DNA from: Bacteroidetes bacterium HLUCCA01
Lineage (GTDB): Bacteria > Bacteroidota > Rhodothermia > Balneolales > HLUCCA01
Direction of reading: 5' to 3'
DNA length: 42,098 nt
Assembly: GCA_001314545.1 (NCBI GenBank)
Contig: LIHN01000011.1
Coordinates: forward strand, 1-42,098
Below, one piece after another: positions 1 through 42,098 of the stretch. The notes below the pieces were generated by a model. The model saw only the letters and a list, made by a program, of their open reading frames with translations, was not told the origin of the DNA and did not search any database. Position 1 is the first letter of the stretch; every line of letters starts with the position of its first letter. A program made the translations under genes and the position numbers.

Positions 1-99
1 CGTAATTGCAGCCGTCAGCGTGGTCTTGCCATGGTCAACGTGACCAATTGTACCAATGTTAACGTGTGGCTTCGCGCGATTATATGCTTCTTTTGCCAT
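1..99 (-). CDS. tuf: Elongation factor Tu, N-terminal part (cut by window edge)
   Basis: EF-Tu carries aminoacyl-tRNA to the ribosome as a GTP complex. Only the first 33 codons lie in the window. The visible residues begin [16 protein letters not shown] and run into [14 protein letters not shown], which holds the P-loop (GHVDHGKT) typical of EF-Tu. The ATG lies 24 bp after the fusA stop codon, so tuf is the last visible member of the rpsL-rpsG-fusA-tuf (str) operon. No Shine-Dalgarno sequence is evident before the start. The identification is certain from the N-terminus; whether a second tuf copy exists elsewhere cannot be seen. Confidence 0.97.
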
Positions 100-123
100 A
101 GCTTTATTCGATTTAAACTTTAA

Positions 124-2208
124 TTACTTTTCTTCAATAATGGTTTTCGCAATGGAATCGGGAACCGGTGAGAATTTCTCAAATTCCATCGAGTAGACAG
201 CACGTCCTTGTGAAAGTGATCGAAGGTTCGTGGAGTATCCGAACATTTCTGCGAGGGGAACCTCCGCATTGATGATGGAACCGTCAATCTGATTATCCAT
301 TCCCAAAATCATGCCGCGACGGCTGTTCAGGTCTCCGATAATATCGCCCATGTACTCTTCGGGAGTAATGACTTCAACCTTCATAATAGGTTCAAGGATA
401 ATAGGTCCTGCACGTTTTGCCGCTTCACGCAGACCGGCACGAGCACAAAGCTCAAAGCTGAGTGCATCGGAATCGACATCGTGATAGGAACCGTCAAAAA
501 GTCGGACTTTGAGTCCTTCAATAGGGTATCCGGCCTGAATTCCGGATGACATTCCCGATTTGAATCCTTTCTCCACAGGCCCGATGAATTCACGGGGAAT
601 ATTACCACCCGTTACTTCATTTACGAACTGGAACCCGGTATTGCCTTCTACAGGCATGATTTCAAACTGAATGTCTGCAAACTTACCACGTCCACCGGTT
701 TGTTTCTTGTAGACTTCGCGGTGAGTGAACGACTTGGTAATGGTTTCACGGTAGGAAACCTGAGGTTTACCTACATTGGCTTCCACCTTGAATTCACGTT
801 TCAGACGGTCAACAATGATTTCCAGGTGAAGTTCACCCATACCGGCGATGGTAGTCTGACCGGTTTCATCGTCAACGGATACTTTGAACGTAGGATCTTC
901 TTCAGCGAGTTTAGCAAGTCCCGTTGTAAGTTTGTCGTTATCAGCCTTGGTTTTAGGTTCAACGGCGAGCTTAATAACCGGCTCTGGGAAGACCATCTGC
1001 TCGAGGATAATCGGCGCGTTCTCGGCAGCTAGTGTATCACCGGTACGAACTTCTTTGATACCTACAGCGGCTGCGATATCACCGGCGCGAACAACCTTGA
1101 TATCTTCTTTTGTGTTGGCATGCATTTTCAGCAGTCGACCGATACGCTCTTTCTTTCCGGTTGATGTATTCAACACATAGGAACCTGCTTCCAATGTTCC
1201 TGAATAAACCCGGATAAAGGTGAGTTTACCGACATAGGGGTCGGTTGCGATTTTAAAAGCGAGAGCTGCAAATGGTTCTGTAGAACTCACTTTTCGTTTA
1301 AGTTCTTTTTCCTCGTCGTCTGGATCGGTACCGGTTACGGCGTCAACATCCAGCGGGGATGGCATGTATTTTACTACATCATCAAGCAGTGCCTGAACAC
1401 CCTTATTTTTAAAGGCGGTTCCACATACAACCGGATTGATTGTAAGATTCAAGGTAGCCTTACGGATAGCAGCTTCCAGTTCGTCGACGGTAATTTCCTC
1501 TTCCATGAGGTATTTCTCCATCAGCGCCTCGTCGGTATCAGCTACGGCTTCGATGAGTTCTTTGCGATAATTTTCTGCTGTTTCGCGCAGATCATCCGGA
1601 ATTTCAATTTCTTCAAGTGACTTACCGAGATTCGCATCATCCCAGATATGCCCTTTCATATGCAGCAGATCAACAACGCCCTTGAAGTTCTCCTCTCTTC
1701 CGATTGGAATTTGAAGAGGCACCGCGTTTGCGTTGAGTTTTGTACGCATTTTGTCGACCACATTGAAGAAGTCGGCACCGGTACGGTCCATTTTGTTTAC
1801 AAACGCGATCCGCGGAACCTTGTACTTGTTAGCCTGGCGCCATACAGTTTCAGATTGTGGCTGAACAGCTCCTACGGCACAGAAAACGGCAACAGCACCA
1901 TCAAGAACCCGGAGTGAACGCTCAACTTCAACGGTGAAATCAACGTGGCCAGGTGTGTCAATAATATTGATACGTGTACCTTTCCAGTTACAGGTTGTAG
2001 CGGCTGAAGTAATGGTAATACCTCGCTCGCGCTCCTGCTCCATCCAGTCCATGGTAGCTGCACCATCATGCACTTCACCAAGACGGTGGGAAACACCGGT
2101 GTAGAATAGAATCCGCTCTGTAGTCGTCGTTTTACCTGCATCGATGTGAGCCATGATGCCGATATTACGCGTGTTCCTGAGTTGTTCTACGATTTGAGCT
2201 TCGGTCAT
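124..2208 (-). CDS. fusA: Elongation factor G
   Basis: EF-G is the GTPase that drives translocation on the ribosome and, with RRF, helps recycle it. The 694-residue protein has the family's usual length. The GTPase motifs are in order: [15 protein letters not shown] (G1, residues about 20-34), RGITI (G2), DTPGHVDF (G3) and NKMD (G4). Domains II-V follow, including the domain IV segment with YRETI and GGRGKFA. It starts 31 bp after rpsG and is followed 24 bp later by tuf, the classical str operon order. It opens with [18 protein letters not shown], and the first ATG gives the expected N-terminus. The domain content is that of canonical EF-G; I see no sign of an EF-G2 type. Confidence 0.99.
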
Positions 2209-2239
2209 TGTTGTAGGGAATTAAAAAGACTTTCGTGAT

Positions 2240-2707
2240 TTAGAATCGGAAGTGAGCGAAGGCTTTATTAGCTTCGGCCATACGATGGGTTTCGTCCTTT
2301 TTACGTACGGCACCGCCTTCATTATTGGCCGCATCGGTAAGTTCACGTGCCAGTCGGCTCGACATGGATTTATCGTTTCTGTTTTTGGCTGAGTTAATCA
2401 ACCATCGCATTCCGAGCGCTGTACTTCTTTCTGTGCGAACTTCTACCGGCACCTGATAGGTGGATCCACCCACACGACGGCTTCGAACCTCGATTACAGG
2501 AGCGGCATTACCCAGTGCTTCCCGGAAGACTTCGATACCTGGCTTACCGGTTTTTTCTTCGATGATTTCGAAGGCCTGGTACAGAATTTTTCGTGCTGTA
2601 TTTTTTTTGCCGTCTTTCATCAAGCAGTTTACAAAACGCGTGACCAGTTTGTCAGCAAACTGTGCATCTGGCTTGATATGACGTATTTCCGCTTTTCTTC
2701 TTCGCAT
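2240..2707 (-). CDS. rpsG: 30S ribosomal protein S7
   Basis: S7 is a primary 16S rRNA-binding protein that nucleates the head of the 30S subunit and lies at the E site. The 155-residue product begins MRRRKAEIRHIKPD and contains the family stretch RRVGGSTYQVPVEV near residue 77, followed by ALGMRWLI. It ends KAFAHFRF, the usual S7 C-terminus. It sits between rpsL (48 bp upstream) and fusA (31 bp downstream) and is surely co-transcribed with them. In E. coli S7 is the translational repressor of this operon; no such regulatory structure was identified here. Confidence 0.99.
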   Translation of the reverse strand: MRRRKAEIRHIKPDAQFADKLVTRFVNCLMKDGKKNTARKILYQAFEIIEEKTGKPGIEVFREALGNAAPVIEVRSRRVGGSTYQVPVEVRTERSTALGMRWLINSAKNRNDKSMSSRLARELTDAANNEGGAVRKKDETHRMAEANKAFAHFRF

Positions 2708-2755
2708 TGTCGTATGAAATAAGAATTCAGGTTTGAACCCAGTTTGAATCGGTTA

Positions 2756-3136
2756 TCAGGAGCTTGCCTTGGGCTTTTTGGCACCATAAAGGCTGCGACC
2801 CTGCTTACGGTCGTTCACACCGGCTGTATCCAGTGCACCGCGAATAATGTGGTAGCGTACCCCGGGAAGATCCTTCACACGGCCACCGCGGATAAGCACT
2901 ATAGAGTGCTCCTGCAGGTTGTGCCCCTCTCCGGGAATATATGCTGTTACTTCAATGCCGTTGGTCAGGCGAACCCTGGCTACTTTGCGGAGCGCTGAGT
3001 TAGGTTTTTTCGGAGTTGTAGTATATACTCGGGTACAAACTCCTCTTCGCTGAGGGCAACTTTGCAGGGCAGGAGCGGTAGTTTTGCTAACCTTGCTTTT
3101 TCTGCCTTTTCTAATTAACTGCTGAATCGTTGGCAC
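2756..3136 (-). CDS. rpsL: 30S ribosomal protein S12 (GTG start)
   Basis: S12 lies at the decoding centre and monitors codon-anticodon pairing. The 126-residue protein reads [13 protein letters not shown] at its start and contains the two conserved loops [11 protein letters not shown] and [13 protein letters not shown]. Their lysines are the positions at which streptomycin resistance changes arise in other bacteria; both are the sensitive type here. The start codon is GTG (3134-3136 on the plus strand reads cac). There is no in-frame ATG that would restore the family N-terminus, so GTG is the real start. It is the first gene of the str operon and is divergent from recG across a 195-bp AT-rich spacer. 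Confidence 0.98.
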
Positions 3137-3175
3137 GGTATTACAATCTAATTTGGTTGATTTTTTTCAGAGCTT

Positions 3176-3209
3176 GTAAATATAGCATTTATTGTCTCAC
3201 AACTCCAAA
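3176..3209 (-). promoter_or_regulatory. Candidate Bacteroidota-type promoter of the str operon
   Basis: On the minus strand a TTG element (complement of 3206-3208) is followed 21 bp later by TATATTTA, close to the TAnnTTTG -7 consensus of Bacteroidota. It lies about 40 bp before the rpsL GTG. A second TTG closer in would give only 15 bp of spacing, which is why the outer one was chosen. The match is imperfect and the transcription start is unknown. Confidence 0.4.
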
Positions 3210-3331
3210 CAGATAATTTCGATATATTCACAAATACCCTTGTTTTTTGCCCATATCGCCGGATTCAGGGTAATACCGGAGCCAAACACACCAAAACAAC
3301 GATTAAGCGATATATACAGGTATATCTCTAT

Positions 3332-5389
3332 ATGCAGTTAAATGATCTCCCCCGCATGACTCCACCGCGTCTGAAGGCCCTCCGCGACTCCGGAGTGGAT
3401 GGGATTGGTGATCTTCTGTATCTGTTTCCCAGGCGCTACATTGATCGTTCTACGGTTTTACCTATCAGAGAGATTTCTTCGGGTCAGACGGTAACTGTAA
3501 TCGGTCGGATTCTTCAGGCGGAAGAAGCCGGTTTTGGCCGAAACAAACGACTTCATGTTACTATTTTCGATGGAACCGGTAGGCTGGAGGGGGTTTGGTT
3601 CAAGGGGCTGAAATTCTTCAAAAAGCGGTTTAAACCCGGAAAAGTGGTTTCCTTTTACGGAACTGTGAAACAATTCGGGACATCTCTTTCAATGAGCCAC
3701 CCGGATGTGGAAGATATTGAAGATGGGGATACTGCGGGTCGGGGGCTGGTTCCGGTCTACCCTTCCACTAACTTCTTTAAAACAACGTACATCAGCAGCC
3801 TTACCATACAACGCTGGATTGCCCAGATTTTGCAGCGTCAACGTTTTGAGGAGTACCTCCCCGATTATATGTTGCGCGATTACCGTCTTCCTCAGCGCAG
3901 GGATGCCCTGACATCCATACATATTCCAGAGCATATCGGACAGCCTGCGGCGGGATTGCGCAGGTTCAAGTTTGAGGAGCTGCTTCTTTTTCAGCTCAGC
4001 ATGCAGCAGCTTCGCCAGACACGTATTGAGCAAAACCCCGGTGCCATGCTTGAATCCGGGGACCTTACCCGTGACTTTGTCACCCGCGTGCTTCCTTTCA
4101 AGCTTACCGAGGGGCAGCTGCGTGCTGTTCACGACATAGTGCAAGATATCAGCTCCGGCAAGCAAATGAACCGGCTTATTCAGGGAGATGTTGGCAGCGG
4201 GAAAACGGTAGTTGCTGTTTTAGCCCTGCTCATGGCTCTGGATTCGGGCTACCAGGGTGCGATGATGGCTCCAACCGAGATTTTAGCTGAACAGCACTAT
4301 CACACCCTTACGGAATACCTTACGCCATTAAATATTCGTGTCCGCTTGCTTACCGGCAACCAAAATACGGCACTGCGGCGCGATGTACTCACCGATATCG
4401 AAGGGGGTAAGGCACAAATTGTAGTGGGTACGCATGCACTGATACAGGATAAGGTCCGTTTTCATCGACTTGGCATGGTAGTTATAGATGAGCAGCATCG
4501 TTTCGGGGTTATGCAACGGAGCAATTTGCTCAGCAAGGGAACACATCCACACGTTCTGGTTATGTCCGCCACGCCCATTCCCCGCTCCCTTGCAATGACC
4601 CTGTACAGTGACCTTGACGTAACCCTGATCAAGGGCCTGCCTGCCGGCAGAAAACCCATCAGCACGGTAGTCCGCTTCGACAAAAACCGACCGGATATTT
4701 ACCGGTTTGTTCACGGTGAAATCACGAAAGGAGGGCAGGTTTATGTGGTATTCCCACTGGTGGAGGAGTCTGAATCGCTGGATCTGAAGGATGCCACAAT
4801 GGGTTTTGAGCAATTGCGCGATCTGTTCCCGGATTTTCAGGTAGGTTTAATTCATGGCCGGATGAAATCGACAGAGAAAGACCTCGTCATGCAAGCCTTT
4901 GCTTCCGGATCTCTGCACATACTGGTTTCAACTACCGTCATTGAAGTGGGCGTTAACGTGCCCAACGCCTCTGTGATGATTATAGAGCACGCCGAGCGTT
5001 TCGGTTTATCACAGCTGCATCAGCTACGGGGCCGGATTGGCAGAGGAAGCAGAAAAAGCTACTGCATTCTGATGACTGACGTCAAGCGCAGTAAGGAAGC
5101 CAGGTTCAGGCTTGAAACCATGAGCAAGACGCAGGACGGCTTTGAAATTGCGGAGGCTGATTTAAAACTGCGCGGTCCGGGAGACTTTCTGGGAACCAAG
5201 CAAAGTGGTTTACCAAGCTTCCGATTCGCCGACATAATAGAAGACCAGCCCATCGTTGAGGAAACACGCGATCTGGCCAGGAAAATTCTGCGTGAAGACC
5301 CGGGATTGGAGCATCCTGAACATCAGGGATTAAGCCATGTTTTCAGGCGTTATTTTGATTCAAAATCACACTATTTCGGCATGGGCTGA
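3332..5389 (+). CDS. recG: ATP-dependent DNA helicase RecG
   Basis: RecG remodels stalled replication forks and branch-migrates Holliday junctions. The 685-residue length fits the family (E. coli 693). The N-terminal wedge/OB domain covers roughly residues 1-230, starting with a helix-hairpin-like segment and LLYLFPRRYIDRS. The helicase core shows GDVGSGKT (Walker A, about residue 282), APTEILAEQHY (motif Ia), DEQHRFG (motif II, DExH), MSATPIPR (motif III) and QLRGRIGRG (motif VI). The C-terminal segment GPGDFLGTKQSGLPSFR is a RecG signature. The gene is divergent from rpsL and ends 11 bp before the typA stop codon, tail to tail. The first ATG was kept although no Shine-Dalgarno is present, which is normal in this lineage. 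Confidence 0.98.
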   Translation: MQLNDLPRMTPPRLKALRDSGVDGIGDLLYLFPRRYIDRSTVLPIREISSGQTVTVIGRILQAEEAGFGRNKRLHVTIFDGTGRLEGVWFKGLKFFKKRFKPGKVVSFYGTVKQFGTSLSMSHPDVEDIEDGDTAGRGLVPVYPSTNFFKTTYISSLTIQRWIAQILQRQRFEEYLPDYMLRDYRLPQRRDALTSIHIPEHIGQPAAGLRRFKFEELLLFQLSMQQLRQTRIEQNPGAMLESGDLTRDFVTRVLPFKLTEGQLRAVHDIVQDISSGKQMNRLIQGDVGSGKTVVAVLALLMALDSGYQGAMMAPTEILAEQHYHTLTEYLTPLNIRVRLLTGNQNTALRRDVLTDIEGGKAQIVVGTHALIQDKVRFHRLGMVVIDEQHRFGVMQRSNLLSKGTHPHVLVMSATPIPRSLAMTLYSDLDVTLIKGLPAGRKPISTVVRFDKNRPDIYRFVHGEITKGGQVYVVFPLVEESESLDLKDATMGFEQLRDLFPDFQVGLIHGRMKSTEKDLVMQAFASGSLHILVSTTVIEVGVNVPNASVMIIEHAERFGLSQLHQLRGRIGRGSRKSYCILMTDVKRSKEARFRLETMSKTQDGFEIAEADLKLRGPGDFLGTKQSGLPSFRFADIIEDQPIVEETRDLARKILREDPGLEHPEHQGLSHVFRRYFDSKSHYFGMG

Positions 5390-5400
5390 GGTCAATCGGT

Positions 5401-7206
5401 TCATTTTTTGTCCAGGCGCTTACGGTCATTATGATCCAGATATTTCTTCCGGATGCGGATACTTTTAGGGGTAATTTCAAGAAGTTCGTTGTCATCAATG
5501 AACTCAATACACTGCTCAAGACTCATTTTTCGGGCAACTGCAATCTTTACGCTATCTGAAGTCTGCGAGGCTCTGTGGTTGGTCAGGTTTTTCTTCTTGA
5601 CCACATTCAGAATCATATCATCAGCGCGGTTATTCACCCCAACAACCTGTCCGGCATAGACCGGATCGCCGGGTTCACAAAAGAAAATTCCCCGATCCTG
5701 CACACCTTCAAGGGCATATCCGGTAACATTACCGTTTTCCAGGGCAATCAGCGCTCCCATCGTACGACCAGCGATATCGCCCTTAAAAGGCTCGTAGGCG
5801 TCAAATTGCTGATGAATCATTGCCGTACCACGGGTCTCGGTCAGAACGTCATTTCGAAAGCCTATCAGACCACGCGATGGTACCTTGAATGCGATTCGTG
5901 TATTGTCGCCTTCCTGGTTCATGGACATCATAATGCCTTTTCGGTTCAGCAGGATGTCTACCACTTTACTGCTGTATTCTGCGTCCACATCGATAACGAC
6001 CTCTTCAACAGGTTCACTAACAACACCCTCAATCTCCCGGAGCACAACTTCGGGTCGGGATACGGCAAATTCATACCCTTCCCGACGCATGGTCTCGATG
6101 AGAATAGCCAGCTGAAGTTCACCACGACCGGCAACCTTGAAAACATCAGGGTTTTCGGTTTGTTCCACCTTCAGGGATACATTGATCCGGGTTTCCTTAT
6201 CGAGGCGATCTTTGATCATATTGGAAGTCACATACTTGCCTTCCAGCCCGGCAAACGGGGAATCGTTTACGCGGAAGTACATGGCGATGGTGGGCATGTC
6301 AATATCGAAGTAAGGAATGGGTGCAGGATCGGTTTCAACGGTCAGGGTGTCTCCGATGCTGGTGCCTTCATATCCGGCTATTGCAACGATATCGCCGGCA
6401 AATACCTCTTCTACCGGTACCCGCTCAAGTCCGGAGAAGGTGAACAATTTTGTAGCCCGCGCTTTCTGCTTGGATTTTCCTTCGCGGCTCACGAGCATAA
6501 GGTCCTGATTTTTACGAAGTAACCCCTGTTCAACCCGGCCAACGGCTATGCGACCCAGATAATCATTCCATTCTACATTACTCACGAGCATTTTGAACGG
6601 TCTGGTGGTTTCGGCTTGTGGTGCGGGTATATGGTCAACAATCAGGTCAAAAAGGGAAGACAAGTCTCCGGAATCCTCATGAAGTGATTTTTTAGCGATT
6701 CCCTGAATACCAATGGCGTAGAGAACCGGGAAATCGAGCTGTTCATCGGTAGCGTCCAGACCTACAAAAAGGTCGAACACTTCGTTAAGCACCGCATCCG
6801 GGCGGGCATCACCACGGTCAATCTTATTAATCAGAACTATTGGCCGGTAACCCAGTGCCAGGGACTTTCGCAATACAAAACGGGTCTGCGGAAGAGGTCC
6901 TTCAGCTGCATCTACAAGCAGGATTACACCATTCACCATTTTCAGGATTCGCTCAACTTCACCGCCGAAGTCGGCATGGCCGGGGGTGTCAACAATATTG
7001 ATTTTGGTGTCTTTCCATTTGACCGCGGTGTTTTTGGCCATAATGGTGATACCTTTTTCACGTTCAAGGTCATTGGAATCCATGACGCGTTCGGCCACTT
7101 CCTGATTATCCCGGAATGTTCCGCTTTGACGGAGCATCTGATCGACAAGGGTTGTTTTTCCGTGATCAACGTGTGCGATGATGGCGATGTTTCTGATATC
7201 CTGCAT
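5401..7206 (-). CDS. typA: Ribosome-associated GTPase TypA/BipA
   Basis: TypA/BipA is an EF-G-like GTPase that binds the 70S ribosome and assists 50S assembly and stress or low-temperature growth. The 601-residue protein begins [20 protein letters not shown], giving a clean G1 motif near residues 11-18. EKGITI, DTPGHADFGGEVER and NKIDR supply G2-G4. The C-terminal BipA-specific domain holds RKGIMMSMNQEG and PSRGLIGFRND. Length and domain order are canonical. It converges on recG with an 11-bp gap, and 593 bp of apparently gene-free sequence separate its start from the next gene. It is monocistronic as far as can be seen. Confidence 0.98.
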   Translation of the reverse strand: MQDIRNIAIIAHVDHGKTTLVDQMLRQSGTFRDNQEVAERVMDSNDLEREKGITIMAKNTAVKWKDTKINIVDTPGHADFGGEVERILKMVNGVILLVDAAEGPLPQTRFVLRKSLALGYRPIVLINKIDRGDARPDAVLNEVFDLFVGLDATDEQLDFPVLYAIGIQGIAKKSLHEDSGDLSSLFDLIVDHIPAPQAETTRPFKMLVSNVEWNDYLGRIAVGRVEQGLLRKNQDLMLVSREGKSKQKARATKLFTFSGLERVPVEEVFAGDIVAIAGYEGTSIGDTLTVETDPAPIPYFDIDMPTIAMYFRVNDSPFAGLEGKYVTSNMIKDRLDKETRINVSLKVEQTENPDVFKVAGRGELQLAILIETMRREGYEFAVSRPEVVLREIEGVVSEPVEEVVIDVDAEYSSKVVDILLNRKGIMMSMNQEGDNTRIAFKVPSRGLIGFRNDVLTETRGTAMIHQQFDAYEPFKGDIAGRTMGALIALENGNVTGYALEGVQDRGIFFCEPGDPVYAGQVVGVNNRADDMILNVVKKKNLTNHRASQTSDSVKIAVARKMSLEQCIEFIDDNELLEITPKSIRIRKKYLDHNDRKRLDKK

Positions 7207-7799
7207 GAGCTGTGGACGCGCGTTTATGGTAGATTGGCTTTCCAGGCGATTATTGCCGGTTGGTGGTGTTCACGGTTTGTCCGTGGACTGAGTTTGTGTG
7301 CACAAATAGGCCTTTGTGTACGTTGCAGTGTGTTCCGTCGCCTTGCAGCAACGGATTCATTTACTGTAACGTTTTGCCGAAATCAGTACAGACTTGATAA
7401 AATACGGTAAATTTTTAACATATATGCCAAAAATTAAGCCCCGTCATGCCACAGCCGGAAACTCCTGTCCGTCTCAAACCAGGTGATGCGGTAAAATCTC
7501 GTAATCCGGCGCTGTTTTTAGTATTTTTCTATTTAGATTTAATCTCATTTAATTAAGCGTTTCGATTGTTTCAAGAATCAACTTGCCAATTTCCGACTGC
7601 GAATCAGCTTTATGTAACCATTTCTCAGTAAGACGAGCCTGTAGGGTTACACCTTGTCGTAGTGAAATCTGAAAGTATTAATGCCATCCAGACAACCCTT
7701 TACGAAGATGTATTCAGGCCAGTTTCTCGGAAGCTTACCGTCCTTGTGCACCATGACCGGATGTTGCCGGGTTGAAATCGTTTCTGTTCGGAGGTATGT
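7207..7799. other. 593-bp intergenic region, no gene recognised
   Basis: This stretch separates the divergent typA and ABC-ATPase genes. It should hold both promoters, but no convincing TTG/TAnnTTTG pair was found. The only short frame with an ATG (7446-7556, 36 codons) has no recognisable product. No tRNA, strong hairpin or repeat was seen. Confidence 0.5.
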
Positions 7800-8846
7800 A
7801 TGACCGGTAGTCTGCTTCAGGTTCATGGATTGACCAAGCAGTATGAATCAATGGGACCCAAGGTTGTAGACGGGGTTTCATTTACGGTTGAGTCTAACGA
7901 AATCTTTGCTATTCTGGGTCCCAGCGGTTGTGGTAAAACGACGACCTTACGGGTGATGGCCGGCTTTGAACGAATAGATTCCGGGTCTGTTGAGCTGCGT
8001 GACCGGGTCATTGAATGTCCAAATACAAATATACCTGCCGATAAACGGGGGATTGGTTTTGTATTTCAGGAATACGCACTTTTTCCACACCTGAGTGTAG
8101 AAGAAAATGTTGGATTTGGATTGGGCAGGTTAAGTAAGCGTGATCGGATTGAACGGATTAATGCCATGTTGAAGCTGACCGGCATGAGCGGGTATGCTGA
8201 CAGAAAGCCTCATGAGCTATCCGGCGGACAGCAGCAGCGTGTTGCACTGGCTCGGGCGCTGGCTCCAATGCCAGATATTATTCTATTAGATGAGCCATTT
8301 TCCAATCTGGATGCCGTTATGCGGCAAAGTACCCGGAATGAAATCCGGGCTATTTTAAAAAAGGCTGGTATATCGGCCATTTTGGTCACACACGATCAGG
8401 AAGAGGCTCTTTCCTTTGCTGACCGGATTGCTGTGATGAGCGAGGGTAAAATTGAACAAATTGGTACTCCGGAGCAGGTCTATTATTCGCCCAGGACTGA
8501 ATTTGTAGCGCTGTTCCTGGGTCGTACCAATGTTTTAAATGCCCGTGCTTCCGGTATGGAAGCACATACCGTTCTTGGAGAGCTGATGATTAACCGTCCG
8601 GCAAGCGGGGAAGTCAAACTTTCCATCCGACCGGAGCATCTGACACTTGAACGTGCTACCGAGCTGAATTGCAATGGGTTGTGCGGTACGGTGGTAAGTC
8701 GGGAATTCAAGGGGCATGACATCACCTATAAAGTGAGGCTGCAAAATTCAGAATGCCTGGTTCACACTGACAACCGAATGCCGTATGATACCGGTGATAG
8801 TGTGGTAATTAAGCCACTGGAACCCGCTGTTGTACTGGAAGCCTGA
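7800..8846 (+). CDS. ABC transporter ATP-binding protein, FbpC/PotA-like (orphan)
   Basis: This is the ATPase subunit of a solute importer of the iron(III)/spermidine/molybdate type. Visible motifs are Walker A GPSGCGKT (residues 40-47), the Q-loop FQEYALFPH (about 89-97), signature LSGGQQQR (140-147), Walker B ILLDEP (161-166) and the switch histidine in VTHDQEEA (198). A TOBE-like domain with LSIRPEHL follows to residue 348, as in FbpC, PotA and CysA. The order and length (348) match FbpC best, but the substrate cannot be deduced. No permease or binding-protein gene is adjacent, so partners must be encoded elsewhere or be missing. Unusually for this window a good GGAGG ribosome binding site (7790-7794) stands 5 bp before the ATG, which fixes the start. 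A nearer upstream ATG at 7796 runs into a stop. Confidence 0.9.
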   Translation: MTGSLLQVHGLTKQYESMGPKVVDGVSFTVESNEIFAILGPSGCGKTTTLRVMAGFERIDSGSVELRDRVIECPNTNIPADKRGIGFVFQEYALFPHLSVEENVGFGLGRLSKRDRIERINAMLKLTGMSGYADRKPHELSGGQQQRVALARALAPMPDIILLDEPFSNLDAVMRQSTRNEIRAILKKAGISAILVTHDQEEALSFADRIAVMSEGKIEQIGTPEQVYYSPRTEFVALFLGRTNVLNARASGMEAHTVLGELMINRPASGEVKLSIRPEHLTLERATELNCNGLCGTVVSREFKGHDITYKVRLQNSECLVHTDNRMPYDTGDSVVIKPLEPAVVLEA

Positions 8847-9029
8847 ACTGCAGTTACGGTACTTATAGCTGCCAAACCGATTATATATAATTTTCTCCGG
8901 ACCTGAGTTATTGGCAGGCGTGGTCTATGGGATGTAGTCCGGGCATGCTACCCGGGCTTTTATCGGCAAGCAGACGCTGACGAATGGTGTTGAAGCTGCT
9001 GGCTTCCCGAATAATCGCCGCTGCTTCTT

Positions 9030-10265
9030 TCAGCGGGATAATCGCCCGGCAGATAAACCAGCCAGTCTGCCGCTTACCCAGGCCCAGTAGAAATTGAACC
9101 CCCCGATTCTCCCGAAGACATCTATAATTTCGCCGCATAAAAACAATGAAGGGTCCTGCTTGTGCGCCATCGTTGCGGTGTCAATCGACTCCAGAGGTAC
9201 CCCTCCGCCGGTAACTTCCGCTTTACGGTATCCTTCGTGCCCTGTCCAGGGAAGTGTGAACCGTGTAAGCTTTTGAATGAGACGTGTGCGGTCTGTGCGT
9301 GAACACTCGGCGGCCCGTTTATCGGCAATCGGTTCATCAGAAAGCAAGGCATCGGTAAGACGGTTGGGCAGGTAATCTCGGATAACACTTCGTACTGTCC
9401 CTTTTCCGGTGGCAAAGCGCGTAATCCAGACCTGCTCTGAATCACCGGACCAGTTCACGGACAGCTCAGGTTTTTGACTCGCAGTTGTGTTCTCCTGCTG
9501 AACGTAACGTGTCACGTGATGACTTGCATCCAGCACAGCGGGTCCGCTGAATCCCTTATGCGTAAACAGAAACCCTTCACGGCTGGATGCGTTTGCGGCA
9601 GCGGTAAGCTTTACATTCAACGAAATTCCGGCGAGGTTGTCTGTACCGGGGTGAGGTCCGGTCAGCGGAGTAAGGGCCGGATAGGTTGGTGTAATGGAAA
9701 TACCCGTTTCTTTCAGTACGCGGTGACCAGATCCATCTGTACCGATAGTAGGAACAGATAATCCTCCAGACGCCCAGATTACGGCATGAGTGCTGTATTT
9801 AAGCCCGTCTTCTGTACTGATAAACCAGTTCTGGGTTTGCTCATCTTTTTTCAGTGCAGTCACATGCTTGTTGTAAAGAATCTGAGCTCCCGTTGAAATC
9901 AGTTTATTGACCAGAACATCACGAACATCACGGGCTTGATTGGAGACCGGGAACCATTTGTTGGTATCTGCCTCACAGGCAAGGGGTAGTCCGAGGTCAT
10001 GCTGAAACCAGTCTTTACACGCTGCCACAGACCAGGACTTAAAAATACGGCGGAGCAGGTTTGGAGATGAATCGGTATGGTAATCTGATAGCGACATAAC
10101 AACCGGGAGCACGTTACATCGCGTCCCTCCCGACATGAGTATTTTTTTGCCGGCTTTGTCTGTACGCTCAAGAACCAGAACGCGGCTGCCGGATGAGGCC
10201 GCATAAATTGCGGCTGTGAGTCCTGCGGCACCGGCGCCTACTACAATTATGTCAGCTGATTTCAC
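9030..10265 (-). CDS. YhiN/HI0933-type FAD-dependent oxidoreductase
   Basis: A flavoprotein of the HI0933/YhiN family (BaiN-like); the physiological substrate is not established for most members. The N-terminus [13 protein letters not shown] (residues 4-16) is the dinucleotide-binding fold (G10, G12, G15). It is followed by [21 protein letters not shown], the family signature that binds FAD. The C-terminus has [13 protein letters not shown] and [26 protein letters not shown], again family hallmarks, so the 411-residue protein is complete. Its start overlaps the mgsA stop by 4 bp (ATGA), indicating translational coupling. A coding-like frame runs on past its end (see findings). Confidence 0.92.
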
Positions 10266-10723
10266 TGGGAGCCGATGGCATTGGGTAGCTGGAAATCTTT
10301 GATGATGCGCTCATACTTCCCGTTAAGCAGCGGTGAGGAAATCAGAAAGTCGGCCGTGGCACGGTTACAGGCAACGGGAATATTGTAGAGTACAGACAAT
10401 CGGAGCAGTGCTTTCACGTCAACATCATGAGGCTGCGATTGCAGAGGGTCCCAGAAGAATATCATGAAATCGATTTTCCCTTCGCTTATTCCGGCACCTA
10501 TTTGCTGGTCGCCACCGAGGGGCCCGCTGCGATAGCGATGCACTTTCAAGCCGAGTTTCTCTGTAATCAAGCCACCTGTTGTACCCGTACCGAAAAGATT
10601 GTGTTCTTCGAGCGTGCCCTTATTAAAATCGGCCCATTCCAGCAGTTCCAGTTTGCGGTTATCATGAGCAATTAACGCGATGTTTTTTCTGGTGTTCATG
10701 AGCTGGACATGATCGTCTGACAT
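10262..10723 (-). CDS. mgsA: Methylglyoxal synthase
   Basis: Converts dihydroxyacetone phosphate to methylglyoxal and phosphate, a bypass that relieves sugar-phosphate stress. The 153 residues align by eye to E. coli MgsA (152 residues). They show ALIAHDNRK (H20, D21), GTGTTG (45-50), [11 protein letters not shown] (catalytic Asp72), FFWDPL and [12 protein letters not shown] (His99, Asp100/102). It is the first gene of a two-gene minus-strand unit and overlaps the flavoprotein gene by 4 bp. A promoter-like TTG/TAATTTG pair and two G+C-rich palindromes lie upstream. The start at 10723 gives a slightly long N-terminus; a later ATG at residue 9 (MNTRKN) is also possible. Confidence 0.97.
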
Positions 10724-10762
10724 GGGAAACAGGGCTTTGGTGAACGCCAGCCTGCTGCATAA

Positions 10763-10774
10763 TGCCGGCCGGCA
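10763..10774. promoter_or_regulatory. Perfect 12-bp palindrome over the mgsA promoter
   Basis: TGCCGGCCGGCA is a perfect palindrome and partly overlaps the predicted -7 element of the mgsA promoter, a usual place for a repressor operator. A second palindrome with the same CCGGCC core lies about 50 bp further upstream (10821-10840). No regulator gene is adjacent, so the binding protein is unknown. Confidence 0.4.
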
Positions 10775-10800
10775 AATTACTGTGTCTGTAGAATATACAA
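10773..10800 (-). promoter_or_regulatory. mgsA: Candidate mgsA promoter
   Basis: On the minus strand TTG (complement of 10798-10800) is followed 18 bp later by TAATTTG (complement of 10773-10779), one base short of the TAnnTTTG consensus. It stands about 50 bp before the mgsA start. The overlap with the palindrome at 10763-10774 suggests regulation at this site. Confidence 0.4.
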
Positions 10801-10820
10801 TTTAATACACGGAGTTGTGT

Positions 10821-10840
10821 GACCGGCCGGCCGTTCGGTC
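10821..10840. repeat. Second G+C-rich inverted repeat upstream of mgsA
   Basis: Five-bp arms GACCG and CGGTC enclose an 8-bp palindrome GGCCGGCC (10825-10832). The core is shared with the palindrome at 10763-10774. It lies between the mgsA promoter and the oppositely oriented promoter at 10879-10909, so it could serve either. Confidence 0.35.
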
Positions 10841-10878
10841 TGTTATTCTACCGAATCGTGTTCACCATACTTGGTCTA

Positions 10879-10909
10879 TTGTATTTTTGTCGTACTTATG
10901 CTATATTCG
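10879..10909 (+). promoter_or_regulatory. Promoter of the candidate non-coding RNA
   Basis: TTG at 10879-10881, a 20-bp spacer, and TATATTCG at 10902-10909 (seven of eight positions of TAnnTTTG). The spacing and sequence match the Bacteroidota housekeeping promoter. Transcription would begin near 10915-10918. No protein gene follows on this strand for 4.7 kb. Confidence 0.6.
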
Positions 10910-10915
10910 TTTTAG

Positions 10916-11228
10916 GTAGCATCCCATAAACCATTGTATTACTTACAATAAAGTTTCAGGATGTAGCCGGTACTTTTGCGGATTTATGGTGAAAACAGGG
11001 GGTTTTCTGCTGCAAAGCACCGGCAATCAATGAAAGTGGCACTACAGGCGCGTCATCACCCTGTGTGCAAAAGTGTATAGATTGAGAGAAGAAATTGTCC
11101 TGCACGGTGTAGAAGGCCGGATGCAGGCAAAATGAAGATACAATTCAGTAAAGTATTAGCTAATCATCACGGGAAGCGTGAAAAGAGCCAAAGTCTGATG
11201 CAGGTCGCACTGTATCAGACTTTTTTTA
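10916..11228 (+). ncRNA. Candidate structured non-coding RNA, about 310 nt, family not recognised
   Basis: A promoter lies just upstream and a very strong intrinsic terminator closes the region, yet no open frame of useful length lies between. Several helices can be drawn by eye. There is a hairpin at 10933-10949 (6 bp) and a long helix 10966-10979 with 11012-11024 enclosing a 6-bp hairpin at 10991-11007. Others are 11039-11048 with 11060-11068 (9 bp), 11099-11104 with 11122-11127, and 11168-11180. The segment 10924-10932 can pair with 10980-10989, crossing the long helix, so a pseudoknot or a switch is possible. I do not see the marker sequences of tmRNA, RNase P RNA or SRP RNA. The 5' end is estimated. 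Identification as a gene is inference from layout and structure. Confidence 0.6.
11192..11227 (+). terminator. Strong intrinsic terminator of the candidate RNA
   Basis: A 12-bp stem without mismatch (11192-11203 with 11210-11221, one G-T pair), a six-base loop (gtcgca) and a run of seven T from 11221. This is the strongest terminator seen in the window and points on the plus strand. Confidence 0.9.
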
Positions 11229-11246
11229 TGGGCATATTCTCTCAGC

Positions 11247-11268
11247 CGTCATTTTATGACGTTTTTTT
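11247..11268 (+). terminator. Second, tandem intrinsic terminator
   Basis: CGTCAT and ATGACG pair around a TTT loop (11247-11261) and are followed by seven T (11262-11268). It lies 19 bp beyond the first terminator in the same direction, a fail-safe arrangement. Confidence 0.75.
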
Positions 11269-11410
11269 CGGGATGTATCAAATCCGTTTAATAAAAACGT
11301 AAATCTTCGGTTACTGCTCTTTTGAATCGGGTTTGAAACATACATTGTACATGTAGTTGATGCCTTTTCAATCAGCGTAACTGAAGCCCGATTCCCCTCG
11401 AATCGGTAGT

Positions 11411-11450
11411 ATTAAAACCTCAATTCCATCGCCCCCCAGCGACGAAATTG
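11411..11450 (-). terminator. Possible terminator downstream of tRNA-Ser
   Basis: An imperfect inverted repeat (11421-11450, outer arms CAATT/AATTG, inner CGCC-type pairs) is followed on the minus strand by AGGTTTTAAT. It starts about 10 bp beyond the tRNA 3' end. The T run is short, so efficiency is doubtful. Confidence 0.4.
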
Positions 11451-11459
11451 AACATACTG

Positions 11460-11551
11460 TGGCGGAGAGAGAGGGATTCGAACCCTCGGAACCCCGGTGG
11501 GGGTTCAACATCTTAGCAGGATGCCGCTTTCAGCCACTCAGCCATCTCTCC
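11460..11551 (-). tRNA. tRNA-Ser (anticodon GCU)
   Basis: A 92-nt class II tRNA with the CCA end encoded (complement of 11460-11462). The acceptor stem pairs GGAGAGA with TCTCTCC, and the discriminator base is G, as in serine tRNAs. The anticodon loop CTGCTAA gives anticodon GCT (complement of 11515-11517), reading AGC and AGU. A long variable arm with arms AACCCC and GGGGTT and a T arm GAGGG-TTCGAAT-CCCTC complete the fold. It lies 51 bp downstream of hpt on the same strand and may share its transcript. Confidence 0.97.
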
Positions 11552-11602
11552 GTAAGAGACTAAATATACAAAGAAACTCAGAGCCTCAAAATACTAAACC
11601 AT

Positions 11603-12175
11603 TTAATTCGAGGCCGGTCTTGTGTCATCCAGTACGTAGATCTGGGCCAGATTACGACCTTCCTGGGCATAATCGAGTCCGTAACCCAGAACAAACAATG
11701 TGGGTATTTCGAAGGCTACGTAATCGAGTTTGACATCGTATTTACCGGCACCGGGTTTGTGCAGCAAGGTAACTACCTTGACGGAAGCGGGGTTCAGCGC
11801 CTTCATCTGTCTGAGGATATAGCTCATAGATAGACCGGTGTCAACGATGTCCTCTACAATAAGTACATGTCTGTTTTCAATCTGAGCATCCAGGTCCTTT
11901 AGCTTGGTGACCTTACCCGATGAGACTTTTTCATCGCCGTAACTGCTGAGTTTAAAAAAATCCATCTCGCAGGGAATGGATACATGCCGCATAAGATCAG
12001 CCAGAAAGATAAACGATCCGTTCAGAACACCTATAAAAATGGGTTTCTTGCCCTGGTAGTCCTCGTCAATTTGACGACCAATTTCAGCGACACGCTGCTG
12101 AATCTGGTCCCTGGATATAAAAAGCTTGAATGTTTCTCCGTTGCATTGGATGGTGTCAGGGGTATAAATACTCAT
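11603..12175 (-). CDS. hpt: Hypoxanthine phosphoribosyltransferase
   Basis: Purine salvage enzyme that transfers phosphoribose from PRPP to hypoxanthine and usually guanine. The 190-residue type I PRTase shows FIGVLNGSFIF (pyrophosphate-binding loop, about 47-57), the flexible loop after FFKLSSYGDE, and the PRPP motif VLIVEDIVDTGLSM (104-117). The C-terminal FEIPTLFVLGYGLDYAQEGRNL is typical of bacterial Hpt. Its ATG overlaps the tilS stop by 4 bp, so translation is probably coupled; a tilS-hpt pair is a common bacterial arrangement. tRNA-Ser follows 51 bp downstream. Confidence 0.97.
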   Translation of the reverse strand: MSIYTPDTIQCNGETFKLFISRDQIQQRVAEIGRQIDEDYQGKKPIFIGVLNGSFIFLADLMRHVSIPCEMDFFKLSSYGDEKVSSGKVTKLKDLDAQIENRHVLIVEDIVDTGLSMSYILRQMKALNPASVKVVTLLHKPGAGKYDVKLDYVAFEIPTLFVLGYGLDYAQEGRNLAQIYVLDDTRPASN

Positions 12176-13551
12176 GTGCTGGGTTCTGTGGTGATCTCCA
12201 GTGCGGACACGGATTCGTTGGTGATACGGTACGGGTGGCTGATGCAGCCTATTTGACCTGTTTGATCAGGATGGGGAAAGATAACGGCACAGATTTTTCC
12301 ATCAAAGGTTATCGCAACGATTGCCTGCTTTTTTTGGGAAGATGCTATTTTACGGTTAGTCAGCAGGTCGGCTACGGAAACATGTCCCTGCATGCCCAGT
12401 GGCAGGATTTTGTCAGCAGGTTGCCAGGCACGAAAATGCAGGGGTTTGGAAACCTTTTCCTGATCGAGCCACAAGCTGCCCGGTTTTCGGAGTGCAGCCT
12501 GATCCGGCGTACTGGTAATCGTTATCCGGACTTGTTCCGGGCTCAATGCAGCCTGGTCGTTTTTTATCAATTGCAGTTTTTCCGATTCACGCCACAAGGT
12601 TAACTGCGGACTAATGCGAACTTGTCTTCCGGGTTGCGCATTTAGCAACAGGGCCGCCTGGTGTAGGAGTCCGGTGGTAATTTCAGGCTCGTGACCTGCA
12701 ATGAAACGATGTAGTATGGTCAAACGGGTGGTAACGGAAAATTGCTGCAGGATGTCAACGGGGAGTGCGTCCTGCTGTTCGTTTGCGTAGACGGCAAGTA
12801 TATGACGGGTCAGTTCGTCTGCCGTCTCCAGCCGCTGCAACACATGCTGAAGATTATTCCTCCATCCTGGTGTGGCTGTATCCAGTGCGGGAAAAAGGTC
12901 ATTCCTGAGCAGGTTTCGAGCGTAGTCCGATTCCTTATTGGAGGCGTCCTCGCGCCAGGTAATTTTGTGGCGCCTGGCGTATGCTTCGATTTCAAGGCGT
13001 GTATACGCCAGCAACGGGCGGTATATTTTTCGCCGGAAATCGATTATGGTCATAGCAGATAAAGCCTGATTAGCCCCTCCCCTGAAAATTTTGAGCACGG
13101 CGGTCTCCGTCAGATCATCTCTGTGGTGTGCCAGAGCCAGCCACGGAAGATTTCGTTCTGCCCGGATGCGGTTAAAGAAGGTGTACCGGATATTACGGGC
13201 CTGTTCCTGAAAATTTCCTGAACCCCAGTCGTCACGCTCCGCGATATGGGTGTGCAGTCTGATACCCAGCTCTTTGCATTTCTGAGCGACCAGCTGCTGG
13301 TCGAGGTCGCTTTCTATGCCTCTTTTTCCATAGTTAACATGTGCAGCTTCCAGGTAAACGTCCTTTCTACTGAGTAAGTCCAGAAGTACCATTGAATCCA
13401 TTCCACCACTTACTGCAAGTACGATGTGTTGCTTGTCTATGGACTGCCATTCCGGTAATGTGAGGGAATTTGAAGTGGTCATAAAACCAGGTACTGTAAT
13501 CTGTTGCTTACTGCAATTCGAACCTGCCCTTGATTCGGGTATCTGCCGCAT
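12172..13551 (-). CDS. tilS: tRNA(Ile)-lysidine synthase
   Basis: TilS ligates lysine to C34 of the CAU-anticodon tRNA-Ile so that it reads AUA; it is essential in most bacteria. The PP-loop ATPase motif SGGMDS lies at residues 48-53 of the long form. AHHRDDLTETAVLKIFRGG is the usual second motif. TilS substrate-binding and C-terminal domains follow, the latter with LHFRAWQPADKILPLGMQGHVSVADLL near the end. The long frame gives 459 residues. A start at 13482 (MTTSNSLTLPEW, 436 residues) puts the PP-loop at the more usual distance from the N-terminus and may be the true one. It overlaps hpt by 4 bp and lies 59 bp after birA. Confidence 0.95.
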   Translation of the reverse strand: MRQIPESRAGSNCSKQQITVPGFMTTSNSLTLPEWQSIDKQHIVLAVSGGMDSMVLLDLLSRKDVYLEAAHVNYGKRGIESDLDQQLVAQKCKELGIRLHTHIAERDDWGSGNFQEQARNIRYTFFNRIRAERNLPWLALAHHRDDLTETAVLKIFRGGANQALSAMTIIDFRRKIYRPLLAYTRLEIEAYARRHKITWREDASNKESDYARNLLRNDLFPALDTATPGWRNNLQHVLQRLETADELTRHILAVYANEQQDALPVDILQQFSVTTRLTILHRFIAGHEPEITTGLLHQAALLLNAQPGRQVRISPQLTLWRESEKLQLIKNDQAALSPEQVRITITSTPDQAALRKPGSLWLDQEKVSKPLHFRAWQPADKILPLGMQGHVSVADLLTNRKIASSQKKQAIVAITFDGKICAVIFPHPDQTGQIGCISHPYRITNESVSALEITTEPST

Positions 13552-13610
13552 GAATTGATGCCCTGAAACCGGTCAGGTATCTGATCTAATCCGTCGGACA
13601 TCCCGTGTTG

Positions 13611-14402
13611 TCAGGATGGGTGGAAGCGCACTTGTGTGCTGGTAAAGGTAGTGATTTCAGCGTTTACATCGACAAATACAGGAAATCCATCGGCATTAAT
13701 TCCCATGAATTTATGAACTCCCGGCAGCAGTTCTCCTCCGGCTTCAATACGGCCGTATTTACCGAAACCCACCAACAGGCGGTTTACATCGGCGCGAATG
13801 GAGTCTGGCCGGACTTCCCAGGACTCAATTTTTTGCTCCAGTGTGTTCAGCAATGACACCAGCAGTTCTTCTCTTGAAATTGGACTTTTCGTTTCTGAGT
13901 CCAGTCGTACTGAGGTTGCCGGCAAAAGATTATCGGAGAATGCTGTCTGGTTAACGTTCAGTCCGATTCCCAGGATAAGTTGGTCTACAGAAGGCCCCAT
14001 AAACGATGCTTCGACCAGAATACCCGCAACTTTTCTGTTCTGGACAAGAATATCGTTTGGCCATTTTATTGCGGGAGGTTTATTGATCAGGGGTGCGATG
14101 GTTTCGCATATTGCCAGTGCGGCAACCAGTGTGAGACTGTGAACATATCTGGGATTTCCTGGCCTGAGCAGAGCGCTGAATGTGAGGTTCGAATTTGGAG
14201 CAGAAATCCAGGCTTTACTACGTTGTCCCCTGCCGTGTGTCTGATGGTCCGTAAAGATAACGGTACCGGTTTCGTATTGCTGCCGGGCTTCTTTCAGCCA
14301 GGTATTGGTAGATGGTAGTTCCGGAAAATAATGAAAAGGTTTGCCTAACCAACGGTTTTGCAGTCGCCGGACGAGTAAGTCGGTTTTAAGCGGATGTAGC
14401 AT
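13611..14402 (-). CDS. birA: Biotin--[acetyl-CoA-carboxylase] ligase, monofunctional type
   Basis: Attaches biotin to the biotin carboxyl carrier domain through biotinyl-AMP. The 263-residue protein has THGRGQRSKAW (residues 55-65, biotinyl-AMP loop), NLTFSALLRP (72-81) and AIKWPNDILVQNRKVAGIL (111-129, catalytic lysine in KWPND). The C-terminal SH3-like domain ends near residue 255. There is no N-terminal winged-helix domain, so it should not act as a repressor in the way of E. coli BirA. It heads a minus-strand run birA, tilS, hpt, tRNA-Ser. The next gene upstream is separated by a terminator at 14498-14536. Confidence 0.95.
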   Translation of the reverse strand: MLHPLKTDLLVRRLQNRWLGKPFHYFPELPSTNTWLKEARQQYETGTVIFTDHQTHGRGQRSKAWISAPNSNLTFSALLRPGNPRYVHSLTLVAALAICETIAPLINKPPAIKWPNDILVQNRKVAGILVEASFMGPSVDQLILGIGLNVNQTAFSDNLLPATSVRLDSETKSPISREELLVSLLNTLEQKIESWEVRPDSIRADVNRLLVGFGKYGRIEAGGELLPGVHKFMGINADGFPVFVDVNAEITTFTSTQVRFHPS

Positions 14403-14497
14403 TGCGTTCGCATAGTCGGTATGATAAGGCAGATATTAGCTGTATTACCCGTCAAACACAATCCCGGCGTGCGCTGCGAGTTTTTGGATTTGCTTTT

Positions 14498-14536
14498 AAA
14501 ACAAAGAAGCCCTGAAACGGTATGCTTCGGGGCTTC
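14498..14536 (-). terminator. Intrinsic terminator of the glycogen-binding-module gene
   Basis: GAAGCCC (14506-14512) pairs with GGGCTTC (14530-14536), with a further 5-bp inner helix across one mismatch. On the minus strand the stem is followed by TTTGTTTT. It starts 36 bp after the stop codon at 14572. Confidence 0.8.
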
Positions 14537-14571
14537 TTCGCTTAGTCATACGTAAGTACGTCTCTCGAAAA

Positions 14572-14871
14572 TTACGCTTCAATTTTGAGGACAGAATCTT
14601 CGGTGCCGAATTCGTTGGGTATGTATGCATCGGCAGCATCGTCATTTTCCCAGCGCTCTCCATCGATAAAGTACTTGAATGTATACTCGGTAGATGGAGC
14701 CAGACGAAGGGTTACTTCCCATGAACCATTTTTTTTGGCAAGCGGATTTGCTTTAGGGTCCCATTCGTTGAAATCGCCGACAATGGCTACTTCATTGGTT
14801 GCCCAGTCTGCAGGAACTTTAAATGTAACCTTACAAACTGTACGTTTCGGAGTGAACTCTTTGGTGATCAT
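14572..14871 (-). CDS. Stand-alone glycogen-binding (CBM48/isoamylase N-terminal-like) domain protein
   Basis: A 99-residue single-domain protein with an early-set beta-sandwich signature: VTFKVPADWATNEVAIVGDFNEWDPKANPLAKKN, then SWEVTLRLAPSTEYTFKYFIDGERWENDDAADAY. This pattern (GDFNxW, then YxFKYxIDGxxW) is the AMPK-beta/CBM48 glycogen-binding fold. No catalytic domain or signal peptide is attached, so it is likely cytoplasmic. A role in binding glycogen or another alpha-glucan, or in regulating an enzyme of that pathway, is inference. It is transcribed alone from the best promoter in the window and ends at a clear terminator, suggesting high expression. Confidence 0.85.
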   Translation of the reverse strand: MITKEFTPKRTVCKVTFKVPADWATNEVAIVGDFNEWDPKANPLAKKNGSWEVTLRLAPSTEYTFKYFIDGERWENDDAADAYIPNEFGTEDSVLKIEA

Positions 14872-14896
14872 AGCGGTATTTTTTTCTCTATAGTTT

Positions 14897-14917
14897 AGAT
14901 TGTATGATTTACAATCT
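14897..14917 (-). other. Hairpin in the 5' untranslated region of the glycogen-binding-module gene
   Basis: AGATTGT and ACAATCT form a perfect 7-bp stem around a 7-base loop. Given the promoter at 14922-14951 it would lie at or next to the very 5' end of the mRNA, where such stems often protect transcripts from decay. Confidence 0.5.
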
Positions 14918-14921
14918 GAAG

Positions 14922-14951
14922 CAAAGATACCAATGTTACTATTTTAGCCAA
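14922..14951 (-). promoter_or_regulatory. Consensus Bacteroidota promoter of the glycogen-binding-module gene
   Basis: On the minus strand TTG (complement of 14949-14951), a 19-bp spacer, and TATCTTTG (complement of 14922-14929), a perfect TAnnTTTG. It stands about 50 bp before the ATG at 14871. This is the best single piece of evidence for the type of sigma factor this organism uses. Confidence 0.85.
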
Positions 14952-15226
14952 AATAAATTCTATACGTTTTAAAGTTAATTAATATTGAGTTAACAAATTA
15001 TTTATTTAGTTCACAATTACACTTTGTCTGAATTTTATCGATATCAAAGCGGTTTCAGGACATGTTTTTTGAAGCAGCAAAAGCACTTAACCTAAAGACT
15101 TTAGCTTTATTTTTTAAAGCATAAATACGCTATGGTGTCTGCTTCGTTGAAAAGTGTTGTTTTTATTAACAGAATCTAATCACAATGCACCCGCTGACGA
15201 GTACATACGGCGGGGAATCCACGCTT
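14952..15226. other. AT-rich intergenic region, nothing recognised
   Basis: Together with the promoter just described this makes a 355-bp stretch without a gene between the glycogen-binding-module gene and ptsH. It is markedly A+T-rich. No frame, RNA or convincing terminator for ptsH was found. Confidence 0.4.
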
Positions 15227-15493
15227 TCAATTTTCATCGAACTCATTTTCAAAGAGCCTGACGATTGCCTGGAGTGCTTCTTTTTCATCGGGGCCGTCAA
15301 GTTCCAACTCCATTTCTGAGCCCTGGTCGGCAGCCAGGGTCATAACACCCAGAATACTTTTACCATTAATCCGGTAGCCGTACATATGAATGAAGAACTC
15401 TGACTCGAATTCGGAGGCGCATTGGACCAATACTGCAGCGGGTCGGGTGTGCAGGCCTGCAGCATTTTTAACCTTGACGGTACGTTTTATCAT
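15227..15493 (-). CDS. HPr-family phosphocarrier protein
   Basis: HPr carries phosphate from enzyme I to sugar-specific IIA proteins, or acts in regulation when a full PTS is absent. The 88 residues contain AAGLHTRPAA with His15 (the phosphorylation site) and NGKSILGVM with Ser46 (the HPr kinase site), both at canonical positions. No ptsI, ptsK or IIA gene is next to it. In this lineage such proteins may be regulatory only; that is inference. The C-terminus is unusually acidic (FENEFDEN). Confidence 0.93.
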   Translation of the reverse strand: MIKRTVKVKNAAGLHTRPAAVLVQCASEFESEFFIHMYGYRINGKSILGVMTLAADQGSEMELELDGPDEKEALQAIVRLFENEFDEN

Positions 15494-15550
15494 AAATAGC
15501 GAAGTTAGTGCAATGCGTTAAAGCGTGGTCGTAATTCAACTTAAACAACC

Positions 15551-15578
15551 CGGACATGCCTGTAATTCCAGGCATCCG
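15551..15578. repeat. Inverted repeat between HPr gene and gatC
   Basis: ATGCCTG and CAGGCAT form a 7-bp stem around TAATTC; CGG and CCG extend it after a two-base bulge. It lies midway in the 152-bp divergent promoter region and could be an operator or a 5'-UTR hairpin. Confidence 0.35.
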
Positions 15579-15645
15579 ACTGATTCAGAATGATTATATT
15601 ACGCAAAATTCTCTGTCAAATTAACCCCAATTAACCCGACGTCCT

Positions 15646-15933
15646 ATGTCTGTAACCCGAGATGATGTCAAATATATGGCCAATCTGGCCCGGCTTCGTC
15701 TGACTGAGTCTGAAATTGATATGTATCAAAAGGATATGAACAAAATTCTGGAGTACATGGAGCAGCTCAATCAGGTTAACACCGACGATGTAGAGCCGTT
15801 GGAACATGTGCTGGAGTTGCCTGCCCGCTACCGACCTGACACAGCGGAGCCCCCGCTTCAACATGAGGATGCGCTTAAAAATGCACCGGATGCGGATTCA
15901 GATTACTTCCGCGTACCCCGCGTCATCGACTAA
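15646..15933 (+). CDS. gatC: Asp-tRNA(Asn)/Glu-tRNA(Gln) amidotransferase subunit C
   Basis: The small subunit of GatCAB, which amidates Glu-tRNA(Gln) and Asp-tRNA(Asn). The 95-residue protein begins MSVTRDDVKYMANLARLRLTESE and contains MNKILEYMEQLNQVNTDDVEPLEHV, then RPDTAEPPLQHEDALKNAPD and DYFRVPRVID, all family features. GatA and GatB are not in the window, so the subunits are encoded separately. It stands 32 bp before the YfhO-family gene on the same strand and is probably co-transcribed with it. Confidence 0.96.
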   Translation: MSVTRDDVKYMANLARLRLTESEIDMYQKDMNKILEYMEQLNQVNTDDVEPLEHVLELPARYRPDTAEPPLQHEDALKNAPDADSDYFRVPRVID

Positions 15934-15965
15934 CATTCATTATATCCAGCCAGAACGAGTATTTC

Positions 15966-18476
15966 ATGGGAAAAAAGTCTGTTTCACGCCGAAAATCATC
16001 CCCCTCGCCGGTCATTGCCCCCGACTTCTGGTCGGTCCTGCCTGCCTGGAAACAACATGCTTTCGTAATTCTGGTACTGCTAACCCTACCCGCAATCTTA
16101 CACAGTCCGGTTTTTTTCGGCGGTCAGAATTTCGCTACCCATGACATTATTCAGTGGCGGGCCGGAGCCGAAAGCCTGATAGAACACCGCGAAGAGTTCG
16201 GTGAGCAGGCGCAGTGGTCGGTTTCAATGTTCTCCGGAATGCCAGCTTACGTTATCAGTAATCTGGAACGGTTTCCGCACGTAGACACGCTCGTAATGCC
16301 GCTATTCCGGTCGATGTTCCCGTTGATTGAGTACTGGATTCTGCTGACCGGTGCCTATTTCTTTTTGGTTCTACTGGGTTTCCGACCTCTGGTCAGCGCC
16401 GTTGGTGCCATAATTATTGGTTTCACCACCTATATCCCCATCATCGTTGGTGCGGGGCACAACACCAAATTCATTGCCTATGTCTGGATTCCCTGGGTCT
16501 TTGCCGGGTTCCGGATCATCTTTTCCAAACCGGATCGCATATTGGCCGGCCTGGCCCTGTTCGTGTTTGCATTCATGATGCACATCAGAGCCGGTCATCC
16601 TCAGGTTACCTATTACTTCCTGTTTTTGATGGCTGTGTGGTGGATTTATGAAGGTATTGACGCCTTTAAGGCAGGTACTCTGCCGGGGTGGCTTCGGAAT
16701 ACTGCCCTGCTTATCGGTGTTGGTTTGCTCTCGGCTTTCAGCGTAATGGAACAGTATTGGTCCATATACGATTACAGCACCTATAGCATTCGAGGTGGAT
16801 CGCAATTGGAAGGTACAACCGGTCTGGGCTACGATTATGCCTTTGTGTGGTCGCAAGGCTGGGCTGAGTTACTCACCCTTTCCATCCCCAACCTTTTTGG
16901 TGGAGGTGAGTTGTATTGGGGACCCAAACCCGTGACCAGTGGTCCGCATTATTTTGGTGGACTTGCTACCATATTTTTAATTGCAGGACTCGTACTCGCA
17001 CGGAAAAAACACACCCGGATTTTCCTCACTACGGCCCTACTGGCCATATTCTTTTCACTGGGCAAGCACTTTACCCTGCTCAATGGGTTTATGTTTGATT
17101 ATTTCCCCTTCTTCAACAAATTCCGGACACCGGAAATGTGGCTGATGCTGGCTGTATTCTGCCTTACCGTACCGGCCATGGATGGACTTCAATTCCTTGC
17201 TGATAAAGCCGGCGAGCTCCGGGGTGCATTAAAATCCCGTTTTCTGGGTGCCGGCGGGGCCGTTCTGGCCAGTATGATTCTGCTGTTTGCCCTGTCGTTG
17301 AGCCTGGATTTTGAGAAAGATGGTGAACGTGGTACCATCGCCCAGCAAGTAGCCTCCCAGAATCAGGTATCTCCTGAAGACCCGCGTGTGACGCAGGCTG
17401 TAGACCGCATCATGAATGAACAGCTTCTGCCCGAGCGAAAATCGGCAGCCCAGTCTGACCTCATCCGCTACATCATTATGGGGACTGCAGCGGCAGGATT
17501 AATCGGACTGCTGCTGGCCGGAAAAATAGCACCATCGATAGTTCTTATGGGTATAGTGGCGTTGACTGCCTTTGATATGATCAGTACCGGGAAACGATAC
17601 ATTCCGGAATCGGCCTACAGTCCGAGGGGCATGAGCGTTACCGAAGTTATTGAAGAGCAACGAAGGCCGGTTGATACCTGGCTGGAAGAGGCCGTCAAGA
17701 CGGATGAAGGTTGGTCGTACCGGGTATTCCCTCTGGGCGACAATGCCTTTAACAATGCTGTTCCCGCCTATTTTTATCCGAGCATCGGAGGGTATTCCGG
17801 TGCCCGGATGAGTATCTACGACGAGCTGCAAGGGGTTATCAGTCAGACGTTGTCCCGGGGAGAGACCGGGAGCCTCAGTCGTATATTATCCATGCTGAAT
17901 GTGCGCTATGTGACGTTCGGCGGCAGGTATCCCGGATACTCGCCCGCTTTCACGCAGGGTCCGGTTATCGCCAACGAAAATCCGGATGTGTTCCCGAAGG
18001 CCTGGTTTGTGGAGGGGTTTGAAGTTGTTGACTCCCCGGAGGCCAGTCTGCAGGCTTTGGTTGACCCTGAAATCAATCTTCGCTCAACGGCCGTCGTATT
18101 TGAACAGCCCGGGGTGACGCCCATGCCGGATTCTCTCGCGCGGGTGCAGATAACGGATTACAATGCCCATCGCATTGAAGCGGAAGTAACCCGAAGTACA
18201 GACGGATTTGTCGTGTTCAGCGAGATCTATTATCCAGCAGGATGGAAAGCCCGGCTGAATGGCGAACCTGTTGAAATACACCGGACCAATCACGTTCTTC
18301 GGGGGATTGCCGTTCCGGCAGGCAGCCACCAGCTGGTCATGCAGTATGAACCGGAGTGGTATAAGCCGGTCAGAACGGTATCGAACATCGCCAATATACT
18401 GGCATTGCTGCTGATTGCCGGTGCTCTGGGGGCAACCTATCTGCCCAAACGAAAGCCCGCCGCCATCGGGGATTAA
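15966..18476 (+). CDS. YfhO-family integral membrane protein
   Basis: Large membrane protein of the YfhO family, thought from distant similarity to GT-C glycosyltransferases to act in cell-envelope glycosylation; the exact reaction is unknown. The 836 residues comprise about 11-13 hydrophobic helices over residues 30-540, including a periplasmic loop after the first with FFGGQNFATHDIIQWRAG (GT-C proteins often carry an acidic residue here). A soluble C-terminal region (about 560-800) has FSEIYYPAGWKARLNGEPVEIHR and RGIAVPAGSHQLVMQY, a typical YfhO ending, and a last helix lies at 805-825. The stop overlaps the methyltransferase stop by 4 bp, tail to tail. Next to a glycan-synthesis island, a role in that pathway is plausible but inferred. 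Confidence 0.85.
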   Translation: MGKKSVSRRKSSPSPVIAPDFWSVLPAWKQHAFVILVLLTLPAILHSPVFFGGQNFATHDIIQWRAGAESLIEHREEFGEQAQWSVSMFSGMPAYVISNLERFPHVDTLVMPLFRSMFPLIEYWILLTGAYFFLVLLGFRPLVSAVGAIIIGFTTYIPIIVGAGHNTKFIAYVWIPWVFAGFRIIFSKPDRILAGLALFVFAFMMHIRAGHPQVTYYFLFLMAVWWIYEGIDAFKAGTLPGWLRNTALLIGVGLLSAFSVMEQYWSIYDYSTYSIRGGSQLEGTTGLGYDYAFVWSQGWAELLTLSIPNLFGGGELYWGPKPVTSGPHYFGGLATIFLIAGLVLARKKHTRIFLTTALLAIFFSLGKHFTLLNGFMFDYFPFFNKFRTPEMWLMLAVFCLTVPAMDGLQFLADKAGELRGALKSRFLGAGGAVLASMILLFALSLSLDFEKDGERGTIAQQVASQNQVSPEDPRVTQAVDRIMNEQLLPERKSAAQSDLIRYIIMGTAAAGLIGLLLAGKIAPSIVLMGIVALTAFDMISTGKRYIPESAYSPRGMSVTEVIEEQRRPVDTWLEEAVKTDEGWSYRVFPLGDNAFNNAVPAYFYPSIGGYSGARMSIYDELQGVISQTLSRGETGSLSRILSMLNVRYVTFGGRYPGYSPAFTQGPVIANENPDVFPKAWFVEGFEVVDSPEASLQALVDPEINLRSTAVVFEQPGVTPMPDSLARVQITDYNAHRIEAEVTRSTDGFVVFSEIYYPAGWKARLNGEPVEIHRTNHVLRGIAVPAGSHQLVMQYEPEWYKPVRTVSNIANILALLLIAGALGATYLPKRKPAAIGD

Positions 18477-19135
18477 ATATTCAGGCAGTTACCGTCGCGG
18501 TAAAAAACCGTTGTTTCGGATCCCATGAAGTCCTGGGGAATAAAACCGGTGAAGCGAAGGCTTCTGAAACCGGCCTGAGTAAGCATATCAAGGGCAGGCC
18601 TGTATTGGGGTCGCTCACTGTTGTCGAAGATGATCACGCCCCGGTGCGATAAGCTTTGCAGTGCATAGTGTGTGCATACAACCCGCATCCTGCCGTCAAT
18701 AATGACGATGTCATAGGGGTTACCTGACTCTGCAATGCTTGCTGCGTACTCGCTTTCTGTGAGATTACGCAAGAGGATGCGGGCATTTTCCGGCAATTCC
18801 GGTTGCAGGGATTCGTACCATTCCTGCACGTGTTCAACGCTGGTTACACTTTGTACGCGTTCAGCCCACCATCGGGTGCTCATCCCCGCCCCAAACTCAA
18901 ATACAGTGGCCTCCGGGGGAATCCGATCAGCGAATGCATCCAGAAAACTGTAGGTAAACCATGGAATTGACGAACCCTCCCGGTTCACTGGTCGACCTTT
19001 TTTCAGTGAATCAAACCACGCCCATTCTGCCAGCGGACTTTTATAGCGAAGCAGCAGATACTGCATGGGTGCCAGTTTGATCAGTACGGGTTCGATGTTC
19101 TTCTTGTAAAAAGCGGAACGAGTAATGGATTTCAT
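18473..19135 (-). CDS. Probable class I SAM-dependent methyltransferase
   Basis: The 220-residue protein has a Rossmann-type motif I, ATVFEFGAGMSTRWWAERVQSVTSVEH (residues about 79-105), in which the glycine-rich GAG and the acidic end of the second strand (VEH) are recognisable. NPYDIVIIDGRMR is a good motif post-II with the acidic pair. There is no signal peptide. The family occurs in surface-glycan clusters, and it sits next to a GT2 gene (23 bp gap) on the same strand. The substrate is unknown; a sugar or lipid-linked glycan is possible. The N-terminal 60 residues are basic and without a recognised domain. Confidence 0.7.
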   Translation of the reverse strand: MKSITRSAFYKKNIEPVLIKLAPMQYLLLRYKSPLAEWAWFDSLKKGRPVNREGSSIPWFTYSFLDAFADRIPPEATVFEFGAGMSTRWWAERVQSVTSVEHVQEWYESLQPELPENARILLRNLTESEYAASIAESGNPYDIVIIDGRMRVVCTHYALQSLSHRGVIIFDNSERPQYRPALDMLTQAGFRSLRFTGFIPQDFMGSETTVFYRDGNCLNI

Positions 19136-19158
19136 GGTTCAGGAATTTAGAAGCTTTT

Positions 19159-19986
19159 TCAGCGCAATCTGCGCGCCAGTTCTTTGGGCCAGAATGATAT
19201 CGGGGTACTGCTGAGTGTTTCCCAAATGGTAACGGGTTTGTTTCTGGCACGACGGATGTTGTGCAGGTGTGCAGCCCTTTGAAGCGGGGTCATGTCCGCT
19301 TTATGCTTGAGATAGCATTGGTAGTATCCCCAGTTAAAGTCCATCTGACTGGTGATGCGATGGGCTGCATCGGTTTCATGTATTACCTGCAGGGGTACCG
19401 CCAGTGTTCCGGCCGGACCAAACCTGCCGACTAACCGGAGCCAGAGGTCGTAGTCCTGGGCCGCTGTCAGGCTTTCATCGAACCCACCCACATTGCGAAC
19501 CCGCTCGGTGAGGGTAAACACCTGGTTGCCGATGAGATTCCGGTACAATAAATCGCTGTGTGTGATATTCCGTTTTTTCCTCCAGCGCACCGTTCTGCTG
19601 CCGGACACAATCAGACAGTCGGCGGCAAGCAAGGACCAGGCGTCAGTCCATGCATCGGTAAATGTTCGGATACGATCGGGCAAAAACTCATCGTCGTCAT
19701 CAAGTCCGGTGATAAATCGGCCTCTTGCCTGGTTTATGGCTTTATTTCGTGAGGCCGGCGCTCCGCAGGTGGATTCATTATGGATTACGGTGAGGGGGAA
19801 TCGGGGTCGACAGGTATCCAGGAATTCGCGCGTGTTGTCGGTGGATGCATCGTTTACCACAATCACCTCGAAATCGTCTGTCGTCTGTTCATCCAGGGAT
19901 TTCAAGGCCCTGCGAAGGAGACTGAGTCGATTTTTGGTGGTCACATAGACCGTAACGAGCGGATTTTCGGTGCCGGTGGTGTTCAT
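19159..19986 (-). CDS. Glycosyltransferase family 2
   Basis: GT-A fold enzyme that transfers a sugar from a nucleotide-sugar. LVTVYVTTKNRLSLLRRALKSLDEQ is the N-terminal strand and first helix. FEVIVVNDASTDNT binds the nucleotide. ITGLDDDDEFLPDRI holds the DxD metal site. FDESLTAAQDYDLWLRLV gives the catalytic ED/QD-type region. I place the start at the ATG at 19986 (275 residues). The longer frame to 20013 begins with TTG and would intrude on the opposite gene's leader. It forms a divergent pair with the next GT2 gene, 74 bp apart. Sugar and acceptor are unknown. Confidence 0.9.
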   Translation of the reverse strand: MNTTGTENPLVTVYVTTKNRLSLLRRALKSLDEQTTDDFEVIVVNDASTDNTREFLDTCRPRFPLTVIHNESTCGAPASRNKAINQARGRFITGLDDDDEFLPDRIRTFTDAWTDAWSLLAADCLIVSGSRTVRWRKKRNITHSDLLYRNLIGNQVFTLTERVRNVGGFDESLTAAQDYDLWLRLVGRFGPAGTLAVPLQVIHETDAAHRITSQMDFNWGYYQCYLKHKADMTPLQRAAHLHNIRRARNKPVTIWETLSSTPISFWPKELARRLR

Positions 19987-20060
19987 ACAAATCAAATTAC
20001 GCATTTTCAGCAAGGATACGCCCTCTTCGAGTGACGCGAAATTTGCGTACTTTTCTGCCT

Positions 20061-20978
20061 ATGACCACCTACACGGCATACAAACCTGGAATTACCGTGG
20101 CGATTTGCACCTACAACAGGAGTCGCTATCTGGCCGATACGCTGCACTATCTCGCCATGCAGACAACGGTTCAAGGTGACTATGAGATTTTGGTGGTCAA
20201 CAACAACTCGACCGATGCTACGGACGAGGTTTTACGGCAGTGGCCGGATGTACGGGCGGTTCGGGAAGATTCCCAGGGATTGTCGTATGCCCGAAACCGG
20301 GCGCTCAGAGAAGCCCGGTTTACCCACACCCTCTTCATTGATGACGACGTGATTCTTCCCTCAGATTTTCTGCGGGCCTGGCAGGCGTTTCTGACCGATC
20401 ATCCGAATGTTTGCCTTGCCGGAGCCCCCATTTATGTCCACTTCGATGACGGAAAACCATCCTGGTTTCCCATGATTCTGGCCCAGATGCTGGGACGGCA
20501 CAAGGCAAGGCCTGAGGGATACCAATACCCTGCGGGCAGTTATCCGCATGGAGGGAATATGCTGCTGAATACACAGACCGCGTTAAAAGCCGGCGGCTTC
20601 AATACCGGAATTGGTCGGACCGGGGCCGTGTTGTCGGCGGGAGAGGAAAAAGACTTTTTTCTGCGGCTGCAGCGGGGCGGCACGCAAATTATGCACAATC
20701 CCAACGCTGTGCTGGGTCACCGGGTGGGCAACGAACGGCTGACGCACGAATACGTGTACCGTCAGGCCCGGGGTATCGGGCATGGTGACGCGCTGGTGAC
20801 CCACGGTATGGCGGCCGTCTGGAAATGGCATCTGAAACAGGGTCTGAAATGGGCTGTGAGCCTGGTTGTAAGCGCGGGATACCTTGCCGGCTTGAGGGCA
20901 GGATGCGCGTTAACGGTACTTCGTTTTCGAATTGAGGTACTCCGGGGATTTCTTCAGGCAAGGCAATCATCCTCATGA
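20061..20978 (+). CDS. Glycosyltransferase family 2
   Basis: A second GT-A glycosyltransferase. GITVAICTYNRSRYLADTLHYLAMQ and YEILVVNNNSTDATDEVL form the nucleotide-binding half, and HTLFIDDDVILPSDFL the metal site. GGNMLLN and GEEKDFFLRLQRGG match the acceptor and catalytic parts of this family. The ATG at 20061 (305 residues) is preferred over an upstream GTG at 20031, because the extra ten residues precede the normal start of the fold. Its stop overlaps the flippase ATG by 4 bp, indicating coupled translation in a glycan-export operon. The C-terminal 40 residues are hydrophobic and may associate with the membrane. Confidence 0.92.
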   Translation: MTTYTAYKPGITVAICTYNRSRYLADTLHYLAMQTTVQGDYEILVVNNNSTDATDEVLRQWPDVRAVREDSQGLSYARNRALREARFTHTLFIDDDVILPSDFLRAWQAFLTDHPNVCLAGAPIYVHFDDGKPSWFPMILAQMLGRHKARPEGYQYPAGSYPHGGNMLLNTQTALKAGGFNTGIGRTGAVLSAGEEKDFFLRLQRGGTQIMHNPNAVLGHRVGNERLTHEYVYRQARGIGHGDALVTHGMAAVWKWHLKQGLKWAVSLVVSAGYLAGLRAGCALTVLRFRIEVLRGFLQARQSSS

Positions 20979-22447
20979 GCCGGATTCAGTCACAGGGTTT
21001 CTGGAACACAATCTTTTCCTACACCGGGGCGGCAATTGGTGTAGTGAATCTGATATTTCTGTATCCGTTTTATCTGAATACCGATGAAATCGGTTTGATA
21101 CGCATTCTGACCAGTGTTTCCATACTGTATGCTCAGGTTGCGAGTTTAGGTTTCAACTCGGCTATTCTCCGTTTTTTCCCGCATTACCGTACCCGGCAGG
21201 GGGCTGGGTTTCCCGCAGCCGTTCTGGTACTTACGCTGGCAGGGTTTCTCGTGGCGACCTTCATCGCCCTGCTCTTCCGACCGGTTGTGGAATCCGTCTA
21301 CCTGGAAAGTTCGGCGTTGTTTGTCCGTTATTATCCCTGGCTGATTCCACTCTCGTTGTTCGTGATGCTCTTCAGCCTGGCCGAAAGCTTCCTGCGGGCA
21401 CTGTATAAGACGGTGGCGAGCCTGTTTTTACGGGAAGTACTACTGCGATTGCTGACTACATTTGGCGTTGTTGCCATCATTGCAGGCTGGTTCACGTTTG
21501 AATGGTTTATGGTCTGGTACATCGCCATTCACGGTATCATACTGATCTTGCTTTTGGTCGGCCTTATCCGGGAGCAGGCCATACGGTTTAACTGGGTGCC
21601 CGGTTTTTTCAGGTACCGCAGGATTAAAAAAGTGATGCAATACGGGCTGGTATCCCTGTTTGCCGGGGCCACCTCCTCGTTTATCACCATTATTGATTCG
21701 CTGATGATCGGAGCCTACCTGACACTGGATGATGTCGGGATTTACAGTATTGCTTTTTTTATGGGGTCGGTCATAGCTATACCTGCGCGAGGTATCAGCA
21801 GGATAGCGGTACCCATGGTAGCTGAGGCCTGGAAGAAAAACAGACCCGATAAAATTGCCGTGCTCTATGCCAGGACCTCACTGCTGCACTTCGCCATCGG
21901 ACTGTTCATTCTGACCGGCATCCTGATTAATCTTCAGGCTGTGTTTACCTTCCTGCCGGATGCTTTTGCTGCCGGAGCCCTGGTGGTTTTCTGGATCGGG
22001 ACGGGACATTTGATTGATATTACCGGGGGCATTAACGGCTACATCCTGATTACTTCCCGACGTTACCACAACGATCTGCTCTTCAATCTTGCCTTTATTG
22101 CGCTCAGCGTGGTCACCAACCTGCTGCTTATTCCGGTTTATGGCATCTCGGGTGCGGCCATGGCCAGTGCGCTGAGTTATCTGGGTATCAATGCCATCCG
22201 TACCGTTTATATCTGGCGGGCTTTTTCGATGCATCCTTTCAACAGAACGTATCTAAAAGTTGCACTTCCCCTGCTGGCGGCCGGATTTGCGGCAGGATGG
22301 ATTCCGCTGACCGGCATACCGGCCCTTGCTGACATTCTGTATCGTTCCATACTTTTCACGGTGCTGGCAGTCGGTTTGGGTTATGTAACCGGTGTTTCCC
22401 GTTTGTTGCAGACTGCGCTTGCTGAGCTGAAAGGGGCGGAATACTGA
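20975..22447 (+). CDS. Oligosaccharide flippase of the MOP superfamily (Wzx-like)
   Basis: A polytopic membrane protein of 490 residues with about 12-14 hydrophobic helices, matching polysaccharide-biosynthesis flippases that move lipid-linked oligosaccharides across the inner membrane. The N-terminal SRIQSQGFWNTIFSYTGAAIGVVNLIFLYPFYL and the mid-protein GLVSLFAGATSSFITIIDSLMIGAYL are characteristic. Near the C-terminus GISGAAMASALSYLGINAIRTVYIWR is the usual PxxGxxGAAxA-type segment. It overlaps the upstream GT2 gene by 4 bp. Together with the methyltransferase and the other GT2 this is a small surface-glycan locus; the polymerase and most transferases are not here. Confidence 0.9.
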   Translation: MSRIQSQGFWNTIFSYTGAAIGVVNLIFLYPFYLNTDEIGLIRILTSVSILYAQVASLGFNSAILRFFPHYRTRQGAGFPAAVLVLTLAGFLVATFIALLFRPVVESVYLESSALFVRYYPWLIPLSLFVMLFSLAESFLRALYKTVASLFLREVLLRLLTTFGVVAIIAGWFTFEWFMVWYIAIHGIILILLLVGLIREQAIRFNWVPGFFRYRRIKKVMQYGLVSLFAGATSSFITIIDSLMIGAYLTLDDVGIYSIAFFMGSVIAIPARGISRIAVPMVAEAWKKNRPDKIAVLYARTSLLHFAIGLFILTGILINLQAVFTFLPDAFAAGALVVFWIGTGHLIDITGGINGYILITSRRYHNDLLFNLAFIALSVVTNLLLIPVYGISGAAMASALSYLGINAIRTVYIWRAFSMHPFNRTYLKVALPLLAAGFAAGWIPLTGIPALADILYRSILFTVLAVGLGYVTGVSRLLQTALAELKGAEY

Positions 22448-22839
22448 TGTGTACACGGGTTGATCTGAGGGCGGGAGCCGTTAAGCAATACGTCGTGCGT
22501 TTGGTATCCGCAGTATGTATTGATGAAAATCAACCGACAGGCAAGTTCGCGCAGGATGGTTATAAATTCGTATTTTCAGCACGCTGTGACAGCACAGGTA
22601 TGTGATGAAGGGTGTAGAGTACACCACGGTTGGCGGCAACCCTGTGTCAACATGCGCCTGTATGTCGGCTGTAATCATGGGTGTACATCACACCACGATC
22701 CGGTATGGAGTTTCACAACCGGGCGTACTATGATGGGTGCGCGTTGTTGCACGCTTAACTAAAACAAGTCCGGCAAGCCGGGCGGCACGAGGATACCAAC
22801 CGGGTCCTCATCCGAACTATCCGAGTAAAGAATCTTTTT
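22448..22839. other. 392-bp intergenic region with two related hairpins
   Basis: No convincing gene was found between the flippase and hisS. A frame of 80 codons at 22520-22762 starts at TTG and resembles no protein. Two similar imperfect palindromes, GGTGTA-GAG-TACACC (22611-22625) and GGTGT-ACATC-ACACC (22680-22694), are each followed by CACG-type sequence (acg at 22626 and 22695). They may be operator sites or RNA hairpins in the hisS leader. Confidence 0.5.
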
Positions 22840-24108
22840 ATGGCACAGGCTCAGTTTACCACACACCACGGCATGGTTGACATCCTGCCTGATGAAGCCC
22901 GAAAATGGCAGCACATTGAATCGGTAATCCGTCAGACCGCGCGGGAGTTTCATTTCGGAGAAATCCGTACGCCGGTGCTGGAGCAGACCGGCCTGATTGC
23001 GCGTGGGGTGGGCGAGCTCACCGACATCGTTTCCAAGGAAATGTTCGCATTTCAGCGGGGTGACGACCAGTACGTGCTTCGACCGGAAGGTACGGCACCG
23101 GTAGCACGTTCTTTTGTTCAGCACCGTCTGGAGCAGCGTGGCGGTGTACAGAAGCTGTTTTACATCGGTCCGATGTTCCGCGCCGAGCGGCCGCAGAAGG
23201 GTAGGCAGCGCCAGTTTCATCAGTTCGGGGCGGAAATGCTGGGCAGTGCCGATCCCATGGCTGACGCGGAGATAATCGCCTTTATGGCAACGGTATACCG
23301 AAAACTGGGCATTACCAACACTGTGCTGAAAATCAACTCCGTAGGCGATCCTGCATCGCGCAAAGCGTACAAGGAAGCGCTGCAAAATTTCTTTGAGCCA
23401 CACCAGTGTCATCTGAGCAATGTATCCAAGACCCGGCTCACCCAAAATCCTATGCGGATTCTGGACTCCAAAGAAGAGGAAGACCAGCCGTTGATTGAGG
23501 ATGCTCCCGTCATCACCGACTATCTCAGCGAGGAGAGTCTGGCACATTATACCGCCGTAAAACGTCATCTGGATGCTCTCGGTATAGCGTATCAGGAAAC
23601 TCCGCGACTGGTTCGCGGGCTGGATTACTACACCCGGACCGCCTTTGAACTCACCAGCCCGGATTTAGGTGCCCAGGACGCGCTGGGCGGCGGAGGCCGG
23701 TATGATTTACTGATTGAAGAAGTAGGCGGGCAACCAACCCCTGCAGTCGGGTTTGCGTCCGGAATGGAGCGGTTGCTCATCGCCTGTGAAGCCCTGGGTA
23801 TTCCGCTTGGAGAAGCATCGCAGCTGGATGTGTACATGGTCACCCGAGGTGAAGAAGCCAGAAACTGGGCTCTGCAACATGCACCTTTGCTCCGGGAAAA
23901 AGGATTGTCCGTAGCGATGGATTACGCCGGAAGGTCGATCAAGGCCCAGATGAAAGAAGCCAACCGTGAGCAGGCCCGTTTTGCCGTAATAGCGGGTGAT
24001 TCCGAACTGGAATCCGGACTGTTCACCCTGCGGGACATGGCTGAAAGCACGGAGACTGCCCTCAGTTTTGATGAAATTCGAACCAAAATCACCCCCACCC
24101 TGAACTAA
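22840..24108 (+). CDS. hisS: Histidyl-tRNA synthetase
   Basis: Charges tRNA-His. The class II motifs are in order: motif 1 around HHGMVDILPDE, motif 2 FRAERPQKGRQRQFHQFGAE (about residues 113-132), the histidine-specific RGLDYYTRTAFEL and GGGRYDLLIEEVGG, and motif 3 AVGFASGMERLL. The C-terminal anticodon-binding domain covers residues 325-420. At 422 residues it is of normal length. The stop codon shares its last base with the ATG of the next gene (TAATG), so the two are translationally coupled. Confidence 0.98.
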   Translation: MAQAQFTTHHGMVDILPDEARKWQHIESVIRQTAREFHFGEIRTPVLEQTGLIARGVGELTDIVSKEMFAFQRGDDQYVLRPEGTAPVARSFVQHRLEQRGGVQKLFYIGPMFRAERPQKGRQRQFHQFGAEMLGSADPMADAEIIAFMATVYRKLGITNTVLKINSVGDPASRKAYKEALQNFFEPHQCHLSNVSKTRLTQNPMRILDSKEEEDQPLIEDAPVITDYLSEESLAHYTAVKRHLDALGIAYQETPRLVRGLDYYTRTAFELTSPDLGAQDALGGGGRYDLLIEEVGGQPTPAVGFASGMERLLIACEALGIPLGEASQLDVYMVTRGEEARNWALQHAPLLREKGLSVAMDYAGRSIKAQMKEANREQARFAVIAGDSELESGLFTLRDMAESTETALSFDEIRTKITPTLN

Positions 24109-24950
24109 TGGCAGCCTTGTTGAAGAAAATTCTTGTGTGGGCCGTACTGCTTACCCTGCTGCTTACACTGTACACCCTTTGGAAGGTGCAACGTACAGAA
24201 CAACAGATCCTGGATTTCGTTGCCACGGAGCTGGTACCAGCCGATACGACGTCCGGCGCAACCCTGGGTGGTGTGGACATTGATGCCCTGGGGGGCACCA
24301 TCGTTCTGCGGGATCTGACCTGGTACACCGCACGGGATACGGCCCTTGTATCCGCCGGGCAGATCCGCGTTGACGTCGGAACATTTAAAAGCCTGCAGAT
24401 GGGATTGTTGCCGGCGGCCTATGTGCTGGCAAGCTTGTCATCGGCTGATGTGGAAGCATCTACCATTACGGTACACTATGATGGTGGTCAGATAAGCATG
24501 CTGGGCCTGGCATGGTCCGTGACGGGCCGGTTGGGACAGGAGCTTCAGCATAGCATTACTGCCCGTCAGGTTGAAACCCGCCTTCTGCCTGAAACCCTCG
24601 GCAATACCGGGGGAACCCTCCGACTGTTCGGTGTGGACACCTCCAACCTCACCTTCGCTTCCATTACCCTGGAGGGGATCACCTCGCAGGAGGAATACCG
24701 TCTTCAGTCCGGTCAGATTTTGCACCGGGGTTTCCGGGCTAGATTTGAAGGTGAGGCACGAATTCCGGCTGATGACAGCCCGTTGTCTGATCTTCAGGTC
24801 CGCGGAAGTCTGGTGCTCGACCAACTCTCCGATCAGGTCAGGACAACGGCAGAGTCGGTGGCGACCCTGCTTGGATTCGCCGTAGTACCCGGCAGCGAAT
24901 CGCTTGAAATTCCCCTGAACTGGGATGGCTCACGTATTTCCGGAAATTAA
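24108..24950 (+). CDS. Single-pass membrane protein, AsmA-like N-terminal region (function unknown)
   Basis: A 280-residue protein with one hydrophobic segment at residues 8-24 and the rest predicted outside the cytoplasm. The part after the anchor (GGVDIDALGGTIVLRDLTWYTARDTALVSAGQIRVDVGTFKSL) has the alternating beta-strand style and wording of AsmA/DUF748-type proteins, in which a membrane anchor is followed by repeated beta strands that describe 'inner' layers. At the end, ESLEIPLNWDGSRISG resembles their closing strands. This resemblance is pattern recognition, not a proven homology. It is coupled to hisS by a one-base overlap, and 66 bp separate it from the peptidase gene. A role in envelope lipid transport would be an inference from the AsmA comparison only. 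Confidence 0.55.
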   Translation: MAALLKKILVWAVLLTLLLTLYTLWKVQRTEQQILDFVATELVPADTTSGATLGGVDIDALGGTIVLRDLTWYTARDTALVSAGQIRVDVGTFKSLQMGLLPAAYVLASLSSADVEASTITVHYDGGQISMLGLAWSVTGRLGQELQHSITARQVETRLLPETLGNTGGTLRLFGVDTSNLTFASITLEGITSQEEYRLQSGQILHRGFRARFEGEARIPADDSPLSDLQVRGSLVLDQLSDQVRTTAESVATLLGFAVVPGSESLEIPLNWDGSRISGN

Positions 24951-25016
24951 GCGGTTGCGATTGATACAGGCATTCGGCTTTTTCTGGCTTTAAACCTTTC
25001 CACTTTAAACAGAGAC

Positions 25017-27173
25017 ATGGCTATGGTGGCATATTTGATCACGTTAACGGTTTTGCTCACGGGAGCTACTGTGGGAAAAATCGTACCATTGCAGCAATTC
25101 CCGGCAGATTCTACCGCGGTTGCAGCGGACACCGCGCAACAGACTGCGGAGCAGGTAACTGACTTTTCCGGACAGCAGCGCGTTGAAGATCTGCTTCGCA
25201 GCCGGCCTCAGCCGGAAGCCTTCCGTGGTCATTTGTATGAGTTAACCCGCCATCCCCACAGGGCCGGAACGGCACGAAACCGCGAAGTTCGGGATTACAT
25301 CACCGAGGTCAGCCGGCAGGCTGGTCTTGAAGTCGCGCATTACGACTACGATGTATGGCTGGCCGAGCCGGGGGAGGTACGTGTGAGCATCGTTTCTCCT
25401 GACACCCTCCATCTTCCCCTTACAGAACGTGTCGTTGGTATTGATCCTGCTACCGGCCATCCGGAGCTGCCCCACGGCTGGAATGCCTACAGCGGAAGCG
25501 GTGAGGTAACCGCTGAGGTGGTCTATGCCAATTACGGCAGACGGGAGGATTTTGCACTGCTTGCGGAAATGGGCATTGATGTACGCGGCAAGATTGTCCT
25601 GGCGCGGTACGGTGGGAATTTCAGGGGCTTCAAGGCGAAGTATGCCGAGGCAGCCGGCGCGGCCGGACTCATCATCTATACCGACCCGGCCAATGGCGGG
25701 TACGTGAACGGACCGGTGTACCCGGACGGCATTTACAGCAGTGCGTCGGCCATACAGCGTGGCTCCCTGCTCACCCTCAACTATTTCGGAGATCCGCTGA
25801 CGCCGTTCGAGGCGGCCCTGCCCGTTGAAACAGACAGCACGGTCCGGCGGCTGCATCCCGACGATGTTGATTTTCATACCATACCGGTAACTCCCATCGG
25901 GTACGGTGCAGCCGAGTATATTTTCACCCGCATGCTCGGTGAGCGTCTTGCCCCTGAATCCTGGAGGGGCGGCTTCCCGTTTCCCTACCGACTTACCGGC
26001 GGCCGGGATTTGCTGGTGCACCTGAGTGTGAACCAGCCGCAGGGGCTCATGCCCATCACCAATGTAGTTGCAACCGTTCAGGGCAGTGAGTTTCCGGATG
26101 AATGGATAATTCTGGGCAGTCATTACGATGCATGGGGATTCGGGACTACCGATCCGAACAGCGGCACCGCGATGCTGCTTACCCTTACCGAAACCCTCGG
26201 CGAAATGGTACGGGCCGGTTATGCGCCTCGCCGCAGTATTAAGATTGCGCACTGGGATGCTGAGGAATATCTGATGATTGGTTCCACGGAGTGGGTGGAG
26301 CAGCTGCGTGAAGAGCTTGGCGCCAAAGCAGTAGCCTACATCAACGCGGACATGTCGGTTACCGGTCCGCGATTTGGAGCGTCCGCCTCGCCATCGCTCA
26401 AACAGGCTGTGATCGATGCCAGCAAAGCAGTGATGCACCCTGATACCGGCGGTTCGCTGTATGAAAGCTGGCACCAGAATCCGGATACAGCGGAGCCTCC
26501 CATCGGAAACCTGGGCGGTGGCTCGGATCATGTGCCGCTGTACATGCATGCCGGTATCCCCTCGGCAAGTGTGGGCTTGTACGGAAGTGTGCCGATTTAT
26601 CATACCAACTACGACACCTTCTGGTTTTATGAGACGCATCTGGACAGCACTTTTCGTTATGGCCCGGCGCTGACTGCCTACTACGGCATACTGAGTACGA
26701 GGCTGGCCAATGCACCGATTATACCGTACGATCTGGGCCGGTACGGAAGTGATCTGCACCATCACTTGAATACCCTGAATATCCGAGCGCAGGAGCTAGA
26801 CCGTCAGACTGTACCGGATGATCTGTTAATACTGGCCGATACGCTGGCGTTGTTGGGTCGACAGGCCGAAACGGAACTGCGTCAGCGCACTGAAACGCTA
26901 TCTCCCGAAAACATTGTGTGTATCAATCGGGAATTGATTCAACTGGAACGGACATTTTTGGACGAGCAAGGTATGCCTTTCGGAGGGTGGTTCCGGTCGG
27001 TGTACGCATCAATCAACCCTTCTGACGGGTATGCAAACTGGATGTTGCCCGGTCTGCGATACACGCTGGAAGAATCCGGAACCCGGGAGGAATTTGACAC
27101 GCAGGCAGAGGTTCTCCGGCAAGCCATGCTGCGCCTGAAAAACCACCTCGAAAAATTACCGTCAGGCTGTTGA
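25017..27173 (+). CDS. M28 zinc metallopeptidase, glutamate carboxypeptidase II (PSMA)-like
   Basis: A secreted or membrane-anchored exopeptidase of family M28B. The 718 residues show an N-terminal hydrophobic segment (1-18), a protease-associated domain (about 150-330, GKIVLARYGGNFRGFKAKYAEAAGAAGLIIY), a catalytic domain, and a C-terminal transferrin-receptor-like dimerisation domain (600-718). The two-zinc site is complete: His369 and Asp379 (HYDAWGFGTTDPNSG), catalytic Glu416 and ligand Glu417 (HWDAEEY), Asp445 (YINADMSV) and His529 (YHTNYD). The spacing follows human PSMA. Its 3' end overlaps the acyltransferase gene by 12 bp, tail to tail. The peptide substrate is unknown; release of C-terminal acidic residues is the PSMA activity and cannot be assumed. 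Confidence 0.93.
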   Translation: MAMVAYLITLTVLLTGATVGKIVPLQQFPADSTAVAADTAQQTAEQVTDFSGQQRVEDLLRSRPQPEAFRGHLYELTRHPHRAGTARNREVRDYITEVSRQAGLEVAHYDYDVWLAEPGEVRVSIVSPDTLHLPLTERVVGIDPATGHPELPHGWNAYSGSGEVTAEVVYANYGRREDFALLAEMGIDVRGKIVLARYGGNFRGFKAKYAEAAGAAGLIIYTDPANGGYVNGPVYPDGIYSSASAIQRGSLLTLNYFGDPLTPFEAALPVETDSTVRRLHPDDVDFHTIPVTPIGYGAAEYIFTRMLGERLAPESWRGGFPFPYRLTGGRDLLVHLSVNQPQGLMPITNVVATVQGSEFPDEWIILGSHYDAWGFGTTDPNSGTAMLLTLTETLGEMVRAGYAPRRSIKIAHWDAEEYLMIGSTEWVEQLREELGAKAVAYINADMSVTGPRFGASASPSLKQAVIDASKAVMHPDTGGSLYESWHQNPDTAEPPIGNLGGGSDHVPLYMHAGIPSASVGLYGSVPIYHTNYDTFWFYETHLDSTFRYGPALTAYYGILSTRLANAPIIPYDLGRYGSDLHHHLNTLNIRAQELDRQTVPDDLLILADTLALLGRQAETELRQRTETLSPENIVCINRELIQLERTFLDEQGMPFGGWFRSVYASINPSDGYANWMLPGLRYTLEESGTREEFDTQAEVLRQAMLRLKNHLEKLPSGC

Positions 27174-29027
27174 TTTCAGGGCTTTTTCTTCTGCTTCGGC
27201 GGTCAGCTCTGCGGCAAACTGAGAGTTATGCATCTGGTGGAACTTAATCAGGTCCGCCTTGGGCATGTAGCGCTCCATGATACGGGGATCGGTTTTGGTG
27301 ACGTCTACCAGAATCAGGCCGTCCAGCACATCGCTGAAATTCGGATCTACGTTGAAACCCAACAGCTTACCGCCCAATTTCAGGTATTGCTTGAGCAGTA
27401 TAGGAACCCCTTTATCGTCAAACTCAAGGTCGCTGACTACCTCGGAAAGATCGTCAACGCTGGTAATGATGCGCTGGGAGTGTTTCTTGTCCCACCCTTT
27501 GAGCTTGCGGTGACGCAATGGTGTGATGGCTTTGACCTTGGATGCGAGCTCCGGCAAAAAGTTATGGGCTTTCAGGAAACTGACCATAAGCTGTCGTGAG
27601 CTGGACTGGTACTCCTTATTGATGGAAACCGGCCCGAATAAAATTTTGTATTTGGGATACTTGGCTACGTAGTGTCCTATACCCCGCCAGAGCATGAGCA
27701 GCGGACTGAACGACCGCTGGTACTCGGGTCGCACAAAAGAACGCCCCATTTCCAAAGCCGGATGAATCTGTTCAAAGAAAGACGAACGCATATTGAACAG
27801 CGTGGTGGTGTACATCCCCTTCTTACCAAAACGCTTGATGATATTGTCGGTCCGACCAAGCCGGTAAGCCCCCACAATTTCCGATTTGGCTTTGTTCCAC
27901 ACAAACAGATGCTGGTAATATTCATCGAATTCATCCAGATCCACGGACCGCCCGGTACCTTCATCGGTTGCCCTGAATGTTATTTCCCGGAGTCGACCAA
28001 TTTCCTGAATAAGATGGGGAAGTTGTTTTTTGGAGGCGTGGTATACCTGCATATCACCACTTTCCAGCAGCATCTGGCTGACGGGTAAACCTTCTACATC
28101 CGTGAGCAACAGTTCAGGATCCACCGGATCAATCACCGGCTGCATATCACTGTTGGGAAAGACGATGGTTTCGGCGGTTTCAATCTCCTTGGACGGACGG
28201 TCGGCCAGCATATAGGTACGCATCCTCACATAGTCGGTGAGCTCATCCTCCGTGGTAAACTTACGCAGTCGACTGTAGGGAATGACGTTGCCAACCCGCA
28301 CATCGATAATCGTATTTTTCTTATTCAGCAGTTCATTCGGGAGCAGAGCCGTACGCAGCCGGGGGTGAATCATTCCGGCAAGCTGAAACATGAAACGGTT
28401 ATGACCTTTGAAGAACATCGGAACAACCGGACTCTCGGTCTTTTTCACAATCTTGGCAACGGTATTGCTCCATGCCGGATCGGTAATACGGCGGTTTTTC
28501 CAGGTAGCGTGGGAAACTTCACCGGCCGGAAAAACGCCAAGCATACTGCCCTCTTTGAGCCAGCTGATGGTCTGTTTCATACTGGCGAGGTTGGCTCTGG
28601 CCGCTGCCGGACCGCCGAACGGGTCCACAAAAATGAACAGGTCACGCATTTCGGGGATGGCGGAAAGCAGGTAATTGGCCATGATTTTTACGTCAGGGCG
28701 CACCCGCTGCAGGATGGCACCCATGATAATGCCCTCGATACCGCCAAACGGGTGGTTAGCTACCAGCACAATTTTACCTTTTTCCGGGATACGCGCCAGG
28801 TCCTGCTCGGCGATGCGGAAATCCACATTCATGGCTTTCAGCACGTTCTCCGCGAAGTAGGTCGGGTCGCCCAGTTTCAGGCTTTTGTGGTAAACGTCAT
28901 TGAGCGCCGTAAGCCCCAGCATGTTTTCAAGAGGGCGTCGCGCCGTTTTCAACAGTTTGTCGGCCAGTGTGTTCGACAATTCTGCATCCAGCGAAAAAAT
29001 ATCAATCTTCCCTTTTTCGTCAGTCAT
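27162..29027 (-). CDS. Bifunctional OlsF-like acyltransferase (PlsC-type domain fused to a GNAT domain)
   Basis: Aminolipid synthesis enzyme with two fused acyltransferases. Residues about 40-260 are a PlsC-type lysolipid acyltransferase with NHPFGGIEG (91-99), an H-x5-E form of the catalytic motif, and FPAGEVSH (166-173). Residues about 320-600 form a hemolysin/OlsB-like N-acyltransferase with LREITFRATDEGTGRSVDLDEFDEYYQHLFVW and GRSFVRPEYQRSFSPLLMLW. In OlsF of Serratia and Flavobacterium the same fusion makes ornithine lipids; separate GlsA/GlsB make glycine lipids in Bacteroides. Which amino acid is used here is not visible. The 621-residue length fits OlsF. It is divergent from clpS and overlaps the M28 peptidase gene tail to tail. 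Confidence 0.85.
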   Translation of the reverse strand: MTDEKGKIDIFSLDAELSNTLADKLLKTARRPLENMLGLTALNDVYHKSLKLGDPTYFAENVLKAMNVDFRIAEQDLARIPEKGKIVLVANHPFGGIEGIIMGAILQRVRPDVKIMANYLLSAIPEMRDLFIFVDPFGGPAAARANLASMKQTISWLKEGSMLGVFPAGEVSHATWKNRRITDPAWSNTVAKIVKKTESPVVPMFFKGHNRFMFQLAGMIHPRLRTALLPNELLNKKNTIIDVRVGNVIPYSRLRKFTTEDELTDYVRMRTYMLADRPSKEIETAETIVFPNSDMQPVIDPVDPELLLTDVEGLPVSQMLLESGDMQVYHASKKQLPHLIQEIGRLREITFRATDEGTGRSVDLDEFDEYYQHLFVWNKAKSEIVGAYRLGRTDNIIKRFGKKGMYTTTLFNMRSSFFEQIHPALEMGRSFVRPEYQRSFSPLLMLWRGIGHYVAKYPKYKILFGPVSINKEYQSSSRQLMVSFLKAHNFLPELASKVKAITPLRHRKLKGWDKKHSQRIITSVDDLSEVVSDLEFDDKGVPILLKQYLKLGGKLLGFNVDPNFSDVLDGLILVDVTKTDPRIMERYMPKADLIKFHQMHNSQFAAELTAEAEEKALKSTA

Positions 29028-29253
29028 GTGTTCAGGTGAGTTTCACAATCGTGTATTGCTGGCGTGCCATACCGGTTATATGGGAATACTGTGCACGCCG
29101 TTACCAAACCCCGTTCAGGTTCGGGAATATACGGTTTCTGAGCAAACCTTTTTAAGATTTGTTGGCCCGGGTCCGGGATTCACCGCTGTGAGTCATCGGT
29201 TATTTTTTTACCTTTTGCTATCGCGATGACAACACCAAACGAGCACCCTTGCC

Positions 29254-29562
29254 ATGCCCAGCCAACCCGACCAGCTATTTGCCGAAAAAACCCGGGAAAA
29301 ACTACAGGAACCACCGAAATACGCCGTAATTCTGCTGAACGACAATTACACCACATTTGATTTCGTTGTCAAGGTTCTCACGCAGGTCTTCCGGAAAAGC
29401 GTGCCCGAAGCCATCAAAATCACCAATGACGTACACCACCGGGGTCGCGGGGCCTGTGGTTACTACTCACGGGAAATTGCGGAAACCAAAATTGAGCAGG
29501 TAGAAATTATGAGCCAGGCCGAAGGCTACCCACTGAAATGTATCATGGAAAAAGCAGGTTAA
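29254..29562 (+). CDS. clpS: ATP-dependent Clp protease adaptor ClpS
   Basis: ClpS delivers proteins with N-degrons to ClpA. The 102-residue protein contains YAVILLNDNYTTFDFVVKVLTQVF (residues 23-46) and VHHRGRGACGYYSREIAETKI (60-80), the two halves of the N-degron pocket. Asn29, Asp30 and His61 of the pocket are conserved by comparison with E. coli N34, D35 and H66. The usual second aspartate of NDD is Asn31 here. It is followed after 3 bp by clpA, the classical pair. The start at 29254 is the only ATG in frame; an ATG at 29226 is in another frame. The N-terminal 20 residues are charged and probably flexible. Confidence 0.95.
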   Translation: MPSQPDQLFAEKTREKLQEPPKYAVILLNDNYTTFDFVVKVLTQVFRKSVPEAIKITNDVHHRGRGACGYYSREIAETKIEQVEIMSQAEGYPLKCIMEKAG

Positions 29563-29565
29563 CCT

Positions 29566-31935
29566 ATGCAAAGCAAAGCACTCGACAAATTACTGCGCGA
29601 CGCCTGGATGCTGGCCAAAACCAGCAACCATGCTTTTGTGAGCCTTGAACACCTGCTTCATGCCGTCTGTATGGATGAAAGCGGAATCAGGCTGCTCCAT
29701 GCTGTGGGAGCTGACACCTCCGCCCTTCAACGCGATATCGAGTCATTCTACAAAGGTATTGATAAAACTACGGGCGGGCAGGATCCGGTACACACCGTAA
29801 CTTTCAAACGGGTGGTGCAGCACTGCCTGATGCATGCCCACGCTGCTGAACAGCAGGAAATCAGTGTCGGCGATGTGCTCATCTCGATGTACACGGAAAA
29901 CGAGTCGTATGCGGTGTACTTCCTGCTCAGGCAAGACATCGATCAGCTCGATATCATGCGCTACATCTCCCATGGCATAACACGCGACCTGGACCTGGAC
30001 GATTTCGGGGAGGATGCCCTGGATGATGAAGAGGCTTTTGATGCAGACAGAACCGCAGGTCGGCCGAGGTCAGGCGGGGCTCGCTATAATTTCGACGACT
30101 TTGACGATGAAGCCCCTGCCGTTGACCCCGACGTATCTGACGAAGGCGATGAACCTGCCGGCAAAGGCAAAAAGCGGGGCAAAAATGCCACGCTGTCCCG
30201 GTACACGGAAGACTGGACCCGCATCGCCGCTGAGGGCGGATTCGACAAACTGGTTGGGCGGGGGCACGAGGTACAACGCAGTGTGGAGATACTCAGCCGG
30301 CGCCTGAAGAATAATCCAATCCTGGTTGGCGACCCCGGCGTGGGTAAAACCGCCATAGCTCAGGGCCTGGCCCAACAGCTGGCTGCAATGCAGGTCCCGG
30401 ACCGCCTGCAGGGCTACCGGTTGCTCTCTCTGGATCTGGGCAGTTTGCTGGCAGGAACCCGGTTCCGGGGCGACTTCGAAGAACGGCTCAAAATGGTCAT
30501 CAAAGCCATCATCGAAGAAGAAAACGTTATTTTATTCATCGATGAAATCCATAACCTGATTGGTGCGGGCGCTGCCGGAAATTCAACCATGGACGCTTCC
30601 AACCTGCTCAAACCAGCCCTTCAGAGCGGTAAACTGCGTTGTATCGGGGCTACCACCTATGAGGAGTACAAGAACCACTTCGAAAAAGACCGCGCACTTT
30701 CACGCCGGTTTCAGAAGGTCGACATTACCGAGCCCTCTGCCGAAGACGCTATCCGAATTCTCAAGGGATTGCAGCCTGATTTCGAAGCCTATCACAAGCT
30801 CAAATACCAGCCCTCTGCCGTTGAAGCCGCCGTGCGGTTGTCGGCCCGGTACCTGAACGACCGCCAACTCCCGGACAAAGCCATTGATGTTCTCGATGAA
30901 GCCGGTGCCCGGGTTTCGCTGAAATCCGCCCGACGACGGCAGGTAACGGCCCGGGATATCGAAGAGCTGGTGGCCGGCATTGCCCGCATCCCGGTAAAGT
31001 CTCTAACCAGCGGCGATAAAGAACACCTGCGCACACTCGAGGAGGATCTGACCGCAGCTGTTTTCGGTCAGCAGAAAGCCATTCATTCCATAGCAACGGC
31101 CGTGAAGCGAAGCAGAGCCGGTCTGGGCGATCAGCAAAAACCGGTGGGTTCCTTCCTGTTTACCGGTCCTACCGGGGTCGGGAAGACCGAATTATGCCGC
31201 GTTCTGGCCCGGCAGCTCGGCGTTGAGCTTGTTCGGTTTGATATGAGTGAGTACATGGAAAAGCACACCGTATCCAGGCTCATCGGTGCGCCGGCAGGCT
31301 ATGTGGGCTTTGAACAGGGTGGATTGCTGACTGACGCCATACGACGTAACCCGAATAGTGTACTGCTGCTCGATGAAATTGAAAAAGCCCATGCTGACAT
31401 CTACAACATCCTGCTGCAGATCATGGACTATGCTACCCTGACCGACAATACCGGCAGAAAAGCCGACTTCCGGAATGTTATCCTGGTCATGACCTCCAAT
31501 GTGGGGTCGCGCGAGATGAGCCGGGGCGGAATTGGGTTCAGTGACGATGTTGCCGCTGCTGCATCCGGCGACGCCATGGGGGCCATCCGAAAGCATTTCA
31601 CACCGGAATTCCGAAATCGCCTGGATGAAATTGTGGTCTTCGGGCACCTCGACGAGCAGGTCATCCTACAAATTGTAGACAAATTTCTGGCTGAACTTAA
31701 TGCGCAGCTGGCTGAAAAAAACATCGTGCTCAGCCTGACCGATGCTGCGAAAGCCTGGTTTGCCGAAAAAGGCTACTCACCGGCATACGGTGCCCGTCCG
31801 ATGTCGCGTCTCATGCAGGAACAGCTGAAAAACCGGCTCGTGGATGAAATGCTTTTCGGTGCGCTGCAGAAGGGCGGGAGTGTGGATGTGGACGTCGATG
31901 GAGATGAACTTTCTTTTGGTCTTGCTCCCCGGTAA
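29566..31935 (+). CDS. clpA: ATP-dependent Clp protease ATP-binding subunit ClpA
   Basis: AAA+ unfoldase that feeds ClpP. At 789 residues it is longer than E. coli ClpA (758). An N-domain (1-140) is followed by an unusually long acidic and then basic linker (about 141-210, rich in D/E then KGKKRGK). The first AAA module has GDPGVGKT (255-262) and IDEIHNL. The second has GPTGVGKTELC (533-543) and DMSEYMEKHT. The ClpP-binding loop is IGF at residues 656-658, in place of IGL in E. coli. It starts 3 bp after clpS, so the pair is surely co-transcribed. No clpP is in the window. The protein is ClpA rather than ClpC, judged by the pairing with clpS and the lack of a UVR middle domain. Confidence 0.95.
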   Translation: MQSKALDKLLRDAWMLAKTSNHAFVSLEHLLHAVCMDESGIRLLHAVGADTSALQRDIESFYKGIDKTTGGQDPVHTVTFKRVVQHCLMHAHAAEQQEISVGDVLISMYTENESYAVYFLLRQDIDQLDIMRYISHGITRDLDLDDFGEDALDDEEAFDADRTAGRPRSGGARYNFDDFDDEAPAVDPDVSDEGDEPAGKGKKRGKNATLSRYTEDWTRIAAEGGFDKLVGRGHEVQRSVEILSRRLKNNPILVGDPGVGKTAIAQGLAQQLAAMQVPDRLQGYRLLSLDLGSLLAGTRFRGDFEERLKMVIKAIIEEENVILFIDEIHNLIGAGAAGNSTMDASNLLKPALQSGKLRCIGATTYEEYKNHFEKDRALSRRFQKVDITEPSAEDAIRILKGLQPDFEAYHKLKYQPSAVEAAVRLSARYLNDRQLPDKAIDVLDEAGARVSLKSARRRQVTARDIEELVAGIARIPVKSLTSGDKEHLRTLEEDLTAAVFGQQKAIHSIATAVKRSRAGLGDQQKPVGSFLFTGPTGVGKTELCRVLARQLGVELVRFDMSEYMEKHTVSRLIGAPAGYVGFEQGGLLTDAIRRNPNSVLLLDEIEKAHADIYNILLQIMDYATLTDNTGRKADFRNVILVMTSNVGSREMSRGGIGFSDDVAAAASGDAMGAIRKHFTPEFRNRLDEIVVFGHLDEQVILQIVDKFLAELNAQLAEKNIVLSLTDAAKAWFAEKGYSPAYGARPMSRLMQEQLKNRLVDEMLFGALQKGGSVDVDVDGDELSFGLAPR

Positions 31936-32148
31936 ACCGACGCCTGTCAGGGTACGGATTTCTTCGGCCGAAATTAGCCGGCACGGTTGCCTTGTGGCTG
32001 CCCGCTGATGCGGGAAGGAGTGTTCCTGACAGGGGTTTGTACTTCCGGCGGGCCGGATTCAGGGTACGGCAAACGGAATCGCGGTCTTTCGGGTTAGCAT
32101 AGTCATACCACAACGGTAGTGTGTACTATTCAAAATCCAAGCTGACCC

Positions 32149-32739
32149 ATGACAGATTCTGTTCAAAAGCTCGCCCGACGAATCAAGGCATCCAACGATG
32201 CGGCCTTCGACCAACTCTTCCGGTTGTTATATAATGATATGGTCCGGTATGCCATGACCTTCACGCGCGACAAAGACCAGGCCTGTAACGTTGCACAGGA
32301 TGTTTTCATCAAACTCTGGCAAATCCGGGATCAGATCGATCTGGAGAAATCGCTCAAGGCATTTCTCTTCCAGATGGTACGGAACAAGTCACTCAACCTG
32401 CTTCGTGACACCCGCAGAGAGGTTACCGGGCTGGAGCTGGCTGATCTGCAGCATGAAGATCTGATTACCGGTCCGGAAAGCACTTCGGGTGAGGAGTCTG
32501 ACCATGTTGAACAGACAGGCTATCTTACCGAAAAGCTTCACGAGTGGGTGGAGCAGCTTCCTGAACGCCAGCGGGAGGCTTTTGAACTCAGCCGGTTTGA
32601 AGGACTCGACCACGAGGAAATTGCTCAGGTTATGCAGGTTTCGGCGCGAACCGTGAACAATCATCTGGTTGCAGCACTACGTCAGCTACGGATTCACTAT
32701 GATATGCACATCGGCGAAAAATCCAGATTAGTGGTATGA
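32149..32739 (+). CDS. ECF RNA polymerase sigma factor, FecI-like
   Basis: An extracytoplasmic-function sigma factor expected to transcribe the downstream anti-sigma and receptor genes. Of its 196 residues the sigma-2 region (about 18-90) has DQLFRLLYNDMVRYAMTFTRDKDQACNVAQDVFIKLW, and the sigma-4 region (about 128-185) has WVEQLPERQREAFELSRFEGLDHEEIAQVMQVSARTVNNHL. The linker between them (about 95-127) is long and acidic. Its stop overlaps the FecR-like start by 4 bp. The product is regulated, by analogy with FecI/FecR, by a signal that passes from the outer membrane receptor; the signal is not known. Confidence 0.95.
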   Translation: MTDSVQKLARRIKASNDAAFDQLFRLLYNDMVRYAMTFTRDKDQACNVAQDVFIKLWQIRDQIDLEKSLKAFLFQMVRNKSLNLLRDTRREVTGLELADLQHEDLITGPESTSGEESDHVEQTGYLTEKLHEWVEQLPERQREAFELSRFEGLDHEEIAQVMQVSARTVNNHLVAALRQLRIHYDMHIGEKSRLVV

Positions 32740-33716
32740 AAAACGACATAACTGACAATTATGATGGCCTGATTCCCGCAGGTACCCGTCCTGATACGGC
32801 CGATGCGGAGTTACAGGAACTGTGGGACGTTACCCGTGAGATGCACTCCGGCAGAAATGTGGTCACTGAAGATGAAACCGAAGCCGCTCTGCACAGTGTT
32901 CGAGGTCGGTTGAATCTAAACACCACCTTTGACGAAGAAAACACCACACAGCAGATACCCTCCCGACACGATTCCTCTGCCGGCGACAAAGGGCGTGGGC
33001 GAATTCTTTGGACCAGTCTGCTCCTGGCTGCATCTTTGGCAACCGTATATTTTGTTTACGCCCTGAATTTTGCCATGGTGCATGTCAGCGCCCCGGCCGG
33101 AGCGCAGGCAACCTACACCCTGCCCGACGGATCTGAGGCAACACTGAACAGCGCCACGACATTGTCGTATCGACCCGGATTTGGCAGCAGCCACCGTGAT
33201 CTGCATATTGCCGGCGAGGTGTATCTGGATGTTGTAGCCGGCGAACTCCCCTTCCGGGTATCAACCCCGCTTTCTGAAATCACGGTAACCGGCACGGCCT
33301 TTCTTGTACGGGCATGGCCGGATGAGGACATTGCCAGTGTGATGGTGACCAAGGGTTCAGTACGCTTCGGTGCCCTGAGTGAAACCGGCGCTCGCGTAGA
33401 GCTGGAAGCCGGTGAGCGAAGCTCGGTCAGCCGTGACAATACCGTGCCCCGCCTCCCCTCGGCATTCAGTCCGGACGCTGAGCTGGCCTGGATTCAGCAG
33501 CGCTACTCCTACAGCAACTATTCAGTGGATGCCATCCTGCGCGACCTGGAGCGACGTTTCGATGTCACCATAACGATCGAAGAAACGGACATCCTGCAGG
33601 ATACGTTGTCAACGTACTATGCCAGCGGGGTGCCGCTTGAAACCATACTACAGGATATCTGCACCGTGAAAGGGCTTGAATTCAGCCAGACCTCCAACGG
33701 TTACCGGATTTACTGA
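32736..33716 (+). CDS. FecR-family anti-sigma factor
   Basis: A single-pass inner-membrane regulator. Residues 1-88 are cytoplasmic and acidic and bind the sigma factor by analogy with FecR. A hydrophobic helix lies at about 90-111. The FecR domain (about 118-215) has ATYTLPDGSEATLNSATTLSYRPGFG and GTAFLVRAWPDE. A C-terminal DUF4974/STN-like domain (about 255-326) with YSVDAILRDLERRFDVTITIE contacts the receptor's signalling domain by family analogy. It overlaps the sigma gene by 4 bp and stands 29 bp before the receptor ATG. The three form one operon. Confidence 0.94.
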   Translation: MKNDITDNYDGLIPAGTRPDTADAELQELWDVTREMHSGRNVVTEDETEAALHSVRGRLNLNTTFDEENTTQQIPSRHDSSAGDKGRGRILWTSLLLAASLATVYFVYALNFAMVHVSAPAGAQATYTLPDGSEATLNSATTLSYRPGFGSSHRDLHIAGEVYLDVVAGELPFRVSTPLSEITVTGTAFLVRAWPDEDIASVMVTKGSVRFGALSETGARVELEAGERSSVSRDNTVPRLPSAFSPDAELAWIQQRYSYSNYSVDAILRDLERRFDVTITIEETDILQDTLSTYYASGVPLETILQDICTVKGLEFSQTSNGYRIY

Positions 33717-33745
33717 CCCTCCATTTAACGTTTAGCCCGGTTTTG

Positions 33746-36559
33746 ATGTCGTCTCCGCGCAGCTTATACCTACTTTTCATCGTTTTGTGGCCGGTTTTGC
33801 TGTATGCAAGTCCGATGAAAGCTCCTGCGCAAAATAATGAGATCACCAGCAGCAACACGGATGTGCCGGTGTACACCCTCGTATTCAGGGGTGAACCCCT
33901 TTCCGAGGTACTTCGCACCTTTGTGCAAAAAACCGGGTTGAATCTGGTGTACGATACGGCCATTTTAGACGATACCCCGGTTTACGTGACCATCCGGGAG
34001 CTTCCGGCCGAACAGGCCCTTGCCCGGATCCTTGCAGATACATCCCTTGACTACATCACCCTGAGCAGCGGTACACTGGTGCTGGTGCGCAGTGCCCGGC
34101 AGCAACCATCTTTTGGCTCGGTCGCCGGCCGGATTGTAGACCATCGTACCGGCAGGCCCCTCCCCGGAGCCACCATCCTGCTGGCCAGCGCCGATGGAGG
34201 CACTGCATCCAATACCAGTGGTTTTTTCAGCATTCCCGGGGTGCTTAGTGGTCCTCAGGAGCTCATTGTCAGCTACGTTGGATACGAACCGCTTCGAAAA
34301 ACTGTCACGATTCCGGTTGACGGTGTGCTCCGCACACAGCTTGCGCTGCGTGAAAAGCCCTACATTGCCGAACCCATCGTGATCAACGATCACAGTCGTC
34401 GGCTGGGACAATCCGGCGGTGCCGCGCAATGGGTAACCGTCTCCGGTGACGGTCCGCTTCAACCGGGCAACGATCCGGTTCGGACGCTGGGCCTTTTTCC
34501 CGGGGTTCAGTTTCAGCTGCCCCTGGCCACCCTGAACATTCAGGGAAGTGGTGCCGATGAACATCGTTTCTATCTGGACGGCATGCCCGTTTACCACCCC
34601 TACAGTTTCGGGTACCTGTTCAGTGCTTTTAGTCCGTACGCCATCGACCGTGTCACCATCCACAAAGCCGGTTTTGATGCCCGTGCCGGTTCCCAGATAT
34701 CCGGCCTGATCAGCATGACCCACGACGTGAGTAACCGTGCATCCAATACGGCAACGCTGCAGGCCGATGCCGTCAGCAGTAATCTGCGGGCCGATGTAGC
34801 GGGCCGGTTGGGCGATATGGACCTGGAGACCCTGCTGGCCATACGCACCAACATCTGGGACATTTATCAAAGTCCGGTTCTGTCTGCCACCATGCGAAAC
34901 TGGGATTATATTGACCCGGTTATTGCCAATTTGCTCATGGACGGACAAGACTCCTACCGTATGTACGATGAAGCCCTGCACGACAGCCGGGTTGGATTCC
35001 GGGATATACACCTGAGCTCACGCCTGCGTATTGACCCATTTCAGTCGGTGAGTTATTCCTTGTATTCCGGATACAATACCCTGGGAACTGAATTACTGAA
35101 CCGACTACCCCAGCCCGACGCGCAGTATCCGGAATTCATGTTTGCGCGGGACTCCTACACCTGGAACAATCGGGTTACCCGCCTGCGCTATGATGCCCTG
35201 CTCACGGCCCGGACCGATATTATGATACAGGCTGGCTACTCCGGCAACCGGCTTGAGCACAGTTACCGGATGGCGGGCAGCATCGATGCAGGATTACCCT
35301 CCGGCGTGAGCGCCCCGGAGGCGATGGAGGCGTTCACGGCAAACCCGGCTTCGGGTATGCACCAGTGGGATGACAATCGCATTGATCACGGCATTTTCCA
35401 GGCGGAAATCGACTATGCGGCTTCCCCGCGGCTTCGGATCAGCAACGGATTTCAGGTCGATTATATTCGCACGAGGGTGAACCTGTCGGATTTATTCTAT
35501 ATCCCGACTCTGTCGGCTGCCTCGGCGGGTATGGGAAGTGTGTTCACCGGAATCGACTGGCATCCTGTCGCTGCATGGCGACTGAATGTAAGTTCACGGC
35601 TCACGTATATTTCGAATACGGACAAGGTATATGCTGAACCCCGCTTCAGCGCCCAGTACGACCGTGATGCATCAGCCATCGGGTATTGGTCGATGCGGGT
35701 AGCCGGCGGGATTTACCGGCAGTTCATTCATCAGTTTTCGGTAACCAATCCGGGTCCGAGCTCACTGGTTCCATCGCTTCCCGTCTGGACCCACGCCGGG
35801 GAGCTGGCCGTGCCACGGGCTTACCACCTGACCCTGTCCTTTTTGAATGAACCGACGGAATATACCCGGATTCGCCTGGAGACTTTCACCAAATGGCAAC
35901 CGGTCACCCATCAGATTTCCTATCCCAAACTACTGCGCAGCGGGCAGGATCATATTTCCAGGCTGGCTGATTTTACCCATCAGACCCGAAGTTTTCAGGG
36001 TGGTGCGGGAATTACGCTGACGCAGCAGATTCCACGGATTGGAACCGAGATGATGGCCGGATACGACTGGACGGTCTCGCAGGTGGATATGCAGGAGCAG
36101 TTTGGCCGGTGGCTGCCAGCGCCCTGGTCAGAACCTCATCGTGTCAGGGTCATGCTTCAAACGCGGGTCAATAATCGTATTCAGGTGTACGGGCAGTGGT
36201 CCGGTATGTATGGCAGGGTTTGGGGTTACCGCCAGGCTTACTATGATTTTATGGTCATGCATAATCGCTCTCTGTACGGGACCTACCGGCTGGATCGTCC
36301 CGAAGACGATCGGCTTTCGGCCTTCAGTCAGCTGGATGCGGGGGTTCATTACCAGCAGCGGGTCGGTGGCGGTGTAATTCGCCTTAAACTGGATCTGATC
36401 AACGTACTTAACCGGGATAACATGCTGGATTACGGGCTGGTACCGGCCTCCTCAGCCGGCACCGACGGCTCCTCCGGAGAGTCTGAGCATAGTTTCGTCA
36501 AGCACGCGCGCACCTTGCCGGGATTCAATCCGGCCGTGAGTGTGCAGCTGAGCTGGTAG
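33746..36559 (+). CDS. TonB-dependent outer-membrane receptor with STN and carboxypeptidase-regulatory-like domains
   Basis: An outer-membrane transporter and sensor. After a signal peptide (about 1-29) come an STN signalling domain (about 42-114, YTLVFRGEPLSEVLRTFVQKTGLNLVYD), a carboxypeptidase regulatory-like beta domain (about 122-205, GRIVDHRTGRPLPGATI) and a plug (about 207-330, with LNIQGSGADEHRFYLDGMPVYHP and ISGLISMTHDV). The C-terminal barrel reaches VQLSW, an aromatic end usual for outer-membrane barrels. The 937-residue start is the ATG at 33746; TTG at 33743 is a less likely alternative. The STN domain together with the upstream sigma and anti-sigma genes implies that the receptor signals its own expression. 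The substrate is unknown; no SusD-like partner follows. The last codons are repeated in tandem after the stop. Confidence 0.93.
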   Translation: MSSPRSLYLLFIVLWPVLLYASPMKAPAQNNEITSSNTDVPVYTLVFRGEPLSEVLRTFVQKTGLNLVYDTAILDDTPVYVTIRELPAEQALARILADTSLDYITLSSGTLVLVRSARQQPSFGSVAGRIVDHRTGRPLPGATILLASADGGTASNTSGFFSIPGVLSGPQELIVSYVGYEPLRKTVTIPVDGVLRTQLALREKPYIAEPIVINDHSRRLGQSGGAAQWVTVSGDGPLQPGNDPVRTLGLFPGVQFQLPLATLNIQGSGADEHRFYLDGMPVYHPYSFGYLFSAFSPYAIDRVTIHKAGFDARAGSQISGLISMTHDVSNRASNTATLQADAVSSNLRADVAGRLGDMDLETLLAIRTNIWDIYQSPVLSATMRNWDYIDPVIANLLMDGQDSYRMYDEALHDSRVGFRDIHLSSRLRIDPFQSVSYSLYSGYNTLGTELLNRLPQPDAQYPEFMFARDSYTWNNRVTRLRYDALLTARTDIMIQAGYSGNRLEHSYRMAGSIDAGLPSGVSAPEAMEAFTANPASGMHQWDDNRIDHGIFQAEIDYAASPRLRISNGFQVDYIRTRVNLSDLFYIPTLSAASAGMGSVFTGIDWHPVAAWRLNVSSRLTYISNTDKVYAEPRFSAQYDRDASAIGYWSMRVAGGIYRQFIHQFSVTNPGPSSLVPSLPVWTHAGELAVPRAYHLTLSFLNEPTEYTRIRLETFTKWQPVTHQISYPKLLRSGQDHISRLADFTHQTRSFQGGAGITLTQQIPRIGTEMMAGYDWTVSQVDMQEQFGRWLPAPWSEPHRVRVMLQTRVNNRIQVYGQWSGMYGRVWGYRQAYYDFMVMHNRSLYGTYRLDRPEDDRLSAFSQLDAGVHYQQRVGGGVIRLKLDLINVLNRDNMLDYGLVPASSAGTDGSSGESEHSFVKHARTLPGFNPAVSVQLSW

Positions 36560-36698
36560 CGGTCAAATGTAATTCCGGCGGCGGCTTCCGTTGTTGCCGG
36601 AAGAGTGTGCAGCTGAGCTGGTAGCGGTCAAATGTAATTCCGGCGGCGGCTTCCGTTGTTGCCGGAAGAGTGTACAGCTGAGCTGGTAGCGGTCAAAT
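36538..36698. repeat. 65-bp tandem repeat, about 2.5 copies, between receptor gene and priA
   Basis: The period is exactly 65 bp (copies begin at 36538, 36603 and 36668; the third stops at 36698). Copies one and two are identical, and the third differs by one base (G to A at 36674). Each copy carries the last seven codons of the receptor gene, its TAG stop, and the TCA that is the complement of the priA stop. Each full copy also holds a 30-base hairpin (36573-36602 and 36638-36667). The array thus lies exactly between two converging genes and does not alter either protein. Confidence 0.98.
36573..36602 (+). terminator. Hairpin module within the 65-bp repeat (first copy)
   Basis: TTCCGGC and GCCGGAA form a perfect 7-bp outer stem. 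Inside it GGCGGC and GTTGTT pair fully only as plus-strand RNA, through G-U pairs, around a TTCC loop. The stem lies 13 bp after the receptor stop. There is no T run, so a role in transcript 3'-end protection or factor-dependent termination is more likely than classical termination. The copy at 36638-36667 is identical. Confidence 0.5.
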
Positions 36699-39116
36699 CG
36701 CATCCACATTGACGTTAATCCGGACCGTAGAAGCGCCCTCCGGCTTCTGTTTTTCATACCGCTCGAAAACCGTGCGCAGCAATGCTTCCATCTTCTGCGG
36801 ACCGATATTCACGTGCATCTTCACCAACGATTCCCATCGGTAGTCGTTATAAATCTTCACGATGGCGGCCGGTGCCGGCCCGAGTACTGCGTGACCCTTC
36901 ATCACCGAAGCCAAAACCCGGGTGAATGCCTCCGCCACGATAGCCACTTTCTGTTCATCGGGACTTTTAAACTGAAACTGGATCAGTCGGGAAAACGGTG
37001 GATAATGCAATTCCCGTCGCTGCCGCATTTCGTGGTTGGCAAACCCTTCATAATCGTGTTTTGCGGCGAATTTCAGGGCCGGATGTTCGGGTTGGCGGGT
37101 CTGCAGGAATACGATACCGGTTTTTTCCGCCCGACCTGAGCGACCGGCCACCTGGGTGAGCAGCTGAAACATCCTTTCCGAAGACCGGTAACTGGGAAAA
37201 GCCAGCTCGGTATCGGCATTCACCACACCCACTACGGTCACATTCGGAAAATCCAGTCCTTTGGCAACCAGCTGGGTTCCTACCAGAATATCTGCCTCGC
37301 CGCGACCAAAAGCGCTCAGCAGATTGGCATGCGCATCCCGGGTCGACGTGGTATCACGGTCCATCCGCATCACCCGTGCCTGCGGGAGTAACGGGGCAAT
37401 TTCCTCCTCCACGCGCTGGGTACCGGATCCCTTGTGGTGCATGCCATGCGCCGTGCAGGCCTTGCACAGCGGGGTAGCCCGCTCGCTGTAACCGCAATAG
37501 TGGCAACGCAATTGTCCCACCCGACGATGAAAGGTAAGGCTGACCGAACAATGCGGGCATTCGGGTACGTGTCCGCATTCGTCGCACTGCTGGTAGCTGG
37601 CAAATCCACGCCGATTATGCAGCAGAATAACCTGTTCTTTTCGTTCTAACGCCTCCTCGATAGCCATAAAAAGCGGAACAGCGATAGGTCCGCGCATGGC
37701 ATTCCGATACTGTTTGAGGTCCAGAATGGTCACCTCCGGCAGGGTAGCCGATGCGTGTCGCGATGGGAGCTTAAGCAAGGTTCGCTTACCGCGGGTCACC
37801 CCGTGCAGTGTAGTCACCGCCGGCGTTGCCGAACCCAGTACCACCGGGATACCAGCCATAGAGGCGCGCAACACCGCCACATCACGGGCATTGTAGCGGG
37901 GCGCGGGATCTTCCTGCTTGTAGGAGTTATCGTGCTCTTCGTCAACGATGATAATACCGGGATTGGGTACGGGGGCAAACACGGCCGACCTCGCCCCGAT
38001 AGCGATGCGTTTTTTACCTCTGCGCAGTGCGGTCCAGGCCTCGAAACGCTCACGGTCGTTGAGTCGGGAGTGGAGCACGGCGATGTCATCGCCGAAAATC
38101 TCGTAAAACCTTCGCACCGTCTGTGGGGTGAGCGCAATTTCCGGAACCAGCACGAGTCCGCCTTTGCCGGCGTCCAGGGCTTGTTTGAGGGCATGGATGT
38201 AGACCTCGGTTTTGCCGGAGCCGGTGATGCCGTACAGCAGGAAGCTTTCAAACCGACCGGCATCGAGGGCTTCCGATATGGGTTTAAACACCTTCAACTG
38301 GGTTTCGTTGAGCTGACGGATACGTTCCGGGGCATGCTCGAGGTACAGGCTTTCGGCTGCCGATTCTTCGATCTCGATACCCTGGATAAACCCTTCCTTT
38401 TCGATGCGTTTGAGCGCGTGGGGTGAGAATCCGTGTTCTTCGCGCAGGTTTTTGTACAGGCAGGGAGGTTGGAGCTGGTGGAGCTCCATGGCGGTTTGAA
38501 TCCAGGCATGTATTTTCCCGGTATAGCCCGACAAAAACGCCTGAAGTTTTTCACGATGCTGCTCGTTCCAGGTGCAGGCTTTCACGCGTTTCGGTTTCAC
38601 CTTGCGCCGGGGGACTTCCCGAAGCTCCAGTACCCCTTGTTTGCGTAAGCTGCGGATCAGGGTATCGGGCCATTGCCTGCGGGCCTCCTCCAGCGCGATT
38701 TCCCCGGCCGACTGCACCGCGGCCAGCAATTCCTTCCCGGCAGGTGTCAGGTCCGCACCGGTCAGCGATCCCGAAAAGGTGATCCAGCGGTCGGTCACGT
38801 AGTTGAGTCCGGCCGGCAAAGCCGCCTGAATAACCTCCCCCCAGCCTGCGAAATAGTATCCGGCCATCCACCCGGTCAGCTGCAGCAATTCGGGGGTAAG
38901 CAAGGGTTCCGTATCCAGTACACCGGTGATAGCGCGGACCTTGAAGCCGGGTTTCCGGTCATGCACGGCGACCACCATCCCGATCTGCTTGCGGGATCCG
39001 AACGGCACCCAGACCCGCATGCCGGGTTGCAGCGAGGCATCGTCATCCCCCTTGTATCCGTAGGTAAACACCTGCCGGACGGCATTGGGCAAGGCTACAT
39101 CCACGTAGTTCATCAT
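36693..39116 (-). CDS. priA: Primosomal protein N' (replication restart helicase PriA)
   Basis: PriA recognises abandoned forks and starts replisome reloading. With the start at 39116 (MMNYVDVALP) it has 807 residues. The 3'-DNA-binding domain covers the first 100. A winged-helix region follows. The helicase core has GITGSGKTEVYIHAL (Walker A) and DEEHDNSYKQ (DEEH box). The zinc-binding insert contains eight cysteines (CDECGHVPECPHC and CHYCGYSERATPLCKAC). The distal helicase motifs include GTQLVAKGLDFPNV and QVAGRSGRAEKTG. An upstream TTG at 39257 would add 47 residues unlike any PriA and is rejected. It converges on the TonB receptor gene across the 65-bp repeat array. Confidence 0.96.
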   Translation of the reverse strand: MMNYVDVALPNAVRQVFTYGYKGDDDASLQPGMRVWVPFGSRKQIGMVVAVHDRKPGFKVRAITGVLDTEPLLTPELLQLTGWMAGYYFAGWGEVIQAALPAGLNYVTDRWITFSGSLTGADLTPAGKELLAAVQSAGEIALEEARRQWPDTLIRSLRKQGVLELREVPRRKVKPKRVKACTWNEQHREKLQAFLSGYTGKIHAWIQTAMELHQLQPPCLYKNLREEHGFSPHALKRIEKEGFIQGIEIEESAAESLYLEHAPERIRQLNETQLKVFKPISEALDAGRFESFLLYGITGSGKTEVYIHALKQALDAGKGGLVLVPEIALTPQTVRRFYEIFGDDIAVLHSRLNDRERFEAWTALRRGKKRIAIGARSAVFAPVPNPGIIIVDEEHDNSYKQEDPAPRYNARDVAVLRASMAGIPVVLGSATPAVTTLHGVTRGKRTLLKLPSRHASATLPEVTILDLKQYRNAMRGPIAVPLFMAIEEALERKEQVILLHNRRGFASYQQCDECGHVPECPHCSVSLTFHRRVGQLRCHYCGYSERATPLCKACTAHGMHHKGSGTQRVEEEIAPLLPQARVMRMDRDTTSTRDAHANLLSAFGRGEADILVGTQLVAKGLDFPNVTVVGVVNADTELAFPSYRSSERMFQLLTQVAGRSGRAEKTGIVFLQTRQPEHPALKFAAKHDYEGFANHEMRQRRELHYPPFSRLIQFQFKSPDEQKVAIVAEAFTRVLASVMKGHAVLGPAPAAIVKIYNDYRWESLVKMHVNIGPQKMEALLRTVFERYEKQKPEGASTVRINVNVDAI

Positions 39117-39154
39117 CGGTTTTGAGGACCTTAGTTCGATGTAAGTTAACAAAC

Positions 39155-39186
39155 CGGACCGACGCTCATCTGCGGACCGGCGCTCA
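39155..39186. repeat. Two 14-bp direct repeats upstream of priA
   Basis: cggaccgacgctca (39155-39168) and cggaccggcgctca (39173-39186) differ at one base and are 18 bp apart start to start. They lie 40-70 bp before the priA ATG. They could be binding sites for a regulator, but nothing else supports this. Confidence 0.45.
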
Positions 39187-39223
39187 AAATGGGTATCACG
39201 ATGGGTTCCGGTGCCTCGATGTG

Positions 39224-39249
39224 CCCCGGAGTCACCCTTGCCTCCGGGG
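39224..39249. other. Strong hairpin between priA and the symporter gene
   Basis: CCCCGGAG and CTCCGGGG form a perfect 8-bp stem around a 10-base loop. The position is about 110 bp upstream of priA and 85 bp downstream of the symporter stop. No T run follows on either strand, so it is not a standard intrinsic terminator; it may still end the symporter transcript. Confidence 0.5.
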
Positions 39250-39332
39250 TTGTACAAAAAGGCAGACGGTGCTTTTAGACAGCAAAGATTTCCTAGTCAG
39301 TAAATCACTTACTCACTACCGGTCCGTGAAAA

Positions 39333-40835
39333 TCAGGCGTCTTTCTGCTGCTGCTCCTCAATCGCTTTGGCCAGACTCACCGGTTTGGCATAGAATTTCT
39401 CCCACTTCTCCTTCGGATCGGGCTTGGTGAGCAACGAGACCACTATCAGTACCAGAACCGAGGCAGAAGCGGCCGGAATTACAATGTAACTCGTGGCAAT
39501 CAGGGGCTCTTCCATGATGCCATTAACCAGGGTAATGAGCAACGTCATCCCCATCCCTGTAGCGATGGAAGCCACTCCGCCGGCGGTCGTTACCCGTTTC
39601 CACAGGAACGCGGCGAGTAAGGCGGGAGTTAGTCCCGCCCCGACCATCGTATAGGCTGTAAACGCCATATCCAGTATCGTGCGAAACTGGGTGAGCAGCA
39701 GGTAGGCAAAAATCCCTAGCACCAGCACCATAATGCGCTGAAAGACCACCATTTGCTTGTCGGTAGCCTGGGGATTCACGAACCGCTGGTAGATATCGCG
39801 GGTCAGGTTAGTAGATGGTGCCAGCAGGAAGCTGTTGCCGGTAGAGGTGATAATCGCCACGGCCGCCATAATCAGCAGGAGTCCGCCCACCAGGGGGATG
39901 CCCACCTCGGTCCCGAATCGGGCGGTGTGCAGAATGATGCGCTCGCTCTGCTCCACAGCCAGAAAGAAGCTGCTGTCCGGACTCAGGCTGTTGAAATGGC
40001 TGAATGCAAAAATGGCCAGAGACGCGATGGCGGTTTCCACCACAATAGTCCCGACAACCCACCATCCAACCGCAGTTTTGGCCGACTTTTCATCGCGGGC
40101 TGAGAAAAATTTCTGATACATATTGGACTCGCCCAGCAGCAGCAGGAAGGTAGGGAAGAAAACCCCCATCGCCCACAGGAAGTTATACTCACCGAAAACC
40201 GTGAAATACGAAGGGTCCAGTGCCACGCTGAAATGCTCGGCGCCACCCAGGTTGAAAAACACCAGCGGTGCGGCGATGAGCACGGCGGCGGTAATCACAG
40301 CGCCGTTGATGATATCTACTGAAACGATAGACAGCATCCCTGCAAAGGCCGTGAAAGCGATGATAAAGATGGCCGTGAGAATAACCCCCTGCCATTCGGG
40401 GATATCGGCCACCAGGTTCAGCACGAATCCACCGCCCCGGAACTGATATCCCACGATGGTGGTGTAGGCGATGACAATCACGATGGTCCCCAGAATCCGG
40501 GCCCATTTATTGTAGCGAAGTTCGAGGATATCCGGCACGGTAAACTGGGCGATACGCCGGACCCGCGCGGCCAGGAAAAACACGATAATAATACCGATCC
40601 ACGCCCCTGCCGCCATCCACAGTTCGGCAAAACCCACGCGGGCGGCAAGTCCGGCACCGGCCAATAACGACCCTGAGCCTATCCAGGTACATAACAGTGT
40701 TCCGACGAGCTTATAGGTAGGGACCGATCGACCTGCCACCATAAAGTCTTCCTGGTTCTTGATGAACAGGGATTTCCGGATGGAGATAAACATCAGAAGT
40801 CCGAGGTAACCTAAAACGACATAAAAGAAAATCAT
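39333..40835 (-). CDS. Sodium:solute symporter family protein
   Basis: A secondary transporter of the SSS/SLC5 family, driven by sodium. The 500 residues have about 13 hydrophobic helices. The first is followed by NQEDFMVAGRSVPTYKLVGTLLCTWIGSGSLLAGAGLAARVG, the SSS core with the conserved unwound helix, and later by FTVPDILELRYNKWARILG and ITSTGNSFLLAPSTNLTRDIYQRFV. The last is the signature around the sodium site. The substrate cannot be told. The start is uncertain: 40835 (MIFFYVV) puts the first helix at the N-terminus, 40880 (MCNDHY) and a TTG at 40907 are alternatives. The C-terminal tail is hydrophilic. Confidence 0.92.
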   Translation of the reverse strand: MIFFYVVLGYLGLLMFISIRKSLFIKNQEDFMVAGRSVPTYKLVGTLLCTWIGSGSLLAGAGLAARVGFAELWMAAGAWIGIIIVFFLAARVRRIAQFTVPDILELRYNKWARILGTIVIVIAYTTIVGYQFRGGGFVLNLVADIPEWQGVILTAIFIIAFTAFAGMLSIVSVDIINGAVITAAVLIAAPLVFFNLGGAEHFSVALDPSYFTVFGEYNFLWAMGVFFPTFLLLLGESNMYQKFFSARDEKSAKTAVGWWVVGTIVVETAIASLAIFAFSHFNSLSPDSSFFLAVEQSERIILHTARFGTEVGIPLVGGLLLIMAAVAIITSTGNSFLLAPSTNLTRDIYQRFVNPQATDKQMVVFQRIMVLVLGIFAYLLLTQFRTILDMAFTAYTMVGAGLTPALLAAFLWKRVTTAGGVASIATGMGMTLLITLVNGIMEEPLIATSYIVIPAASASVLVLIVVSLLTKPDPKEKWEKFYAKPVSLAKAIEEQQQKDA

Positions 40836-41085
40836 AAATCGGGTATCCGGATGTGTGAAGATGTAATGGTCATTGCACATTCCCCGTTTGGTTTGAGGTG
40901 TTTGCAATGGACTAACCTTGGTTCATTGGATATCGGCATTCATCGGGATGCGGGTTGACGTCCCCGCCGGGATCACTGCCCAGACCTGGCAGACGTTTTC
41001 ATGGCCTTCAACCTTGTCCGGCACCCCATCGACGTATCTGCCGATGACCTAAAATAGTTGATATATCGGAGAAAAGAACAGGGAA

Positions 41086-41318
41086 TCAATGTGAAATCTG
41101 TGGTTGCAGTGCATACACCCTGTCAAGGCTGATGAACTCGCTGCCATTGTCGCACTGCAATCTCTGTGGAAACGCACATTGATCCTGAGCAATGCGAGTA
41201 AGTTCATCACGAACATCGACGCCTTTCAGCGACTGGCCGACACGATAACCGAGGCATTTTTTACTGCAATTATCCACTACAGCTAACACACGGAACCGGC
41301 GCCCATCAAAGAGCGCAT
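41086..41318 (-). pseudogene. IS407-type orfB (DDE transposase) fragment
   Basis: The frame reads ALFDGRRFRVLAVVDNCSKKCLGYRVGQSLKG and then LQCDNGSEFISLDRVYA, the middle of an IS3-family OrfB. Of the DDE triad only the second aspartate (CDNGSEF) remains. The first, which lies just before the fused junction, and the glutamate further on are absent. It ends in a stop soon after. The open frame upstream to 41427 is orfA sequence read out of phase. The product cannot transpose DNA. Confidence 0.85.
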
Positions 41319-41458
41319 GCGCCGTACTTCTTCTTCCAGTTGAAGAAGGTGGCTTGAGAGATCCCAAACTTTCGACAGATCTCCTCCACTCGGGTTCCGG
41401 TCTCGGCCTGTTTGAGAGCAAAGGCAATTTGCGCCTCGGTAAATTTTGATTTTTTCAC
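41306..41458 (-). pseudogene. IS407-type orfA fragment
   Basis: Starting at a GTG (41458) the frame gives VKKSKFTEAQIAFALKQAET, GTRVEEICRKFGIS and QATFFNWKKKYG, a clear helix-turn-helix OrfA N-terminus. After residue 46 the frame enters the orfB piece out of phase and stops at 41306. About half of orfA and the start of orfB are therefore missing, joined near 41318. The element was probably functional once and is now inactive. Confidence 0.85.
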
Positions 41459-41626
41459 GGTCTTTCGGATTTAATTTTGGGATGCTCCCACCTTCCAAAT
41501 TACCCGAAAAACTCTACTTTACAACGACTCTATTTTGTGGGGGGAGGTCAGTTACAACATAGTAAAGGCACGTTAATAGGGAAACTCCTTTTGGCTAAAT
41601 AACCACATACAAATCACTAGTCAATA

Positions 41627-41911
41627 TCAATAACATTGATAATCCATTATTTTGATAGTTTCACACTTTGGGTGAAACTCCAGCCACCGTATTTCCTCCG
41701 GTGGAATGGCCTGAGCCGTAATGCCCTCATAGGAATGCGGGAAGCCGCTATTGCTAGCAAAGTCGACGAGGTAGTCGTAGGCTTCCTGATTGAAGGGCGG
41801 ACAGGGGTGATCCTGTGCCCCAAGTTCGGTTGAAGCCTCAATACCCGGAACCGTTTTGCTCATCGGTATGGCGAGAATTCCTATCAGAAATATAAGGATG
41901 GATGTTTTCAT
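41627..41911 (-). CDS. Small secreted protein of unknown function
   Basis: A 94-residue frame that starts MKTSILIFLIGILAIPMSK, a plausible signal peptide with a basic start and hydrophobic core. The rest (EASTELGAQDHPCPPFNQEAYDYLVDF onward to KIMDYQCY) is hydrophilic with three cysteines, at least two of which could form a disulphide. No family is recognised. Base composition is A+T-richer than the rest of the window, and it lies next to an IS remnant, which suggests acquired or weakly conserved DNA. There is no promoter or ribosome site I can point to. It may be real or a degenerate piece of a longer gene. Confidence 0.5.
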   Translation of the reverse strand: MKTSILIFLIGILAIPMSKTVPGIEASTELGAQDHPCPPFNQEAYDYLVDFASNSGFPHSYEGITAQAIPPEEIRWLEFHPKCETIKIMDYQCY

Positions 41912-41941
41912 AATAATCCGAGAGCCCCCTACCGACCGGGT

Positions 41942-42098
41942 ATGAATTCCGGCCTTAGGGGAGCTCTGTTAGATAGTGCAGCAAATGTTCACGCAATGGG
42001 AGTTAGAGTAGAAATATCCGAATACGATTCAGGTTTAAATCATAGATATCAATTCTATCTGTACCCAAATTTATCTCAACTATGTTTCCATCTTCAAC
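41942..42098 (+). CDS. Possible partial reading frame at the window edge
   Basis: An open frame of 52 codons runs from an ATG at 41942 to the end (MNSGLRGALLDSAANVHAMG, then VRVEISEYDSGLNHRYQFYL and on). A competing minus-strand frame, with stop at 42003-42005, reads VEDGNIVEINLGTDRIDIYD and on. Neither is recognised. The sequence is A+T-rich and the evidence does not decide between the strands. Confidence 0.2.
   Translation, partial: MNSGLRGALLDSAANVHAMGVRVEISEYDSGLNHRYQFYLYPNLSQLCFHLQ

Follow-up and report, generated by a model that had tools for sequence, protein, structure and literature searches.

A candidate fast-evolving small RNA gene with a compact conserved 3' domain in one genus of Balneolales

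Between a gene of the methylglyoxal synthase type (mgsA) and a serine tRNA gene of a Balneolales genome lies a plausible small RNA gene, and we put the chances as about even that it stands alone as the gene of a small RNA, one that evolves fast, is confined to a single genus of the order and has a 3' box that probably pairs with target mRNAs. The stretch of DNA analyzed (the window, 42,098 nucleotides) is one contig (C6) of that genome, here called G000, and its relatives among public genomes are Balneolales/Balneolaceae assemblies, including the congeners G001 and G002. In the mechanism that we favor, the RNA would be transcribed from its own promoter and would end at the first of two terminators; the working part would be its 3' domain, consisting of a first box (A), a hairpin whose sequence is free to change, a mostly unpaired second box (B), a third box (C) and the terminator, while the 5' part would be at liberty to vary. 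Box B would most likely act as an antisense seed, pairing with target mRNAs close to their starts and altering their translation or stability in the manner of FopS/GibS-type small RNAs in Bacteroides. An object of this sort is of an ordinary kind, and its 3' seed box is interesting and unproven. No paper in the literature searched joins Balneolaeota with small RNA, and a 3' domain as compact and defined as this, with its candidate seed, therefore offers a testable entry to RNA regulation in this phylum.

The features of the locus are collected in Table 1. The promoter described in the initial annotation is indeed present, and it is the only TTG-N18-21-TATATTCG site in the window (0.075 expected from shuffles); a looser pattern, TTG-N18-21-TANNTTYG, occurs five times against 2.6 expected from shuffles, and taken alone the promoter is modest evidence. 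The counterpart at the same place in G002 carries TTG-N21-TATATTTA. At the other end of the unit the first terminator is real and has its run of seven T, although its stem is not the perfect 12-bp helix first described but one of 14 pairs including a G-U, and the second terminator was found as reported. Terminator-like sites number four in 901 nt, against 0.8 expected. Since the unit and the tRNA-Ser/hpt transcript run towards each other, strong termination is to be expected on both strands, and the heavy transcription that had been read from the two terminators is an unnecessary assumption. The assignment of hpt is our presumption from reading the open reading frame; the pair formed by hpt and then tRNA-Ser(GCT) (window 11460-12175) is kept in most of the Balneolales genomes examined. 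The unit had also been said not to be a leader, and this stands, although the downstream plus-strand gene is 4.4 kb away rather than 4.7 kb (an open reading frame at 15646, presumably gatC from its resemblance).

Table 1. Features of the locus, its neighbors and related 6S RNA loci (window positions unless a locus is named)
Feature	Position	Strand	Remarks
mgsA, methylglyoxal synthase type, divergent neighbor	10262..10723	-	Pfam MGS
Promoter, Bacteroidota type, TTG-N20-TATATTCG	10879..10909	+	sequence; TTG 10879-10881, TATATTCG 10902-10909
Predicted non-coding transcript, ~310 nt	10918..11227	+	ends inferred from promoter and terminator
Box A, AGTGTATAGATTGAGAGA	11072..11089	+	counterparts in the other three copies end (A)AGAGAG; weak alone
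Hairpin separating boxes A and B, CCTGCA...TGCAGG	11099..11127	+	predicted fold
Box B, AATGAAGATACAATTCAGTAA	11131..11151	+	conserved, mostly unpaired
Box C, GAGCCAA	11185..11191	+	directly before terminator; GAGTTAA and GAGCTAA in congeners (GAGYYAA)
Intrinsic terminator 1	11190..11227	+	14-pair stem 11190-11223 (one G-U) + T7
Intrinsic terminator 2	11247..11268	+	short stem 11247-11261 + T7
Terminator-like site of convergent tRNA-Ser/hpt transcript	11419..11452	-	placed to end that transcript
tRNA-Ser(GCT), convergent neighbor	11460..11551	-	
hpt, hypoxanthine phosphoribosyltransferase (presumed)	11603..12175	-	synteny anchor
Other Balneolales 6S loci	L114:2502-2324; L115:1293-1475; L113:2520-2340; L106, L107, L108		

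No credible coding frame was found in the unit, in agreement with the earlier view that its roughly 310 nt hold no useful open frame: the longest ATG frame (56 amino acids, from 11132) crosses both terminators and is not conserved in relatives. The locus thus combines a promoter of its own and an intrinsic terminator with the lack of a conserved coding frame, as is asked of a stand-alone small RNA gene. A strongly folded RNA is a different matter. The whole unit including the terminator gives a fold z of -4.0, largely because of the terminator's contribution; the body without it gives -1.2 (22 of 200 shuffles fold equally well) and -1.7 in a second test, and the body of the G002 counterpart gives -0.5. 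Without the terminator the unit is no more stable than shuffled sequences, the kind of stability looked for in riboswitches and ribozymes being absent, and the body fold is ordinary, so that the "at least five helices" drawn at the outset are not confirmed as a sign of structure. Comparison with Rfam, proposed as a check, returned no family at the locus at gathering or permissive thresholds. The genome has its tmRNA, RNase P RNA and SRP RNA at other places, all three scoring above their Rfam cut-offs, and the locus is none of these, whose marker sequences had not been seen in it.

The evidence of relationship comes from the 3' domain. The order mgsA, gap, tRNA-Ser and hpt is found in G001 (L100) and G002 (L101) as in the window, and in both congeners box B is identical, ACAGAAGACACAGATCAGTAA, which the window's AATGAAGATACAATTCAGTAA matches at 16 of 21 positions; over both strands of the 42 kb, this place gives the window's best 21-nt match to the congener box, on the same strand, the next best site reaching 14/21. 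The distance from the box B core to the T run of the terminator is 87 nt in the window and 87 and 89 nt in the congeners. With at most one mismatch the box B motif occurs once per genome in all three genomes of the genus and is absent from the two other genomes of the family; the exact box motifs were not found in viral contigs. A model of the 3' domain run over 129 genomes of the order found it in the genus only (3/129), together with one additional chance match inside an apparent ribonuclease HII gene. When the model was built without the window copy, this copy ranked first in the window, tied with one other site, at E = 5.4, and its homology therefore rests on place, spacing and match. Boxes A and C are shared more weakly. 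In the predicted window transcript box B stands at the 97th percentile for being least paired, and in the other copies at the 59th to 78th; a hairpin of other sequence can be drawn between boxes A and B at the same place in each other copy, the copies being too few for a covariation test.

Conservation above background is confined to this domain (its boxes and the terminator distance). The 5' half is at background identity, the window transcript and its G002 counterpart share 47% identity over their whole length against 45-48% for shuffled sequences, and BLASTN searches for the whole locus in 60 relatives returned only the locus itself; the comparison with relatives that had been suggested thus favors the 3' domain and fails for the remainder. 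The initial call of an RNA gene survives as that of a small RNA, because a relative of its 3' domain occupies the corresponding gap in the congeners, whereas a structured or housekeeping RNA is unsupported, given the ordinary fold and the background identity between congeners, which in their 6S RNA are 84-94% identical.

The model search also revealed that G000 has the 3' domain twice, the other copy (C1:149469-149531, minus strand; L127:1557-1495) lying in some 790 nt of non-coding DNA that runs from a gene that we take, from reading it, to be glnS to an 83-aa open reading frame without a Pfam match. The genus genomes therefore hold two domain copies in G000 and one each in G001 and G002. The second copy shares a 41-nt near-identity with that of G001 (none of 100 shuffles attains the score), and shows a hairpin of 10 bp separating its boxes A and B, with strong hairpins downstream; no terminator was found in it at the matching distance. 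A motif shared upstream of both G000 copies, CGAATCGTGTTYAC, was set aside as within chance (attained by 21 of 100 shuffles).

A possible target was met in G002, in a CBM9/DUF5916 gene (L147:1524-1501, minus strand; G002:C11, ~15.2 kb): counted from the gene's likely start, positions of about 11-34 nt include 19-20 nt complementary to the box. By chance a 19-mer of this sort would be expected about 1e-5 times per genome, a figure to be read with the knowledge that the site was picked out post hoc and that the start codon is uncertain. Against G002's own RNA the complement pairs with one bulge, and the predicted duplex (-38.2 kcal/mol) is stronger than that of 300 of 300 shuffles. No counterpart of the site was found in G000 or G001 at E <= 1, and within the window no further complement of its own box was found. 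The complement is suggestive only: it may be a target site, or else have arisen by chance or by capture of a copy.

A multi-copy small RNA family acting by base-pairing, FopS, is known in Bacteroides (PMC11697453), and FopS/GibS of Bacteroides thetaiotaomicron (PMC11697453) resemble the locus in being non-coding, in being present more than once in a genome, in the fast evolution of the remainder, in a conserved unstructured segment able to serve as an antisense seed, and in belonging likewise to the Bacteroidota/FCB. They differ in that FopS counts 14 paralogs and is single-stranded over a 5' stretch, whereas the domain studied here has two copies and a box near the 3' end, and in that the target here is only a candidate; the likeness is one of kind, and no relation in sequence is claimed. 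A wider proposal would make the domain the mark of a new trans-acting, paralogous small RNA family of Balneolota, recognized by the box ACAGAAGACACAGA(T)CAGTAA, carried by genes of their own in some species and by the 3' UTR of an operon for a two-component system in another, and pairing with the starts of outer-membrane (CBM9/DUF5916) mRNAs. We consider this distinctly unlikely as it stands.

The main rival to a small RNA gene arises from G001, since there the 3' domain forms the 3' UTR of an operon that encodes a histidine kinase and a response regulator, and a separate promoter is not evident. The gap in question (L100:1117-4817) holds both genes on the strand of the RNA, the kinase matching the Pfam families HATPase_c, HisKA_3 and Reg_prop, with Y_Y_Y also matched; kinase and regulator occur in the gap between mgsA and tRNA-Ser in this one congener only. 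The window's unit could accordingly be an operon relic, a promoter and a 3' UTR with terminator left behind after gene loss, so that the transcript would be a by-product or the 3' UTR alone would matter. That the G001 domain stands directly behind the two genes, in the same gap and downstream of a site that resembles a promoter and lies toward mgsA, speaks for such a history, as do the background identity to G002 in the middle of the window transcript and its ordinary fold. Yet neither the window nor the G002 gap keeps any trace of a kinase or regulator, the best relatives of the G001 kinase in G000 and G002 are far from orthologs (24-33% over part of the protein), two of the three congeners, though without the genes, keep a promoter, the distance from box to terminator is preserved, and the second domain copy sits at an unrelated place. 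Because two of the three congeners have the promoter without the genes, a gain of the two-component genes in G001 is as likely as their loss elsewhere, and we hold the relic to be possible, though rather unlikely. The arrangement in G001 also recalls small RNAs derived from 3' UTRs, in that its domain closes the transcript of an operon and is followed by a strong terminator; the domains of the window and G002 differ from these in having their own promoter and no upstream gene. A partial second box that precedes the kinase gene of G001 (GACAGAAGACA) was rejected as within chance.

Box B might instead be a site in the DNA, for protein binding or for recombination beside the tRNA gene, rather than an element of an RNA. 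It was recognized by its sequence, has a tRNA gene as its neighbor and variable content adjoining, as such a site could have; but its strand and its distance relative to the terminator are fixed in three genomes, the second copy is not beside a tRNA gene, and no flanking repeats were noticed, short of a systematic search, all of which makes this reading very doubtful. Still less probable is a gene for one or several very small proteins: short frames do exist, such as the 56-aa frame already described, but that longest frame overruns both terminators, the differences between the congeners in box B change amino acids, and the congener boxes have no start codon.

A divergent 6S RNA, which the initial annotation had kept in view and which the lack of a Rfam 6S match in this genome would allow, has a negligible chance and is excluded because the 6S function is taken by an element between zapA and ymdB, at the same place as the 6S of other Balneolales that Rfam can detect. 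A 6S RNA or 6S-like RNA would likewise be its own transcription unit in an intergenic gap, but the rod with a central bubble that marks it is absent from the locus, whose transcript has no rod-like fold and which lies at the wrong place.

The site of the 6S RNA of this genus, missed at the Rfam cut-off, is a by-product of the analysis that is firmer than its main finding. The Rfam 6S model (RF00013) finds no match in G000, and gives full-length matches of 30-31.5 bits in three other Balneolales genomes, all below the gathering cut-off of 46.4; 6S RNA in Balneolales is thus divergent, scoring below gathering in three genomes and going undetected by Rfam in this genus. In G026 and G038, the two of these three whose neighbors were examined, the match lies between what we take, from reading the neighboring genes, to be zapA and ymdB. 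Synteny then located the 6S RNA of the window's genome in its own zapA-ymdB gap (L112:1295-1477; G000:C7, ~256.7 kb), where a 183-nt element has a perfect closing stem, CGCTATTGAGG/CCTCAATAGCG, a T7 tail and a rod-like consensus fold. It is 94% identical to its counterpart in G002, 85% to that in G001 and 79% to that in G003, and identity among the congeners is 84-94%.
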